Assembly: GCA_030654175.1 (NCBI GenBank)
Contig: JAURXZ010000001.1
Coordinates: forward strand, 186,001 to 250,000
DNA: 64,000 nt
Source: Bacteroidia bacterium
Lineage (GTDB): Bacteria; Bacteroidota; Bacteroidia; 2-12-FULL-35-15
Reading direction: 5' to 3'
This document shows, in pieces, positions 1 to 64,000 of the stretch. The notes beneath the pieces are model-generated. The model was not told where the DNA came from and made no database searches. It worked only from the letters and a program-made list of their open reading frames with translations. The translations under genes were made by a program, and so were the position numbers. Position 1 is the stretch's first letter; each line of letters starts with the position of its first letter.

Positions 1-2
1 TG

Positions 3-1106
3 TCGGCCGGTTGGTTGGATATGCAGGTAAGTTTCTGTGATCCCGGATTTGAACATAAAGAGGATCTAAACAGCGGTATTAGCGCTGCCATTGCAGGTGG
101 ATACACAGGGGTGGCAGTTGTATCATCAACAAATCCTCCAATTCATTCCAAAGGCGATGTTCAGTATATCAAAAATAAAACGGTCAATTCTATTGTAGAT
201 GTCCATCCAATTGGTACTGTATCATACCGTCAGGAAGGAAAAGACATCTCCGAAATGTATGATATGCAGCAGGCAGGAGCTGTAGCATTTTCTGATGATA
301 AAAAACCGATCACGGATGCAGGATTGCTAATGCGCGCCTTATTGTATTCACAAAATTTTGGAAGCTTAATTATCACCCATTGCGATGAAAAATCCATTTC
401 CCAGGATGGTAAAATGAATGAAGGTGCCACTTCTACAATACTTGGTTTAAAGGGGATACCAGCACTAGCTGAAGAATTAATGGTTGGCCGAAATATCTTT
501 TTAGCAGAATACACCAACGCACCTATTCATATTTCAAATATTTCTACTCAAAAATCAGTAAGCCTGATAAAACAAGCCAAAGCAAGCGGACTGAAAATTA
601 CCGCATCTATAAATGCATACAACATTGCACTGGATGATACAGCTTTGCTGGGCTTTGATAGCAATTATAAACTGAACCCTCCCTTACGTATTAAATCGGA
701 TATGGAAGCCCTGCGCAAAGGACTTGCTGATGGAACAATTGATGCGATCACCAGCGACCACCGGCCCCAGGATATAGAAACAAAAGATATAGAATTTGAT
801 TACGCTTCTAACGGAATGATTGGCCTGGAAAGTGCTTTCGGTCTGATCAATACGAACAAGGGGAAAATAAAATTGGAAACAATCATTGATGCGCTTACAA
901 TAAACCCTCGTACCATATTAAAGCTCGAACAACCTAAAATTGCTGAAGGACAGCAGGCAAATATCACTTTATTCGATCCTGAAGCTGAATGGATCTTTGA
1001 GAAAAAGAGTATTCGATCCAAATCGACTAACACACCCTTCATTGGAACAAAATTCAAAGGGAAAGTAATTGGGATCATCAATAAAAAACAATCACATTTT
1101 AATTAA
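3..1106 (+). CDS. Dihydroorotase-like amidohydrolase (5' end outside window)
   Basis: The reading frame is open to the first base, so the true start lies upstream. Class I dihydroorotase landmarks are visible: AFSDD..P..DA, an HC(D/E)..S region followed by MNEG, P.HISNIST, and NPPLR. The segment that normally carries the metal-binding HxH after the first beta strand reads D-M-Q-V-S-F (residues near base 21-38), so both histidines are absent, and the usual DHAPH near the C-terminus reads S-D-H-R-P-Q. Dihydroorotase converts carbamoyl aspartate to dihydroorotate in pyrimidine synthesis. Members without HxH resemble the non-catalytic PyrC' type known from Pseudomonas, which assembles with aspartate transcarbamoylase. 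Family assignment is secure; catalytic activity is doubtful. Confidence 0.85.
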   Translation, partial: SAGWLDMQVSFCDPGFEHKEDLNSGISAAIAGGYTGVAVVSSTNPPIHSKGDVQYIKNKTVNSIVDVHPIGTVSYRQEGKDISEMYDMQQAGAVAFSDDKKPITDAGLLMRALLYSQNFGSLIITHCDEKSISQDGKMNEGATSTILGLKGIPALAEELMVGRNIFLAEYTNAPIHISNISTQKSVSLIKQAKASGLKITASINAYNIALDDTALLGFDSNYKLNPPLRIKSDMEALRKGLADGTIDAITSDHRPQDIETKDIEFDYASNGMIGLESAFGLINTNKGKIKLETIIDALTINPRTILKLEQPKIAEGQQANITLFDPEAEWIFEKKSIRSKSTNTPFIGTKFKGKVIGIINKKQSHFN

Positions 1107-1112
1107 TATGCT

Positions 1113-1207
1113 TTGGGCGTTCCACTTTCTGAAAAAGAAAGTGGCGGGCTTTTCACTTCAATCTTTTTGTGAAGAACAAAAAGGATTTTCGTTGCAATCC
1201 CTAACGC
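1113..1207 (+). repeat. Structured interspersed repeat, copy A
   Basis: Begins 6 nt after the dihydroorotase-like stop codon, in the sense direction. Outer pairing is GCGTT with AACGC. Hairpin 1 is CACTTTC/GAAAGTG and hairpin 2 is CTTTTTGT/ACAAAAAG. The linkers GGGCTTTTCACTTCAATC and GGATTTTCGTTGCAATC are shared with five other copies in the window. Confidence 0.85.
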
Positions 1208-1271
1208 AGGCATTGCAATCGAAAATCTTATATTCACGAGAACTTAGAAGAAGATACAGCTCATCAATTAT

Positions 1272-3977
1272 TTAACTCAAGCTCATTAACTGCTCCTCGA
1301 TCGCTTTTATCTTTGCTTCGGCATCAGCTTGTTTTTTCTTTTCGTTGGCAATCATCTCCGGCTTTGCATTTGCAACAAATTTCTCGTTGCTTAGCTTTAT
1401 TTCTACCGATTTTAAAAACCCCTTGTTGTATTCAAGATCTTTTGCTAAACGTTCTTTTTCAACTTCTATATCAATGTTTTGTGAAATTGGAACGTAAAAT
1501 TCAGCATGCTTCAAAACAAATGACAGCGCACCATCCACCTTTTGATTTACATATTCAAAACTACTTAAATTACATAGTTTGATTATAATGCCATCATACG
1601 ATTTTATGATCTCGCCCTGATTTACCTTTTCAAATACTTTTAATTTCTCTTTTGGTGAAATGTTTTTTTGTTTACGGATAGTTCTGATATTCGAAATTAC
1701 TTCCATTACCACTTCAAAATCCTTTAAAATGGCTGTGTTTTCCTTCACTGCTATCGGCCATTCCGCAACAATGATGCAATCTTTCTCTTTACGTTCAGCA
1801 ATCAAATGCCAGATCTCTTCCGTAATAAAAGGCATAAAAGGATGCAATACTTTCAATATTTTTTCAAAGAAAATAATTGTAGCATCATACGTTGCTTTAT
1901 CAATTGGTAATGATTTACCATCAACAAACTCCGGTTTGATCATTTCTAAATACCAGGCACAGAAATCGTCCCAAACTAATTTGTAGGTGGTCATCAATGC
2001 TTCACTCATCCTGTATTTCGAGTATAGATCATTAATTAAATTTAATTGTTCATTAAATTTAGCATCAAACCATTCTACAGAAATCTTGCTTGCTTCAGAT
2101 TGTTTTCCATCTGGATTTACTTCCCAACCATTAATTAATCTGAATGCATTCCAGATCTTATTGGAGAAGTTACGGCCCTGTTCACACATGCTTTCATCAA
2201 AAGGCAGGTCATTGCCTGCAGGGGAGCATAATAACATTCCAACACGAACCCCATCAGCACCATATTTCTCAATTAATTCAATAGGATCAGGAGAATTACC
2301 CAATGATTTACTCATTTTGCGTCCCTGTTTATCACGAACGATCCCTGTTAAATATACATTGGTAAATGGTTTTGCCCCTTTAGGATTATAGATACTTAAC
2401 TCTTTTTTCGATATTTTTCGTTGATGTTCTTTTTCATCCGGAGTTATAAATTCATAACCGGCAATGATCATACGGGCTACCCAGAAAAATAAAATTTCAG
2501 GGGCTGTTACCAGATCGTTAGTAGGGTAGTAGTATCTTATATCCTCTCCATCAGGGTTTTTGAACCCATCAAACACACTGATAGGCCATAACCAGGACGA
2601 GAACCAGGTATCTAATACGTCTTCATCCTGTTTAACATCTTCAACTCTTAACTCTAAATTCTTAACTCTCAATTTAATGAGCGCTTCTTCTTTAGTTTTA
2701 CAAACCACTGTATTCCCTTTATTATCGTACCATGCAGGAATCTGTTGTCCCCACCACAATTGACGGGAGATACACCAGTCGTGTACATTTTCCATCCAGT
2801 GTTTATAGGTGTTTGTAAATTTTTCAGGAATTAATTTTATTTCACCGTTCAGTACATTTTCCAATGCAGGTTTGGAAATGGTATCCATTTTTAAGAACCA
2901 TTGCATACTTAGCTTTGGTTCAATAACAGCATCAGTCCGCTCAGAATATCCAACTTTATTTTTGATATCTTCCACTTTCACAATTAATCCCATTTCATCC
3001 AGATCTTTCGCAATTTTTTTACGAACCGCAAAACGATCTTCACCAACATAAAACTGTGCGGCTTCACTCATTTTCCCATCCGCAGCAATGGTATCAATTA
3101 CTTCAAGGCCATGCTTTACGCCAAGATTATAGTCATTAATATCATGAGCAGGGGTTACTTTTAATGCACCGGTACCAAATTCAATATCTATATAATCATC
3201 AAAAATAACAGGCACGCTTCTGTTTATAATCGGTACGAGCACCCTTTTGCCTTTCAAATGCTTGTAACGCTCATCTTCCGGATGAACACATATGGCGGTA
3301 TCGCCCAAAATCGTTTCAGGACGGGTGGTTGCTATTGTAATATATTCAGTTGGTTCTGAATTTTCAATTTTATATTTTACATAATATAATTTTGAATTTA
3401 CTTCTTTATGAATAACTTCTTCATCAGAAACTGCCGTTAATCCTTGCGGATCCCAGTTAACCATCCTTACCCCACGATAGATCTGACCTTTAGCATGTAA
3501 ATCGATAAAAACATCAATTACCGCTTCACTCAGATCATCTTCCATGGTAAACCGGGTACGGTCCCAATCGCAGGAAGCACCAAGTTTTTCGAGTTGTTTA
3601 AGAATGATCCCACCATATTTATCTTTCCATTCCCATGCATATTTTAAAAATTCTTCTCTTGTTAGATCTGATTTTTTAATTCCTTTTTCTTTTAATAAAG
3701 CAACAACTTTTGCTTCGGTGGCAATAGAAGCGTGATCGGTACCCGGCACCCAACAGGCATTATAGCCTTGCATCCGTTTCATACGTATTAAAACATCCTG
3801 TATGGTATTATTGAGCATGTGCCCCATGTGCAATACTCCGGTAACATTGGGAGGAGGAATCACTATCGTGTAGGGTTCGCGCTTATCGGGGGTTGATTTA
3901 AAGAATTTATGCTTTTGCCAATGGGCGTACCATTTATCTTCAGTAATTTTTGGATCGTATGTTTTTGGAATTTCCAT
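1272..3977 (-). CDS. valS: Valine--tRNA ligase
   Basis: Charges tRNA-Val with valine in the cytoplasm. The 901-residue length matches bacterial ValRS. The class I HIGH-type motif is HMGH at residues 50-53, after PPPNVTGVL. The KMSKS loop is at residues 554-558, preceded by GR. The editing insertion lies between them (TTRPETILGDTA near residues 218-229), and an anticodon-binding domain plus C-terminal coiled coil complete the protein. The start is an ATG followed by MEIPKTYDP, the usual N-terminus. It converges with the dihydroorotase-like gene, with repeat copy A between them. Nothing abnormal is seen. Confidence 0.98.
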   Translation of the reverse strand: MEIPKTYDPKITEDKWYAHWQKHKFFKSTPDKREPYTIVIPPPNVTGVLHMGHMLNNTIQDVLIRMKRMQGYNACWVPGTDHASIATEAKVVALLKEKGIKKSDLTREEFLKYAWEWKDKYGGIILKQLEKLGASCDWDRTRFTMEDDLSEAVIDVFIDLHAKGQIYRGVRMVNWDPQGLTAVSDEEVIHKEVNSKLYYVKYKIENSEPTEYITIATTRPETILGDTAICVHPEDERYKHLKGKRVLVPIINRSVPVIFDDYIDIEFGTGALKVTPAHDINDYNLGVKHGLEVIDTIAADGKMSEAAQFYVGEDRFAVRKKIAKDLDEMGLIVKVEDIKNKVGYSERTDAVIEPKLSMQWFLKMDTISKPALENVLNGEIKLIPEKFTNTYKHWMENVHDWCISRQLWWGQQIPAWYDNKGNTVVCKTKEEALIKLRVKNLELRVEDVKQDEDVLDTWFSSWLWPISVFDGFKNPDGEDIRYYYPTNDLVTAPEILFFWVARMIIAGYEFITPDEKEHQRKISKKELSIYNPKGAKPFTNVYLTGIVRDKQGRKMSKSLGNSPDPIELIEKYGADGVRVGMLLCSPAGNDLPFDESMCEQGRNFSNKIWNAFRLINGWEVNPDGKQSEASKISVEWFDAKFNEQLNLINDLYSKYRMSEALMTTYKLVWDDFCAWYLEMIKPEFVDGKSLPIDKATYDATIIFFEKILKVLHPFMPFITEEIWHLIAERKEKDCIIVAEWPIAVKENTAILKDFEVVMEVISNIRTIRKQKNISPKEKLKVFEKVNQGEIIKSYDGIIIKLCNLSSFEYVNQKVDGALSFVLKHAEFYVPISQNIDIEVEKERLAKDLEYNKGFLKSVEIKLSNEKFVANAKPEMIANEKKKQADAEAKIKAIEEQLMSLS

Positions 3978-4118
3978 AATAATTTACGTACTTCGTTTAT
4001 TAATTGGCGTAAAGTTAATAAAATATTTTCCTGAATTTTGTTTTTTGGCATGATTATGGCTAAAACGTAATAGGAAATTTAACCTTTAACAATAAATAAT
4101 GATTAAATTTTGTTTACC

Positions 4119-4619
4119 ATGAAAAAAGTGATTCTTACATTAAGTGCAGCAGTTCTATCAACAGTGTTTGTTCAGGCGCAATCGGCTGGTAAAGTTGGCG
4201 AAAAACCTTCTGTTCCGGTTCAGGCTGTTAGTACAAGTCTGGCTGAAATGACATTTGAAAATGATGTTCATGACTTTGGAACGATTGAATATGCAGGCAA
4301 TGGAACGTACGAGTTTAAATTTAAAAATTCAGGATCAGAACCGTTGATTATTAGTGATGCTAAAGGCTCATGTGGATGTACCGTACCAACTTACCCTAAA
4401 AATGTTCCTATTAAACCGGGAGAAACACAGGTAATTAAAGTGACTTATGATACAAAACGTCCGGGAAGTTTTACCAAAACGGTTTCTATCAATTCAAACG
4501 CCAAAACACCTCAAAAGGTGATCACTATTAAAGGAGTTGTTCAGGCTGCTCCAACTGAAGAGGCTTTTCCTGCAAATGGAAAAAAAGAAGATGGCGCTAT
4601 TCCATTTGAAAAACATTAA
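4119..4619 (+). CDS. Secreted DUF1573 protein (first of tandem pair)
   Basis: About 166 residues. I start at the ATG giving MKKVIL rather than a TTG three codons upstream, because MKK begins a clear signal peptide ending VQAQS. The mature part is one DUF1573 domain, an Ig-like periplasmic or surface fold, with FGTI, EFKFKN.G.EPLII, the signature GSCGCT, KPGE and VTYDT. The C-terminal tail is low-complexity and charged. The molecular role of DUF1573 is not established. A paralogue follows 54 nt downstream on the same strand, so the two are probably co-transcribed duplicates. Confidence 0.9.
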   Translation: MKKVILTLSAAVLSTVFVQAQSAGKVGEKPSVPVQAVSTSLAEMTFENDVHDFGTIEYAGNGTYEFKFKNSGSEPLIISDAKGSCGCTVPTYPKNVPIKPGETQVIKVTYDTKRPGSFTKTVSINSNAKTPQKVITIKGVVQAAPTEEAFPANGKKEDGAIPFEKH

Positions 4620-4673
4620 AACAAATAGAAAATAAATAATAAATAATAATTAAAAATTAAAAATCCCCAAACA

Positions 4674-5126
4674 ATGAAAAAGACATTTTTATCGATCGGA
4701 TTAATGTTATGTGTTGCAATTGGTGCTAATGCACAGGAAACAACTACACCTAATCCTTTAAACGCTAATGCTCCAAAATTTAAATTTGAAACAGAAGTAA
4801 TGGATTATGGAACTATCGCCCATAATGCTGATGGTAACCGTGAATTCAAATTTACAAACGTAGGTAAAGAACCATTAATTATTTCTAATGCAGTAGGTTC
4901 ATGTGGTTGTACAACTCCAAATTGGCCGAAAGAACCAATTAAGCCGGGCGAAACAGCTGTTATCAAAGTAAAATATGCTACTGATAGAGTAGGTGCGTTT
5001 GAAAAAACAATTACATTGACATCCAATGCTGACACCCCTTCTAAAGTAATTAAAATTAAAGGTGTTGTTAATCCTGATCCAACTCCGGCTCCAACTGTTG
5101 CAACTCCGGTGGAAATGAAAAAATAA
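4674..5126 (+). CDS. Secreted DUF1573 protein (second of tandem pair)
   Basis: 150 residues with a signal peptide (MKKTFLSIG... ending ANAQE). A single DUF1573 domain shares the pattern of the preceding gene: YGTIAHNADGNREFKFTN, EPLIISNAVGSCGCT, KPGETAVIKV, and a proline- and threonine-rich tail. The leader is A/T-rich with AATAAATAATAAATAAT-like sequence and no Shine-Dalgarno motif, as usual in this phylum. The gene ends before a strong hairpin. It is probably a tandem duplicate of its neighbour; the function is unknown. Confidence 0.9.
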   Translation: MKKTFLSIGLMLCVAIGANAQETTTPNPLNANAPKFKFETEVMDYGTIAHNADGNREFKFTNVGKEPLIISNAVGSCGCTTPNWPKEPIKPGETAVIKVKYATDRVGAFEKTITLTSNADTPSKVIKIKGVVNPDPTPAPTVATPVEMKK

Positions 5127-5153
5127 TTTGTTTTGTTTAAGTAGTATCTCTCG

Positions 5154-5184
5154 AATCCCTCTCTAAATTTTTTAGAGAGGGATT
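5154..5184 (+). terminator. Hairpin after the DUF1573 pair
   Basis: Inverted repeat AATCCCTCTCTAA / TTAGAGAGGGATT around a short T-rich loop, 27 nt after the stop codon. The T-tract downstream is weak, so termination efficiency is uncertain. Confidence 0.65.
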
Positions 5185-5262
5185 TGCAGTTTTAGGATAT
5201 GTTCATATTTAAGAAGTTTTAATTTTTAATCAAACCGGTACACAGTTATCTATCTAAAACAT

Positions 5263-5270
5263 TAACTTTG
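5263..5270 (+). promoter_or_regulatory. -7 element of a Bacteroidota-type promoter
   Basis: TAACTTTG fits the TAnnTTTG consensus and lies 22 nt before the aminotransferase ATG. No TTG is found at the expected -33 spacing, so support is limited to the -7 box. Confidence 0.4.
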
Positions 5271-5292
5271 GCGGCAATTAAAAATAAATAAA

Positions 5293-6492
5293 ATGCCAAA
5301 AATATCTCTTAAAGGCAATACTATGCCTTCATCTCCAATACGTAAGTTAGTTCCTTTTGCAGAGGCTGCAAAAAAATTGGGACGCAAAATATATCACTTA
5401 AATATCGGGCAGCCTGATATTGAAACTCCACAAATAATGATTGATGCAATTAAAAATGCAGATGTTAAAGTGTTGGAATATTCACATTCGGCTGGATTCG
5501 AATCATATAGAAAAAAATTAGCAGACTATTATAATGGTTTTAAAATTAATATTGATTCAAACGAGATCATTATTACTACCGGTGGTTCTGAGGCTATTTC
5601 AATAGCAATGATGGCTTGTTTTAACCCGGGTGATGAAATTATTATCCCTGAACCCTTTTATGCAAATTATAATGGTTTTTCCTGCGCTGCAGATGTAATT
5701 ATAAAACCTGTTAAATCGTTTATTGAAACAGGATTTGCTTTGCCTCCAATTTCGGAATTTGAAAAATTAATTACCCCAAAAACAAAAGGGATCATGATCT
5801 GTAATCCCGGCAACCCGACAGGATATTTATATTCAAGAGAGGAGCTGGAACTATTGAAAGCACTGGTGTTGAAGTATGATCTGTTTTTACTTTCCGATGA
5901 AGTTTACCGTGAGTTTTGTTATGATGGAAAAGAATATGTTTCGGTAATGCATTTGAAAGGCATTGATAATAATGTGATTTTGCTCGATTCTATTTCAAAA
6001 CGTTACAGTGCATGTGGCGCGCGTATAGGAGCCTTAATATCTAAAAATAAAGAGGTAATGGCTGCCGCTATGAAATTTGCCCAGGCACGTTTAAGTCCGC
6101 CAACATTCGGACAAATAGGAGCGGAGGCTGCCTTAAATACCCCCAAAGAATATTTTGTTAAAGTTCAAAAAGAATATGTTGAGCGTAGGGATTTCATAAT
6201 AGAAGCACTAAACAAAATGGAAGGTGTTTTCTGCCCGAAACCAAGCGGAGCCTTTTATTGCATTGCCCGTTTACCAATTGATAACTCTGATAAATTTTGT
6301 CAATGGTTATTGGAAGAGTTCGAATACAATGGTGAAACCGTTATGTTAGCGCCTGCTACAGGGTTTTACTCCACACCGGGATCGGGAATAAACGAGGTGA
6401 GATTGGCTTATGTATTGAATAAGGAAGATTTGAAAAGTGCAATGATCTGCTTGGAAAAAGCATTGAAAGTGTATCCGGGAAGGACACTATAA
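5293..6492 (+). CDS. Pyridoxal phosphate aminotransferase, class I (aspartate aminotransferase-like)
   Basis: 399 residues, a normal length for fold type I aminotransferases. Visible signatures are TTGGSEAI near the N-terminal third, CNPGNPTG, SDEVYREF, and the PLP lysine K236 in LDSISKRYSACGARIG. The enzyme transfers an amino group between an amino acid and a 2-oxoacid in the cytoplasm. Aspartate is the most likely donor by family resemblance, but substrate cannot be read from the sequence. It appears monocistronic: a -7 element lies upstream and a strong inverted-repeat terminator downstream. Confidence 0.92.
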   Translation: MPKISLKGNTMPSSPIRKLVPFAEAAKKLGRKIYHLNIGQPDIETPQIMIDAIKNADVKVLEYSHSAGFESYRKKLADYYNGFKINIDSNEIIITTGGSEAISIAMMACFNPGDEIIIPEPFYANYNGFSCAADVIIKPVKSFIETGFALPPISEFEKLITPKTKGIMICNPGNPTGYLYSREELELLKALVLKYDLFLLSDEVYREFCYDGKEYVSVMHLKGIDNNVILLDSISKRYSACGARIGALISKNKEVMAAAMKFAQARLSPPTFGQIGAEAALNTPKEYFVKVQKEYVERRDFIIEALNKMEGVFCPKPSGAFYCIARLPIDNSDKFCQWLLEEFEYNGETVMLAPATGFYSTPGSGINEVRLAYVLNKEDLKSAMICLEKALKVYPGRTL

Positions 6493-6574
6493 AATTTAAC
6501 CGTAGTATTATTTTTTTATTGAAAGCCCATTTTTCAGAAAGGAGAAGCAGCTTTAAGAATTGAATAATGAAGAT

Positions 6575-6611
6575 GTAGAGCCCCTTATAATTTTTTTATA
6601 AGGGGCTCTAC
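6575..6611. terminator. Bidirectional terminator hairpin
   Basis: Perfect 16-bp inverted repeat GTAGAGCCCCTTATAA / TTATAAGGGGCTCTAC with a T loop. It separates the plus-strand aminotransferase from the minus-strand small-gene cluster and could serve both. Confidence 0.8.
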
Positions 6612-6648
6612 TTTTAATTTAAGGTTGATGTGGTTAGAAAATGATAAA

Positions 6649-6819
6649 TCAAACGTTTTTAATTTTGTTTAGGCACCTCATAAAGGCATCTCGCATTCCT
6701 TCAAACTGTGTTTCTTTGTAATAATTGTTTGTTAGATGCGCTTCGTTGATGGATTCAGTTGAATGCATAACCTGTTGATTTAACCATTGAACCATTTGTT
6801 GTATTTGTTCCGGATTCAT
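6649..6819 (-). CDS. Small paralogous protein, 56 aa (unit 2, second gene)
   Basis: A 56-residue frame starting MNPEQIQQMVQWLN and containing NNYYKETQFEGMRDAF. It belongs to a family of four in this 1.3-kb stretch, sharing MxPEQ...WLN......S..EA...NNY...Q(F/Y)EGMRDAF. It starts 11 nt after the stop of the 72-residue paralogue, the same spacing as in the other unit, which supports its being a real gene. It is predicted helical and soluble, with no signal peptide. I do not recognise the family and assign no function. Confidence 0.75.
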   Translation of the reverse strand: MNPEQIQQMVQWLNQQVMHSTESINEAHLTNNYYKETQFEGMRDAFMRCLNKIKNV

Positions 6820-6830
6820 AGGCTTTAGTA

Positions 6831-7049
6831 TTAAATGTTAGTTCTTATATTTTTAGTAATAGGCTTCACTTTTTCTTTTTTTGTATTGCTCACCTCTTTT
6901 AAAAATTGTACAAAGGCATCGCGCATTCCTTCGTACTGTGTTTTCCTACCGTAATTGTTAGTTTTGTCTGCCTCATTAATGGACAGGTTTAAACGTTCAA
7001 TTTCCAGATTAAGCCAATTAATTATTTGTTGTAATTGCTCAGGATTCAT
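6831..7049 (-). CDS. Small paralogous protein, 72 aa (unit 2, first gene)
   Basis: Starts at the ATG for MNPEQLQQIINWLN, chosen over an upstream in-frame start because all four paralogues begin MxPEQ. It carries the shared core (SINEADKTNNYGRKTQYEGMRDAF) followed by a lysine-rich tail that the 56-residue paralogues lack. Its closest relative is the 72-residue gene at 7677-7895. The first gene of a two-gene unit; four phased direct repeats lie just upstream. The function is unknown. The acidic and basic alternation suggests amphipathic helices. Confidence 0.8.
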   Translation of the reverse strand: MNPEQLQQIINWLNLEIERLNLSINEADKTNNYGRKTQYEGMRDAFVQFLKEVSNTKKEKVKPITKNIRTNI

Positions 7050-7090
7050 GAGTTCAATTTTGAAATTTGAATTGTTGTACGGCAAAAGTT

Positions 7091-7160
7091 ATAATTGGTT
7101 ACATTTGTTAGATAATTGGTTGTTTTTGGCGATAATTGGTATTTTTTTACGATAATTGGT
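7091..7160 (-). promoter_or_regulatory. Phased ATAATTGGT direct repeats upstream of unit 2
   Basis: ATAATTGGT occurs at 7091, 7112, 7132 and 7152, i.e. at 21, 20 and 20 bp intervals (about two helical turns). The array lies 42-111 bp upstream of the 7049 start. The other unit has only one near-match (ATAATTAGT at 7938), 43 bp from its start. It is likely a repeated protein-binding site on one face of the helix. Confidence 0.6.
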
Positions 7161-7494
7161 TTCAAATGTACAATAATTTTATTAATGGCTAAAAAAATTT
7201 TACGGCTATGTATTTTTTCCATTAGAGCAACCAATATCAATAACGGTGGGGCTATCAGGATGGATAAGTTAGGTTTCGGCAGTAATGATAATACTTCTGC
7301 TTATTTTTAAAATCTGAGGAGATTAGTATGGGATAAAACAAACGTTGGATTGTATTTTCTTTTCGGGATAGTTAAAAAGGGCTTATTAGGGTAGGCATAA
7401 CTATTCAATACAGCCGTGTTAAGTTAAAAACATAATTTTTAAATAACGACCGTTCTATTATTCAAGGCTGAAAAGGGGAAGATTAATGATAAAA
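7161..7494. other. Spacer between the two small-gene units
   Basis: AT-rich. Short frames on both strands overlap each other and lack homologous character, so I call no gene here. It includes the region immediately downstream of unit 1 and no clear terminator. Confidence 0.5.
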
Positions 7495-7665
7495 TCAAGC
7501 GTTATTAAGTTTGTTCAAGCATCTCATAAAAGCATCACGCATTCCTTCAAACTGTGTTTCTTTGCAGTAATTGTTAGTCTGATGAGCTTCGTTAATGGAT
7601 TCATTTGAATGCACAACTTGCTGATTTAACCATTGAACCATTTGTTGTATTTGTTCTGGTTTCAT
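7495..7665 (-). CDS. Small paralogous protein, 56 aa (unit 1, second gene)
   Basis: 56 residues starting MKPEQIQQMVQWLN with core NNYCKETQFEGMRDAF. It is nearly identical in layout to the gene at 6649-6819, including the stop position and the 11-nt gap after the preceding 72-residue gene. Differences between the two copies are mostly conservative or silent, which suggests selection on protein sequence. No known motif is seen; the single cysteines differ between copies. The function is unknown. Confidence 0.75.
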   Translation of the reverse strand: MKPEQIQQMVQWLNQQVVHSNESINEAHQTNNYCKETQFEGMRDAFMRCLNKLNNA

Positions 7666-7676
7666 GGGGATGTAAT

Positions 7677-7895
7677 TTAAATTCTACTTCTTGTTTGTTT
7701 ATTGGTGATTTTTTCTTTTTCTTCTGTTGTACTTGTAAATTTAGTTAAGAATTTTTTAAAGGCATCACGCATTCCTTCATACTGTATTGCCCTGCCGTAA
7801 TTGTTTGATTGATGGGCTTCCTTTATAGAGTCGGTCAAATGTAGAATCTGGAGATTTAGCCATTTAACCATCTGTTTCAATTGTTCTGGATTCAT
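7677..7895 (-). CDS. Small paralogous protein, 72 aa (unit 1, first gene)
   Basis: 72 residues starting MNPEQLKQMVKWLN, with core SIKEAHQSNNYGRAIQYEGMRDAF and a lysine- and threonine-rich tail ending RSRI. It is the paralogue of 6831-7049. The upstream DNA of both shares a GTACAA.AATTCAAAT block, showing that the duplicated segment included the 5' region. It heads a two-gene unit (72 aa then 56 aa). Intracellular by lack of a signal peptide. No function can be assigned. Confidence 0.8.
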   Translation of the reverse strand: MNPEQLKQMVKWLNLQILHLTDSIKEAHQSNNYGRAIQYEGMRDAFKKFLTKFTSTTEEKEKITNKQTRSRI

Positions 7896-8091
7896 AGGCT
7901 ATAATTTTTGATTTGAATTCTTGTACGTCCACAATGTATAATTAGTTTCATTTTGTTTATAAGTAATTGATATACACTGTTTTCTGAGCAGAAACCCATG
8001 AATAATTACGAAAACTGATCCTTTGAATTTATAAATCTGCCAAAGAATTATTAATTTAGTACTTAAATATAAAGTAGAATTTCAAAAAAAT

Positions 8092-8736
8092 ATGTTTGTT
8101 AAGTTCATCGAACAATTAAAAGTACGCTTTCAAAAACCCCTACCCGGGGAGGAGGCTCAATTTTTGATGGCACCTTTTACAAGACAGCGTATTCAGCATA
8201 TTGATCCCTTATCATATAATCCACGAAAGAGTGCAGTTTTAATTTTATTATTTCCTGTGGAGGAAAGCATTCATACATTATTGATTCAGCGACCGGTTTA
8301 TGAAGGGGTACACAGCGGACAAGTTGCTTTTCCTGGTGGTAAGTTCGAAGAAACAGATATTGATCTGTCTCACACCGCTTTACGTGAGACTTTTGAAGAG
8401 GTAGGAGCCCCTACCAATGATATTGAAATCATTGGTAAACTCACCGATCTATATATAAATCCAAGCAATTTTTTGGTTTCTCCTTTTATAGGTTTTGTGA
8501 GTAAACAACCCGATTTTATTATGGATGCGTATGAAGTACAAAAAATTATTTCTGTTGATCTCTTCAATTTAAATGATAAAGGAATTAAGTCAGAAAAAAT
8601 CATTACTCACAGTAACAATTATAAAATAAAAACGCCTTATTATGAAATAGAGGGTTTAACCGTATGGGGCGCAACAGCAATGATGATAAGTGAATTGAAT
8701 GTTATTGTTGAAGAAGCAAAGATCATTTCTATTTGA
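8092..8736 (+). CDS. NUDIX hydrolase, CoA pyrophosphatase-like
   Basis: 214 residues. The Nudix box is present as GGKFEETDIDLSHTALRETFEEVGA, spaced as GX5EX7REUXEEXGU with extra residues of the UPF0035/CoA group. The preceding motif LLIQRPVYEGVHSGQVAFPGG matches the CoA-pyrophosphatase signature. Such enzymes cleave CoA or its thioesters to 4'-phosphopantetheine derivatives and 3',5'-ADP. It stands alone, transcribed toward the DUF2779 gene, with repeat copy B after the stop. Substrate is inferred from the family signature only. Confidence 0.9.
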   Translation: MFVKFIEQLKVRFQKPLPGEEAQFLMAPFTRQRIQHIDPLSYNPRKSAVLILLFPVEESIHTLLIQRPVYEGVHSGQVAFPGGKFEETDIDLSHTALRETFEEVGAPTNDIEIIGKLTDLYINPSNFLVSPFIGFVSKQPDFIMDAYEVQKIISVDLFNLNDKGIKSEKIITHSNNYKIKTPYYEIEGLTVWGATAMMISELNVIVEEAKIISI

Positions 8737-8800
8737 TGAGAGCCGTTTCGTATGTACTGAATTTTTGGTATTATTTTTTGCTGTTATAAATTAAAATTTA

Positions 8801-8901
8801 TTGGGCGTTCCAATTCTGAAAAGAATTGGCGGGCTTTACGCTTCAATCTTCCCTTCCGCTAATTCGCGGAAGGGAAGGATTTACGCTGCAATCCCTAACG
8901 C
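8801..8901 (+). repeat. Structured interspersed repeat, copy B
   Basis: Lies 64 nt after the NUDIX stop, in sense. Hairpin 1 is CAATTC/GAATTG; hairpin 2 is the long CTTCCCTTCCGC/GCGGAAGGGAAG; outer pairing GCGTT/AACGC. Stem sequences differ from copy A while pairing is kept. Confidence 0.85.
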
Positions 8902-8962
8902 GGCATCATCGGTAATGATTTGACCTTTGATACGATTATAAATTTTTCGGAACTGAAATAGC

Positions 8963-10441
8963 TTACACTTGATTTTCAAGAATTTCGAAAATTCTCACCA
9001 TTGACAGGGTATCTAGCTTGCAATATTCTAATAGGTCTTCTCTTGTTTCAATAATTTTGAATAGATCAGTTTCGGTTTGAAGGTGTTCAAAGGCTACCAT
9101 AGCAATACTTCCACTCGATATTTTTAAATTTGTATAACTAAGGTCAGGTACCAGGGCATGTAATATGTTTTTTATCGAATAGGAGTTTTTCATTGCCGGA
9201 TGATAATAGCTCCGATTTTGGAACGGTAACATCAGATCAACAAAACGTTTCAAACGTTCATCAATTTGGGCAGTATATTCAGGGAAATCTTTTTTTAGGC
9301 TATTCAATATGTTGCGCTCCATTAATGCATCATACACTAAAATAGTCCCGTTATTTTCAGTATGTTGTAATAAACTTTCTAAAAATTGTTTTCGTGGATC
9401 GGCACCTTGTTCGGCTAAAAAATAAAAATGTTCAACAGCTGCTTCTTTGTCCTTTTTATAATGCAAAGAATATTGAAAAGGGATATGCTGGTAAGGCTTG
9501 GTATTATTGTATATTGGAACGGCAGGCATGAAACTTTCAAAATCCATGAAGAACACCGGGTATGTCACTTTTTCTAAAAAAGTTTTAATTGCCGCAAGAT
9601 CAACTCTTGCTTCGCCTTTTTTAAAAGCTTGAATGTGAATATTTGCATTTTTATCCAAGGCATTGACCTCCGGGATTTCTGCAATTGTTTTAAAGCCTTG
9701 TTTGTATAAATTAAACTGCTCCACTTTTTGTATTCCTGTTATTTCAAATACCGAATTTTTAGGGACATTTTTCCAGCAAGTACCCATAAAATCGCAGTTA
9801 TACGGACTAAAACAATGTTCACCAATTTCAATGGCAGGCATTTGTGGATTGGCAACTACGAGCATGGAAGAACTTATTTTTTCTTCTACCAACACCTGAT
9901 TATGCAACGCTTCTTTTTTAACTGAAGTGATATTAAAAAGTTCGTTCAATTTTAAATCGCCTTGTTTAACATATTGATTATTTATAGTGACAAGGGAAAT
10001 GTCTGCAAGAGGTATTCCGGAGTTGGTGATCACCCAATACTGAAGTGAAGCATCCAGCAAATAGGTTGGTGAGATCTTAGTGGAGCTTTTCACTTCATAA
10101 GCGTACCACTGATTTTCTTTTTTTACTAAAATATCAAGTATTGCAAGCACCTGGCCATGTTGAAAGGCGGCTTCATATATTATCTCTGCACCATCTTTAA
10201 TAAGTTGCTGTGTTTTTTCAACGGCAGCAATATTATCAGAACGTTTTTGCGGAGTTGCATCAACACCTCCAGGAAAGAGGCGCTGAGCAAGTAATCCAAC
10301 ATTATTACCCCGGCTAAAAATTGCCTTTTGTTCAGGCGAAGTGGGATCGCGCATTTGAATAAAATTTTTATACAAATGCAATGATTTGGCACATTGAAGG
10401 CCGCGTAGAAAGGTTGATTTACTTAAAATGTGTTTTTCCAA
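8963..10441 (-). CDS. DUF2779 protein: Cas4/RecB-like nuclease fused to DEDD-type exonuclease domain
   Basis: 492 residues. The N-terminal half has a PD-(D/E)XK nuclease core: D103 in ILDIL and E116-x-K118 in YEVKSS. C17 together with a C-x5-C-x5-C cluster near residues 207-219 (CFSPYNC...C) matches the four-cysteine arrangement that holds an Fe-S cluster in Cas4, AddB and Dna2 relatives. The C-terminal DUF2779 region begins with FMDFESF, typical of the first acidic motif of DEDD 3'-5' exonucleases, and includes IPFQYSLHY. It is presumably a DNA or RNA processing enzyme. No cas genes are near, so a CRISPR link is not supported. Confidence 0.85.
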   Translation of the reverse strand: MEKHILSKSTFLRGLQCAKSLHLYKNFIQMRDPTSPEQKAIFSRGNNVGLLAQRLFPGGVDATPQKRSDNIAAVEKTQQLIKDGAEIIYEAAFQHGQVLAILDILVKKENQWYAYEVKSSTKISPTYLLDASLQYWVITNSGIPLADISLVTINNQYVKQGDLKLNELFNITSVKKEALHNQVLVEEKISSSMLVVANPQMPAIEIGEHCFSPYNCDFMGTCWKNVPKNSVFEITGIQKVEQFNLYKQGFKTIAEIPEVNALDKNANIHIQAFKKGEARVDLAAIKTFLEKVTYPVFFMDFESFMPAVPIYNNTKPYQHIPFQYSLHYKKDKEAAVEHFYFLAEQGADPRKQFLESLLQHTENNGTILVYDALMERNILNSLKKDFPEYTAQIDERLKRFVDLMLPFQNRSYYHPAMKNSYSIKNILHALVPDLSYTNLKISSGSIAMVAFEHLQTETDLFKIIETREDLLEYCKLDTLSMVRIFEILENQV

Positions 10442-10528
10442 GAGAGGTAATAATTATAATAAATCAATTTGAAAAAGTGCTGATCACAAATAATACATTC
10501 GAAATGATCAGATTCCTGTAATCCCCTC

Positions 10529-10557
10529 GCACTTTCTCGACTCCGCTCGAAATGACC
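10529..10557. repeat. TCGACTCCGCTC mini-hairpin
   Basis: ACTTTCTCGACTCCGCTCGAAATGAC, with TTTC pairing to GAAA. Closely matched at 35269-35293, and the core recurs with a swapped stem inside the gene at 46409-46434. Confidence 0.65.
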
Positions 10558-10592
10558 TTGAACGTTGCTGTGAATATTTGATTGTTAGCGCT

Positions 10593-10683
10593 GCGTTAGG
10601 GATTGCAGCGTAAATCCTTTTCTGTTTAGAAAAGATTGAAGCGGAAAGCCCGCCCCTTTCTTTTTAGAAAGGGGAACGCCCAA
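10593..10683 (-). repeat. Structured interspersed repeat, copy C
   Basis: Read on the minus strand it starts 19 nt after the E2 stop, in sense. Hairpin 1 CCCCTTTC/GAAAGGGG, hairpin 2 CTTTTCT/AGAAAAG, outer GCGTT/AACGC. A TCGACTCC mini-hairpin lies 35 bp beyond its 3' end. Confidence 0.85.
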
Positions 10684-10702
10684 ATGAAAAAAAAATATGA
10701 AA

Positions 10703-12034
10703 TTAAAATTCACGTTTAGTATCCCATTGTTCCAAATAATCGGCTACTCTGCGCACAAATTGTCCGCCCAATGAACCATCAACAACCCTGTGATCGTAAG
10801 AGTGTGAAAGATACATAAAGTGACGGATGCCTATCAGATCACCTGATGGCGTTTCAATAACAGCCGGTTTTTTCTTTATTACACCAACAGCTAAAATTGC
10901 AACCTGAGGCTGGTTGATAATTGGGGTGCCCATTACATTACCAAACGAACCAACATTGGAAATAGTATAGGTACCGCCTTGAATATCGTCAGGAGTTAGT
11001 TTCCCGTTACGAGCACGATTAGCTAAACTATTTACTTGTTTTGTAAGTCCTATCAGATTCAATGTATCTGCATTTTTTATAACAGGAACAATTAAGTTAC
11101 CTGATGGTAAAGCGGTTGCCATTCCAATGTTTATATTTTTTCTTTTGATGATTTTTGTACCATCAAGGGAAATATTTATCATCGGGAAATCTTTGATCGC
11201 TTTAGCTAAGGCTTCAATGAAAATAGGAGTGAAGGTTAATTTTTCGCCTTCGCGCTTTTCAAAATCCTTCTTTACTCTTTCGCGCCAAAGTACCACATTG
11301 GTAACATCGGCTTCAACAAATGAAGTAACATGGGCTGAAGTGTGCTTACTCATTACCATGTGATCGGCTATAAGTTTGCGCATTCTATCCATTTCAATCA
11401 CTTCATCACCTGCATTTAAACTGATAGCAGGTTTGCTGTGGGAAGCTCCATTTCCATTGGAAGGGGCTATTACTTTTGCAAGTGGCTGCTCGGTTTTATT
11501 TTCTATAACAACAGCAGTTGCTTGTTTTCCTTTGTTAGGGATGTAAGCTAAAATGTCGTTTTTAGTGATTCTTCCGTTAGCTCCTGTTCCTGAAATAGAT
11601 TCTAATTCAGCAACTGAAATGTGCTCCGCTTTTGCAATATTGCGCACTAATGGAGAGAAAAATTTACCGGATGATGAATTTCTTTCTATAGTTTCTGATT
11701 CTGCAACCGGTGCCGAAACAGATTCTTTTATTACTGTATTTGTTTGTGCCGGAGCAGTTGTTTTTATTTCAACAGTTTCAACAGCAGCATTTACATCCGT
11801 AGATATAATTGCGATCGCTTTTCCAACTTGTACAACATCACCCTCGTTAAATAAACATTTAATGAGTATTCCGGCAGCAGTTGATGGGATTTCAGTATCA
11901 ACCTTATCAGTAGCGATTTCCAGTACTGTTTCGTCAGCAGCAATTTGATCGCCTTCTTTTTTTAACCATTTAATAATTGTTGCTTCTGCAACGCTTTCGC
12001 CCATTTTAGGCATAATTAACTCTACTTGTGCCAT
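10703..12034 (-). CDS. 2-oxoacid dehydrogenase E2 component (dihydrolipoyl acyltransferase)
   Basis: 443 residues. The lipoyl domain occupies residues 1-78, with the lipoylated K44 in ATDKVDTEIPS. An Ala/Thr/Val-rich linker follows, then the E3-binding domain around residues 125-165 (SPLVRNIAKAEHIS...GRITKNDI). The catalytic domain ends with SHSYDHRVVDG, supplying the DHRxxDG active site. It transfers the acyl group from E1 to CoA. A fused E1 alpha-beta gene lies at 41332-43329 and is a plausible partner, giving a branched-chain or pyruvate dehydrogenase. Acyl specificity cannot be decided from the sequence. Confidence 0.93.
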   Translation of the reverse strand: MAQVELIMPKMGESVAEATIIKWLKKEGDQIAADETVLEIATDKVDTEIPSTAAGILIKCLFNEGDVVQVGKAIAIISTDVNAAVETVEIKTTAPAQTNTVIKESVSAPVAESETIERNSSSGKFFSPLVRNIAKAEHISVAELESISGTGANGRITKNDILAYIPNKGKQATAVVIENKTEQPLAKVIAPSNGNGASHSKPAISLNAGDEVIEMDRMRKLIADHMVMSKHTSAHVTSFVEADVTNVVLWRERVKKDFEKREGEKLTFTPIFIEALAKAIKDFPMINISLDGTKIIKRKNINIGMATALPSGNLIVPVIKNADTLNLIGLTKQVNSLANRARNGKLTPDDIQGGTYTISNVGSFGNVMGTPIINQPQVAILAVGVIKKKPAVIETPSGDLIGIRHFMYLSHSYDHRVVDGSLGGQFVRRVADYLEQWDTKREF

Positions 12035-12132
12035 TCTGTTTTAAAAAGTTAAGTATTAATAAAATGTCGATATTTTAATTTAACGTGTACAAAAATAACT
12101 TAATATTTTATATATAACAATAACCAAAAGTA

Positions 12133-12175
12133 AAGCCCCTCTATACCTACCTGAAGGGTTGATCTGGAGGGGCTT
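12133..12175 (-). terminator. Hairpin downstream of RNase P RNA
   Basis: AAGCCCCTC and GAGGGGCTT pair across about 25 nt. Located just past the 3' end of the minus-strand RNase P RNA and before the E2 gene. Confidence 0.6.
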
Positions 12176-12185
12176 AAATAAAAAA

Positions 12186-12545
12186 GCAGGCCTGTAAGCC
12201 GGGTTCTGTCGAGTTCTATCATTTATCTAGCCCTTTCGTCACCGAAAGGATCAAGCAACCTACCCTCCGAATTGAGCGAGCAGCTCTAAAACTTCGGTTT
12301 ATTTGGTCTTTCAACTCCCAAGGTTTACCCGAAATAACTGTTGCCAGCTACTCCCGTGAGCTCTTACCTCACATTTTCACCATCACCCCGCATTGCTGCG
12401 AGGCTGTACTTTTCTGTGGCACTTGCTGTTCCCATATCACTATGGGACCTTCCAGTTAGGAAGTGGGATGCTCTGTGTTGCCCGGACTTTCCTCTCCCCT
12501 TCATTAGTAGAAGGGCAGCGATAGAACAGCCTGCGGGTGCAAAGG
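12186..12545 (-). ncRNA. rnpB: RNase P RNA, class A
   Basis: Read on the minus strand, the segment contains the universal GAGGAAAGTCCGGGC near its 5' end, then GGTAGGTTGCTTGA, a CTAGATAAATGA segment, and the 3' signature GACAGAACCCGGCTTA followed by CAGGCCTGCTTTTTT. These are the conserved P4/CR-V and 3' regions of bacterial RNase P RNA, in the correct order. The length of about 360 nt is normal. It is the catalytic RNA that trims tRNA 5' leaders. Exact ends are estimated from the conserved blocks, and short frames over it are not coding. Confidence 0.96.
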
Positions 12546-12659
12546 TACGCAAATCTTTAATTTGAAAATTTGTTGATGTGTTAATTTGAAAATGATTTGC
12601 CCATTTCCCAATTTTTTTTCATCAGGAATGGCTTAATTAGAAGTAATTGAAAATAATAA

Positions 12660-13718
12660 TCAGCTAATTAAAATTTCGGTGGCTCCAAATCCATATTTTC
12701 TATAGGAAGCATCGTGGAATTGAAGGTTTTTATAGGAAGAAAGTATGGTGCGAACTTCTTGTTTTAATCTGCCATTGCCGACACCGTGAATAATAACTAA
12801 TTTTCTATAATGCTCATTGATTGAAGTATCCAGGGCACTTTGGAAATGCTTTAACTGTACAAGGATAATTTCTGCGTTGCTCATACCCTTGTAATTGTCC
12901 AACAATTCTTCGATGTGTAAATTAATTTCCATCTCGTATGCCGGGTTATTGATGGCATGTTGCTTGGATTTTTTTTGTGAACCGGATTGAGATTGTTTCT
13001 GAAACAATATTTTTGACAGATCAAGTTTTGATTGGAAATTAGGTTCTTCAGAATGGTTGTTAATACGGTAAACATCCATTATTAAAGCCTTTTCGGGGAT
13101 AAAACTGTTTTCTGTGAAAGCATTTTCTTTATAAAGTTTTATTGGTTTCAATTTAACCATTTCACTAATAGGAGCCTGATGCTCATGTTCTTTTGCATCA
13201 AAAAATAACGCTTCAATTTTAAAAGTAGAAAAATCACTTAATTCTTTTCTGTCGACCGTTTCAATTAATAATGATTCAAAAGGTTTGGCTGTGCCTGTTT
13301 CGAGCGTTTTAAAATTCCCATTTTGAAACAAAGAATATGTAAACATTAATTGATATGCTGTATTATTGATAAGCCATACATTGATGTCTGAATGCGTAAT
13401 ATCATTTATCTTTTCAGGAGAGAAGGCAACAGAGATCTCTTCCGGTTCCGGTTTTTTTAGCGCTTTAAGTTTCTTTTCAAGGGGGAATTGATGCGGTTGT
13501 GATTTTATTTCGGAAGATAAAATTGTATGAACAGTATTTTCCACCGGTAATTCTGGTTTAGCTCCACCATAAATTAAAACCAGTTCCGAAATTGCATATG
13601 GAATTTCGAATCCATCTTCAATGGTAATACCAACAGTAGTTTTGTTGATTATTTTACTTACTGTTCCTTCACCTTTTTCGTTTAGAAAACTAACTTTATC
13701 ACCAATTTTAAATTTCAT
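12660..13718 (-). CDS. DUF2027/Smr-domain protein
   Basis: 352 residues. The N-terminus (GDKVSFLNEKGEGTVSKI) looks like a small SH3-like barrel. The middle matches the DUF2027 type (INVWLINNTAYQLMFTYSL). The C-terminal 85 residues form a Smr domain: EINLHIEELL with the typical LHIE in place of LDLHG, then VIIHGVGNGRLKQEVR. Smr domains, as at the C-terminus of MutS2, are often nucleases or RNA/DNA-binding modules. The combination is common in Bacteroidota, without an established role. It is cytoplasmic and probably monocistronic, upstream of rnpB. Confidence 0.88.
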   Translation of the reverse strand: MKFKIGDKVSFLNEKGEGTVSKIINKTTVGITIEDGFEIPYAISELVLIYGGAKPELPVENTVHTILSSEIKSQPHQFPLEKKLKALKKPEPEEISVAFSPEKINDITHSDINVWLINNTAYQLMFTYSLFQNGNFKTLETGTAKPFESLLIETVDRKELSDFSTFKIEALFFDAKEHEHQAPISEMVKLKPIKLYKENAFTENSFIPEKALIMDVYRINNHSEEPNFQSKLDLSKILFQKQSQSGSQKKSKQHAINNPAYEMEINLHIEELLDNYKGMSNAEIILVQLKHFQSALDTSINEHYRKLVIIHGVGNGRLKQEVRTILSSYKNLQFHDASYRKYGFGATEILIS

Positions 13719-13770
13719 GATACAAATTTAAAACATTAAATTGGTTTGTAACGATATAGGAAACAGAATA

Positions 13771-13854
13771 GAACACAGATGACACAGATTTTTATGATTA
13801 AATATGATTTTTTTATTCGTGTGCTTCAACACCATCAGCGGGATCATCGTTTTT
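13771..13854. repeat. CACAGATGACACAGAT-type dispersed repeat
   Basis: AACACAGATGACACAGATTTTTATGATTAAATATGATTTTTTTAT followed by a CATCAGCGGGATC tail. A shorter related block (CACAGATTCACAGATTAA) occurs at 35212-35229. It sits in the gap between comEC and the Smr gene. Confidence 0.5.
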
Positions 13855-13880
13855 CAAAATGTTAATTAATCATTCAAAAA

Positions 13881-15989
13881 CTAAAGATTAACCACAAATG
13901 CACCTGAATCCATTACTGAGTAATAAGGTTGATTTATTCTATTACATTCAGATTTCCACTTACTGATATTGTATTCGGAGTTAGATGAATCGAAAATGAT
14001 AGTTTTTGTTTCATATTGCTTTTTAATTTCTGAAAAATCCAGGAATGGATTTTTCGAAATGATCAGATAGTCTATGGATAATGGTTTTAGAGGTAATGTC
14101 TTTGTATTTTTTATTATCCCTTTTGCATTAATTATTGCTATTCGTTTTTCATAAAACTGTATGAAATTATTATTTATAGTAAGGTCATTTGTTTTAAAAT
14201 TACCTGAAATAATTGTGTTGTTGTTTATTCCTAAATCCCACCAATTATGCTTTACGCGGAATAAAAGACCACTTTTATTATTCGCAAAAGCTGTATCGGT
14301 GAGCAGTATGTTGCTTTTGGAACTTATGAAATCGATTGCACTTGTTTTTGGAATATTGTAAATGATAAAACTTTTTTGTTGAGATTGTTGGTGCTGTTCA
14401 ATTAACTGTGAACATAATATGGCTATAGCAAAAGTTAGTGCAACTATCAGATAGTTGAATTTTCTATTGGCGAAATAGAAGAAAAATAAAATAATTAAAC
14501 CATAAAGGAGCCAGGTTTCCATCACAGAAATGGAGATGCTGTGAAGCAAAGCATAGGGCCACTTTTCAATTATAATTACCGATTGATTCAATAACCAGAC
14601 ACACCAGCCAAAGCCCATTGCCAGATAGCCTGCTACCATTGAAACTTTAGCAAAAGTAAATAATGCAATACCAAGGTAAATAATAGCAGTTGAAATAGGG
14701 ATGACGATCAAATTAGACAACAAAAAATAATTTGGAAACTGATGAAAATAATGCAGCCCTAAAGGAAATGTGGCTATTTGAGCAGCAATTGATACGGAAG
14801 TAATGGTCCAGATCTGATCGAGTAGCCAGTTTTTTACTTCAAACCAATTATATATTTGGGGCTGGATATAAACAATTCCAATTACTGCCAGATAGGAAAG
14901 TTGAAAGCCTACTTCCATTATTAAAAATGGATCAATGAGCAAAAGTAAAAAAGCGGATGCTGCCAATGTATTATAGATATTGGTGTATCTATCGTATGCC
15001 TTTGCAATAATAATAAAGCTAAACATAGTAGCGGCTCGTAATACTGAAGGAGATAACCCCGTGAGGGCAGCATAGAACCAAAGCAGCAGGATCAGTAAAA
15101 TTGCTTTAATAATGTTTCCATGTTTAATTTTATTAAAAAAGGAAAGTAACCAATTGAAAATTACGTAAACAATTGCAACGTGTAAACCAGAAACCGACAG
15201 AACATGAAGTGCTCCGGTACTTGAATATGCTGAAATGATATCCGCATCCAGTTTATCAACACAGCCTAATAACAATGCTGAACCCACTGCAAATTCGTCT
15301 CCATATAAATGATTGACTTTAAGAACATTCAATAGACCATCTCTTAAATTTATGGAATATCGCATTAGGATATTTCCTGAATTTTTGCCGCTGTAAACCC
15401 AATCACTATTTTTTATATATGCCTGATGATAGACATTATGAAAAGCCAAAAAACGTTTATAGTTAAATTCTCCCGGATTTTGTGGTGGTGGAACCTCTTT
15501 AAAATCAAGTTTCATAACTATTTCATCCCCATACTTTAATTTCAAAGAGTGAGAATCTTTTTTTAAATAGACCATCGCCTTACCACTTGCTATTTTCCAT
15601 TTTTCGCCTTGTTTTATCTCTAAAACTTCGACAACAACTTTCAATGATTTTTCTTTTTCCAGATAGGGTTCTGTGAGCCTTGAATAAACGTATTGCGGAC
15701 TTTTGGCTGATTTCGAAAAATGATCACTTGCAAATTTTTCTGTATTAAGAATAGTTAAGTGGTACGAAAATATAAACAGTATGCAATTTACAAGCAAACC
15801 GAACCACCAGGAATTTCTATAGGAAATAGTTAATTTAGGTACTAATATCAATAAGCCAATAATTATGGCCACTATTAAAATAATATACAGGCTATATTCT
15901 AGCTGAAATGGGAAATAAACCGCAGTAATAATACCTGCTAAAAATGGAAGAAGTAAACGGATAAATGGCGCTTGATTCCAAAGGTTCAT
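13881..15989 (-). CDS. ComEC/Rec2-type DNA-uptake membrane protein
   Basis: 702 residues. Several membrane helices open the protein (residues about 10-80), then an OB-like soluble segment (GKAMVYLKKD, PPPQNPGEFNYKRFL). The competence core follows: GALHVLSVSGLHVAIVY and LTGLSPSVLRAATMF, with about eight more helices. ComEC forms the inner-membrane channel through which single-stranded DNA enters during transformation. The C-terminal soluble part is short and lacks the full metallo-beta-lactamase motif set, as in many Bacteroidota homologues. No other competence gene is in the window. Confidence 0.88.
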   Translation of the reverse strand: MNLWNQAPFIRLLLPFLAGIITAVYFPFQLEYSLYIILIVAIIIGLLILVPKLTISYRNSWWFGLLVNCILFIFSYHLTILNTEKFASDHFSKSAKSPQYVYSRLTEPYLEKEKSLKVVVEVLEIKQGEKWKIASGKAMVYLKKDSHSLKLKYGDEIVMKLDFKEVPPPQNPGEFNYKRFLAFHNVYHQAYIKNSDWVYSGKNSGNILMRYSINLRDGLLNVLKVNHLYGDEFAVGSALLLGCVDKLDADIISAYSSTGALHVLSVSGLHVAIVYVIFNWLLSFFNKIKHGNIIKAILLILLLWFYAALTGLSPSVLRAATMFSFIIIAKAYDRYTNIYNTLAASAFLLLLIDPFLIMEVGFQLSYLAVIGIVYIQPQIYNWFEVKNWLLDQIWTITSVSIAAQIATFPLGLHYFHQFPNYFLLSNLIVIPISTAIIYLGIALFTFAKVSMVAGYLAMGFGWCVWLLNQSVIIIEKWPYALLHSISISVMETWLLYGLIILFFFYFANRKFNYLIVALTFAIAILCSQLIEQHQQSQQKSFIIYNIPKTSAIDFISSKSNILLTDTAFANNKSGLLFRVKHNWWDLGINNNTIISGNFKTNDLTINNNFIQFYEKRIAIINAKGIIKNTKTLPLKPLSIDYLIISKNPFLDFSEIKKQYETKTIIFDSSNSEYNISKWKSECNRINQPYYSVMDSGAFVVNL

Positions 15990-16002
15990 TGAATAATTGA
16001 TG

Positions 16003-16065
16003 TTAGATATTGGATATTAGATAATTGACAATGGTTACATCCAACATCTAATCTCCAACATCCAG
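16003..16065. repeat. Heptamer-phased repeat, comEC leader
   Basis: Nine consecutive 7-bp units: TTAGATA, TTGGATA, TTAGATA, ATTGACA, ATGGTTA, CATCCAA, CATCTAA, TCTCCAA, CATCCAG. The second half is roughly the inverted complement of the first. Confidence 0.65.
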
Positions 16066-16075
16066 ATACTTTGTG

Positions 16076-16843
16076 TTATTTCCAACGATATTTAAAACTT
16101 TCGTATTTACCCTTAATAGCCATAGTTAATTCTAATTGTGATGCATTTTGAATAAACTGATCGCTTAAGTTAAGGTATTTTATGAAGGCATCAAATTCTT
16201 CTTCAGTAAGATCAATAATTTCATGTTTAATGTATAATCGAAACAGATCTCTTAAAATGTCGCGCTTAAAATCTTCATTTTCCCACTCGGCCACTTTTTG
16301 TTTTGACCTGGCAAACTTGCTAAATCGTTCGTATAAATAAGTGATGGGGCTTTCAATTGCATCAATTCCTGTAACTGTATACCTTTTTTTTATACCGAGT
16401 TTATCAATATCCTTTTGAATTTCATTTAGGTTACGACTGGCAAATACACTTACTTCTTTTAATGTGAAATATAGCTTTTCGATAGGGATATTAATGTAAT
16501 ACTGTTTTTTAGCTATGGAATCTTTTAGGGTTATTTTTTTGAGTTTGAAGCCAAGTGCGGATAGCATGATGGTATCTGACTGTAATGCATTGATTGAGAA
16601 TTTACCTTCGGCATCTGCAAAGGTCCCTAAATTAGTACGCTTATTAATGATCATTAATTTGGGTAATGGAAGCTTACTGTCTTTGTCGTATGCTTGCCCG
16701 TTAATGGTCACAGTTGTTTGAGCATTGATATTAATAACAATGCAAATCAGCGCAAATAAGATTACTGTTGTTTTATAAAGAAAGAGTGGGGGAGTACTTC
16801 GTTTCAGATTTTCGCAGATTTGAAGTTTTGTTGATTTAATCAT
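16076..16843 (-). CDS. Exported protein with carboxypeptidase-regulatory-like domain
   Basis: 255 residues. A hydrophobic stretch around residues 24-42 (TTVILFALICIVININAQ) is the export signal, preceded by a long N-region, so the true start may be further in. A CarboxypepD_reg-like beta-sandwich occupies residues about 43-125 (VTINGQAYDKDSKLPLPKLMI...GTFADAEGKFSINA). The rest is helical and charged. Such proteins are common in the Bacteroidota envelope without assigned function. It is on the same strand as comEC and plsY, separated by short gaps. Confidence 0.75.
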   Translation of the reverse strand: MIKSTKLQICENLKRSTPPLFLYKTTVILFALICIVININAQTTVTINGQAYDKDSKLPLPKLMIINKRTNLGTFADAEGKFSINALQSDTIMLSALGFKLKKITLKDSIAKKQYYINIPIEKLYFTLKEVSVFASRNLNEIQKDIDKLGIKKRYTVTGIDAIESPITYLYERFSKFARSKQKVAEWENEDFKRDILRDLFRLYIKHEIIDLTEEEFDAFIKYLNLSDQFIQNASQLELTMAIKGKYESFKYRWK

Positions 16844-16899
16844 TGAATGATAGAACTCTTTCTAATTTCCCAATACCTGAACTGTAAAATTATTCTGTA

Positions 16900-17553
16900 T
16901 TAGTTGTTGTCGTCAGGTTTTACTTTCTTTTTATTTATCAACTTGGCTTTCGACTCTTCTCTGCGAAGTAAACGTTCGATATTTTTTTGATGGGTTATTA
17001 AAACCATGATAGCAATTAATATTGAAAATATTATTAAAGATGGTGTGGTGGTTTTAAAACCAACAATTACAATTATCGGAAAAGCAACAGCAGCGGTCAT
17101 TGAACCTAATGATACATAGCTTGATACAAGTAAAACGGCAATAAAAATACCGATGGAGATAAATGCTGCAAAAGGAAGGATTGCCAATATAATTCCTAAT
17201 AAAGTAGCTATACCTTTACCTCCGCGGAATGATGCAAATATTGGAAAAATGTGTCCAACTAAAGATGCAATACCCAATACTAATTGCAAATTAATAAACT
17301 GGTTAGAGCCAACAGTATAATCACTTGAATTAGCTAAACTGACAGCTACAAAACCTTTTAATACATCAATCAATAGTACAGGAATACCTGCTTTTTTGCC
17401 CAGAACTCTAAATACATTAGTTGCACCCGCGTTTCCACTTCCATACTCGCGTACATCGATACTGTAAAAATATTTCCCTATCCATACGGCAGTTGGAATA
17501 GATCCCAACAGGTATGCACCGAGCAAAAATAATATGTTAATTGATGTCAGCAC
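16900..17553 (-). CDS. plsY: Acyl-phosphate:glycerol-3-phosphate acyltransferase PlsY
   Basis: 217 residues with about five membrane helices. The three PlsY motifs are present: GSIPTA near the N-terminus, GSGNAGATNVFRVLG, and GHIFPIFASFRGGKGIATLLG. The enzyme acylates glycerol-3-phosphate at position 1 from acyl-phosphate, the first step of phospholipid synthesis at the inner membrane. The start is GTG overlapping the TAG stop of the preceding 1489-residue gene by one base (TAGTG), so translation is probably coupled. A charged lysine-rich C-terminal tail follows the last helix. Confidence 0.95.
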   Translation of the reverse strand: MLTSINILFLLGAYLLGSIPTAVWIGKYFYSIDVREYGSGNAGATNVFRVLGKKAGIPVLLIDVLKGFVAVSLANSSDYTVGSNQFINLQLVLGIASLVGHIFPIFASFRGGKGIATLLGIILAILPFAAFISIGIFIAVLLVSSYVSLGSMTAAVAFPIIVIVGFKTTTPSLIIFSILIAIMVLITHQKNIERLLRREESKAKLINKKKVKPDDNN

Positions 17554-20500
17554 TATTCTTCAACAGTTTTGGTTTTACGTAAAAACAATGTTTTTTTACT
17601 TGGAGGACAAATATTAAAATTATAATCCTGAACTCCTTTTTCCCCGGCTTTTTTACGTTTATCAGGCTTTAAATCTTTGATGCTCGTGTTAAATGATTCC
17701 AGAGATGATACAGCTAACATTGCGCCTCTTGTATAGTTAAAATAATACCAGTGATTTTCATCCACCTGCAAATATATATTTAAAATGTCTCCCCCGCGTT
17801 TTTTTATCAGTTCAATACTTCCATCAACAAATTTATTTATTTGTGTTTTGTTAATATTGCCAATTCCAATCTGCCCTGTGGATGTGTAAGAACGTGTGGT
17901 ATTGTTCCATTTCATTTTTACATCGTTAAGGAATAAGGTTTTCTTTAATTCATCAGGGAATTTTTTATAGGAGCCATAAAGATTCAACTGTGAAATAAGT
18001 TTATCTGCCTGTTCCTTACCTAACATTTCTCTCAATCCTTTTTCAAATACCGGACGTGATATATCTGTCGCTTTTAAATCGGTAGAACTGGCAATGGCTT
18101 CACTCATTTTACCAATTGCACCATCATCAAAGAAAAAATCTATAGACATTATCATATCAAATAAAGTTGAATCGGTTCTTAAAAGATGAGTACCATTACC
18201 AAAAGATTCAATCTTCACCTGACCGAAATCTCCACCTAAATTAATTTTACCTTCTCCATACACTTTACATGCAGCCGTATTTAAACTTAAATAATTTCCT
18301 GGTAAAGAGTTTTCTACCAATTTTTCTTTATTTGATATACGATATTCACGTGTGGCTTTATCAAAGAACAAAAAGCCATCAGCAGGCAATACAAAAGAAT
18401 CGTTATTTGATTTTTTTGGTGATAAGAAAGCTGAATATAAATGCGTGGAATCGGTAGTAACCATAATTGATGCAGCAATTGGTCTACCTGATCCATCCAC
18501 AGGTTCTTTTGAAATAGGGATGTAAATTGAATTGGGATCAATTTCTGATTCAAAATTAAACCATGTTTTAGGTATTGATGCGCAATCGTGAGTTATACGC
18601 GCTGACCCGTCAAACACAAGGAAATTACTTGCAGCCTTTAACTTTACCTTTCCTTTATATTCAAAATTCGGACTTAAGCTGAATTTTGAAGTGTCACGGA
18701 TCTCAGTTTCAGCATATGTTTGGAAAGTGGTATCGACCCCAATATCGCTGAAATAAAAGGTTCTCTTGGCTTTTAATTCGTCTATGTAATCATAAAAACC
18801 AGAACCTGCATAACTTTTACGTGCATAAGCATTTACTGTACAGTTATATAAATTGTGATATTTAGTAATTGCGTTGGCTATAATTTTTGAATTAGTAAAG
18901 GTTCTGATAACAGCACCTTTATCAACAGTCACATCACCTTTATCAGGATAGATACGTGCATCCGCCACATTTATATAGGTAACTCCTTTTGCAGAAATCA
19001 CTAATTTTTTTAAGTCATATTTACCGGAAGATGCATTGAAACGCAAGGAGTCTTGTTTAGGATGAACAGAAATAAATTCAGGCCCTTCAAGATCCAAATC
19101 GCTTTTTGTATCTGTTGTTTGTCCTTTATCAGTACCAATCTCAATGCTGCTATTATCCATGAACCATTTAAAACTCTCCATAAAACATATATATTGGTTT
19201 GCTGGAAATTCGACAATGGAGCCTTTTCCGTTGGATTTAAACTCTCCAACCCTTTTATCAAAATCGACATGCGCATTTACATTCGCAGTAGAAAAAGCCG
19301 TTGCGCCTGTTGCTTCATCTTTCAAAATAAAGTTAGCGGTATCGGAATCAAATAAAGAGGATTTAAAATGAATCAATCTTGCATCTAATCTCGCATTTGA
19401 AAAGTCGGCAGCGCCACCACCTGTAAGTTCTTGTGGTGTAAGCGATAATTTGCCATTAAATTCAGATTTTCCACCATAGGCAACGAATTTTTTCTCTTGA
19501 CCATTCGAAATATTCATGACATCTTTTGCCGGCATCCAATGGACTTTTACATTTTCACCATGTATTTTTGGAAATTCCGGTTTTGTCTTTTGTTCTTTGA
19601 TATCAAAAACCTGAGCAATTGCTTTTGTTGAGTCCGGATAAAATATAAAATCATTTGAAGTTGTTACAGAAGTAACATAGCTAAGCGTGCCAGCCCCCTT
19701 TAATCCTTGATTGCTTAGCTTGATGGCACTGTTATAGGTTGCTTTGCCACCATATACAGGATATCCCGCAGCAGGGGATTGGGTAATAAAACCTAATGAA
19801 TAATCTTGCTGTAGTTTCAGAGACTCCCTGAATACAGGAAAAATATCTGCGGTTACCATTTCTCCTTTAAAGATCAAGCCTTCATTGGAAAAGTTATCCA
19901 AACTATCAATGGTAAAAGGATCTAAGTGAAAATAGAATTTATCTTTAGGGTACTTACCATTTTGAATTTGTTTTTTGGAATAATAAGCATACGAATCTTT
20001 AAAACTATTAAAGATCGGAAACTTAGGAAATGGTTTTACACCGGATTTATTGTCGGGATTATCAATTTCCAAATTTCCATTAATTTTTTCGATCACCGTT
20101 TTTACTTTTACTAAAGGAAATTCGCCATAGGCATCAGGCTCACGGGACTTAACAGTTAAACGAAGTGAATCGACATTCTTGAGTTCAATAATAAATTTAT
20201 TATAATCAAATGAAAATTCCTTACCAAAAAAGTCGAAACGTCCAGCATGAACAACTCCTCCAAAAGTGAAGTCACGATTTTTCTTTAAGATGATTTTTTG
20301 TTCTGAAGGATAAATTGTTACACTTTGTGAGTCACTCATGAAAACTTGTTTCACTCCAAAAACTGTCATATCATAATTTAAAAGATTGATGCTTGCATTC
20401 GTTGCTCCACGAGCAACGGAAGGAAATTGGATAACATCATAATCGAGCTTTGCAGAACGAAAAGCAATGTATTCATATAATTTCTCATTCACATGTACTT

Positions 20501-22022
20501 CATCATCTTCAGTATCATAAGTAATAAGACCTAAAGTAGATAAACGTACCAAATTAGGCAGGACATCGTTAGGCGAAAATTTTAAATACCGAGCATATTC
20601 AGTACCGGAAAAATCACGGGAGTTTCCATTCTTCTTAACAAAATCCCGCATTTGAATTAATGGATTAATAGGATCCATACCTTTTAAACGATCGAAAAGA
20701 TAGGATCGAAAATAAGTGGATGATTCAAATAAGGCATCCTCTGTAGAATTACCAACAAGCATTTTCAGGTCAATTTTGGGATCATCAATCTTCCAGGAGA
20801 GCTCTTCAAAAAACATATCAATTTTATGAAAGGAATTGAGGTAGGGGGATTTAGAAATACCATTATTGGTTCGGATAAGGGATAACATACGGGTACCAAC
20901 CATAAATTTCATGTTCACACTTGGATGGGTGATAGAATCTTTATCAAAATAAAATTTGATATTAGCACTTTCAGTTGATAGTTTATCTTTTGTAATTCCA
21001 ATTGTTTTTGCGCCAACGATCAAAAACTTTTTACCTTCCCGTTTAAAAATTAGTGATGCATCTTCTTCTTTACTTCCTGATCCTAAAAATTTTGAACCGC
21101 GCATACTAAAACCACCATCATAATCAACATCTTTAGCGATATCAGGAATTTGCATTCTTTTGCTATAAGAATCAAACCTTGGGTATGAAATATTACTACC
21201 TCTTTCAGAAACAACTTTTTCTGTTAAACGGCCAAGAAGTGGTTTTTTAAAATAATTATTATTATAAAACATTACAGAATCTGCTGTAAATCCACTGGTT
21301 TTAAGAGATATCTGATATTTTTTCAATTCAGCCCATACCATATTTTCCTCTAAACCGGTACGTACCCAATTAACCTTCCCTCCATTTCCAATGAATACTC
21401 CTGTATATGGATAGTAAACCCCTTTTGTATTATATACGATGCCACTGTCATTTTGATTATTAAAGCAGCGTAAGTTTAAACTTGGGAAAATTATAATAGG
21501 AACACTATCATATTCAAACTTGTAATTATTGTTACTTGAAGCAAATTCTACTACCGCTGATTTGTAAAAAGTATTTGATGCAAACAAATTCTCACTCATT
21601 TCTAAGTACTCGGAATAGTATTTAATAATTTTACCATTCAGGATTTTATTGATACATTCCTGCCATGAAGAAAAATTATCTTCACTCTGATTCGAATTCA
21701 CAAAGTTCATCACAGAGGTAAGATAGCTTTTGTATTCGGGTAAAATACGCAGCTTTTTCTTTATCATCTGATTACAGGAGTTGTAAGTGGCCTTTTTTAA
21801 ATTAGCATTATATTTAGGTGAGTTCCAGGCCAGGGTGAACTGCTCCATATATTCTTTTATTTCCTTTTTTCCCATGTTAGTTACTTCAAACATGGTTCTT
21901 ATTTCTTCAAGAAATTTTATCGGATCTTCGGTGTATTGCTTAATTGGATTGATTTGAGCCACAACTTTGTCTGTAAAAACAAATGCAATAAATAGTAATA
22001 AAATATATCTGAAACTTTTCAT
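17553..22022 (-). CDS. Very large exported protein of unknown function
   Basis: 1489 residues with a signal peptide (MKSFRYILLLFIAFVFTDKVVAQ). No membrane anchor, lipobox or T9SS domain is seen. The body is almost entirely beta-rich, with recurring LKGAGTL / FNGKLSLTPQELTGGG-like segments (residues about 700-900) that suggest repeated strands. An internal segment (residues about 440-530) looks helical, with a winged-helix-like flavour. It overlaps plsY by one base and follows prmA on the same strand, so it is likely expressed with them. I do not recognise a named family. It is predicted periplasmic or surface-exposed. Confidence 0.85.
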   Translation of the reverse strand: MKSFRYILLLFIAFVFTDKVVAQINPIKQYTEDPIKFLEEIRTMFEVTNMGKKEIKEYMEQFTLAWNSPKYNANLKKATYNSCNQMIKKKLRILPEYKSYLTSVMNFVNSNQSEDNFSSWQECINKILNGKIIKYYSEYLEMSENLFASNTFYKSAVVEFASSNNNYKFEYDSVPIIIFPSLNLRCFNNQNDSGIVYNTKGVYYPYTGVFIGNGGKVNWVRTGLEENMVWAELKKYQISLKTSGFTADSVMFYNNNYFKKPLLGRLTEKVVSERGSNISYPRFDSYSKRMQIPDIAKDVDYDGGFSMRGSKFLGSGSKEEDASLIFKREGKKFLIVGAKTIGITKDKLSTESANIKFYFDKDSITHPSVNMKFMVGTRMLSLIRTNNGISKSPYLNSFHKIDMFFEELSWKIDDPKIDLKMLVGNSTEDALFESSTYFRSYLFDRLKGMDPINPLIQMRDFVKKNGNSRDFSGTEYARYLKFSPNDVLPNLVRLSTLGLITYDTEDDEVHVNEKLYEYIAFRSAKLDYDVIQFPSVARGATNASINLLNYDMTVFGVKQVFMSDSQSVTIYPSEQKIILKKNRDFTFGGVVHAGRFDFFGKEFSFDYNKFIIELKNVDSLRLTVKSREPDAYGEFPLVKVKTVIEKINGNLEIDNPDNKSGVKPFPKFPIFNSFKDSYAYYSKKQIQNGKYPKDKFYFHLDPFTIDSLDNFSNEGLIFKGEMVTADIFPVFRESLKLQQDYSLGFITQSPAAGYPVYGGKATYNSAIKLSNQGLKGAGTLSYVTSVTTSNDFIFYPDSTKAIAQVFDIKEQKTKPEFPKIHGENVKVHWMPAKDVMNISNGQEKKFVAYGGKSEFNGKLSLTPQELTGGGAADFSNARLDARLIHFKSSLFDSDTANFILKDEATGATAFSTANVNAHVDFDKRVGEFKSNGKGSIVEFPANQYICFMESFKWFMDNSSIEIGTDKGQTTDTKSDLDLEGPEFISVHPKQDSLRFNASSGKYDLKKLVISAKGVTYINVADARIYPDKGDVTVDKGAVIRTFTNSKIIANAITKYHNLYNCTVNAYARKSYAGSGFYDYIDELKAKRTFYFSDIGVDTTFQTYAETEIRDTSKFSLSPNFEYKGKVKLKAASNFLVFDGSARITHDCASIPKTWFNFESEIDPNSIYIPISKEPVDGSGRPIAASIMVTTDSTHLYSAFLSPKKSNNDSFVLPADGFLFFDKATREYRISNKEKLVENSLPGNYLSLNTAACKVYGEGKINLGGDFGQVKIESFGNGTHLLRTDSTLFDMIMSIDFFFDDGAIGKMSEAIASSTDLKATDISRPVFEKGLREMLGKEQADKLISQLNLYGSYKKFPDELKKTLFLNDVKMKWNNTTRSYTSTGQIGIGNINKTQINKFVDGSIELIKKRGGDILNIYLQVDENHWYYFNYTRGAMLAVSSLESFNTSIKDLKPDKRKKAGEKGVQDYNFNICPPSKKTLFLRKTKTVEE

Positions 22023-22060
22023 TTAAATAAATTTAATTTTTTGTTGGTTAAATGGTAATC

Positions 22061-22119
22061 AGTCATTGGTTATTGTTAAAATTGCCTCCCCAATGACTAT
22101 TCCCTAATGACTAATTGAC
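22061..22119. repeat. Heptamer-phased repeat between prmA and the 1489-aa gene
   Basis: AGTCATT, GGTTATT on the left; AATGACT, ATTCCCT, AATGACT, AATTGAC on the right, again with inverted complementarity. It extends into the last three codons of prmA. Confidence 0.55.
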
Positions 22120-22950
22120 TATTTTAATAAAATGTAACATTGTCCATTGGTCTTTTACAATCTTTTCTTCAAACTTCAAACCAAGAGAAATAGCTTTTTC
22201 GCTCAATTCATTGACATCTGTTTCAAAAAAACCACTTAACAGCAAGTTACCATTTTTTTCGAGAGATTGAACATAAACCGGTATATCATTCAATAATACA
22301 TTTTTATTGATGTTTGCTAAAATAGTATGAAATAATTTCCCAGCCAAAATTTCGGCATTCCCTTTATGAACAAAAACATTGTTAATATTGTTTTTTTGCA
22401 AATTCTCGATACTGTTTTCATAACTCCAGTCATCAGTATCAATTGCTGTTATAGGGTTTGCACCAATCATAGATGCTAATATGGCTAATACCCCTGTGCC
22501 GCAGCCCATATCCAGTAGGGATTTATTCCTGACATCCAGCTGCATTAATTTCTGAATCATTAATTGAGTGGTGTTGTGATGCCCTGTTCCAAACGACATT
22601 TTCGGTTCTATTATTACATCGTAAATAAAACTCTCCTGAGGTTTATGGAACGGTGCTCTGATATAACATTTCCCATCCACATCAATTGGTTGGAAATTGC
22701 TCTCCCACTCTTTGTTCCAATTTTGTTGTTGAATAATTTTGGTACTAGAACTAATTTTAAAAAAATCGGAATAATTTAAAAATACTGTTTTTACCTCGTT
22801 TACATGATATTGTTCTTCTTTTATGAAGGCAGAAAATCCATTGTCGGCATCAACAAAACTTTCAAAACCGATCTCAGACAGCTCAGCAATCAATACATCG
22901 CTTCCTTCTTCTTTAGGAGCAACAATAACAATAAGTTCTATGTAATTCAT
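22111..22950 (-). CDS. prmA: Ribosomal protein L11 methyltransferase
   Basis: 279 residues from the ATG giving MNYIELIV. A TTG 11 codons upstream is in frame but less likely. The N-terminal substrate-recognition domain is followed by a class I SAM-dependent methyltransferase: PKMSFGTGHHNTTQ, then motif I LLDMGCGTGVLAIL, IDTDDWSYENS, and ILANINKNVL. It trimethylates lysines and the N-terminus of L11. The neighbours tpiA and prmA in this order recur in Bacteroidota. The last codons overlap a heptamer repeat, without loss of the frame. Confidence 0.94.
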   Translation of the reverse strand: MNYIELIVIVAPKEEGSDVLIAELSEIGFESFVDADNGFSAFIKEEQYHVNEVKTVFLNYSDFFKISSSTKIIQQQNWNKEWESNFQPIDVDGKCYIRAPFHKPQESFIYDVIIEPKMSFGTGHHNTTQLMIQKLMQLDVRNKSLLDMGCGTGVLAILASMIGANPITAIDTDDWSYENSIENLQKNNINNVFVHKGNAEILAGKLFHTILANINKNVLLNDIPVYVQSLEKNGNLLLSGFFETDVNELSEKAISLGLKFEEKIVKDQWTMLHFIKIVN

Positions 22951-23057
22951 GGGATATAAGTATGCAGCCCCTAAAGCTTCCAATTTTTGGGGAGGAAGAT
23001 AAATTTACTAATTTATTTATTATTTAACAAGTTCCGTTTTGGAAAGGGGGATACCTT

Positions 23058-23825
23058 TTATTCAGCAACAGAATTAATTATTTGAGCGAAATCCGCTGCT
23101 ACAAGTGATGCTCCACCAATTAATCCTCCATCCACATCAATACATGCAAATAATTCTTTTGCATTTTTTGCATTGCAACTTCCTCCGTAAAGGATTGAAA
23201 TAGTGGTTGATACTTCTTTTCCGTATTTTTTATTTATTTCGGAACGAATGTAATTGTGCATTCCCTGTGCCTGATGAACGGTGGCTGTAACTCCGGTTCC
23301 AATAGCCCAAACAGGTTCATACGCAATTATTAGTCTGCTAAAATCAGCAGGAGATAAATGAAACAAAGCTTCCTTTAATTGTTTTAGAACAGCTTCTAAA
23401 TGTTGATTTGCATTACGTTCCACCAGGTTTTCGCCTATGCAAAAAATAGGCGTTAATTTATTTGCCAATGCTATGTTTACTTTTTGGGTAAGCAGGCTAT
23501 TGTTTTCTCCAAAATATAATCTTCGTTCAGAATGCCCTATGATCACATAGTTGGCACCGGTGGAAACGACCATCGGGGCAGATACTTCGCCTGTGTAAGC
23601 ACCATTTGAAAGATGGTGACAATTTTGAGCGGCTACCTCAAATCCGTTCAATGACTTTAATTTTTCTGATAATGCCGCCAGATGTATAAATGGTGGAGCA
23701 ATTATTTTTAAAACATGATCTGTTGAATGCGGAACCAGTTCTTGAGTGATTTCATCAACAAGCTGTGTTCCCTCATTAAATGTCATATTCATTTTCCAAT
23801 TCCCTACTACTATTTTTTTTCTCAT
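23058..23825 (-). CDS. tpiA: Triosephosphate isomerase
   Basis: 255 residues, the normal TIM length. Catalytic landmarks are all present: K11 in GNWKMN, the histidine in IIGHSERR near residue 97, and the glutamate in AYEPVWAIGTG near residue 170, then the phosphate loop with GGSCNAKNA and GGLIGGASL. It interconverts dihydroxyacetone phosphate and glyceraldehyde 3-phosphate in glycolysis and gluconeogenesis. It is flanked by an ABC permease upstream and prmA downstream, on the same strand. Confidence 0.98.
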   Translation of the reverse strand: MRKKIVVGNWKMNMTFNEGTQLVDEITQELVPHSTDHVLKIIAPPFIHLAALSEKLKSLNGFEVAAQNCHHLSNGAYTGEVSAPMVVSTGANYVIIGHSERRLYFGENNSLLTQKVNIALANKLTPIFCIGENLVERNANQHLEAVLKQLKEALFHLSPADFSRLIIAYEPVWAIGTGVTATVHQAQGMHNYIRSEINKKYGKEVSTTISILYGGSCNAKNAKELFACIDVDGGLIGGASLVAADFAQIINSVAE

Positions 23826-23835
23826 AAATTTTCCA

Positions 23836-23879
23836 GCGAATTACTATACTACGAATTACGAATTTTAACGAATTACGAA
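23836..23879. repeat. Heptamer-phased repeat upstream of tpiA
   Basis: Units GCGAATT, ACTATAC, TACGAAT, TACGAAT, TTTAACG, AATTACG. The rest of the spacer, up to 23940, keeps a looser 7-bp rhythm with TTGTTA-like units. Confidence 0.55.
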
Positions 23880-23950
23880 TCTGTGTTATTTGTTACTTAA
23901 TAGTTGTTAGTACATTGTTTAATTGCCTGATTGTTAAACTGTTAGGTTGG

Positions 23951-25030
23951 TTATTGTACCCTGATCCGCGGATCTAAAATACCATACATAATATCAACCG
24001 CAATATTTATTAAAACAAATATTACTGCAAATACAAGTGTAGCACCCATTACAACCGGCAGGTCATTTTTGTTGAGCGCATCTACCACTTCATATCCAAT
24101 GCCTTTCCAGTTAAAAATAATTTCAACAAACACAGCTCCGGCCATCAAACCGGCAAACCATCCTGAAATAGCAGTAATTACAGGATTCAGAGCGTTTTTT
24201 AATGCGTGTTTAAAAACTACTTTATAAAAAGTTAATCCTTTAGCAGTTGCTGTACGTATGTAATCCTGCGAAAGTATATCTAATAATGAACTGCGTGTAA
24301 GTTGAATGATAATAGCCAAAGGACGCAGACCCAGTGTAATGGTGGGCAATATCAGATTTTTTAAAGAAAGGTGTTCTTCACCAAAATCATCGGTGGTATA
24401 TAAAGAGCCTACATTGTTTAAGCCAGTGAAATCGCGTAAAATAAAACCGAAGAACCAGGCGATGATCAGCCCTATAAAAAATGAGGGCAATGCCATACCA
24501 AAAATGGCAAAAATCAATGCTGATTTATCAAACCAGGTATTCTTTTTTAAGGCAGAAAAAATACCCAATAAAATTCCAAAAAAAGATCCAAATGCGATTG
24601 AAGAAAATGCCAATACTGTTGTTTCCGGAAGGGTTTCAATGATAATATCCGACACTTTACGCTTAGTGATGTAAGACCGCCTTAAATAAGGGTATTTGAG
24701 TACTATTGTTTTAGTACTGCTTATTGGAAATAATTTTTGATAGGATGAATACTTGTCGGGATTCAAATACAGGTAATGGTCCTTATCGTTAGGGTTGTGA
24801 ACTGAGATCACGGACAGGTCATTCAGGTACATCAAAAATTGGGTAGTAATGGGCTTATCTCTTCCCAGATCTTTATTGATAGCATCAATAGAAGCCTGAT
24901 CAGCACGCTGGCCAAGCATCATGCGGGCGGGATCGCCAGGCAATACATTGAACAAAAGAAACACTACGGTAATAACACCAAGCAATACCAGGAAACCATA
25001 AAATAAACGCTTAATAATAAATTTTACCAC
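23951..25030 (-). CDS. ABC transporter permease, DppB/OppB type
   Basis: 359 residues with about six membrane helices. The N-terminal signature FNVLPGDPARMMLGQRA is typical of peptide/nickel permease DppB-type subunits, and the EAA-like loop appears as YIRTATAKGLTFYKVVFKHALKNALNPVI. Compared with DppB, a soluble insert lies at residues about 65-125. No ATP-binding or substrate-binding partner is adjacent, so the transported compound is unknown. It is separated from the BT_3928-like gene by only 5 nt, arguing for one transcript. Confidence 0.88.
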   Translation of the reverse strand: MVKFIIKRLFYGFLVLLGVITVVFLLFNVLPGDPARMMLGQRADQASIDAINKDLGRDKPITTQFLMYLNDLSVISVHNPNDKDHYLYLNPDKYSSYQKLFPISSTKTIVLKYPYLRRSYITKRKVSDIIIETLPETTVLAFSSIAFGSFFGILLGIFSALKKNTWFDKSALIFAIFGMALPSFFIGLIIAWFFGFILRDFTGLNNVGSLYTTDDFGEEHLSLKNLILPTITLGLRPLAIIIQLTRSSLLDILSQDYIRTATAKGLTFYKVVFKHALKNALNPVITAISGWFAGLMAGAVFVEIIFNWKGIGYEVVDALNKNDLPVVMGATLVFAVIFVLINIAVDIMYGILDPRIRVQ

Positions 25031-25035
25031 AATTC

Positions 25036-26148
25036 TTACTTCTTAAAGTATTTCTCTTTCACATCACTAAATGATGGAAAAGAGTGATAATGCCACATGT
25101 CAATTACAGTTCCGCCTTTTAATAGCATTAATCCGGGATTAGATCTGATCATAGTTTTTAAAACAGTTCCATCTGAATTATAAAAATCAACGGTTGTTTT
25201 TGTTTCCTGTTTAAACTTTTCAATTGTTTCTTTTGTGGATGCCGTAAGTAAAATAAAAGCTACGCTATCTTGTTTACAAAGGGCAGCAAAATCGTTGATT
25301 TTACCAAATACATCTTTTTCAGTTTTGTCCAGGTCATAACAGATCAATAAAAAGTTATAGTTCGGGTTTTCAATGATATCCTGTGTATAATCAGAACCCT
25401 CCAGGTTGGAAATTGTGAAGTCTTTAATTTTTGGATCAATTCCTTTTTTAGTGACCTCCGTTCTGCTACTGATATAATCGTATTTCTGATCCCAGTTTTC
25501 CGGCCATTTATCAACTTCAGTGGTTTCACCGGTTTTTTTATCTTTTAACGTATAAAAGAATTTTACTTCATCAGGTATGCCTTTTGTTTGCTCGGGAATA
25601 TTTTTTCCAATGGCATAAGGACGGAAATCAATAACAGGCAAATAGTTGTAAGTATAAATAGGAAAAGCGGTAGATGCGGCAATTATAATTACCAGAAGTG
25701 CATTTTCAAAACGTTGTCCGAAAATAGGGGTAATGAACTGTTTACCGATAAATAAAATAATTATCAATACCAACAAAATCAAGTCTTTTGTAAACGATTG
25801 CCAAGGTGTAAGCGGAATAGCATCTCCAAAGCAGCCGCAACTCAATACTTTTTGAAAGTATGCGGAGTAAAAAGTAAGAAAAGTAAAAAACACAATCATG
25901 AGAAGAAGAAGCCATAGTGTTAACTTCACTTTGGCCCCCATTAGTAATGTGAAACCTAAGATTATTTCAAAAACACAGATAAAAATAGCCAAAGGCAAGG
26001 CAACAGGAATTAAAAAATGGGTTCCGAATACTTCAAAATATTCAACCAGTTTATATGCAAAACCTACTGCATCGTTTGCTTTAATAAAACCTGAAAAGAT
26101 GAATAATAATCCAACCAGGATACGGGCGATGTTTGTTATTATTTTCAT
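25036..26148 (-). CDS. BT_3928-like membrane protein: DoxX/MauE domain plus thioredoxin-like region
   Basis: 370 residues. The N-terminal half is a four-helix DoxX/MauE-type domain (RILVGLLFIFSGFIKANDAVGFAYKLVEYF; SCGCFGDAIPLTPWQSF, with the MauE-like cysteines). After residue about 180 a periplasmic region resembles a thioredoxin fold (NFLLICYDLDKTEKDVFGKI) without a CxxC pair. A redox or membrane-maintenance role is plausible, not shown. Its leader ATAAATAAAAATAAA before the ATG is the same as that of the fimbrial-type chaperone at 33462. Confidence 0.85.
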   Translation of the reverse strand: MKIITNIARILVGLLFIFSGFIKANDAVGFAYKLVEYFEVFGTHFLIPVALPLAIFICVFEIILGFTLLMGAKVKLTLWLLLLMIVFFTFLTFYSAYFQKVLSCGCFGDAIPLTPWQSFTKDLILLVLIIILFIGKQFITPIFGQRFENALLVIIIAASTAFPIYTYNYLPVIDFRPYAIGKNIPEQTKGIPDEVKFFYTLKDKKTGETTEVDKWPENWDQKYDYISSRTEVTKKGIDPKIKDFTISNLEGSDYTQDIIENPNYNFLLICYDLDKTEKDVFGKINDFAALCKQDSVAFILLTASTKETIEKFKQETKTTVDFYNSDGTVLKTMIRSNPGLMLLKGGTVIDMWHYHSFPSFSDVKEKYFKK

Positions 26149-26204
26149 TTTATTTTTATTTATTTGAGCCTTTAGACTCTGAACTCTTAAATTAAACTTA
26201 TTTT

Positions 26205-26744
26205 TTATTTTTCACTTATCTTGATCAGGGCAAAAACAGCATAATTGATCATGTCATGGAAATTGGCATCGATCCCTTCAGATATAAGAGTTTCCCCCTT
26301 GTTATCCTCAATTTGCTTTATACGTAATAGTTTCATTAATATCAGATCAGTTAGTGAGCTTACACGCATATCTCTCCAGGCTTCACCATAATCATGATTT
26401 TTATCCTCCATCAAATTCCTTGCCTCATTTGCATGCAGGTCATATAATTTACTAACTTCATCGGCAGGCAGCTCCATTCTGAGGTCATTTTTTAAATCCA
26501 ATTGAATTAAGCCAATGATGGAATAATTAATAATTCCAATATATTCGGACCGGATATTTTCACTGATTTTTTGAGTACCTTTATCCTCGATATTACGGAT
26601 ACGCTGGGCTTTGATGAAAATTTGATCAGTAATAGAACTGGTTCGCAAAATGCGCCATGCAGTTCCATAATCTTTCATTTTTTTAATGAAAATATCTTTG
26701 CATAAAGCAATTGCAGTTTCGTATTGAGTAGCAGTTTTATTCAT
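26205..26744 (-). CDS. DUF1599 protein
   Basis: 179 residues made of two homologous halves. Each contains a K-DYG-AWR-(I/M)R-SS-TD pattern: residues 18-37 (KDYGTAWRILRTSSITDQIF) and about 112-131 (HDYGEAWRDMRVSSLTDLIL). This family is listed as a nucleotide-modification-associated domain. Its conserved acidic and arginine residues suggest nucleotide binding, but the reaction is unknown. It is divergent from folP and heads the BT_3928-permease-tpiA-prmA series, an order that I recall as conserved in part across Bacteroidota. Confidence 0.88.
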   Translation of the reverse strand: MNKTATQYETAIALCKDIFIKKMKDYGTAWRILRTSSITDQIFIKAQRIRNIEDKGTQKISENIRSEYIGIINYSIIGLIQLDLKNDLRMELPADEVSKLYDLHANEARNLMEDKNHDYGEAWRDMRVSSLTDLILMKLLRIKQIEDNKGETLISEGIDANFHDMINYAVFALIKISEK

Positions 26745-26790
26745 TTTCTTATTAAAAATGGTTCTATTATATAGAGTTTACTAATTTCGC

Positions 26791-26848
26791 TTGACATTCC
26801 GAAATGTTTCGGAATATAAATCGAGATGCTGAAACAGTTCTGCATGAA
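26791..26848. repeat. CATTCCGAA...TTCGGAAT dispersed repeat
   Basis: TTGACATTCCGAAATGTTTCGGAATA followed by GAGATGCTGAAACAGTTCTGCAT. Two adjacent imperfect hairpins. A second copy lies at 54627-54684. This one sits in the divergent promoter region of DUF1599 and folP. Confidence 0.6.
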
Positions 26849-26879
26849 TTCAATTTTTATCAATCCAACAATTCAATAA

Positions 26880-27743
26880 ATGGTTGCGCAAGATACAGTT
26901 TTTTATGAAAAAGTAGAACAGATTTTTAACCACAATTCCCCCCCATTAATAATGGGTATTTTAAATGTAACACCCGATTCGTTTTTTGACGGAGGGAAAT
27001 TCACATCCGAAATCCAGTGGCTGGAACATACTCAACAAATGATTGAGGAAGGTGCTGATATTATTGATATTGGTGCGTATTCTACCCGGCCGGGCGCAAC
27101 TAATGTATCGGAACAGGATGAGATGGAACGCCTGGTCAAGGTCATAAAATCTGTTCGGAAACAGTTTCCAGAACTACTTATTTCTGCTGATACATTCAGG
27201 GCGTCAATAGCGTCAAAAGCAATTGATGCAGGGGCTAATATTATTAATGATATATCGGGAGGTACTATGGATGATGCAATGTTTTCAACTATAGCCAAAT
27301 TAAAGGTGCCCTATATTTTAATGCATATACAAGGAACTCCCAAAACAATGCAGCAAAACCCGCATTATGAAAATGTAACAGAAGATGTGTTTGCTTTTTT
27401 TACCAGCAAATTAAAAGAATTAAAAGAATTGGGCGTTTCAAAAGTGATTATTGATCCGGGATTTGGGTTTGGAAAAACCTTGGAACATAATTATCAATTA
27501 CTTGAAGATTTCGAAAAATTCAATTCCATTGGATTACCCGTATTGGTTGGATTTTCAAGAAAATCAATGGTTTGTAAGTTGCTGAAGGTCAAGCCTGAAG
27601 AAGGGTTAAACGGTACTTCCGTTTTAAACACAATTGCATTAAAAAAAGGTGCTAAAATACTTCGGGTGCATGATGTGAAGGAAGCTAAGGAAGCGGTGAT
27701 GATCGTAGAATATTTAAAAAAAGTAAAAAAAATGGAGCATTAA
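26880..27743 (+). CDS. folP: Dihydropteroate synthase
   Basis: 287 residues. Both Pfam-type signatures are clear: IMGILNVTPDSFFDGGKF near residue 20 and GADIIDIGAYSTRPGA near residue 58. Later conserved segments include INDISGG, ILMHIQGTPKTMQ, IIDPGFGFGK and VGFSRKSM. The enzyme condenses 4-aminobenzoate with the pterin pyrophosphate in folate synthesis and is the sulfonamide target. It is transcribed divergently from DUF1599. The start ATG gives MVAQDTVFYEK. No oddity is seen. Confidence 0.97.
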   Translation: MVAQDTVFYEKVEQIFNHNSPPLIMGILNVTPDSFFDGGKFTSEIQWLEHTQQMIEEGADIIDIGAYSTRPGATNVSEQDEMERLVKVIKSVRKQFPELLISADTFRASIASKAIDAGANIINDISGGTMDDAMFSTIAKLKVPYILMHIQGTPKTMQQNPHYENVTEDVFAFFTSKLKELKELGVSKVIIDPGFGFGKTLEHNYQLLEDFEKFNSIGLPVLVGFSRKSMVCKLLKVKPEEGLNGTSVLNTIALKKGAKILRVHDVKEAKEAVMIVEYLKKVKKMEH

Positions 27744-27824
27744 AAGGGAAGCAAATCCAAGAATATCCGTGCATAAATAACCCGTAAATCAACAAAAAAA
27801 TAAAAAAGTTGAAAAGGCCTTAAA

Positions 27825-30800
27825 TTATTTTTTTTGACTGTTATATTCCTTTACTGAAATTATTTTCCCCTTATGTATTACAATAATAAATGGTTCGATA
27901 AATCCATTTTTGACTAATTCGTTTTTAGCTTTTACTGCTTGATTATAAGAGTTATAGCTACCTGTAAAGTATTTTGTAATGCCATTGTTTTTATTTGTGT
28001 TGGATTCTACTTCAGTTTGCAATTTAACAATGACCGCTAACGTGTTTTGAGGAAGCCCGTTTTCATGTGATGCGATCTGGATAGAATAAATTGGGTTGTC
28101 GCCAAATTTTGATCGTTTGAAAACATCGGTTTTATTAACAACTGCTTCCTCCACGCTGGCTAACTCAGCCGGAGATAAAACTTTTTCGGATTTATTTTCC
28201 CCTTTTAAAATCCCAATCAATAAATCCAGGGATGGATCGCCAGGTTGTTTTCCTGATGATTTTATACTTCCTGTACTTTTGTCCGGACTAATAATAAAGG
28301 CATCAGTATATCCGAGTTGGTCAAGTTTAGGTCGTATTGCTTCTGCCTCATCACGACTATTAAAGCCGGTTATTCGTACTTTGTAAAGTCCCCCTTCATT
28401 CAAAATTATTACAGGTTGACTGAAAATTTTATTAAGTTTTGATTTCACCTCTTCTGCGTTTGATAGCTTACTATATGCTCTTACCTGCATAGCAAATTTT
28501 CCTTGCTCTTTTGGTATTGAACTTTCAACGGCCTTAACAGGTATACCTTTTGCTTGCGAAGGTTTTATTATAAAGGCCCCGGCAAATCCCTGTGATTCAA
28601 GTTCAGGGATTAGTGCAACTGCTTCATTCCGGTTATTTATTCCTGTAATCCTAACTTTGTATAATCCTCCTTCATTTACTATTATTACTTGCTGTTTAAA
28701 TTTTTTGCTCAGTTTTGTTTGCGCAATCCTCGCATCTGATAATAGTGTGTGCGCTCTTGCTTGTACCTCATAATTACCTGTTTCATTTTGTATAGGATCT
28801 TTTTGGATCTGCGTCTCTTCAATTCGCTTTTTTTCCATCAAAGCAAAAAGTTTAAGTGAGTCGGAAGATGAAGTAAGGGGAGATGCCATTATCTCCGGTT
28901 GTTTGATCGCAAGTTTTGTTGAATCCTCTTGGTTTTTAGATATTGTTACCAAAGATCGGTTGAGCGAGTCAGAATTTTCTGAAGCGGTTATACCCTTTGG
29001 CGCCCGAGCACTATCAGCAAATTTTATTGAATCCTCCTTATGTTTAACCATCAATGCTAAAAGCATTTTTAGGGTATCTGAAATTTGGGGCGGGTTTACT
29101 ATTTTTAGTTCTTGTTGCTCGGTAATGGCTTTGTTTTTAACAAAATCTGGTAAACTGTCAGATTTTAAAACGAGTTGTTTCTCGGGAATTGTATTAGAAA
29201 TGACTTTCACATTAGATTGAAGAGAAAATTTTAAGCCATCAACAACATCTCCATCAATACCGCTTTTTATTGAAAATGGAATAGAGGATGGGCTGGAGGT
29301 CATTTGCAATTTAGTCATTTGCTCCCGATCAATTTTTGCATAATAGGAGCCTGGTAATAAGCCCAAAAAACTAAAATAACCATCCGATTCGGTCAAGGTT
29401 TTATTAATTAATACTGAATCTTGAGAATAAAAGCAAACCAGAATTCGGCCCAATCCCGTTTCTTCCTGCTTCTTTTTTATGTAAACTGTACCGGCAGCTT
29501 CACCAACAATTGAAATTGGAATTTCAATCAATTTTAACTTATTGGGCTCTATGGCAATATTCATTTTCGGGTTCTTTATCCTCCAGGCCATATTTTCAAA
29601 ATTGTTAGCATCCAGTTCCACAAAACAGTCGGTATAGGGCTCCAATCCTGAAATAACGATGGTAGTATCCTTGCTTATTTTCTGGATACCTCCGCCACTC
29701 ATCATAATATTAAGGCCGCTTACTTTTGGTTCATTCGTGTTTTTTTTGCCATCATTATTAATATCCAGAAACGGTAAAAAGATCAGGCCTCCCCGGCCAA
29801 CATTTGTATTTACATTAATATCAGTATAATTAAGTTGTGGCTGGTAAATTAAGCTGCCGCTTGCAAACTCTGAAAGAGAAGTATTATTGTTGCTTTGGAA
29901 TGCAGTAAAGCCGACCCGGGCATAGGAAAAATCATATCTGAAACCAATCTGGTAAAGTGTTAAATTATTAATGAGGTTGTGTTGATATGATGCATTTATA
30001 ACGCCATATTTTTTAAAACTTTTTTCAAAACTATACTTGACAATACTAATTTTGTTAAGTTTATAATCAAACCGTATTTGAGGGGTAAAAAGAACGCCCC
30101 CGGGAAGAGTAGTTGATAATGATACATCACTGAAAATGGAGGAATTTATTTTATTAATAATAAATGCTGTAGTAGTAATGTTCATACTTATTCTATGACT
30201 GGCACCAGACAATGAAAATTCCGGGATTGTATATTTGGTTGGTGGCAAATCTGTGTTAGGGTGTTGAATCAGATTTTGGCTGAGTGTAAAACGTGATAGT
30301 CCAGGAATAGTTAAAAGCTTGAATGGCTTCGAAATCATCATTCGCCTTTCTTCAGTATAATTTAATTTTATTACTTGCTGGCCCGGATTATATTTACTGT
30401 AATACAGTTCTAATTGAAGATCAGAAGGCATATGATAACTCAACAATCCTTTATATCTTACTCCGTCAACAAATTCCCCGGAGAAGAGCATATTGGATCC
30501 CAAACGGATTGAAGTATTAAAAAACGAAAATCTTTTAGTTGTTGTAATTGAGGAATTGTATTCCAAGCCTCCACCAATGGTAACAAATCGGGTTAATCCA
30601 TAATTTACTCTGGCCTGACCGAGTAAACTGTTTTTATTGTCTTCAATTATTCCTGAACTTACTTTATATTCCAATTCTTTAGGGGGTAGAAAGTTGAAGG
30701 GGATATTAAAACTTTGTTTTGAGGTTAATTCTTCGCCCCAAGGACCGTAATAGCGCAAAGTGACATCCGTGCTTCCATAAATAAGTGGCACATCAAAAGT

Positions 30801-31952
30801 AAAGAAACCTGATGCATCGGCCTTTACATAATCAATTAAAATATTATTGACGTATAGTTCTACTGTCCAATTTGGTTTTGTATAATTGCTTAATGTATAA
30901 GAACCAAATGATTTTCTGTTTAAAGTGCGGGCATTGGTTATTTGCAAACCGATAACAGGGTTAAATACTGATGAAATTGACTGTGTTGCAATTTTTCCCG
31001 CCAGAACCTGTCTTACTATTTTATTATCATTATTAGCATATCTCCACAGATAATATTGTTGTTTTTCCAAAAAAGGTTGATTGGCATTATACAGAAGTAA
31101 ACTATTGAACTCACCTCCAGCAACAATGGCACCAAGACCTAAGTTAAGCCGTGTATTCGTTTTTCCATTCATCTGTTGATTAGAATTTATGTACCAATCT
31201 GCAGCTCCAAAATGTAATAAGGGATATGTTCTTGCAATGGTAGTATCAGCCTTCATATGGCCTCTAAGCCGATCAAAGTTTGAATGCATTTGCTCTAAGC
31301 GCATCTCCCTGATCGCAGGTAGTTCTAATTCGGATTTTAATGATATGGTAAGGGTCCGAAAGTTAAATTTGGCTTCTAAGCCAAAAATTTGCTCGAAATA
31401 CTTGGCTTTAAGATACAAGTTTGTTTCAGTGACTATAAAATCATTCGGGCTTAAGGAATAGGTTTTACCCCGGTAAATGATAAGGTTGTTTACTCTATCA
31501 ATTTGGTAGGTGTAATTTGGGTCTATAAAAAAACCAGATACTACATCAAATCCATTTCCGGGAATGGATCTTATCTTCAAAAAATTAAAAACATCAACTA
31601 TGGGAAGGTAAGCATCCTGTCCTCGGATAGCTATAGGGATTTCACAAGTACCTAAATTTTTCACGTAGAGAAATACCAATACTTCATCTGATTCCATCGT
31701 ATAGTCAGGCTCTACATTTTCAGCGAATATTTTTGAAGGGATAAAAAAAAAGGACATGAAAACTAATATAACGAAACCTAAGCCCTTAGGGATGTAAGGG
31801 AGTTGTTTACGTTTAAGTAGTTTGTTTGCTGGTTTTATCGATTTTTTTTCTTGTTGCAAGGATTGGAATTGGCTGAAAAGATCTTCCCGACCTTTCTGAA
31901 GCGGAGAAGGTTGAAGTGTTTTTATAAATGGAATGTTTAGTTCTATTTCCAT
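27825..31952 (-). CDS. Usher-like outer-membrane protein with C-terminal SPOR domains
   Basis: 1375 residues from the ATG giving MEIELN. After an unusual N-region of about 55 residues comes a signal-like hydrophobic segment (GLGFVILVFMSFFFIPSKIFAEN). Residues about 85-230 are an N-terminal periplasmic domain. A long beta-strand-rich region to about 750 is the putative barrel, with an internal segment like the usher plug (VELYVNNILIDYVKADASGF; VTLRYYGPWGEE), then FNIPFNFLPPKELEYKVSSG. Residues about 750-930 hold SdrD-like domains (FLPFLDINNDGKKNTNEP). Two SPOR domains follow (about 1060-1130 and 1150-1220; paired VNEGGLYKVRITG) and a third SPOR-like one at about 1287-1370. Usher identity is inferred from order, strand pattern and the adjacent chaperone. 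Confidence 0.65.
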   Translation of the reverse strand: MEIELNIPFIKTLQPSPLQKGREDLFSQFQSLQQEKKSIKPANKLLKRKQLPYIPKGLGFVILVFMSFFFIPSKIFAENVEPDYTMESDEVLVFLYVKNLGTCEIPIAIRGQDAYLPIVDVFNFLKIRSIPGNGFDVVSGFFIDPNYTYQIDRVNNLIIYRGKTYSLSPNDFIVTETNLYLKAKYFEQIFGLEAKFNFRTLTISLKSELELPAIREMRLEQMHSNFDRLRGHMKADTTIARTYPLLHFGAADWYINSNQQMNGKTNTRLNLGLGAIVAGGEFNSLLLYNANQPFLEKQQYYLWRYANNDNKIVRQVLAGKIATQSISSVFNPVIGLQITNARTLNRKSFGSYTLSNYTKPNWTVELYVNNILIDYVKADASGFFTFDVPLIYGSTDVTLRYYGPWGEELTSKQSFNIPFNFLPPKELEYKVSSGIIEDNKNSLLGQARVNYGLTRFVTIGGGLEYNSSITTTKRFSFFNTSIRLGSNMLFSGEFVDGVRYKGLLSYHMPSDLQLELYYSKYNPGQQVIKLNYTEERRMMISKPFKLLTIPGLSRFTLSQNLIQHPNTDLPPTKYTIPEFSLSGASHRISMNITTTAFIINKINSSIFSDVSLSTTLPGGVLFTPQIRFDYKLNKISIVKYSFEKSFKKYGVINASYQHNLINNLTLYQIGFRYDFSYARVGFTAFQSNNNTSLSEFASGSLIYQPQLNYTDINVNTNVGRGGLIFLPFLDINNDGKKNTNEPKVSGLNIMMSGGGIQKISKDTTIVISGLEPYTDCFVELDANNFENMAWRIKNPKMNIAIEPNKLKLIEIPISIVGEAAGTVYIKKKQEETGLGRILVCFYSQDSVLINKTLTESDGYFSFLGLLPGSYYAKIDREQMTKLQMTSSPSSIPFSIKSGIDGDVVDGLKFSLQSNVKVISNTIPEKQLVLKSDSLPDFVKNKAITEQQELKIVNPPQISDTLKMLLALMVKHKEDSIKFADSARAPKGITASENSDSLNRSLVTISKNQEDSTKLAIKQPEIMASPLTSSSDSLKLFALMEKKRIEETQIQKDPIQNETGNYEVQARAHTLLSDARIAQTKLSKKFKQQVIIVNEGGLYKVRITGINNRNEAVALIPELESQGFAGAFIIKPSQAKGIPVKAVESSIPKEQGKFAMQVRAYSKLSNAEEVKSKLNKIFSQPVIILNEGGLYKVRITGFNSRDEAEAIRPKLDQLGYTDAFIISPDKSTGSIKSSGKQPGDPSLDLLIGILKGENKSEKVLSPAELASVEEAVVNKTDVFKRSKFGDNPIYSIQIASHENGLPQNTLAVIVKLQTEVESNTNKNNGITKYFTGSYNSYNQAVKAKNELVKNGFIEPFIIVIHKGKIISVKEYNSQKK

Positions 31953-31978
31953 GATTATCAATCCCGGCCAGAACTTAT

Positions 31979-32503
31979 TTAGTTATAGTTTACGGTAACA
32001 CTAAAGGGCACACCACTTATATATGTACCTGGAGCCTGAGCCCCTCCAATATTTAAAGTTGCCCCAATTTTTAATTGCTGAGTTCCAATACCATTTAATG
32101 CGCCAGTTGTTGAAGGGGAACTTGTAAAAGTATCGATCGTCATATTGTTGCCACCGCTGCTAATAATACAGTTTAAAGGGAGAGTAATGGCATATGTCAG
32201 ATTTGCTCCTCCTGTAATATCAAAAGAAGCGGCCGTAAAAGATCCAGATATCGCAGGAAGAGTAACACCACCTGTTGCAACTCTTGAACCACTGGGGTCT
32301 AAAACTACTGTTCCGGGAGAAATAACTGCCATATTACCAAAACTCATATCTATGGTTTTTGTAATTCCAATTGGCTGAGATGAAAGAGTAGGGATAAAGC
32401 AAACAAAAAAATAAATAAATAGTATGAATAAGCCCTTCTCATTCTCACAAAAGTGGGGGAGATGCCGCCCACTAAAACGCCCGCTTTTGGCTTTTTCATT
32501 CAT
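31979..32503 (-). CDS. DUF4402 subunit-like protein, minor
   Basis: 174 residues. An export signal lies at about residues 25-41 (LFILFIYFFVCFIPTLSSQ), after an odd 24-residue N-region encoded by G+C-rich DNA with an AGTGGG/CCCACT inverted repeat. The mature part is a DUF4402 domain: PIGITKTIDMSFGNMAV, GGVTLP, FDITGGANLTYAITLP, QAPGTYISGVPFSVTVNYN. Unlike the paralogue at 33677-34189 it starts directly at the domain, without an N-terminal Ala/Thr/Ser extension. It sits 26 nt before the usher-like gene. A tip or minor fibre subunit is a reasonable guess. Confidence 0.75.
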   Translation of the reverse strand: MNEKAKSGRFSGRHLPHFCENEKGLFILFIYFFVCFIPTLSSQPIGITKTIDMSFGNMAVISPGTVVLDPSGSRVATGGVTLPAISGSFTAASFDITGGANLTYAITLPLNCIISSGGNNMTIDTFTSSPSTTGALNGIGTQQLKIGATLNIGGAQAPGTYISGVPFSVTVNYN

Positions 32504-32568
32504 TGTTTTTTGATATTAAAAAAAACTCACCCATTATTCTTCTCTCCCTAGTCTGCAAGAATCGTTTT

Positions 32569-33462
32569 TTAATGCAACTCCAACTCCGCTTCGGCTAATT
32601 TTGAACCTTTTTCTTCCCTAGGTGCCGAATAGGTTATCAGTAATTTTCCTTTGTTGTACTCTATTCCTTTTTTTAATTCGATTTTACATTTTCTTAGCAT
32701 TCCCGGTGTATAAACGGCAAATCCATCTATTTCTCCAACTTTTGTTGTTTTGCCGTTTGGTAAAATAAGGCTTACTGTAATATCACCATAAACAGAAATG
32801 TTTCCGGTTCTGTTAAAATCAAGTTTAAGAACCGGAATGGAATCATTTATTTTTTGAAAAGAAATATTTGATAAACTAACATTTGCTGTGGTTTCTCCTT
32901 TGCGAATAATTATGGGAATGGTAATTCCAAATACCGGAATTAATTTGACAGAAATTGAAGCTGTATCTTTTTGAATGTCTTTTTCGCCCAAAGGTTTTAC
33001 ATCGGGCATTGCCCTGAAATAGAGGTGGGACCGGTATTCGCCCGGTACCATTTGGTCAGATTTTTGCAATTGTATTTTTACAACTTGCGATTCATTCGGA
33101 CCTAAAATTACCTGGCGCGGGAAAATCCGAAGGTAAGGATCGGCAAAATACTGGTTGGGATCAGGTTGAGTAATATTTTCAAAATTTCCATCTTCTTTCA
33201 TCCGTATTTGTACGAAAGAAATAATATACCTTGCAGTATCTCGTCCGGTATTGCTTATATTTATTGATTGCGACTTTTTGGTTTCATCAAAAACTATCCT
33301 CTTTGGGAATACAAGCAAATCGCCTTGTGCAGCCGATTTTATGGAAGGGATTAATAATAAGACTGATACTATCAAAATTAAAGGATAATGGAAAATTAAA
33401 AATCGATAATTGTTCATTTTCAATTGTACAATGTCATTCATACCATGTTTTATTAACTTCAT
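32569..33462 (-). CDS. PapD-like fimbrial chaperone
   Basis: 297 residues. The start at 33462 is supported by the leader ATAAATAAAAATAAA directly before ATG, identical to that of the gene at 26148. The signal core is at about residues 23-45 (FHYPLILIVSVLLLIPSIKSAAQ). Domain 1 (residues about 48-160) has LLVFPKRIVFDETKKSQSINISNTG, RYIISFVQ, and LRIFPRQVILGPNESQVVKI, the typical donor-strand chaperone G1 pattern, then PGEYRSHLYFRAMP. Domain 2 follows to the C-terminus. Such chaperones hold periplasmic pilus subunits by donor-strand complementation. It lies between two DUF4402 genes and the usher-like gene. Confidence 0.85.
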   Translation of the reverse strand: MKLIKHGMNDIVQLKMNNYRFLIFHYPLILIVSVLLLIPSIKSAAQGDLLVFPKRIVFDETKKSQSINISNTGRDTARYIISFVQIRMKEDGNFENITQPDPNQYFADPYLRIFPRQVILGPNESQVVKIQLQKSDQMVPGEYRSHLYFRAMPDVKPLGEKDIQKDTASISVKLIPVFGITIPIIIRKGETTANVSLSNISFQKINDSIPVLKLDFNRTGNISVYGDITVSLILPNGKTTKVGEIDGFAVYTPGMLRKCKIELKKGIEYNKGKLLITYSAPREEKGSKLAEAELELH

Positions 33463-33626
33463 TTTATTTTTATTTATTTTTTTTAATTTTTAACAAAAAA
33501 TATAACTTTTAAATTGGTAATGGTATAAAATGAGTTTTACTTTGGAGGTTTAGATAACAAATGTTTGTGAGTTAAAGTGTTGGGAAAGAGAGCTTTAGGT
33601 TTAAAATTAGTTACATTTTATTAGTT

Positions 33627-33664
33627 AAAAGCAACATCATGCGTTAGCATGACGTTGCTTTTTT
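33627..33664 (-). terminator. Hairpin between major DUF4402 gene and chaperone
   Basis: AAAAGCAACATCATGC / GCATGACGTTGCTTTTTT, 12 nt after the stop of the DUF4402 gene. It has a T-tract on the minus strand in the reading direction (AAAGCAACG...TTGCTTTTAA). It probably limits read-through, so the first subunit would be made in excess. Confidence 0.7.
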
Positions 33665-33676
33665 CCTAAAAGAGTT

Positions 33677-34189
33677 TTAGTTATAGTTCACTGTAACTGT
33701 AAATGGGGTACCACTTAAATAAGTACCTGGAGCTTGTGCAGCTGCAACGTTTAATGTTCCACCAACAAGAAGGGTTTGTGCACCAGCAGTTAAAGTTCCG
33801 GTTGGTGTAGGTGTGCTTGTGAAAGTAGAAACGGTCATAGTATTGATACCACTCGTTATTGTGAGCGGCCCTCCCGGAAGAGTTATACTATAGGTAGAAG
33901 TACCTTCACCAGTAACACTAAAAGAAGCTGCAGTAACTGTACCGGTAACGGAAGGAAGAGTAACACCTCCCGTTACGGTTCTTGTACCTGCAGGAGTTAA
34001 TACTATAGTTCCTCCAGTACCGGCCTGGACAGCCGCAGTACCAAAATTCATGTCAACGGTTTTGGTAATAGCAATTGGAGTTATAATTGTAGCAGAAGCT
34101 GTAGCAGTAGCAGAGGCTTGTGCAAAAGTACTTAAAGAAGCTCCAATCATTAAGATTGCGATTGCGGAAATTTTTGTCAGTTTTTTCAT
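33677..34189 (-). CDS. DUF4402 subunit-like protein, major
   Basis: 170 residues with a clear signal peptide (MKKLTKISAIAILMIGASLSTFA). The mature protein starts QASATATASATIITPIAITK, an alternating pattern that could form a donor strand. The DUF4402 beta-sandwich follows: VDMNFGTAAVQ, GGVTLPSVTGTVTAASFSV, YSITLPGGPLTI, QAPGTYLSGTPFTVTVNYN. No cysteine is present in the mature part. It is the first gene of the cluster with the chaperone, the minor DUF4402 and the usher-like protein. A terminator hairpin follows. Likely the abundant fibre subunit, by analogy only. Confidence 0.8.
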   Translation of the reverse strand: MKKLTKISAIAILMIGASLSTFAQASATATASATIITPIAITKTVDMNFGTAAVQAGTGGTIVLTPAGTRTVTGGVTLPSVTGTVTAASFSVTGEGTSTYSITLPGGPLTITSGINTMTVSTFTSTPTPTGTLTAGAQTLLVGGTLNVAAAQAPGTYLSGTPFTVTVNYN

Positions 34190-34781
34190 GTTTTTTTAAG
34201 ATTAGTTTAAATTGTTCTTTTTAATTACAGTAGTTAAAGTGATCTTGTTTACTAAGCGAACAAAACGCTGTTTCAATTTTAAAACTAAAATAAAACCAAA
34301 ACATTAATTTCTATTATCAGGCCATAAAAAAAAATAATTAATCTTAAATTTCCTTTTTTTTTTAATAAAATATCTGATTCTTTAATCTAGATTTCGAAAT
34401 ATTACAACCAATTGTCGATATATTTTGCTAGGGTTTGAAACGCAAAAAAAACAGTAAGGTTTCATTTCTTTGGAACATTAAACATAATATGGTATTTCAT
34501 GATGCTTAAGTAATTGATGTTTAGTGTATTGAAAGTATCAATTTATTAAAAACTGTTAATAACTATTGTGATTTAATGTTGAAAACCTTAAAAAAAGGAG
34601 ATTCTACTTGAAAATATATTATATAAAATTGCCTATTGAGCTTGTTTAAATTTTATCATTAGTTTAATTTTCAAACAATTATTTCAATTGTGATAAAACT
34701 GCATTTTATGGGATAATGCCAGATTCTTTTTTCTTTAAATTGGATTAGTTTAGGAAAAAAATATCTTTTTTTAAATAAATA
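34190..34781. other. AT-rich divergent spacer between the fibre cluster and rpmE2
   Basis: About 590 nt, very AT-rich with many poly-A and poly-T runs. No credible frame or structured RNA is seen. It must contain the minus-strand promoter for the DUF4402 gene, but I cannot locate a good TAnnTTTG on that strand. Confidence 0.5.
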
Positions 34782-34811
34782 TTGCTAATTACATTCAAAT
34801 AACTATCTTTG
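34782..34811 (+). promoter_or_regulatory. Promoter of rpmE2
   Basis: TTG at 34782-34784, then 19 nt, then TATCTTTG at 34804-34811. Both boxes and the spacing fit the Bacteroidota primary sigma consensus exactly. The ATG is 27 nt downstream. Confidence 0.8.
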
Positions 34812-34838
34812 CAATCCTAAAAATAAAATGTAATTAAA

Positions 34839-35126
34839 ATGAAAGCAGGAATTCACCCAGAAAACTACCGTTTAGTAGTATTTAAAGATTTGAGTATTGA
34901 TTACTCTTTTTTAACTAAATCATGCGTAGAGAGCAAAGAAACCGTTAAATGGGAAGATGGTAATGAATACCCAATTATTAAATTGGAGATTTCTCATATG
35001 TCACATCCTTTTTATACCGGTAAAGTGAAATTGGTTGATACAGCAGGTCGTGTTGATAAATTCCGTACTCGTTACGCTAAAAAAGGAGCTTCTGAAGCTA
35101 CTGAAGCTAAAGAAACTCAGGAATAA
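34839..35126 (+). CDS. rpmE2: 50S ribosomal protein L31 type B
   Basis: 95 residues. [19 protein letters not shown] is the usual N-terminus of zinc-independent (type B) L31, without the CxxC of the type A form. [21 protein letters not shown] is the conserved C-terminal core. It binds the central protuberance and bridges the subunits. A short acidic alanine- and glutamate-rich tail follows. The gene has its own good promoter and a downstream terminator, so it is monocistronic. Confidence 0.96.
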
Positions 35127-35145
35127 AAAGAAAATAGATTTATTT

Positions 35146-35184
35146 AAAATCCCTCTTCAAGCAATTGTTGAGGGATTTTTTTTT
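35146..35184 (+). terminator. rpmE2 terminator
   Basis: AAAATCCCTC and GAGGGATTTT pair around a short stem-loop, followed by a run of nine T residues, 20 nt after the stop. Confidence 0.85.
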
Positions 35185-35268
35185 GTTTTATATTTTGGTA
35201 GTTTCGATTGCCACAGATTCACAGATTAAGCAATTATATTTTTAAACAGTCTTATTAATTCTGCCACC

Positions 35269-35293
35269 CACTTTCTCGACTCCCCTCGAAATG
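35269..35293. repeat. TCGACTCC mini-hairpin, second intergenic copy
   Basis: CACTTTCTCGACTCCCCTCGAAATG matches the element at 10529 with one change. It too lies beside a minus-oriented structured repeat (copy D), 48 bp away. Confidence 0.6.
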
Positions 35294-35341
35294 CCAGCGC
35301 TTAGTGTTTTCGAACGGAGCTATCTCTGTTTCCTTTTGTTT

Positions 35342-35430
35342 GCGTGAGGGATTGCAACGTAAATCCTTTCACCGGCTTTTGCCGGAGAAAGATTGAAGTG
35401 AAAAGCCCGACCCAAAGGGGCACGCCCCAA
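35342..35430 (-). repeat. Structured interspersed repeat, copy D
   Basis: Minus orientation, the only copy not in sense after a stop codon. The outer stem is changed on both sides (GCGTG with CACGC instead of GCGTT with AACGC). Hairpin 2 is CTTTC..CCGGC/GCCGG..GAAAG, and hairpin 1 is shortened. Linkers are conserved. Together with copy E it brackets sucC in inverted orientation. Confidence 0.8.
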
Positions 35431-35456
35431 TTCTCCAACAATATAAAGAATAATCT

Positions 35457-35486
35457 ATGAAGCTGTGACAATCTTTTTTATATTTG
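35457..35486 (+). promoter_or_regulatory. Promoter of sucC
   Basis: TATATTTG at 35479-35486 matches TAnnTTTG. The -33 position has ATG rather than TTG at 35457-35459, with a 19-nt spacer. The start codon is 40 nt downstream. Confidence 0.6.
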
Positions 35487-35526
35487 TTGCTCAGTTTCAC
35501 CCTAAAATTATAATCTAAAAAATATT

Positions 35527-36738
35527 ATGAATATACACGAATATCAAGGTAAAGCAGTATTAAAAAGTTTTGGAGTTACTATTCAGGAAGGTATTGTTGC
35601 TGATACACCGGAGAAAGCTGTGGAAGCTGCAAAGGAATTACAAAAACAAACGGGTACAGGATGGTGGGTTGTAAAATCGCAAATTCATGCAGGTGGACGT
35701 GGTAAAGGTACAATTGCAGGAACTGATCAGCATGGTGTTGCTCTTGCAAAATCATTGGATGCCGTTAAAACTATTTCTACTAATATCCTTGGAAATACCC
35801 TTGTAACTATTCAAACAGGTGAAAAAGGAAGAAAAGTAAATAAAGTGTTGATCGCTCAGGATGTGTATTATCCAGGCGAAACTCCAACAAAAGAATTTTA
35901 CGTAAGTATATTGCTTGACCGTGCTAAAGGCCGCAATACTGTTATGTATTCAACCGAAGGTGGTATGGATATTGAAACGGTAGCTCACAATACCCCTCAT
36001 TTAATTTTTAAAGAAGAGATCGATCCAAAAGTTGGTTTGCGTGATTTTCAATGCCGTAAAATTGCTTTCAACCTTGGTTTAAATGGTGAAGCTTTTAAAG
36101 GAATGACAAAATTTATTGCATCCTTATATAAAGCGTATGAAGCTACTGATTCTTCTATGTTTGAAATAAATCCGGTTTTAAAAACTTCTGATAATAAGAT
36201 TATTGCTGTTGATGCAAAAGTTTCTTTAGATGGGAATTCTTTATTCCGTCATCCTGATTTATCTGCATTGCGTGATATTACAGAAGAAGATCCAACAGAA
36301 GTAGAAGCAGGTGAACATAATCTTAACTACGTGAAACTAGATGGTAACGTTGGTTGTATGGTTAATGGTGCAGGTTTGGCAATGGCTACAATGGACATTA
36401 TTAAACTTTCAGGTGGCGATCCGGCAAACTTTCTTGATGTAGGTGGTACCGCAAATGCTACACGTGTTGAGCAGGCATTCCGTATTATTTTAAAAGATCC
36501 TAAAGTAAAAGCAATTCTTGTAAATATTTTTGGTGGTATTGTTCGTTGCGACAGAGTTGCACAAGGTATTGTAGATGCTTATAAAAATATGGGTACTATT
36601 AATGTGCCTATCATTATACGTTTGCAAGGAACTAATGCAGTGGAAGCGAAGAAGATCATTGATGAATCAGGTTTGAAAGTGTTTTCAGCAATCACATTGC
36701 AGGAAGCTGCTGACTTGGTAAAGAAAGTGTTGAGCTAA
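35527..36738 (+). CDS. sucC: Succinate--CoA ligase, beta subunit
   Basis: 403 residues. MNIHEYQGKAVLKSFGV is the standard N-terminus of the ATP-grasp beta subunit. Further landmarks are WVVKSQIHAGGRGKG, MFEINPVLKT, ALRDITEEDP, YVKLDGNVGCMVNGAGLAMATMD, GGDPANFLDVGG and VNIFGGIVRCD. It converts succinyl-CoA to succinate with substrate-level phosphorylation, with the alpha subunit. No sucD is adjacent. Repeat copies D and E lie on both sides, in inverted orientation. Confidence 0.98.
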   Translation: MNIHEYQGKAVLKSFGVTIQEGIVADTPEKAVEAAKELQKQTGTGWWVVKSQIHAGGRGKGTIAGTDQHGVALAKSLDAVKTISTNILGNTLVTIQTGEKGRKVNKVLIAQDVYYPGETPTKEFYVSILLDRAKGRNTVMYSTEGGMDIETVAHNTPHLIFKEEIDPKVGLRDFQCRKIAFNLGLNGEAFKGMTKFIASLYKAYEATDSSMFEINPVLKTSDNKIIAVDAKVSLDGNSLFRHPDLSALRDITEEDPTEVEAGEHNLNYVKLDGNVGCMVNGAGLAMATMDIIKLSGGDPANFLDVGGTANATRVEQAFRIILKDPKVKAILVNIFGGIVRCDRVAQGIVDAYKNMGTINVPIIIRLQGTNAVEAKKIIDESGLKVFSAITLQEAADLVKKVLS

Positions 36739-36763
36739 TTTCTAACTTATTTTCCTAATTGAT

Positions 36764-36859
36764 TTGGGCGTTCCCCTTTCTTAAAAGAGAAAGGGGCAGG
36801 CTTTTCACTTCAATCTTTTTGTAAAGGACAAAAAGGATTTTCGTTTCAATCCCTAACGC
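36764..36859 (+). repeat. Structured interspersed repeat, copy E
   Basis: Starts 25 nt after the sucC stop, in sense. Hairpin 1 CCCCTTTCT/AGAAAGGGG, hairpin 2 CTTTTTGT/ACAAAAAG, outer stem GCGTT/AACGC. Confidence 0.85.
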
Positions 36860-36943
36860 AGCATTATCAATAGAAAGAGGCCACGGATTCATTTGAAGAT
36901 AATTCAAAAAGCCTGAGTTTTATATTATCATATTAAAAAAAAG

Positions 36944-36963
36944 GAGATTCAAATTTGAATCTC
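36944..36963. terminator. Bidirectional terminator
   Basis: Perfect palindrome GAGATTCAAATTTGAATCTC flanked by an A run on the left and a T run on the right, between the converging sucC and GH9 genes. Confidence 0.8.
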
Positions 36964-36975
36964 TTTTTTTTGTCA

Positions 36976-39912
36976 TTATTTAACTACTACCAGTTTATTT
37001 GTTATGTTTCCTAAAGGTGTTTTTAGTTCACAAAAATATATACCCTGCCCAAGCTCTGATGAATTCATTTTTACAGAATGATTTCCCGCGGAGATATTTC
37101 CATCAAGGAGAGAAATGATTTTTTTTCCATGAATATCAAATACTTCTAAGGTAACTTTTCCCATTTCAGGTATAGAAAAGTTGATAGTTGTACTTTCGGC
37201 AAATGGATTTGGAAAAGTACTGAGTTTTATTTGGCCGGTTCCTGAACTGCTACTAAAATTATTTATTCCTGTAGTCATTGGCGGGCTTTTGAAAAAAGCG
37301 GATACAACCGAAGTCTGGACCATAGCACCAATATCAAATTCAGTAGCTGCATCGTTTTCCATACAATCAAAATACCTGCGTAATAAAGGATAAGGTTGGT
37401 TTTCATCAACACCTGCCGGGTATAAATTCTCGGCACTTTGCACTTCTAAATTATAGGGGTTCGAAGAATTGAGGTGTGACATAGGGCCATACACCGGAAC
37501 CCCCGGAAATGGGGTAAGTCCTGCGTATGCATGTTCATTGACCAAAGGATTTTTAACAGAGTTACTTCCAAGGCCGGTGATATAGCATAAATCCTGTGGA
37601 TTATTACCGAATTGTGTGTCGAGATTAATTTTGGCATAATCAACGTAACGCTGGTTGCCGGAAATATTATTCCCTGAGAGGTAATGTGCAACAATAAATT
37701 CCCATGAATATCTTGTGGATTGAGCAAATGAACCATAGCCGATCCAGGCGTTAACATCTGTGCGGTTAGCATTGTGGTAGTAATTGGAATCGGTTCGTAC
37801 CACAGAATACGATTCTATAACAGTATTTATATACCAGTTTTTAATTTGAGTAACTGTGTTGGCGTTTACAGGCCAGTTAGTAATAGTGGCATACGCAAGT
37901 GATGCCTCGGTTTGCCTGTGTTTATAATTATATCCCCAGCCTACAGGATTTTGGGCCCAGTAAAATGAAAATAAACTATCATAAACAGGCATACCAGTAC
38001 TCTTATATAATTCGGCTGCAGCCCATGCACGTTCATCTGCATCGCCTTCATCATCGGTATATACACCTGATGAAAAATTTTGAGGTAAATAAAACCCTCC
38101 GGCAGGGGCTTCCGTGGGATGAGCCAACAGGTAAGCCATTGCTCTCTTTGATCTTGCCAGACAGGTATCAGCGTATACCGGCCCAAAAGGGTGGAAGTGA
38201 CGATATGCAGCGGCCATGGAGGCTGCGTAGGTTCCTGTTGCAAAAGTTGTTTTCTCCAAAATATTTCGGGTAGCATTATCCAGATCAGGCATTGTGCTTG
38301 CCCATTGAGAGGATGCAATTAAATGATATACACCTCCATCGGGAGCTTGCATATCTCTTAACCAATCTATTTGCCATTTTGCTTCATCCAATATGTCGGG
38401 CACACCATTGCCGCTTTCTGGAATATTGTGCTCATTGTCTCCGAATTTTTCGGGATACAGGTCGTAGGCAAGAAATAAATAATTCAGTGCGCCTGAAGCT
38501 GTTACTGTATATTTTCCATAATCACCGGCATCGTGCCAACCATGAACTGCATTAACATTTGCACCGATCGGTTCTCCATTATATAGTGGAGAAGATGATT
38601 GTGAAGTATGCGAAGTGCCATCAGTGAGATGACAAGCTCCCCGAGCCCATAGCGGACCGGCATAAGGTGTTGGTAAAGCGGTACCGCAACGTTGGTAGTA
38701 CAAACCTCTGGAACAGTTGTAATATACAGAATCGTAAACAGTACTGCTTATTTTAAACGGGTATGATCGCCCAACACCAGGTACATAAAGAAAATACTTA
38801 CCTGGAGTGGTGAAATTTTGAAAATTACATTCATAAATTTTTTCACCACTTAATCTTGCATCATTTGCCCTGAATACGGGTACTCCTGTATGCATGACAG
38901 CACTTGTAGTTGCATCCCGCACTTCGAAGCTTGTAGGAGTGATCTGCATAAGGCCGGCACTACCCAGATAATTACCGGTATAACCATATTTGGGACTTTG
39001 GGGCAAATAGCCGATCTGATTAACTTTTACTGAGTGGTTGATGTAATTATGGTCATCATACACAAATGAAAATTGTTGAGGAGAAGGGAAATTATTACCG
39101 GCATTGTCTTTAACATTAGTAACAGTGAGTTGATAATGCTTGCCATTTTTCATGTTTGAATTGAAAACCAGGTACAATTCATATTTTACATCCGGATTTG
39201 GGAAATTTTCATCAAAACCAATAACATGATAACGCATGCCCACCTTACTGGGTTGTTGGGCCGTTAAGAAATCCGTATCATCTGTGCTAATAATAGAATA
39301 ATGGTTAAGAACTTTTATATCAGTGGTGTCGTAATTGCCACTTATATCCAAATGAATTGCACGTTCCGAAAGCATTTCATAATTGGTAATTGTATTTGGT
39401 GAAAGATCCATTGCATAAAAGTTATCCGCATGGATCACCTCTGAGGCAGATGCACTTAAATAGATATATTCGATTGCTCCAAGATTATATTGTAGGGTTT
39501 TTAAAGAATCAATTGGGATCTTTACCAATTTGTAAGTACTTGTAAGGACTCCGCCCGGTATATAATTTGCAATATTTATTGTATTGCTGCTGTAAGGCCA
39601 TCCTGTTATAGTTAGGAAGGTTGAGGTAGCAGGAGCATTTGATTTTGCATAAAACCAAAGTTCATCAAACTTTGAAATGTCAACCCTCCACGTATTCTGA
39701 CAATGAAGATCTATACCTGCACCAGCCCATTGGGTGGGATTTCCCTGCAAACAATAGTTGCCTGCATATTGGTTGGTGTTATCTGCGCTTCCGTTACTAA
39801 ACGTACAGCTTCCTATGGAAGGGGTTTCTCCATCCCAAAGTAGAAGGTTTTGTGCTGTTGTTAAACAGGTAATAAATGTAAGGCAAACAACAAGTAGTAA
39901 GTTTTTTTTCAT
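36976..39912 (-). CDS. T9SS-secreted glycoside hydrolase family 9 (endoglucanase)
   Basis: 978 residues. A signal peptide (MKKNLLLVVCLTFITCLTTAQ) is followed by a carbohydrate-binding-like domain, then an N-terminal Ig-like cellulase domain around residues 295-390 (NQIGYLPQSPKYG). The GH9 barrel follows: GWHDAGDYGKY carries the catalytic base aspartates, and FDCMENDAATEFDIG carries the catalytic acid glutamate. The last 80 residues are a T9SS type A sorting domain (STFPNPFAESTTINF ... GIYFCELK). It should cleave beta-1,4-glucan outside the cell. It is a lone gene between sucC and nth. Confidence 0.93.
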   Translation of the reverse strand: MKKNLLLVVCLTFITCLTTAQNLLLWDGETPSIGSCTFSNGSADNTNQYAGNYCLQGNPTQWAGAGIDLHCQNTWRVDISKFDELWFYAKSNAPATSTFLTITGWPYSSNTINIANYIPGGVLTSTYKLVKIPIDSLKTLQYNLGAIEYIYLSASASEVIHADNFYAMDLSPNTITNYEMLSERAIHLDISGNYDTTDIKVLNHYSIISTDDTDFLTAQQPSKVGMRYHVIGFDENFPNPDVKYELYLVFNSNMKNGKHYQLTVTNVKDNAGNNFPSPQQFSFVYDDHNYINHSVKVNQIGYLPQSPKYGYTGNYLGSAGLMQITPTSFEVRDATTSAVMHTGVPVFRANDARLSGEKIYECNFQNFTTPGKYFLYVPGVGRSYPFKISSTVYDSVYYNCSRGLYYQRCGTALPTPYAGPLWARGACHLTDGTSHTSQSSSPLYNGEPIGANVNAVHGWHDAGDYGKYTVTASGALNYLFLAYDLYPEKFGDNEHNIPESGNGVPDILDEAKWQIDWLRDMQAPDGGVYHLIASSQWASTMPDLDNATRNILEKTTFATGTYAASMAAAYRHFHPFGPVYADTCLARSKRAMAYLLAHPTEAPAGGFYLPQNFSSGVYTDDEGDADERAWAAAELYKSTGMPVYDSLFSFYWAQNPVGWGYNYKHRQTEASLAYATITNWPVNANTVTQIKNWYINTVIESYSVVRTDSNYYHNANRTDVNAWIGYGSFAQSTRYSWEFIVAHYLSGNNISGNQRYVDYAKINLDTQFGNNPQDLCYITGLGSNSVKNPLVNEHAYAGLTPFPGVPVYGPMSHLNSSNPYNLEVQSAENLYPAGVDENQPYPLLRRYFDCMENDAATEFDIGAMVQTSVVSAFFKSPPMTTGINNFSSSSGTGQIKLSTFPNPFAESTTINFSIPEMGKVTLEVFDIHGKKIISLLDGNISAGNHSVKMNSSELGQGIYFCELKTPLGNITNKLVVVK

Positions 39913-40118
39913 TTAATCATTAAATTTTGATTTGAGCAGGCAATTTTGGGAGAGTGATTATTGCGGAAGGTACAAAAAAATATTTATATCATTAAATTTC
40001 CTTGTTTTTATAAATAACAATAGAAATGTTGAATTTATTGAGGATTCAGGACTATTGTCTACAAATAATAAAAATGGGTTTATGGAAAGATGTCAGTAAT
40101 TGGGACTGTTTCAATAAA

Positions 40119-40763
40119 TTACTTTTTTTGCAATTTTTCGTAATATTTGCAATAGGCTGTCAATGGGCAAATATCACATTTGGGTGAACGTGCAACACAG
40201 ATATAACGGCCATGTAAAATCAGCCAATGGTGGGCAATGGCTATTTTATCTTTAGGAATATATTTGACCAGCTGTTTTTCAGTTTCTAAGGGGGTTGTTG
40301 AATTAGTGGTTAATCCCAATCGGGCAGCTACTCTAAAAACATGTGTGTCAACAGCCATGGTTGGTTTTTCGTACACAACCGATGCAATTACATTCGCTGT
40401 TTTACGTCCAACCCCTGGTAATTTTTGTAATTCGTTTACATCGGATGGGATCTTCCCTTTAAAATCATCCATCAGCATTTTTGCCATGCCAACAAGATGT
40501 TTGGCTTTATTATTCGGGTAACTGATGCTTTTTATATATTGGAACACTTCGTCACTGCTTGCTGCTGCCATTACTTCAGGCACAGGAAAGGCTTTAAATA
40601 AAGCCGGTGTAACCATGTTTACACGTTTGTCGGTGCATTGTGCAGATAGTATTACTGCTACCAGTAATTGGTAAGGATTTTTATAATGTAATTCTGTTTC
40701 AGCGATCGGTTGATGCTCACTGAAATAGGCTATTACTTTTTCGAAACGTTCTTTTTTTGTCAT
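40119..40763 (-). CDS. nth: Endonuclease III
   Basis: 214 residues, standard length. The helix-hairpin-helix LPGVGRKTANVIASVV contains the catalytic lysine, and VDTHVFRVAARLGL the catalytic aspartate. The C-terminal C-x6-C-x2-C-x5-C (CVARSPKCDICPLTAYC) holds a [4Fe-4S] cluster. It is a DNA glycosylase and AP lyase for oxidised pyrimidines. The leader contains the left CGCAAAG repeat, 12 nt before the start codon, so nth transcription may run from inside or beyond the GxxExxY segment. Confidence 0.97.
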   Translation of the reverse strand: MTKKERFEKVIAYFSEHQPIAETELHYKNPYQLLVAVILSAQCTDKRVNMVTPALFKAFPVPEVMAAASSDEVFQYIKSISYPNNKAKHLVGMAKMLMDDFKGKIPSDVNELQKLPGVGRKTANVIASVVYEKPTMAVDTHVFRVAARLGLTTNSTTPLETEKQLVKYIPKDKIAIAHHWLILHGRYICVARSPKCDICPLTAYCKYYEKLQKK

Positions 40764-40775
40764 TAGCTATGTGTA

Positions 40776-40819
40776 TTTCACGCAAAGAGCGCAAAGTTTT
40801 TTCGCAAAGAACGCCAAGT
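40776..40819. repeat. Left CGCAAAG repeat flanking the GxxExxY gene
   Basis: TTTCACGCAAAGAGCGCAAAG, then TTCGCAAAGAACGCCAAGT. It is the inverted counterpart of the block at 41274-41323. Confidence 0.75.
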
Positions 40820-40866
40820 ATTGGGCTATACTTTACATTCCTTTTGTAGTAATTCTTAGGCACTTT

Positions 40867-41268
40867 TCATGAACCCGACAAAGAAAAAAAATACAAATTA
40901 TTTACAATTCGATGAATTCCGTCTTTAAGTTTGTCAGTATTAAAATTGATCAGTAAACCGAGTTTCGTGTTACTTAATTTCAGATAGGTTAATGTTTGCG
41001 AAAAATGAACAGGTGCTATAGATTCAACAGATTTAATCTCTATAATAACTTTATTTTCAATAAGTAAATCCAGTCTGTAACCATTATCCATGTTTACCTC
41101 CTTGTAAATCAAAGGCATTGGAATCTGCTGTTTAACATCTAATCCAGCTTCTCTTAAATCATAAGCCAGTGCATTTTCATATACAGATTCCAACAAACCT
41201 GGTCCTAGATTTTTATGAAGTTCAATTGCAGCTCCAATTACTTTATATGAAATTTCATTTTCCGTCAT
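40867..41268 (-). CDS. GxxExxY protein (PD-(D/E)XK-fold family)
   Basis: 133 residues. The name motif is G-LLESVY in LGPGLLESVYENAL, residues about 22-35. The putative nuclease core follows: LDLLIENKVIIEIKSVE, a D-x8-E-x-K arrangement. The family is widespread but sporadic, and its function is unproven. Notable context: the gene is enclosed by CGCAAAG inverted repeats on both sides and sits exactly between nth and the E1 gene, as if it had been inserted as a cassette. Its base composition is like its neighbours. Confidence 0.88.
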   Translation of the reverse strand: MTENEISYKVIGAAIELHKNLGPGLLESVYENALAYDLREAGLDVKQQIPMPLIYKEVNMDNGYRLDLLIENKVIIEIKSVESIAPVHFSQTLTYLKLSNTKLGLLINFNTDKLKDGIHRIVNNLYFFSLSGS

Positions 41269-41273
41269 ATAAA

Positions 41274-41323
41274 CTTTTTTCTTTGCGTTCTTTGCGTTTT
41301 TTTTCTTTGCGTCTTTGCGTGAA
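41274..41323. repeat. Right CGCAAAG repeat flanking the GxxExxY gene
   Basis: CTTTGCGTTCTTTGCG, a T run, then CTTTGCGTCTTTGCGTGAA. It ends 8 nt before the E1 stop codon. Confidence 0.75.
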
Positions 41324-41331
41324 CATACAAT

Positions 41332-43329
41332 TTAGTACTTCCACAAATCCACCAATTGTTTCTCAAATCTGGATTTCGCTAAAAAGTTTATTTCAAGATC
41401 AGCATTCATTGGAACGGGAGTATCCAAACTCGCACAACGCATAACAGGTGCATCTAATTTCTCGAAACATTCCTGGGAAATAACAGCAGTAAGTTCACCG
41501 CCAAATCCGCCAAACAAGGTATCTTCATGCAATACAATAGCTTTACCTGTTTTATTCACTGAATTGATGATTGCTTCTTTATCATAAGGTAATAAGGTTC
41601 GTAAGTCTATCAGATCCGCTTTAATTTCAGGATGTTTTTCAAGTATTTCTATTGCCCAATGAACTCCTAAACCATAGGTTACTATTGTAAGATCATCGCC
41701 TTCATAAATTAGTTTTGCTTTTCCGAAAGGGATCGTATAATAATCGTCAGGTACATCACCGGAAAGGCTTCTGTACAATCCTTTATGCTCAAAGAACATA
41801 ACAGGGTTGGGGTCTTCAAAAGCTGTTAATAATAGCCCTTTTGCATCAGTCGGGAAAGCAGGATAAACAACTTTTAATCCGGGTGTATGTGTGAACCAGG
41901 CCTCATTACTTTGTGAATGAAATGGTCCTGCTGCAACGCCTGCACCGGTTGGCATCCGTATCACTACATCCGCATTTTGTCCCCAGCGGTAATGAGATTT
42001 TGCAAGATTGTTAACTATCTGATTAAATCCTTCAGTAACAAAATCGGCAAACTGCATTTCCACCATGGCTTTCATGCCATTAATGGACAATCCAAAACTG
42101 CTGCCAACAATTGCTGCTTCACATAAAGGAGTATTACGCACCCGCTTTTTACCAAATTCTTCAACAAAACCTTCGGTAATTTTAAATACACCACCGTACT
42201 CGGCAATATCCTGTCCCATCAATACTAAATTTTGATGTTTACGCATCGCTAAACGTAATCCGTCAGAAACAGCATCGATAAAGCGTTTGTTAGTGTTACC
42301 GCCTTGTGGTTTAGTCTCGTTTAACTCAAAAGGAAAGTACATATCACGCAACTCTAATTCTGTATTTGGAGGAGGTAATGTTTCTTTAGAAGCGATCTCC
42401 AGACCTGTTTCAATCTCCTCTTTTATTTCAGCACGAAACTCTTCCACCATTTTTTCTGTCAAAACGCCTTCTTCTAAAAGGAATCTTTCATAATTATTCA
42501 AAGGATCTTTTTTACCCCAAATTTCCAATAATTCTTTCGGAACATATTTTGTTCCGGATGCTTCCTCATGTCCGCGCATACGGAAGGTCATCAGTTCCAG
42601 TAAAACAGGATGAGGATTTTTACGAATGGATTCCGCGATGCGTTTAACTGCATCATATACTTCCAACACGTTGTTCCCGTCCACCTGAACCGCTTCCATA
42701 CCATAACCTATGCCTTTATCAATAAATTGTTTGCAACGGAATTGTTCATTACTTGGAGTGGATAAACCGTACCCATTATTTTCAATAGCAAATATTACCG
42801 GCAGGTCCCAAACAGCGGCTACGTTCAGCGATTCATGAAAATCACCTTCACTTGCACCACCATCACCTGTATAAACGAGTGTTACTTTATTGTTTTCTTT
42901 CAATACATTACCCAAAGCAATGCCATCAGCCACGCCTAATTGAGGGCCAAGGTGAGAGATCATTCCAACAATATTATATTCCCGGGTGCCAAAATGAAAA
43001 GAGCGGTCGCGGCCTTTTGTAAAACCACCCGGTTTGCCCTGAAATTGAGAAAATAAACGATTCAAAGGAATATTACGTGAAGTAAATACACCAAGATTAC
43101 GGTGCATAGGCAAAATGAATTCATCCTTTTCCAGAGCCATTGCAGCACCCACAGACCCTGCCTCTTGACCAATTCCAGAAAACCATTTGGAAATCTTTCC
43201 CTGCCGCAACAGTAGCAGCATCTTTTCTTCGATCATACGTGGCTTTAACAGGCCTTTGTAAAGAAAAATTAGGGTGTCATCCTTGTGTTTTTTTCTATCA
43301 TAACGGATAGGAGTTTCTGCTGTGATCAT
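41332..43329 (-). CDS. 2-oxoacid dehydrogenase E1, alpha-beta fusion (branched-chain type)
   Basis: 665 residues, with both E1 subunits in one chain. The alpha part (residues 1 to about 320) has the thiamine diphosphate motif GDGGASEGDFHESLNVA...NN. The beta part (from about 345) has GQDIAEYGGVFKITEGF, PLCEAAIVGSSFGLSINGMKAMVEMQF and EDTLFGGFGGELTA. It decarboxylates a 2-oxoacid and passes the acyl group to lipoyl-E2. The likely E2 is at 10703-12034; no E3 is in the window. The GxxExxY segment begins right after its stop. Confidence 0.92.
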   Translation of the reverse strand: MITAETPIRYDRKKHKDDTLIFLYKGLLKPRMIEEKMLLLLRQGKISKWFSGIGQEAGSVGAAMALEKDEFILPMHRNLGVFTSRNIPLNRLFSQFQGKPGGFTKGRDRSFHFGTREYNIVGMISHLGPQLGVADGIALGNVLKENNKVTLVYTGDGGASEGDFHESLNVAAVWDLPVIFAIENNGYGLSTPSNEQFRCKQFIDKGIGYGMEAVQVDGNNVLEVYDAVKRIAESIRKNPHPVLLELMTFRMRGHEEASGTKYVPKELLEIWGKKDPLNNYERFLLEEGVLTEKMVEEFRAEIKEEIETGLEIASKETLPPPNTELELRDMYFPFELNETKPQGGNTNKRFIDAVSDGLRLAMRKHQNLVLMGQDIAEYGGVFKITEGFVEEFGKKRVRNTPLCEAAIVGSSFGLSINGMKAMVEMQFADFVTEGFNQIVNNLAKSHYRWGQNADVVIRMPTGAGVAAGPFHSQSNEAWFTHTPGLKVVYPAFPTDAKGLLLTAFEDPNPVMFFEHKGLYRSLSGDVPDDYYTIPFGKAKLIYEGDDLTIVTYGLGVHWAIEILEKHPEIKADLIDLRTLLPYDKEAIINSVNKTGKAIVLHEDTLFGGFGGELTAVISQECFEKLDAPVMRCASLDTPVPMNADLEINFLAKSRFEKQLVDLWKY

Positions 43330-43399
43330 ATATTGTTTTAGATTTGAATCACGGTAAAATTATATAAAAAAAACACGCTGTAAAGGGAAATATTTTTTG

Positions 43400-43407
43400 T
43401 AAATTTG
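43400..43407 (+). promoter_or_regulatory. -7 element before the 45-aa gene
   Basis: TAAATTTG fits TAnnTTTG, 23 nt before ATG at 43431. The -33 position reads CTG (43378-43380) at 19-nt spacing. Confidence 0.55.
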
Positions 43408-43430
43408 AAACTCCAAAACCATCATTTTTA

Positions 43431-43568
43431 ATGATCCAGCAAATAGCCATATATATCATTTTAGCCCTTGCTTTGGCTTATGTAATTAGCCGGATATATA
43501 ACAGTATTAAAAAAAAGCAAGCCTGTGGTAAATGTGTATTGATGGAAGCGGCAAAAAAAAGTAAATAA
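43431..43568 (+). CDS. 45-aa single-pass membrane protein, FeoB-associated-like
   Basis: A 45-residue frame starting MIQQIAIYIILALALAYVI, a single membrane helix, followed by a basic segment and C-G-K-C, then KK-rich end. The layout (N-out helix, KKK, then a Cys-x-x-Cys pair) resembles the small FeoB-associated Cys-rich membrane proteins of Bacteroidota, but no feoA or feoB is adjacent. A TAAATTTG -7 element lies just upstream. It precedes the cyclophilin gene by 39 nt, so co-transcription is possible. Confidence 0.65.
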   Translation: MIQQIAIYIILALALAYVISRIYNSIKKKQACGKCVLMEAAKKSK

Positions 43569-43607
43569 GTTTAATAATTTAACAATCAAATTAAAACCAA
43601 ATCTTTT

Positions 43608-44213
43608 ATGAAAAAATCACTTTTAATATTTTCGTTTTTATTAGTTGCATTCAGCAGCTTTGCAGGTAAAGAGAAGAAACCGAAACTGGAAAAAGGTTTG
43701 TATGCCGAAATAGAAACTAACCGCGGGAAAATATTAGTACAATTAGAGTTTGAAAAAACTCCTTTAACGGTTGCAAATTTTGTTGGTCTTGCTGAAGGTA
43801 AAATTAAAAATACTGCAAAAGCAGCCGGTATCCCTTTTTATGATGGATTAAAATTTCATCGTGTTATTGCTAACTTTATGATACAAGGTGGCGATCCATT
43901 GGGTAATGGTATGGGGGCGCCCGGATATTTTTTTAAGGATGAGTGTTTGCCCGAATTGAAATTTACAGGCCCCGGTGTATTGGCTATGGCTAATTCTGGT
44001 CCAAAAACCAACGGAAGTCAGTTTTTTATTACTCACGTTGCTACCCCATGGTTAGATATGAAACATACTATTTTCGGGCATGTGATCAGTGGACAGGATA
44101 TTGTAAATGCGACTGTACAAGGTGATACTATTGTGCATGTGAAAATTATCCGTAAAGGGAAAGCTGCAAAAAAGTTTAAAGCCGACAAAAAATTTGCTGA
44201 ATTGAATGTTTAA
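43608..44213 (+). CDS. Exported cyclophilin-type peptidyl-prolyl isomerase
   Basis: 201 residues. Signal peptide [20 protein letters not shown], then a short lysine-rich segment and a cyclophilin domain: [50 protein letters not shown] (active-site FxRVxxxFMxQGGD), [22 protein letters not shown] and [10 protein letters not shown]. It speeds proline isomerisation during folding, here in the periplasm. The lone structured repeat copy F follows 73 nt after the stop. Confidence 0.95.
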
Positions 44214-44286
44214 GTGTTTTCAGTTAAGGTTTTTTATTGTTTTTTCTTTTAACAATAATAAATTAAGCATTTTCAATTTATTTCAT

Positions 44287-44392
44287 TTGGGCGTTCCCCT
44301 TTCTTAAAAGAGAAAGGGACCGGGCTTTTCGCTTCAATCTTCCCTTCCGCCAGAGGGCGGAAGGGAAGGATTTACGCTGCAATCCCTAACGC
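44287..44392 (+). repeat. Structured interspersed repeat, copy F
   Basis: In sense after the cyclophilin stop. Hairpin 1 CCCTTTC..GAAAGGG, hairpin 2 CTTCCCTTCCGCC/GGCGGAAGGGAAG, outer GCGTT/AACGC. Confidence 0.85.
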
Positions 44393-44470
44393 AAAATCAG
44401 CGACCTGAGCCTAAATGTTTTTATATAGTTTTCACTGAAACATATTTTTTATTGGCCAACTGCTTGCCTA

Positions 44471-44533
44471 TCAACCAGCAACCAGCAACCATCAACCATC
44501 AACCATCAACCATCAACTATCAACTACCAACTA
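44471..44533. repeat. Heptamer tandem repeat TCAACCA
   Basis: Nine 7-bp units in register: TCAACCA, GCAACCA, GCAACCA, TCAACCA x3, TCAACTA x2, CCAACTA. It ends 8 nt before the YkoF-like ATG, occupying the position of its leader. Confidence 0.85.
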
Positions 44534-44541
44534 AGCTAAAA

Positions 44542-44811
44542 ATGATCGCAACAATTGAAATAAGCATGTATCCTTTAACGGATCAATACAAGCAAAAAAT
44601 AATTGATTTTGTATTACGTTTAAAAGGGAATAAGAATATTCGGGTTGAAGTAATTGGCTTGAGTACACAACTGGTTGGTGAATATAATTTGTTAATGGAA
44701 GTATTAACCAAGGAAATGCGAACCGATTTTGAAAATGGAAAAGCGATGTTTATTTTGAAAATTGCCGGGACTGAAATGACCAAAGAAACGTTGCCTGACG
44801 AATTAAAATAG
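44542..44811 (+). CDS. YkoF-like thiamine/HMP-binding domain protein
   Basis: 89 residues from the ATG giving MIATIEISMYPL. An upstream in-frame start would translate the heptamer repeat and is rejected. One YkoF-type domain is visible: EISMYPLTDQYKQKIIDFV, then VIGLSTQLVGEYNLLMEVLTKEMR and MFILKI. Bacillus YkoF has two such domains and binds thiamine or its hydroxymethylpyrimidine. Here a single domain may dimerise. Ligand binding is not shown. The next gene starts 42 nt later on the same strand. Confidence 0.75.
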   Translation: MIATIEISMYPLTDQYKQKIIDFVLRLKGNKNIRVEVIGLSTQLVGEYNLLMEVLTKEMRTDFENGKAMFILKIAGTEMTKETLPDELK

Positions 44812-44853
44812 ATATTTCAAAGAATTTCTAATATTAAATAATACGCCTGAAAA

Positions 44854-45417
44854 ATGAAAAAAACGATCCTGTTAATTTTTGCTGTTGCTTTAGCAACATT
44901 AGCTTTTAAGAATGATGGTGTTATAGGCAACCTATTTCCTACCATGGAATGTGAAAATTACAATGGTGAAAAAATAAGTTTACCGGTTGCAACAAAAGAC
45001 AAATACACTGTTCTTGGAATGGCCTTCAGCAATGATGCAGAAACCGATCTAAAAACCTGGATCACTCCGGTTTACAATAAGTTTGTTGTAAAGCACGATA
45101 ACTCCGATGCAGGAGCTTTTGATGTTAGTTTTGATTATGATATCAATCTTTTTTTCATTCCTATGTTTACGGGATTAAATCAGGTAACAAGCAAAAGTTC
45201 TAAAGAGAAAATAAGATCCAAAACCAACAAAGAATTATATCCTCACCTCTTATTTTATGAAGGTGCTAAAACCTATAAGAAGGAATTGGACTTTGAGAAA
45301 AAGGACGTTCCCTACTTTTTTGTACTTGATAAAACAGGAAAAATAGTATATGCTACTTCCGGAAAATACGACAGTAAAAAATTGGATAAGATCGTTGATA
45401 TTCTTGAAGAAAATTAA
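44854..45417 (+). CDS. Exported thioredoxin-fold-like protein without CxxC
   Basis: 187 residues with a signal-like N-terminus (MKKTILLIFAVALATLAF). The pattern is NLFPTMECENYNGEKISLP, YTVLGMAFSNDAETDLKTWITPVYN, and VPYFFVLDKTGKIVYATSG, the usual order of a TlpA/thioredoxin-like fold, but there is no Cys-x-x-Cys. It is therefore not expected to be a disulphide oxidoreductase; a chaperone-like or structural role is possible. The gene follows the YkoF-like gene, and a lipoprotein gene is 64 nt downstream. Confidence 0.7.
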   Translation: MKKTILLIFAVALATLAFKNDGVIGNLFPTMECENYNGEKISLPVATKDKYTVLGMAFSNDAETDLKTWITPVYNKFVVKHDNSDAGAFDVSFDYDINLFFIPMFTGLNQVTSKSSKEKIRSKTNKELYPHLLFYEGAKTYKKELDFEKKDVPYFFVLDKTGKIVYATSGKYDSKKLDKIVDILEEN

Positions 45418-45481
45418 TTGCAAAGTTGGAGTTCAACATCCTTTAATACAAAAGTTTTACTTCTTGAACAATCTCTATATA

Positions 45482-46156
45482 ATGAATTTAAACTTTACTC
45501 TTAATAGTGGAAAGCCAGCGATTTTAAAAAAAGAGTCGTTTTTTTTATTCCTTATTCTTTTTCTATTAAGTTCCTGTAGTGTTTTAAAAAATGCCGGAAT
45601 TGAAAAGCGTAAATATCGTCCTGGTTATTTTATTGAAGGTTCTTCCCGAAAAATTATCGATACTAAAAAGCATACTGTTGATACTAATTGCGAGCCTGAT
45701 TTGTATTGTATGGGAAAGGTGCAATTGCCTGACAATGAGTTAAATGCAACTGTTCAGAAAAATCGAAATGAATCGTTGAAGCTGAATATAGAGAAATCAA
45801 AAACCAGTGTTTTGATTACCAATCAAAAAAGCAAATTTAATAACGGTAAGAGTGAGAGTTTTTATTCAATTAAAAAACATGAAGTGTCTTTTAAAGACAA
45901 TCATAATGCTTCAGTTCAACCTACCAAATCTGATGGTAAAAACTATACTTTATCGCAGGTAATATTATTCCTTGTTGCCATTTTTCTTTTTTATGGCATA
46001 TTTACTCTGATGACCACACTTTTCCCAATCATGTCCTTTGCTATAGCCATAGCTATATCTGTCCTTATCTGGATACCGGTATTTATTGTTATTTGGCTTA
46101 TTTTATTAATGATAAAACAGAGTATTGATAAAAAACATCCTGATGTTTTAAAATAA
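45482..46156 (+). CDS. Lipoprotein with C-terminal membrane helices
   Basis: 224 residues from the ATG giving MNLNFTLNSG; a longer frame upstream overlaps the previous gene and is rejected. The lipobox is at about residues 26-34 (LFLLSSC), with acylated cysteine. The middle is charged and unstructured. Two hydrophobic segments occur near the C-terminus (VILFLVAIFLFYGIFTL; FAIAIAISVLIWIPVFIVIWLILLM). A lipoprotein with terminal membrane helices is unusual. I recognise no family. Confidence 0.65.
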   Translation: MNLNFTLNSGKPAILKKESFFLFLILFLLSSCSVLKNAGIEKRKYRPGYFIEGSSRKIIDTKKHTVDTNCEPDLYCMGKVQLPDNELNATVQKNRNESLKLNIEKSKTSVLITNQKSKFNNGKSESFYSIKKHEVSFKDNHNASVQPTKSDGKNYTLSQVILFLVAIFLFYGIFTLMTTLFPIMSFAIAIAISVLIWIPVFIVIWLILLMIKQSIDKKHPDVLK

Positions 46157-46222
46157 GAGAATTAAGTTTTGTCCCTCCATCGATTAACATTATTTTGGAT
46201 TTTCTTAAGGGTTTAAATTTTT

Positions 46223-48541
46223 TTATTTAGTCACAACCACCTTTTGCCTCATCATTTGATTATCATTATTATACCCAACAATAAAATAAATACCATTGCT
46301 TAGGTCTTCAATATTTATGGAGAACTTATTTCCACTATTCAATTCAAATAGTTGTATTTGTTGGCCTGATTCATTCATGATCGTATAAACCCCATCACTT
46401 GTTGATTGCCCTTCGACTCCGCTCAGGGTGACAGTAAGCGCGCCATTACTCGGATTAGGAATAACAGTAAATTGATTATTATTTTCTACTATTCCATTGA
46501 TTCCGGTTATGTTTACGTTAACACAAGTTGAAGTATCCGAACAGCCATTCATTGAAACAATTACTGCATAATTTCCATTTACGGTTGCCGTATAACTTTG
46601 ATTTGTTGCACCTGCAATTGGTGAATGCCCATTGTTACAATCCAGCCATTGATATAGCGCTCCGTTTTGATTTGCGGAAATAGTCGCTCCACTTAAACTT
46701 GTGGATACATCCGGCAAAGGATTTACATTAATAGTAGCAGTTGCAGTGTTAGAACAATTGTTTACATCTGTACCGGTAACTGTATAGGTAGTGGTGGTGG
46801 CAGGGATAAATCCAATTCCATTTATTACGCTTCCTGTCCATGCATAAGAGATAGCTCCTCCACCTGTTAATGTAACTACAGTTCCGGCACATACTGTGGT
46901 GGCGCTTGCATTAGCAGTAACAATGGGTAATGGATTAACAGTAACAAGTACTGCTTTTCGCGCTGAACTTGGCGCACAGGTGCTGTCTTGTACATAGTAA
47001 GCAGCGTTCGCAGTTAATACGGGTGTTGTATAATGAGCTCCTCCACCAAGGTAGGTACCTGCCGTTTCTGAACTATACCATCCAATAGTGCCTATGCCGA
47101 TGGCTGAAAGTGTTGTAGTATTGCCGCTGCAAATTGTTTTGTTTGATGCGGAAGGTGCAGGTGGGGGAACACATTCAACCTGGCTGTCGATCATTTTTGC
47201 CAAAAAAATATGAGTATAAAAACCTGTTTGAGGAAGGGTATCATTGCCGAACCAGCAATTATTATTGAAATTGTGGAAATTTCCGCTTAAATAAATGGAT
47301 CTATTTTCGCTATAAGCTATATCGTATGCAAAGCAGTCGGTAAGATTGCCACCCGAATTTTTTTCTGCCCATTGCGCAAAACCATTTGTATTGAATTTAA
47401 ATACAAATACTGCAGATCTGTTTTTCGACTCGGTTAATGAAACCGTGTCGAAAACAAGTTGTTCTCTAAATGATCCTGCAACATAAAAATTCCCATTTTC
47501 AGAAACAGTTAATGATTTTAATACTAAAGGTTCGTCCGATTTTTTTTTGCGGGCCCATGAAGCGCTTCCTTGGGTATTCAGTTTTGCAATAAAAAATTCT
47601 TCACAATTTACAGGGGGCAAACACGTGCCAGGTACTTCAAAACTAAATTGCCTTACCTTCATAGCTTTGTCATACGAACCCAATAAGTAAATATTATCCT
47701 GTGCATCCAGATCAAAATCCAGTAGCAGTGCACCACGGATAATTTCAACATTTTGTATAGTACCTGTAGCATTTAATTTAATCAGGCAGCTGCTTGATGG
47801 ATAGCCCGTGCCTTGATAATAAGCTGTTGTTCCAATTTTAAATTCATCGCCATCAAAAGTGGCTGCTAAATAAATAACATTATTTGAATCGTATCTTAAG
47901 CCTTTTAAAGGAGCGGAACATGAATAGGTCTTTGACCATATCTCATTCCCTGAAGGTGAAATTTTGCCTATTCCCAAAACAGGATCAGTTGAAAAGGGAG
48001 TGGAATAAGCATATATAAGGTCATTGTTTCCGTCATTTACTATGTTATTGAGAATTATATTAGCGGGATATCGCTTAAGCCATTTTCTATGTCCGAGTGC
48101 ATCAAAAACAATAATAAAACTTTCGTAATCTCCTGCGTTTGTGAGGGTTGTATCATCGAGGATAAGGTCGTTCACAAAAACACCAACCACATACGTGTTA
48201 TTGTTCTTGTCTATTGATAAATCGATCAGTGAAGTATTTTGACCCCCAATAAATTGGGCCCAAATCAATTGGCTGGCGCTATTCAGGCGTGCTACATAAT
48301 TACCTCTGTTGAGATAAAAAGAAGAATCCACATAGAAAATGGTATCTCCCAGTTTTGCAAAATTCTGAAATGTTCCTGAAGTAAATAGATCACCGGCACT
48401 ATTTGTTCTCACCTGTGGCTCATACGAATCTGATACAAAATCCTTTCCTACCTGGCTTGCCCAGTCCCATTGCTGTGCTTGTAAATTGGGTTGAATTACA
48501 AGAAAAACAATTCCTGCGAATATATTTCTCAAATTTCTCAT
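46223..48541 (-). CDS. T9SS-secreted propeller/Ig-like protein
   Basis: 772 residues with a signal peptide ending LQAQQ. The first 430 residues are SBBP/propeller-like repeats (AQFIGGQNTSLIDLSIDKNNNTYVVGVF; AWRKKKSDEP...ISVSENGNFYVAGSF). Ig-like domains follow (residues about 450-680), including YQWLDCNNGHSPIAGATNQSYTATVNG. The C-terminus is a T9SS type A sorting domain (VIPNPSNGALTVTL...KVVVTK). A palindromic mini-repeat inserted in that domain encodes SGVEGQ. Its function is unknown, probably adhesive or matrix-associated. Confidence 0.85.
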   Translation of the reverse strand: MRNLRNIFAGIVFLVIQPNLQAQQWDWASQVGKDFVSDSYEPQVRTNSAGDLFTSGTFQNFAKLGDTIFYVDSSFYLNRGNYVARLNSASQLIWAQFIGGQNTSLIDLSIDKNNNTYVVGVFVNDLILDDTTLTNAGDYESFIIVFDALGHRKWLKRYPANIILNNIVNDGNNDLIYAYSTPFSTDPVLGIGKISPSGNEIWSKTYSCSAPLKGLRYDSNNVIYLAATFDGDEFKIGTTAYYQGTGYPSSSCLIKLNATGTIQNVEIIRGALLLDFDLDAQDNIYLLGSYDKAMKVRQFSFEVPGTCLPPVNCEEFFIAKLNTQGSASWARKKKSDEPLVLKSLTVSENGNFYVAGSFREQLVFDTVSLTESKNRSAVFVFKFNTNGFAQWAEKNSGGNLTDCFAYDIAYSENRSIYLSGNFHNFNNNCWFGNDTLPQTGFYTHIFLAKMIDSQVECVPPPAPSASNKTICSGNTTTLSAIGIGTIGWYSSETAGTYLGGGAHYTTPVLTANAAYYVQDSTCAPSSARKAVLVTVNPLPIVTANASATTVCAGTVVTLTGGGAISYAWTGSVINGIGFIPATTTTYTVTGTDVNNCSNTATATINVNPLPDVSTSLSGATISANQNGALYQWLDCNNGHSPIAGATNQSYTATVNGNYAVIVSMNGCSDTSTCVNVNITGINGIVENNNQFTVIPNPSNGALTVTLSGVEGQSTSDGVYTIMNESGQQIQLFELNSGNKFSINIEDLSNGIYFIVGYNNDNQMMRQKVVVTK
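46409..46434. repeat. TCGACTCCGCTC mini-repeat inside a coding region
   Basis: GCCCTTCGACTCCGCTCAGGGTGACAG, with CCCT pairing AGGG. It shares the TCGACTCCGCTC core and the TGAC end with the element at 10529, but with a compensated stem. On the minus strand it is translated as LSGVEGQ. Confidence 0.65.
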
Positions 48542-48754
48542 GCTGTTTTATTTAAAAATATTTGTTAAAAGTATACAGGCATTTCAGCCTTTATTTTCGA
48601 TTTTCGTTCAACTGGCTTTTATTAAAGACAAAAATTATAGACTTGAAATTGTCAGTCGGTTTATTGTTTTGGGTTACCAAAAAATTTATTTCAGATAGGA
48701 TCAAAACTCTTTTTCATTGATAAACATTAAAGATGAATATAAGTGAGAATTAAT

Positions 48755-48784
48755 TTGTTAATTCCTTGAATTTCAATATCTTTA
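48755..48784 (+). promoter_or_regulatory. Promoter of the SpoIID-like gene
   Basis: TTG at 48755-48757, 19 nt, then TATCTTTA, followed by CTAA. The same TATCTTTACTAA occurs before the amidase gene at 51410. The TTG start codon is only 17 nt downstream. Confidence 0.6.
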
Positions 48785-48800
48785 CTAAAAAACAAACCCT

Positions 48801-51092
48801 TTGAAAAAACAAACTACCCACTATTATTTTGTAGGTTTTCTATTCAGCAGTATCCTGTTTCATTCTTTGGGTCTATTCTCACAGGAAGGCACTAGAGGTA
48901 CTCTCTCCTTTTTTGTATCCGATGCTGAAAATGGCTATGGAACTCCAGCGGAAATTTTATTCAGCAATGAAAAAAAATCCTTTCGTTTAAAAACCAACGA
49001 AGGCGGGCATCTTTTGTTTGAAGGAGAAAAGGGGAACTATAATATACAGATATGGGCAAATGGCCACCACCCTCTATCCACTTATTTTATTGTAAAAAAC
49101 GGACAATCCCTGAACATCAATATTATAATGGACAGGGTGAATAAAACGCATGTTGAATTCAAGAAATATGAATCGGCAGTGGTGGAAGGTTATGTGGTGG
49201 ATTTTGAAACCGGCAAGCCTATTGGGGATGTGAATGTTGAACTATCGGCTGAAAAGCGTTCTGCCAGGACAAATAAAGAAGGATTTTTTTCAGTTAGTCC
49301 AAGTCGTTTTGCTGCCATTACAAAACGCGAAGATAAAGGGATACGAAGTGATGTTTCATTTAACCTGAAAGGTTATACTTCAAAAACAATCGAAGATCTA
49401 TTGCTGCTTCCTGATAAGATAAAATTAAAAATTGTACTTAAAAAGGGGAGTGGCAATGATTCAGAAAAATATTTTCAGCATATTTTGGATGGAACAGCAC
49501 AAGATGTTGAGATGTACGAAAAATCTATTCCTCAAAGTAATTCGCAAAAAACGAAAACAGATTTTAAATTATCTGCAACCGGATGTGTAATACCCACAAC
49601 CATTCGGGTTGGTACCGGTTGCTCGTGCACAAGTTGTACTGGAGTAGATGTAATGAGTTTGCAATATTATTCTGAGAGTGGCATTGATGATGAATGGATC
49701 TCGAGCTGGCAATTTGAATCATTGGCAGCCGGTTCGGTACCTTACAGAAGCTATGGAGGCTGGTACGTCAATAATCCTGTAAATGCAAATTTTGATATTG
49801 CATCTTCCACTTGTAACCAGGTATGGGGCTCAGCAGTATATACAAATGCGCAAAGTGCAGCACAGGCTACTGTTGGACAAATTGTAACTGCAAATGGTAT
49901 AGATCCGGCACGGTCGGAATATTCAGCGGAAAATAATCAGGGAGGAACTTCGTTTAATTGCACTGATTGCAATGCCGGTGGGAGTGGAGCTTATAGTTGC
50001 TTTTCGGATAACCAATGTTGCGGACAAAGTCCTGCAGGGCATGGAAGAGGCATGTGTCAGTGGGGGACACAGTATTGGGCGCAAAACGGACAAAATAGTC
50101 AATGGATAATTGACCATTATTTTATTGCAACTATTGGTTATTCGATCTGTGGTTCCAGTATACCACCCTCCAACCTTTCAGTGACAAGTTCCAGCTGTCC
50201 GCAAATTGGGGTTACTCTTAACTGGAACGATTCAGGAGCGGGATGGATGTTGGATGTTTCTGCAGATAGCAATTTTGCTACCTATTATAATAAGAGTATT
50301 GCAAATCTTAATTCGATTGTATGTCCGGGAGGATTTTGTGATTACCCGGGTTGTACGAACTACTTGCAGTTTGCACCGGGAACTACTTATTACTGGAGAA
50401 TATGGGATGGCAGCGGTCATGTAACCGGTTCATCCTTCACTACGCCAATTTGCAGCACATTAGATACTAACTGTGCAGGTAATATTGATGATTCAGGTGG
50501 AATAAACGGTGGTTACAGTGGCAACGAGGATTATACATATACGATCTCTCCACCAAATGTAAGTTCTTTGTCGTTCAATTTTTCAAGTTTTGATCTGGAA
50601 TCAAATTTCGATTCCTTGTATTTATATGATGGGCCGTCAACGTCCTCACCTCTTATTGGCGCATATACCGGATCGAATTCACCCGGAACATTTTCTTCCA
50701 CCGGAGGATCGATCACCTTGCATTTTATTTCGGATCCATTGGTAAATAATGCCGGTTTTTCTGCAACTTGGACCTGTATAAGTGCCCCCACCGGGATAGA
50801 TAATCCTGGAAATAACTTGTCGTTAGTAAAAATTTATCCAAATCCGGCCAACGGTGATGCGTACCTTCATTATGTATTGTCTAATCCTGGAATGGTTACT
50901 ATCAAACTTTTTGATGTTCTTGGGCATGAAATTAGCGTGTTAAACAATGGTTTCCAATCCGCTGGCGACCATACTTTACATATTGATATAAATGAATTGG
51001 CTTTATCAGAAGGGATTTACACGATACGTTTTATAAGTGCAGATGATCACTCAACAAATATCAAATTAATATTTACAACACCCGAAAGATGA
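48801..51092 (+). CDS. T9SS-secreted SpoIID-like lytic transglycosylase with CUB domain
   Basis: 763 residues from a TTG codon; a signal peptide begins immediately (MKKQTTHYYFVGFLFSSILFHSLGLFSQ). Two carboxypeptidase-regulatory-like domains follow (residues about 32-120 and 125-215). The SpoIID-type domain spans about 255-455: the conserved glutamate is E298 in IDDEW, with SSWQFESLAAGSVPYRSYG and the late signature GHGRGMCQWG. Then come an FnIII-like module, a CUB domain (about 553-655) and a T9SS sorting domain (about 680-763). SpoIID cleaves peptide-free glycan strands in Bacillus. Its neighbour is an amidase. Confidence 0.8.
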   Translation: MKKQTTHYYFVGFLFSSILFHSLGLFSQEGTRGTLSFFVSDAENGYGTPAEILFSNEKKSFRLKTNEGGHLLFEGEKGNYNIQIWANGHHPLSTYFIVKNGQSLNINIIMDRVNKTHVEFKKYESAVVEGYVVDFETGKPIGDVNVELSAEKRSARTNKEGFFSVSPSRFAAITKREDKGIRSDVSFNLKGYTSKTIEDLLLLPDKIKLKIVLKKGSGNDSEKYFQHILDGTAQDVEMYEKSIPQSNSQKTKTDFKLSATGCVIPTTIRVGTGCSCTSCTGVDVMSLQYYSESGIDDEWISSWQFESLAAGSVPYRSYGGWYVNNPVNANFDIASSTCNQVWGSAVYTNAQSAAQATVGQIVTANGIDPARSEYSAENNQGGTSFNCTDCNAGGSGAYSCFSDNQCCGQSPAGHGRGMCQWGTQYWAQNGQNSQWIIDHYFIATIGYSICGSSIPPSNLSVTSSSCPQIGVTLNWNDSGAGWMLDVSADSNFATYYNKSIANLNSIVCPGGFCDYPGCTNYLQFAPGTTYYWRIWDGSGHVTGSSFTTPICSTLDTNCAGNIDDSGGINGGYSGNEDYTYTISPPNVSSLSFNFSSFDLESNFDSLYLYDGPSTSSPLIGAYTGSNSPGTFSSTGGSITLHFISDPLVNNAGFSATWTCISAPTGIDNPGNNLSLVKIYPNPANGDAYLHYVLSNPGMVTIKLFDVLGHEISVLNNGFQSAGDHTLHIDINELALSEGIYTIRFISADDHSTNIKLIFTTPER

Positions 51093-51394
51093 AAAAAATT
51101 ACTTTCATAATCTCTTTAATTTGTTTTTCAATAATTAAAACATTTTCACAAACAGGCATAGGACTTGATTGTAATCAGCCCATTGACCCTGCCACCGGAG
51201 CAATACAAGCAAATGCAACTTTTGCAGTGGTAGGTACAACCTGTGTGCCATGGGTACGTTTGAATTTCATTTTGGGACCATGGTCATCACCTTCGGACCA
51301 AACATTACACAGTGGAAAAACATGGAAACAAACCTATGATGAAATTGTGAATGGCTTTACCAATCAAGGTGGTATGAATACTTTAATTGCTTAA
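51089..51394 (+). pseudogene. Truncated exported glycosidase fragment
   Basis: 101 residues. A signal peptide (MKKITFIISLICFSIIKTFSQ) leads to GLDCNQPIDPATGAIQANATFAVVGTTCVPWVRLNFILGPWSSP and WKQTYDEIVNGFTNQG, the start of a barrel-type glycosidase. It then ends abruptly in GMNTLIA. A functional barrel would need several hundred more residues, and no continuation is found downstream in any frame. The ATG overlaps the stop of the SpoIID-like gene (ATGA), so it may still be translated by coupling. It is either a decayed gene or a small leftover. Confidence 0.55.
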
Positions 51395-51417
51395 ATAAAT
51401 TAGAATAATTATCTTTA
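51387..51417 (+). promoter_or_regulatory. Promoter of the amidase gene
   Basis: TTG at 51387-51389, 20 nt, then TATCTTTA at 51410-51417, followed by CTAA. Almost identical to the promoter of the SpoIID-like gene, consistent with joint control. Confidence 0.55.
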
Positions 51418-51448
51418 CTAATCAATTAACCACTTAACAAAATAAAGG

Positions 51449-54400
51449 ATGAAAAAATCATTACTTGTTGTTGCATTTACATTTTTATTCTCTACCTGCT
51501 ATTGCTTCGGACAAAGCAATTATGCTGATGTAGTTGTTTTAAATAACTATACTCAATCGTTTAATAAAGCCTATCAGAATCATCCTGAAATTCCGAAGGG
51601 GATTTTAGAAGCGGTTGCATTTTGCAATACCCATTTTAAGCATATTCAGCATGCTTCTTCTCAATCAGAAAGTTGCAGTGGCATACCTAATACGTATGGT
51701 GTTATGGGGTTAACTCTTGATGGACAAAATTATTTCAGCAATAATCTTGCATTGGTTTCAAATTTATCAGGATATAAAACGGATGAAATTATCAGTGATC
51801 CTGAAAAAAATATCTTAGGGTATGCCGATGCTTACGCAGCTATTAAGAATTCTTTGAACATCACAAGCAATTCTATTGCTGATCAAATGCCTGTGTTGGC
51901 TAATTTAAGCGAGTTGCCTGAGGAAACAAAAGGGCAAAATTTTGCACTTAACACACAATTGTATGGTTATTTACAATTTTTAGACAATGTTAATTATCAG
52001 CAATTATATGATTTCCCGAATCATAAAATTGATTTCACCGCTATTTTTGGTGCCACTAATTATGCTGTTTTGAGTTCAACAGGAGTAACGGTAACTGATG
52101 AAAGTGTTTATAATAAAAGCGGTCAGCAATATCAGGCTAAATCACTTCAATCAACTGAATATGGCCCTGCAATTTGGAATCCAACTACCTGTAATTATAG
52201 TTCACGCAGCGGGACAGCAATTTCGGCAATCACAATTCATACCGTTCAGGGAAGTTATGCAGGTTGTATTTCATGGTTTAAAAACTGTTCTGCTAATGCC
52301 TCTACGCACTATGTGGTTCGCTCCTCTGACGGCCAGATCACTCAAATGCTTATAGAAGCAGAAAAAGGATGGCATGTGGGTTCTGAAAACCCCTATACGA
52401 TTGGTTATGAGCATGAGGGGTTTGTGGATGACGCATCCTGGTATACTACTGCCATGTATAATAGTTCTGCCGATCTATCAAGAGATATTACTCAAAGTGG
52501 ATATGGAATAAACCCATTAAGAACATACTACGGACCGGGATGTTCCGGAGGTTCATCATCATGCGGCTTGGGAGCTTGTACAAAAATAAAGGGACATCAA
52601 ATGTACCCGAATCAGTCTCATAGTGATCCGGGACCAAACTGGAACTGGGCAAGATACTATTTGCTTATTAACAATAATCCTACTATAACTACTGTTACCG
52701 GTGGTGCGGGAAATTCATACGATAGCGGTGGTGCCGGAAATAATTATGCTGATGATGAACGAACTCTTACTTTAATTCAACCATCGGGTGCAACTTCTAT
52801 CACTCTTAATTTTACATCGTTTGATACAGAATTAAATTGGGATCACTTATTTATTTATGATGGTGCTACTACCGCAGCTCCGCTTATTGGAAAATATTCA
52901 GGTACAACCGGTCCCGGTACTATTACATCAAATGGCGGTGCCTTATTACTTGAATTCCGTTCGGATTGTAATACTACTTCTACAGGTTGGGCAGCAAGCT
53001 GGACAAGCAATGCAGTACCTCCGCCACAAGCAGACGTTACGGCTCCAACCACTACTATAAGCACTCCTAACGCATGGGAAACAACCAATTTTACAGCGAA
53101 TTTTACAGATGCCGATGAAACGGGAGGTAGTGGATTAGAAAAAAGTTACTACCAGGTGATTGATTATGATGGCACTGAATGGCGGGCAAATGCAAACAAT
53201 GGTTTTTTTGCTGACAATTTTGATCTTGCCATTCATCCTGATTGGACTAGCGCGGTTGGAACATGGAGCATTAATGGTGGATCATTGTTTCAGGCAGATG
53301 AAGGATCGAGCAATACCAATATTTATGCAACCTTGGATCAAACATTGTCGAACAGATATTTGTATAATTTTTATGGCAAAATTGATGGTTCAGGAACAAC
53401 CAAGCGTGCAGGTTTTCATTTCTTTGCTGACAATGGAAGCCTTACCAATCGGGGGAATTCATACTTTGTCTGGTTCCGTGTAGATGATGCGTTGTTGCAG
53501 GTTTACAAAGTTGTAAATGATGTTTTTGGAACTGCTGAAATTAGTATTCCATTTACTACTGTTGCCAATCAATGGTATGATTATAAAATTATTTACGATC
53601 GTATAAGCGGTAAAATCAGCATTTACAGGGATAATCAATTTATTACCAGCTGGACCGACCCTTCACCGATCTCTTCCGGAAATGCGATCTCATTCCGTAG
53701 CGGAAATGCAAATTTTGCTATCAATGAATTAAAAGTATATCGTTCCCGTGCAGCAGCTTCTGCAGCTATTACAGTGGGACCAGCAATAACAAATGATATC
53801 CGCTTCCAAAATCCGGATCCTACTACCTGTTCCGGTAAAATAAAATCCATTTGTGCTGATTCGGCTGGAAATTTATCGGCTATTTTTTATCAGAATATCA
53901 ATGTGGATTGGACCCCCCCATCGGCTGTTAGTACTATTAATGATGGTACAGGAGCCGACATCAGTGTTACTGCTTCATTAACGGATCTATCGGCCAACTG
54001 GACTGCATCAACTGATCCTAATTCTGCAATTTCACGCTATTGGTATGCGATAGGAACAACACCCGGGGCAACCAATATTGTTAACTATACTGATAATTGG
54101 TTTAACCAGGCAGTTACTGCAACAGGGTTAAGTTCAGTGGTTGGGCAAATGTATTATTTTTCTGTAAAGGCAGAAGATGGGGCAGGTTTGCAATCAACTG
54201 TAATTACCAGCAATGGACAAACTGTTCTGTTAACTTCAATTGATGAGCAAATTGCGGCAAACGGGTTATCTGTTTATCCGAACCCGTTTACGAATAACAC
54301 AACAATCACTTATCAGTTAAATAGTACTTCAAAAGTAGATATTACTTTAACTGATGTATTGGGTAAAGTAATTGTTTTGTATGCTAATTCGGATCAGGCT

Positions 54401-54517
54401 TCCGGTAAACATGAAGTTTTAATAAATTCGGCTGATCTGCAACTTGCAAAAGGAATGTATTTTGTGAAATTGGAAACTAATATGGGAAGAAACTTTGTAA
54501 AAGTTATTGTTAAGTAG
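51449..54517 (+). CDS. T9SS-secreted N-acetylmuramoyl-L-alanine amidase (Amidase_2) with CUB domain
   Basis: 1022 residues, signal peptide ending CFGQS. The Amidase_2 domain spans residues about 255-405. Zinc ligands by spacing are H264 (ITIHTVQG), H383 (KGHQMYPN) and D393 (SDPGP); the H-to-D distance of ten matches AmpD. A GYEHEG motif with a glutamate lies between. A CUB domain (about 410-525), a LamG-like domain (about 590-770), an FnIII-like domain and a T9SS sorting domain follow. It should strip peptides from murein outside the cell, producing substrate for the SpoIID-like neighbour. Confidence 0.87.
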   Translation: MKKSLLVVAFTFLFSTCYCFGQSNYADVVVLNNYTQSFNKAYQNHPEIPKGILEAVAFCNTHFKHIQHASSQSESCSGIPNTYGVMGLTLDGQNYFSNNLALVSNLSGYKTDEIISDPEKNILGYADAYAAIKNSLNITSNSIADQMPVLANLSELPEETKGQNFALNTQLYGYLQFLDNVNYQQLYDFPNHKIDFTAIFGATNYAVLSSTGVTVTDESVYNKSGQQYQAKSLQSTEYGPAIWNPTTCNYSSRSGTAISAITIHTVQGSYAGCISWFKNCSANASTHYVVRSSDGQITQMLIEAEKGWHVGSENPYTIGYEHEGFVDDASWYTTAMYNSSADLSRDITQSGYGINPLRTYYGPGCSGGSSSCGLGACTKIKGHQMYPNQSHSDPGPNWNWARYYLLINNNPTITTVTGGAGNSYDSGGAGNNYADDERTLTLIQPSGATSITLNFTSFDTELNWDHLFIYDGATTAAPLIGKYSGTTGPGTITSNGGALLLEFRSDCNTTSTGWAASWTSNAVPPPQADVTAPTTTISTPNAWETTNFTANFTDADETGGSGLEKSYYQVIDYDGTEWRANANNGFFADNFDLAIHPDWTSAVGTWSINGGSLFQADEGSSNTNIYATLDQTLSNRYLYNFYGKIDGSGTTKRAGFHFFADNGSLTNRGNSYFVWFRVDDALLQVYKVVNDVFGTAEISIPFTTVANQWYDYKIIYDRISGKISIYRDNQFITSWTDPSPISSGNAISFRSGNANFAINELKVYRSRAAASAAITVGPAITNDIRFQNPDPTTCSGKIKSICADSAGNLSAIFYQNINVDWTPPSAVSTINDGTGADISVTASLTDLSANWTASTDPNSAISRYWYAIGTTPGATNIVNYTDNWFNQAVTATGLSSVVGQMYYFSVKAEDGAGLQSTVITSNGQTVLLTSIDEQIAANGLSVYPNPFTNNTTITYQLNSTSKVDITLTDVLGKVIVLYANSDQASGKHEVLINSADLQLAKGMYFVKLETNMGRNFVKVIVK

Positions 54518-54544
54518 AAGCGGGGCTTTTAAGATTGAATGTAA

Positions 54545-54582
54545 AAAAAAGCGTCCCGCACAATTGTGGGACGCTTTTTTTA
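54545..54582 (+). terminator. Amidase gene terminator
   Basis: AAAAAGCGTCCCGCACAATTGTGGGACGCTTTTTTT: 10-bp stem GCGTCCCGCA/TGTGGGACGC and a T-tract, 28 nt after the stop codon. Confidence 0.9.
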
Positions 54583-54626
54583 TGCGTTTTTGTATTCATA
54601 CCAAACAGCTAAGAAGTCATAAAAAA

Positions 54627-54684
54627 GTGTCATTCCGAACTTCTTTCGGAATCTCTTTGATAGTGAAACCAGTTCAGCAATGAA
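54627..54684. repeat. CATTCCGAA...TTCGGAAT dispersed repeat, second copy
   Basis: GTCATTCCGAACTTCTTTCGGAATCTC then GTGAAACCAGTTCAGCAATGA. Matches the copy at 26791 in architecture: two hairpins, the second with GAAAC.AGTTC. Confidence 0.6.
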
Positions 54685-54743
54685 AGTGCTTTTAACTTAA
54701 TCTTTTTGTTAACGGTTTGGTTTTAGCTAAAATTAAACAGTTT

Positions 54744-55913
54744 TTAAACCCTTTCCAGCACATGTGTAATAGCGGTAGAAGCCGTACCCCCAATGCTTTG
54801 TATCAGACCTACTTTCGCTTCTTTTTTTATCTGATTTTTTCCTGCCCTGTCGGTAAGTTGCAGATAGGCTTCCACGGCTTGGTATACACCCGATGCACCA
54901 ATTGCATGCCCTCTGCCTTTTAATCCGCCAAATGTGGACACGGGGATTTTTCCATCCGAAAAAATCTCACCCTTTTCAGCCAGTTTCCATCCTTCGCCCT
55001 GATTGGCAAATCCCATAGCCTCAAGTGAAAGCGTGGAGATTATAGAATATGCATCATGCAGTTCGAAAAAATCAACATCTTTTGGCTTTATCCCTGCCAT
55101 CTTGTAAGCTGATTGTCCGGATCGCTGAATGCCTTCTGCAGCCAATGCATTGGCTCTATGATTAATACCAACATATTCGGTAGATGATGCTGAACCTGTA
55201 ATTTTAACTTGTTGTGTTTTACCTTTATTAGAGGCACGTTTTGATAAGACCAATGCCGCTGCACCGTCACATACCGGGGATGCATCATAAAGGCGTACAT
55301 GTTCTGCGATATATTTAGATTCAAGATATTGATCAATGGTTATTTCTTTTTGAAACAACGCATTGGGATTATTATTGGCGTTTTTATGCGCGTTAACACT
55401 AAACATTCCAAATGCATCGGGTGAAATTTTATATTTGTTAATATACATTTTCATTAACTTCGAATTTAAAGTAATGAAGGATTCTCCAATGCCACCTTCC
55501 GTTTCCCAATCAGAAGCAGTAGCAATAGAACGTGTAATAAAATTTTTATCTTCATGCGACATTTTTTCTAATCCACAAACAACCACAGTTTCACACAAGC
55601 CACTCATAATTGCCATAAAACCTGCACGCAGTGCTGCGCCACCGGAGCCACAGGCAGCCTCAAGTGTAACAGATTCAATTCCTTTTAAACCTGCGGCTGT
55701 AGCAACCAAAGGGCCCAATTGCTGTTGGTTACATAGTACTCCCGAAAGCATATTTCCTAAAAAAATAGCATCCACTTTTTCAACACCTGCATCTTTCATT
55801 GCCATAAGCACTGCTTGTGCACCCATTTCACGGATACTTAATTCTGATTTTTTTTCAATTTTTAACTGACCTACGCCTGTTATGTACACACCTGTTTTTG
55901 GGAAAAATTTCAT
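54744..55913 (-). CDS. Thiolase, SCP2/acetyl-CoA C-acyltransferase-like
   Basis: 389 residues. The acyl-accepting cysteine is in LEAACGSGGAALR near residue 88. C-terminal catalytic motifs are FFELHDAYSI and GGLKGRGHAIGASGVYQ. The HDA(Y/F) motif groups it with SCP2-type thiolases rather than the classic PhaA/FadA type. It makes or splits a 3-ketoacyl-CoA; the direction and chain length cannot be read. No other fatty-acid oxidation gene is in the window. It is convergent with the amidase gene. Confidence 0.88.
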   Translation of the reverse strand: MKFFPKTGVYITGVGQLKIEKKSELSIREMGAQAVLMAMKDAGVEKVDAIFLGNMLSGVLCNQQQLGPLVATAAGLKGIESVTLEAACGSGGAALRAGFMAIMSGLCETVVVCGLEKMSHEDKNFITRSIATASDWETEGGIGESFITLNSKLMKMYINKYKISPDAFGMFSVNAHKNANNNPNALFQKEITIDQYLESKYIAEHVRLYDASPVCDGAAALVLSKRASNKGKTQQVKITGSASSTEYVGINHRANALAAEGIQRSGQSAYKMAGIKPKDVDFFELHDAYSIISTLSLEAMGFANQGEGWKLAEKGEIFSDGKIPVSTFGGLKGRGHAIGASGVYQAVEAYLQLTDRAGKNQIKKEAKVGLIQSIGGTASTAITHVLERV

Positions 55914-56474
55914 GGTTTAATTTTAGATAAGTTGTGAATTAAATTTATTGAATAAGCGCATTTTGGAAAATATTTTTTTTAGGGGCTACAAAATTATTCT
56001 TATAATTTCTAAGTGACTATGATAGATTTCACTGTAAAGAGTGATCTATTGCACTTATTGCATTCCTATAAGAAAGATTGAATTATAAAATGTGTCGAAA
56101 TAAATTCTGAATGCTACAAAAAAAAATTTCGATAAAAAATTTTATAAATCAAACTGATGATGAAAAATAAAATAGCCGGAACATAAAAAATAACAGGTAA
56201 CAATTGTTAAATTATCGTTGACAAACAATTTTGATTTAATGAAATCGTTTACGTTAAGAGTTCCCTCCAATTTTGTAGTTGAAGTAATTAAATGAGTAGC
56301 CTGATACTGGTATAAAATAGCCAAAACAGCTAAATACGTTTGTTGCAAGTTTCAAATGACGGAGCCCGTTATGGAAATTTTTTGTCGTAAAATGAATGAT
56401 GAAATAACCCGGAATGATCAAATAATAGGTAGTATAGTTTAAATCAATTTATTTTAATTTTAAAAGATAACATC
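55914..56474. other. AT-rich spacer before the GH/Ig-repeat gene
   Basis: About 560 nt without a credible gene. A short minus-strand frame lacks any family character and is not called. The plus-strand promoter of the next gene must lie here, but no exact TAnnTTTG is seen; TATAGTTTAA near 56434 is the closest. Confidence 0.5.
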
Positions 56475-59400
56475 ATGAAGACAATGAAAAAAACATTACA
56501 ATTCGGCTTTTTAGCATTGAGTTTATTATTTTCTCTAACTAGTGCAAAATCACAAACAATTTCAAACGATTTTTTTGGAGTGAATGCGTGGATGCCCGAC
56601 ACCATTGGAAATTATTTTGCCTGTCCGGAAGCCCCCTGTTATTTTAATGGCAAATTGCATAAGAACTGGCAAAAAGTTAAAGCCAGTGGTGCTACTATTG
56701 TTCGTTTTGGAGGAATCAGCGCTGATAGAAACAGGCCAACAAATTTTCAATACATCCGAATGATCGATTCCATTCGTGCAAATGGTATGGAGCCAATAAT
56801 TCAAGTTCCATTTTTTAACAATCGTTATACAGCCCAGCAGGCGGCTGATATTGTGCGGTACATAAATGTTGTTAAAGGAAAGAATATTAAGTACTGGATC
56901 ATTGGAAATGAACCTAATTTAAGTTACTCCTATACCACTGCGGCACAGGTAGCAAGCTATTTTAAACCCTTTGCATCTGCTATGAAAAATGTGGATCCAT
57001 CCATACTTATTATCGGGCCTGAACCTGCGTGGTATGATCAAAATATTATTAATGGTTTAACCACTCCCGGTGGAGCTAGTGATATTACCGGTAAAGATGG
57101 AGCCGGCAGATACTATTTGGATATACTTTCTTTTCATACCTATCCTTTTAATGGAACACAAACAAGATCACAGGTTGTTTCAAAATTAACTTCTGCAGGC
57201 TCTTTGAAGGATAATTTAGCTGCGCTTAATTCCAGGTTAGCAGCAGCTAATTCGTATCATGGCAGAACAGGATCATCCGCATTAAAAACTGCTATAACAG
57301 AGGCTAACATCGATTATAAGAATTCCAGCACCGATAATTTAAATGGAGTAGGAGCTAATAGTTTTATTGGTGGACAGTTTGTTGCTGAAATGATGAGCGT
57401 TGGAATGAAAAATGGTTTGGACTTTTTTAATTTATGGAGTGTGATTGAAGGAAACTCAACTGCACTCAATATTGGTTTTTTAGATAATTCAACCGGTAAC
57501 AAAAAACCTTTGTATTATCATTTCAAGTTACTTGCTGATAATTTCAGAGGGAATTATGTGAATGGGACCACTAATCAGGTAAACGTAAAATCGTTTGCAT
57601 GTCAGGATGGTCAACAGGTTGCGGTAATGATCCTAAATGAGGATATGACCAACAATTTTACTTATACTGTTAGGTTAAATACCACTGCAATAGCAGGAAC
57701 CAGTGCTTTAAAAATTAATGCAAATGCAGGATTAGCCAAAGAGTTTACCGATGTTATTCAAAATCAGTCAACCACTTTGTTATTGTTTGATGCTAGCGGA
57801 AATATTATTAAAAAAAGTGAATATAAACTTTCAGGAAATGCAAATTTAAATCTTCCTCCTACAGTTACTGTTTTATCTTCTTCTCAAACGGCAACAATTA
57901 CTCCTGCAGGGCCAACCAACTTTTGTGCAGGTGGAAGCGTAATGTTGAATGCTAATACAGGCAGTGGATATACCTACCAATGGAAAAAGGATAATGTAGC
58001 GATAAGCGGAGCTACTAATTCATCGTATACAACAACCGCTTCAGGAAGTTATTCAGTGGCTATAACAATTGCGGGAGTCACCAATATATCTTCAGCAATA
58101 ACAATTACAGTAAGTCCCATGCCTATTGCAACAGTGACACCTGCTGGCTCAACTTCATTTGCTACCGGTGGTAATGTAGTATTAAATGCGAGTACAGGAA
58201 CCGGATATATTTATCAATGGAAAAAAGATAATATAAATATTACTGGCGCTACGGGTGCGTCCTATACTGCTTCAACAGCAGGGGCCTACCAAGTAGCAAT
58301 TAACCAGGGAATATGCAGTGCTTTATCTGCAGCTGTGGTAATTACGGTCATATCAAGTTCTGCGGTGATCACTCCTGCCGGTCCCACAACATTTTGTGCA
58401 GGAGGAAGTGTAACGTTGAATGCAAATACGGGTACTGGAAATACTTACCAATGGAAAAAAGATAATATTGCTATAAGCGGAGCGAATGGTTCAGCCTATA
58501 TAGCAACAGTATCCGGCAGTTATACAGTAGCAATAACTGCTTCAGGAATTACCAGTACATCTTCGGCAGTGATCATAACTGTTTCACCAATGCCAACTGC
58601 GACAATAACTCCTGCCGGGCCAACATCTTTTGTTGCCGGAGGTAGTGTGATACTTAATGCCCCAACGGGAACAGGGTATATATATCAGTGGAAAAAAGAT
58701 GGTGCGGTTATTACCGGTGCAACCAATTCATCCTATACTGCTTCTGTAGCAGGCTCCTATCAAATAAAAATCACACAGGGCTCCTGTATTGATTGGTCTG
58801 CTCCACTTGCAATTACTATTCTTACAACTACAGCAACAATCACTGCTTCAGGTTCTACCAGCTTTTGTGCAGGGGGCAGTGTAACGTTGAATGCAAATAC
58901 TGGAACAGGATATACATATCAGTGGAAAAAAGATAATGTTGCTATAAGTGGAGCTACTAATCCATCTTATGTTGCAACCTTATCAGGAAGTTATTCGGTT
59001 TCTATAACTATTGCAGGAGTGAGTAATATATCATCAGCAATTATGATTACTGCAAGTCCTGTTCCGGCTGCAATAATTACTCCTGCAGGAGCATTATCAT
59101 TTGCTGCAGGTGGTAATGTAGTATTAAATGCGGGCACAGGAACAGGATATACTTACCAATGGAAAAAAGACAGTGTAGCAATTGCCGGAGCTACCAATGC
59201 ATCCTATACAGCATCAACAGCGGGAAGCTATCAGGTAGAAATTAATCAGGGAATATGCAGTGCCGTCTCAGCAGCTGTGGTAATATCTATCCTGCCTACA
59301 GCAATAATCTCTCCGGCAGGACCTACTACATTTTGTGCAGGAGGTAGTGTTACATTAAATGCCAATACAGGTACCGGAAATACTTATCAATGGAAAAAAG

Positions 59401-60830
59401 ATAATATTGCTATAAGCGGAGCAAACGGTTCGTACTACATAGCTACACTATCCGGTAGTTATACTGTAGCTATAACTACATCTGGAATTACAGGGACATC
59501 TGCCGCTGTTGTTATTACTGTTTTGCCAATGCCAAGCGCAACAATAACTCCTGCCGGAGCATTATCCTTTGTTGCCGGAGATAGTGCAGTGTTAAATGCA
59601 AGTACAGGAACGGGATATATTTATCAGTGGAAAAAAGACAATATAGGTATTACAGGTGCTACAAATGCATCCTATACAGCTTTTACAGCCGGTTCTTATC
59701 AAATAAAAATTACACAGGGTTCCTGCACAGATTGGTCTGCCCCGATATTTATTACTATCCTGCCAACAGCAACAATAACTCCTGCCGGACCAACCAATGT
59801 TTGTGCAGGAGGAAGCGTAACCTTAAATGCGACAACCGGTATAGGATACACTTACCAGTGGAAAAAGGATAATATCGATTTAAGCGGAGCAACCAACTCA
59901 TCCTACATTGCAACGGCAACCGGAAATTATTCAGTTGTTGTAACCTCCGGAGGTTTAATAAATACATCGGCTTCCCTTACAGTTACTGTTATGCCGGTTC
60001 CATTGGCAACAATTACCCCTTTAGGTGCTACAACAATGTGTTCAGGTTCGGTAGGTTTACAAGCGAATGCAGGTTCGGGGTTAATTTATCAATGGATAAA
60101 AGATAATAATATAATTGCGGGAGCCACCAATTCTCTATATTCAGCTTCTGCAACAGGATCTTACCAGGTGAAAATTACGCAGGGGGCATGTAAAGCTTTA
60201 TCAGTTCCCACATCAGTGAAGATTCAAAGCGGACTGTTTGCATCCATTACCCCTGGAGGCCCTACTACATTCTGTTCAGGAGGGAAGGTAATATTATATG
60301 CAAGTACATGTTCAGGTTATAATTATCAATGGAAAAAAGATGGCTCAAATATATCCGGAGCAACATCTTCAACCTATACTGCATCGGTTTCCGGAAAGTA
60401 TCAGGTAAGGATTGCTAAAAATGGAGTAAAAGACTGGTCAGCATTATTAGCGGTAACAGTAAATAATTGTAAAGAGCTTGATATAATTGCAAGCAAAGAA
60501 CCATTAACAGATTCGGCTAATGATTTATCTATTATTTCTTCAATAACAAATTATGGAATGGTAACAGAAAGTAATCTTGAAATAAATATATTTCCAAACC
60601 CTACAAATGGAAATTATTTTATTGAATTGGAAAATGAGAATTCTGAAGAAAATAATTTTGAGATTGTCGTTACTAATACGATCGGTCAAACGATCTATCA
60701 CAAATATTCCACTTTCTCTGCTAAAAAGGAAGAAATAAGGTTTTCTGAAAATGATCCGGGAGGTATTTATATAGTGAATGTAAAGGCAAAAAATAAAATT
60801 GCGACTAAAAAAATTATCTTTAATAAATAA
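56475..60830 (+). CDS. T9SS-secreted clan GH-A glycosidase with 11 Ig-like repeats
   Basis: 1451 residues. Signal peptide (MKKTLQFGFLALSLLFSLTSAKSQ; ATG at 56475 or 56484). Catalytic barrel, residues about 30-370: GATIVRFGG, acid/base E146 in GNEPN, nucleophile candidate E276 in TAITEANIDYK. A beta-sandwich follows to about 460. Eleven tandem Ig-like domains of about 78 residues (472-1335) share the motif YQWKKD and begin (I/V)TPAG. A T9SS sorting domain ends the protein. The likely substrate is an extracellular polysaccharide; the family number cannot be decided by eye. Confidence 0.85.
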   Translation: MKTMKKTLQFGFLALSLLFSLTSAKSQTISNDFFGVNAWMPDTIGNYFACPEAPCYFNGKLHKNWQKVKASGATIVRFGGISADRNRPTNFQYIRMIDSIRANGMEPIIQVPFFNNRYTAQQAADIVRYINVVKGKNIKYWIIGNEPNLSYSYTTAAQVASYFKPFASAMKNVDPSILIIGPEPAWYDQNIINGLTTPGGASDITGKDGAGRYYLDILSFHTYPFNGTQTRSQVVSKLTSAGSLKDNLAALNSRLAAANSYHGRTGSSALKTAITEANIDYKNSSTDNLNGVGANSFIGGQFVAEMMSVGMKNGLDFFNLWSVIEGNSTALNIGFLDNSTGNKKPLYYHFKLLADNFRGNYVNGTTNQVNVKSFACQDGQQVAVMILNEDMTNNFTYTVRLNTTAIAGTSALKINANAGLAKEFTDVIQNQSTTLLLFDASGNIIKKSEYKLSGNANLNLPPTVTVLSSSQTATITPAGPTNFCAGGSVMLNANTGSGYTYQWKKDNVAISGATNSSYTTTASGSYSVAITIAGVTNISSAITITVSPMPIATVTPAGSTSFATGGNVVLNASTGTGYIYQWKKDNINITGATGASYTASTAGAYQVAINQGICSALSAAVVITVISSSAVITPAGPTTFCAGGSVTLNANTGTGNTYQWKKDNIAISGANGSAYIATVSGSYTVAITASGITSTSSAVIITVSPMPTATITPAGPTSFVAGGSVILNAPTGTGYIYQWKKDGAVITGATNSSYTASVAGSYQIKITQGSCIDWSAPLAITILTTTATITASGSTSFCAGGSVTLNANTGTGYTYQWKKDNVAISGATNPSYVATLSGSYSVSITIAGVSNISSAIMITASPVPAAIITPAGALSFAAGGNVVLNAGTGTGYTYQWKKDSVAIAGATNASYTASTAGSYQVEINQGICSAVSAAVVISILPTAIISPAGPTTFCAGGSVTLNANTGTGNTYQWKKDNIAISGANGSYYIATLSGSYTVAITTSGITGTSAAVVITVLPMPSATITPAGALSFVAGDSAVLNASTGTGYIYQWKKDNIGITGATNASYTAFTAGSYQIKITQGSCTDWSAPIFITILPTATITPAGPTNVCAGGSVTLNATTGIGYTYQWKKDNIDLSGATNSSYIATATGNYSVVVTSGGLINTSASLTVTVMPVPLATITPLGATTMCSGSVGLQANAGSGLIYQWIKDNNIIAGATNSLYSASATGSYQVKITQGACKALSVPTSVKIQSGLFASITPGGPTTFCSGGKVILYASTCSGYNYQWKKDGSNISGATSSTYTASVSGKYQVRIAKNGVKDWSALLAVTVNNCKELDIIASKEPLTDSANDLSIISSITNYGMVTESNLEINIFPNPTNGNYFIELENENSEENNFEIVVTNTIGQTIYHKYSTFSAKKEEIRFSENDPGGIYIVNVKAKNKIATKKIIFNK
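57891..60470 (+). repeat. Tandem Ig-domain-coding repeats with four-domain super-repeat
   Basis: Eleven units of about 234 bp. Units 1-4 (from 57891) and 5-8 (from 58833) correspond in order, and unit 9 begins at 59769: spacings 942 and 936 bp. Odd units have FCAGG and lack the C-terminal Cys; even units have INQG.C or ITQG.C. A four-domain block duplicated recently. Confidence 0.85.
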
Positions 60831-60854
60831 GAATTTAATAATAAATCATAAAAT

Positions 60855-60892
60855 AAACCCCATCCTGCAAATTGAGCCGGATGGGGTTTTCT
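60855..60892 (+). terminator. Terminator of the GH/Ig-repeat gene
   Basis: AAACCCCATCC and GGATGGGGTTTT pair around a 14-nt loop, followed by CTTT. 25 nt after the stop. Confidence 0.8.
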
Positions 60893-60937
60893 TTAGATTT
60901 TTAGAGGAAATAAAATCTGCATTGCGAATTAAGGTAT

Positions 60938-61432
60938 TTACCAATCCCAAACAATCAACTCTTTTTCCTTGGAAAATATTCCTAATATTTTTTTTACACA
61001 GGCCTTCAATCGTGGAAACGTATTTTGGTCTTTGATAACATAATCAAACGCTCCAAGTTTAATGCTATTAGTGGCAACCTCTGCCGATTCCATAGCTGAT
61101 AACATAATAACCTGTGTGCTGGGTAAGGTCTTCTTTATTTTGACTAATGTTTGAGGACCAGTTAACGTTATTTTATTTGGTGTACTTAAAATATAATCGA
61201 GAATAACTACATCTGGTTTTAAAAATAGCTTTTCAATGCAAGCTTCACCTGTTAAAAATGTTTCTATTTTTAAATTTGGATTTTGTCGAAACTGAAATTC
61301 TAACGATTTTAAATACATTACATCATCATCGACAAGGAAGATAGTTATATCATTCTGATCAGGTATAATTGTGTTTTTTACATTAATAATGGCCGGACTC
61401 TGTGATTCCTGAAATGATGTTATAGGTTTCAT
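60938..61432 (-). CDS. Stand-alone response regulator receiver protein
   Basis: 164 residues. A short N-terminal stretch leads to a CheY-like receiver: acidic pocket D35-D37 in FLVDDD, phosphoacceptor D79 in VVILDY, a threonine or serine in VIMLSAME, and the conserved lysine in DYVIKD. No output domain follows, only about 25 residues ending KELIVWDW. No histidine kinase is nearby. It may act on a protein partner or in a phosphorelay. It lies among secreted-protein genes. Confidence 0.9.
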   Translation of the reverse strand: MKPITSFQESQSPAIINVKNTIIPDQNDITIFLVDDDVMYLKSLEFQFRQNPNLKIETFLTGEACIEKLFLKPDVVILDYILSTPNKITLTGPQTLVKIKKTLPSTQVIMLSAMESAEVATNSIKLGAFDYVIKDQNTFPRLKACVKKILGIFSKEKELIVWDW

Positions 61433-61513
61433 GTTTGATTAAAAGTATTTAATTGTTTTTAATTCAATTGAATATATAGAGTCTGATATTATCGTTTTTT
61501 TTCTTTTGAATAT

Positions 61514-62995
61514 TTAGTGTAATATAATTTTTTTTGTAATTATTTTTTTTGTTGATTGAATTGATAGTACATATACTCCCGGTTCATTATCTCTCAGATC
61601 AATAATTTTATTTCCTGTTTGATCTGCGGCATCGAGAATTTCAGTTAAGACCACTTGACCTATTGCATTAGTGATTATAAGTGTTGAAGCGGTTGAACTT
61701 TCTTTAAAATCGATATTAAAAATTCTGCTTGCCGGATTAGGGTAAATACTTAGAGTGTTATCAGAATAAATTTCATCTATTCCTACTTCTGATCCAAGCT
61801 TTCCTGTGGAATTTAATTTAAGAAACATTATTCCGTCTTCCTGACTGAAGCTCTCACATTTTCCTACAGCAATATATCCTCCATCTGAAGTTTGCCGCGT
61901 AGAATAACAATGTTCATTATCTGACCCTCCATATTTTCTTGTCCAAAGCGTATCACCTTCCGAATCAAGTTTGAGTATCCACATATCGGGAAGGGATAAT
62001 CCGAAACTTCTTGTAATTGCTGAAACGATATAGCCTCCATCAGAAGTTTTCTGAATCATTTTGTCAGTATCTTTTTCAGTGCCTCCGTAATGTTTATCCC
62101 ATATAATAGTACCATTTGGATCAGCTTTAATAATCTGAACGTCAATATTTTTTCCTGCGGTGCTGCTATCTCTTACGCAGAAAGTATATGAACTATCAGA
62201 ATTTACTACAATGAAAATTCCTTCATCCAATTGATTGCCACCAAATCTTTTTGTCCATAGCGTATCACCAGTTGAATTTGTTTTTACCAAATAGGCATCT
62301 CCATTTACACCATAGCTATACGTTATTCCAAGCATAATATACCCTCCATCAGGAGTTTGTTTTACTGAATTTCCAATTTCATAGTTTGGCCCACCGTAAT
62401 ATTTTTCCCATAAAATAGCTCCATTTGGGTCAATTTTTATCAAGTATGCCTGATAAGAGTTATTGGGAGGACTATTGGAACCACCTGTAATCATGTAGTT
62501 GCCATCTGAAGTTGGAATTATTTCTTGTCCCTGATCATTCCCCCAGGTCCCATAAGTTTTGGTCCATAAAGTATCTCCATTATTATTTATTTTCAGAAGC
62601 CAAGTATCATAATCTCCTCCGCCAAAACTTTGGCTATATCCAATAATAAAATACCCACTACTATCTGTTGCCTGTAATATACCAAAAGAATATTCAGGCT
62701 TATTACCTCCGTAGGTTTTAGTCCATTGTATATCACCGGTACTATTTGTTCTGATAATATAAATATCCATATCATTAATAATATCATTGGTGATCTTACC
62801 TGTAATAATGTAACCTCCATCTTTTGCGGGTATTACATCTAAGCCATCCATTGCATAGGCACCTGAATAATTTTTTTGAAAAGTTACCGCTACCTGGGCA
62901 TTCATAAAAAGTGGCAAACATTGCAAAACAAGAATAAAGATCAACTGATTGTAATTTTTGTATAAAGTTTTCATGTAAATAGTTTTAAATTTCAT
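61514..62995 (-). CDS. T9SS-secreted propeller-type protein
   Basis: 493 residues. Two possible starts: ATG at 62995 or at 62974 (MKTLYKNYN); the second places the signal peptide (FILVLQCLPLFMNAQ) nearer the N-terminus. Seven or so repeats of about 50 residues contain (T/S)SDGGYI(I/V) and GDTLW(T)(K/R)(K/R)(Y/F)GG, forming a propeller-like array. A T9SS type A domain closes the protein (SIYPNPASRIFNIDF...ITKKIILH). Function unknown; the array resembles those of many Bacteroidota surface proteins. Confidence 0.85.
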   Translation of the reverse strand: MKFKTIYMKTLYKNYNQLIFILVLQCLPLFMNAQVAVTFQKNYSGAYAMDGLDVIPAKDGGYIITGKITNDIINDMDIYIIRTNSTGDIQWTKTYGGNKPEYSFGILQATDSSGYFIIGYSQSFGGGDYDTWLLKINNNGDTLWTKTYGTWGNDQGQEIIPTSDGNYMITGGSNSPPNNSYQAYLIKIDPNGAILWEKYYGGPNYEIGNSVKQTPDGGYIMLGITYSYGVNGDAYLVKTNSTGDTLWTKRFGGNQLDEGIFIVVNSDSSYTFCVRDSSTAGKNIDVQIIKADPNGTIIWDKHYGGTEKDTDKMIQKTSDGGYIVSAITRSFGLSLPDMWILKLDSEGDTLWTRKYGGSDNEHCYSTRQTSDGGYIAVGKCESFSQEDGIMFLKLNSTGKLGSEVGIDEIYSDNTLSIYPNPASRIFNIDFKESSTASTLIITNAIGQVVLTEILDAADQTGNKIIDLRDNEPGVYVLSIQSTKKIITKKIILH

Positions 62996-63033
62996 ATTGA
63001 TAGTATTAAAAATGTAATTGGATTTTTATTTGT

Positions 63034-64000
63034 TTATTGATAAAGAATTTTCTCTCTAAATAAGGTTTGATTATCGCTTTTTATTTCAATGAAATAAATA
63101 CCTTTTGGCTTTTCAGATAAATTCACATTTAATTGAGAAGAATATTTAATTTTTTTATCATCAACGATTTGCCCAATACAATTAGTAATTATTATTTCAA
63201 TTTTATCAACATCCGGACAATTTGAGTTAATGGTGAAATTTCCATTTGTTGGGTTAGGGTGGATGTTGATCTTTTTTTCTGGTTTAACAGTGTTAACCCC
63301 AGTGATAAGTTCTATTGAAAAATTCCATGTTGATGCATCACTTATTCCTAAGAAATTATTAGCAGCCATATCCCTAATTACGCCAGTTGTCATTTCAATG
63401 TTGACAGATGCTTGCGAAGTGAAATTATCCGGATCTATAGTGACAGTATTACCTGTTACAATTACATTTGCTCCTGTTACATCAACAGTTTGAGTTACAA
63501 ATCCATTTTCCTTAATAATTATATTGCCAATTCCTTTTTGTACTTCTTCATTAAAAGTAATAACCAGATTTGAATTATTTTCCACCCCTAACGTATTGTC
63601 AGGAGGGCTATAAATAGGTGCCAATGGTGAAGTAACATCTGGTACCTGGGAAATTTTAGTTATAAAAATATCAGTTCTGCTGTATGGAAATAAAGTAGTG
63701 CTTCCGAAAGTTCCACCATTTATGAGAGTTCCTGTGGCATAAACATTGCCTGACGCTTCTGCACAAATCCCGTTTCCCGATTCGTAACCAAGTGATTCTG
63801 AAACATCAGGCGATCCTCCCACAGAAGTTGCCCATTCGAAATTACCGGTATTACTTATTTTTGCCATAAATATTTCAGCGCTATCATTTCCAGTTAGCGT
63901 ATGAGGTCCGAAATTTGCCGACATGCTAAACTGTCCTGTTACATAAAGGTTGGTTCCATTGCAGGCAATACCTCTTGCACGATCAATCAACTCACCTCCT
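63034..64000 (-). CDS. T9SS-secreted protein with SBBP and SbsA-like Ig domains (5' end outside window)
   Basis: The frame stays open to the window edge, so the N-terminus is missing. The visible part is SBBP-type repeats (DRARGIACNGTNLYVTGQF; FEWATSVGGSPD...GNVYATG), then an SbsA-like Ig domain (DNTLGVENNSNLVITFNEEVQKGIG), and a T9SS sorting domain (NIHPNPTNGNFTINS...REKILYQ). It is neighbour and same-strand companion of the propeller gene at 61514. Probably a cell-surface or secreted protein of unknown role. Confidence 0.85.
   Translation of the reverse strand, partial: GGELIDRARGIACNGTNLYVTGQFSMSANFGPHTLTGNDSAEIFMAKISNTGNFEWATSVGGSPDVSESLGYESGNGICAEASGNVYATGTLINGGTFGSTTLFPYSRTDIFITKISQVPDVTSPLAPIYSPPDNTLGVENNSNLVITFNEEVQKGIGNIIIKENGFVTQTVDVTGANVIVTGNTVTIDPDNFTSQASVNIEMTTGVIRDMAANNFLGISDASTWNFSIELITGVNTVKPEKKINIHPNPTNGNFTINSNCPDVDKIEIIITNCIGQIVDDKKIKYSSQLNVNLSEKPKGIYFIEIKSDNQTLFREKILYQ

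Follow-up and report, generated by a model that had tools for sequence, protein, structure and literature searches.

SpoIID is usually studied as an enzyme of spore engulfment or of the septum. To our knowledge, endospore formation is not known in the phylum Bacteroidota. The closest described system is the SpoIID-SpoIIP machinery (DMP, SpoIID-SpoIIM-SpoIIP) of Bacillus and Clostridioides. In the accessible text of its descriptions it shares with the locus presented here the SpoIID fold, the catalytic glutamate and the logic of combining an amidase with SpoIID. SleC, a lytic transglycosylase of C. difficile spore germination (PDB 9h68), is similar in its fold and short core, as far as the accessible description goes. 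A SpoIID is also found in a non-sporulating bacterium of the Chlamydiales, Waddlia. Unlike the protein described here, it is a septal protein which works at the division septum of its own cell, and it is active on whole peptidoglycan, according to the available part of the report (PMC6635528). In the case of Bdellovibrio, a lytic transglycosylase, the secreted MltA-like Bd3285, is sent to the wall of another bacterium, but it belongs to a different enzyme family and is secreted into the prey by an invading predator, as the available part of its description states (PMC10127604). Finally, the Amidase_2 amidases AmpD and AmiD have the fold and the metal-site residues of our second protein, which differs from them in its large size, its several domains and its T9SS tail.

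The window, as we call the whole stretch of 64,000 nucleotides that was analysed, contains a SpoIID gene and an amidase gene as neighbours (Table 1). This gene pair is real and well supported: both the coordinates and the Pfam domains agree with the preliminary description, which reported CUB and a T9SS signal on each protein. According to the ORF listing, the start codon of the SpoIID gene is TTG. A truncated glycosidase ORF between the two genes had been overlooked. While DMP has a membrane anchor and SpoIIP, the window has a T9SS tail, which predicts export of its SpoIID, and an amidase of the Amidase_2/AmpD type. SleC, unlike the window SpoIID, is a spore enzyme and is not known to have CUB or a T9SS tail. 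Neither of the two proteins is matched by PADLOC, and the accessible portion of the open-licence PMC literature yielded neither a description of an exported SpoIID nor one of a T9SS amidase of this type. We consider it probable that the pair is a local form of an exported modular set of peptidoglycan-digesting enzymes, with walls or debris of other bacteria as its likely targets.

Table 1. Features of the SpoIID-amidase locus, in window positions.
Feature	Positions	Strand	Description
Promoter-like TTTG-19-TATCTTTA	48747..48795	+	5' of SpoIID gene
SpoIID gene	48801..51092	+	Signal peptide (by eye), CarboxypepD_reg-like N-terminus, SpoIID domain, CUB, T9SS type A tail
SpoIID domain model	49581-50147	+	Includes E298 and GHGRGMCQWG
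Glycosidase remnant	51089..51394	+	101-aa ORF, about the first 94 codons match
Promoter-like TTG-20-TATCTTTA	51387..51421	+	5' of amidase gene
Amidase gene	51449..54517	+	N-terminal helical domain, Amidase_2 (H264/H383/D393), CUB, shared module, T9SS type A tail
Module of about 407 residues	53033..54253	+	Part of window amidase (residues 529-935)

The first protein passes the cut-off of Pfam and misses the one of NCBIfam SpoIID_LytB, and is thus a divergent member of the family. It matches PF08486 with 27.3 bits (cut-off 23), in addition to CUB, CarboxypepD_reg and Por_Secre_tail. The scores for TIGR02669 are 51.7 bits (protein) and 57.4 bits (domain), below the cut-off of 83.3. This model is matched at E<=0.001 by all 40 rows of our alignment, which contains 38 related loci, the window and the paralogue in the same genome. 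The predicted structure of the core (mean pLDDT 87.1) is similar to those of C. difficile SpoIID 5i1t (Z 18.1, rmsd 2.7, 169 aligned), SleC 9h68 (Z 16.1, rmsd 2.5, 154 aligned) and B. anthracis SpoIID 4rwr (Z 14.3, rmsd 2.8, 151 aligned). The motif GHGRGMCQWG and the catalytic E298, both previously claimed, are present in the protein. In C. difficile SpoIID 5txu the residue aligned with E298 is at chain position 101; the activity of this enzyme requires E101, as stated in the accessible part of the report (PMC6221140). All 40 rows have E298, and so, by eye, do three further sequences. Other residues, including GH and RGMC, are also invariant, and the YSAEN motif is at least 90% conserved. This motif, in a short core, distinguishes the window protein from the SpoIID of DMP. 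A CarboxypepD_reg-like domain, below cut-off in some cases, precedes SpoIID in six of the seven proteins examined (not in L028). The predicted fold and the catalytic glutamate place the protein in the SpoIID/LytB family.

The second protein matches Amidase_2 with 74.7 bits (Pfam cut-off 26), and also CUB and Por_Secre_tail. Its predicted structure (mean pLDDT 88.3) resembles AmpD 2y28/2y2c (Z 20.1, rmsd 2.0, 148-149 aligned); nearly all the rows shown from this fold search span the amidase domain only, not the N-terminal domain. An SLT-like domain in the N-terminal part, suggested by eye, is not supported by Pfam or by a PDB profile search. Six Amidase_2 matches are found in the genome of the window, four of them of the exported type. 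H264, H383 and D393 are all there, as previously claimed, and are invariant across these four proteins. A 38-row alignment shows no variation at H264 and H383 and at least 90% conservation of D393. We take these residues to be the metal (zinc) ligands of AmpD. The curated score, the predicted fold and the zinc-ligand residues all place the protein among the Amidase_2 zinc amidases.

Both proteins have T9SS type A sorting domains (35.7 and 47.8 bits, NCBIfam cut-off 23), and the T9SS protein SprA is encoded in the genome. To judge by these tails, both proteins should reach the cell exterior. T9SS products lie beyond the outer membrane of the producer, so the likely targets are the walls or debris of other bacteria. 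Another reading is that the producer remodels or autolyses its own wall or biofilm matrix and does not attack others, as might be suggested by the septal SpoIID of Waddlia (available part of PMC6635528). We regard it as very improbable: the T9SS tails direct the proteins across the outer membrane, and the genome has a separate SpoIID-family gene (L001, 390 aa), which by eye has no tail.

A scan with one genome per species (GTDB 220) gives 46 related SpoIID loci. The rows of the 40-row alignment are nearly all from metagenome bins and belong, by record title, to Bacteroidota, Chlorobiota, Acidobacteriota, Caldifarciminota, Verrucomicrobiota, Myxococcota, Pseudomonadota and other phyla. In a sample of the phylum (n=395, including the genome of the window), near-full-length matches to the SpoIID domain are found in this genome and in three others, these three having no match to the amidase profile; the other 31 matching genomes cover part of the domain. 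The pairing recurs: the amidase profile finds an amidase near SpoIID in 4 of 51 distinct loci, in a neighbourhood search where many contigs are short. These loci are the window, contig C27 of the same genome, G027 (L019/L026) and L023, all within a nine-row Bacteroidota clade (99% SH-aLRT). Their transcription order is SpoIID-M23-amidase in C27 and amidase-propeller-NlpC-like-GH75-SpoIID in G027, where NlpC/P60 is below cut-off; L023 has amidase-SpoIID, 10 bases apart. The four linked amidases occupy four places in the amidase tree, the one of L023 on a long and unsure branch: either the linkage arose more than once or the amidase has been exchanged.

Other SpoIID genes have different neighbours. 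In the same clade, SpoIID adjoins a glycosidase, with no amidase beside it, in G012, and a module-bearing protein in L024 and L025. A Peptidase_C39_2/Golvesin_C/T9SS protein is found 4 bases 5' of SpoIID in L045, whose contig breaks off within SpoIID, for which reason the locus was left out of the tree. No wall-enzyme neighbour was found beside the SpoIID of L022, and the contig of G022 ends 414 bases 5' of SpoIID. The more distant loci, outside the nine-row clade, were searched with the amidase profile and with single-sequence queries for five partner domains, L028-L059 otherwise being read by eye; no adjoining amidase was found in them, many being on short contigs. The SpoIID domain had been described as re-used, which needs qualifying, since it has relatives in several phyla and no amidase was found beside them outside one clade. 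Any Amidase_2 match is present in 25 of the 39 genomes holding L021-L059. The L024, L025 and L045 genomes, which may be incomplete, have none.

The pairing might be explained by locus history with no joint reaction: an exported SpoIID would act alone on whole peptidoglycan, as reported for Waddlia in the accessible text (PMC6635528), and exported enzymes would merely gather in the same loci. This is favoured by the SpoIID loci searched without an adjoining amidase (G012, L022 and the more distant ones), by the three genomes with no Amidase_2 match and by the locus of G017 described below, which has no SpoIID. Nevertheless, we find it rather unlikely: SpoIID neighbours amidases from four positions in the tree, and, assuming random placement, there is a chance of about 2e-4 that both SpoIID genes of this genome would be found no more than 9 kb from one of its four exported amidases. 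Co-occurrence in the genus is not useful as evidence of pairing. SpoIID is found in 4 of 36 genomes, and the amidase in 4 of these 4 and in 21 of the 32 others: this is uninformative, so the case stands on neighbourhood. The claim that an amidase must act before SpoIID can cut is true of C. difficile, whose SpoIID requires prior amidase action in the available part of the report (PMC6221140), but the SpoIID of Waddlia acted on whole peptidoglycan. The order amidase-then-SpoIID is thus likely, not certain.

In six genomes (G015, G005, G024, G035, G016 and G002), orthologues of the window genes at 43608 and 44854 are found directly before the amidase, which makes the amidase of the window locus the resident one. 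By eye, the gene at 43608 codes for a peptidyl-prolyl isomerase. The G017 locus (L186) has about 85-89% DNA identity with the window over the amidase, a thiolase-like gene and the upstream genes, and no SpoIID at the matching place. Its glycosidase gene is longer and apparently frameshifted; about 94 codons of this gene are left in the window. SpoIID and the glycosidase thus came or went beside a fixed amidase. The glycosidase of G012, a Glyco_hydro_cc with a T9SS tail, is also longer than the window stub. Insertion of a SpoIID block beside the amidase was considered, but it is weakened by the order SpoIID-glycosidase in G012 and glycosidase-amidase in G017: losses fit these orders equally well.

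Exported-type amidases are found in 25 of the 36 genomes of the genus, the genome of the window included, and 21 of these 25 have no such SpoIID. We have read all 32 amidase loci of the genus, with the exception of two G004 fragments, and partner enzymes adjoin 24 of the 32. A GH18 gene on the same strand, within one gene, is present in 16 of the 22 CUB-type loci. The other six are the window, with SpoIID and the glycosidase stub, L186, with a glycosidase, and four loci with no partner, two of them near a contig end and one with a decayed GH18 match beyond. Non-CUB-type loci have M23, NlpC-like, GH75 or SpoIID neighbours in 6 of 10 cases. The GH18 match was tested in two loci (120 and 117.6 bits, Pfam cut-off 29.6), and the motif G[VI]NIDFE is found in 16 of 16. 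Strong GH18 matches (E<1e-100) are found in 20 genus genomes of 36, and all 20 also have the amidase (hypergeometric 7e-6, ignoring kinship); five further genomes have weak matches only. The GH18 gene of the genome of the window is on contig C34, not adjoining an amidase.

Among PDB entries the GH18 partner is most similar to a chitinase, and the GH75 partner matches a viral chitosanase. The set might digest chitin, chitosan or the walls of fungi or algae, the amidase and SpoIID being side activities or having changed substrates. We consider this quite improbable. The GH18 partner also matches YdhD (3cz8), a cortical-lytic enzyme (4s3j) and YaaH (4s3k), and Amidase_2 with its metal site, SpoIID and M23 are peptidoglycan families.

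A further feature of the proposed set is a module of about 400 residues. It corresponds to residues 529-935 of the window amidase and is found in 43 ORFs of the searched loci, 41 of which have a wall-enzyme domain (amidase, GH18, M23, NlpC-like or SpoIID), a count which is biased because the loci were picked around such enzymes. The whole genome of the window contains seven copies. Six are on wall enzymes: three amidases (window, C51 near 15 kb and C27), the C34 GH18, the C27 M23 and the C27 SpoIID. The seventh is on a PD40/Golvesin_C/T9SS protein on C16. Two of the four genus SpoIID proteins searched have the module (C27 and G012, not the window and G027). It matches no Pfam family above cut-off and no PDB sequence, and nothing was found in the viral contigs searched. 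The module is undescribed and is common to these wall enzymes, which are predicted to be exported.

The preliminary description also proposed the same promoter for both genes. Bacteroidota promoters have the form TTTG/TAnnTTTG. The 12-mer TATCTTTACTAA is found exactly twice, at 48777 and 51410, with TTG 19-20 bases 5' of both copies; this is a plausible promoter core. With one mismatch there are three matches, which is not significant (equalled by 5 of 100 shuffles). The similarity of the two upstream regions is reached by 1 of 500 shuffles. TTG-N20-12-mer with at most one mismatch has four matches in the whole genome and two in a backward control. In the related G017, the 12-mer 5' of the amidase is kept exactly, and the counterpart of the element which lies upstream of SpoIID in the window has diverged and reads TACCTTTACAAA. 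In 15 other genes examined, the 120 bases 5' of the gene do not contain the -7 element of the 12-mer (TATCTTTA). Looser TTG/TAnnTTTR elements precede three of these 15 (C27 M23, C27 amidase and G012 glycosidase); such an element is found in 3 of 39 window upstream regions (shuffles: mean 0.33, maximum 3). The 12-mer is common to both genes, but the case for co-regulation is weak and a common promoter is only suggested.

The proposal of a secreted wall-degrading pair is supported in part, by the catalytic residues, the T9SS tails, SprA and the recurrence of the pair. It needs widening, as the two genes form one variant of a larger modular set, with GH18, GH75, M23, NlpC-like enzymes and a glycosidase as partners. 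The exported set as a whole says more than the pair itself. In the proposed mechanism, by analogy with SpoIID/SpoIIP, the amidase, the steady member, would remove peptides from the glycan, and SpoIID would then act as a lytic transglycosylase on the bared glycan. The neighbour of the amidase is a GH18 enzyme in much of the genus; GH75, the Glyco_hydro_cc glycosidase and SpoIID are apparently alternative or added chain cutters, and M23 or NlpC-like enzymes probably cut peptides.

In summary, the window presents a protein with the SpoIID fold and catalytic residue and an export tail, beside an amidase that could prepare its substrate. Tentatively, and with some doubt, we suggest that this may be a parts list for extracellular murein digestion in an uncultured Bacteroidota genus: a steady amidase, glycan cutters that can stand in for one another (GH18, GH75, glycosidase and SpoIID), peptide cutters and an undescribed module bringing many of them to the same target. 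SpoIID would be an exchangeable part, and its relatives in several phyla would point to a use of this "sporulation" enzyme outside the cell that has been overlooked. If this is true, the set would represent a testable route by which free-living Bacteroidota digest bacterial walls, and a source of wall-lytic enzymes, with a marker module for finding more.

The undescribed module listed in the table is found in seven copies in the whole genome of this bacterium. One of its carriers, the Golvesin_C protein of locus L231, looks by eye like a C39 peptidase. A Peptidase_C39_2 protein with a similar layout is found at L045, the SpoIID locus of another genome, where it lies 4 bases before the SpoIID gene.

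At one position of the amidase N-terminal domain, our protein alignment has Asn in all 23 close rows and Glu in 8 of the 14 readable distant rows. By eye this domain resembles an SLT-type lysozyme domain, a reading that profile searches of Pfam and PDB do not support.

Features of the window and of locus L231
Feature	Location	Coordinates
Glycosidase gene, truncated start only	window	51089-51394
N-terminal domain of the amidase	window	51590-52150
Undescribed module, ~407 residues, carried by predicted exported wall enzymes	window	53033-54253
Protein with T9SS tail and Ig-like matches	window	56475-60830
PD40, Golvesin_C and T9SS protein bearing the module	L231, contig C16, own genome	5430-9035

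The protein with Ig-like matches shows a weak similarity to GH5, below the cut-off. Longer versions of the truncated glycosidase gene are present in two genus relatives, G017 and G012. In a third, G025 (locus L201), a short GH18 match containing stop codons lies just past the amidase (C9:25067-25222), perhaps a decayed GH18 partner.
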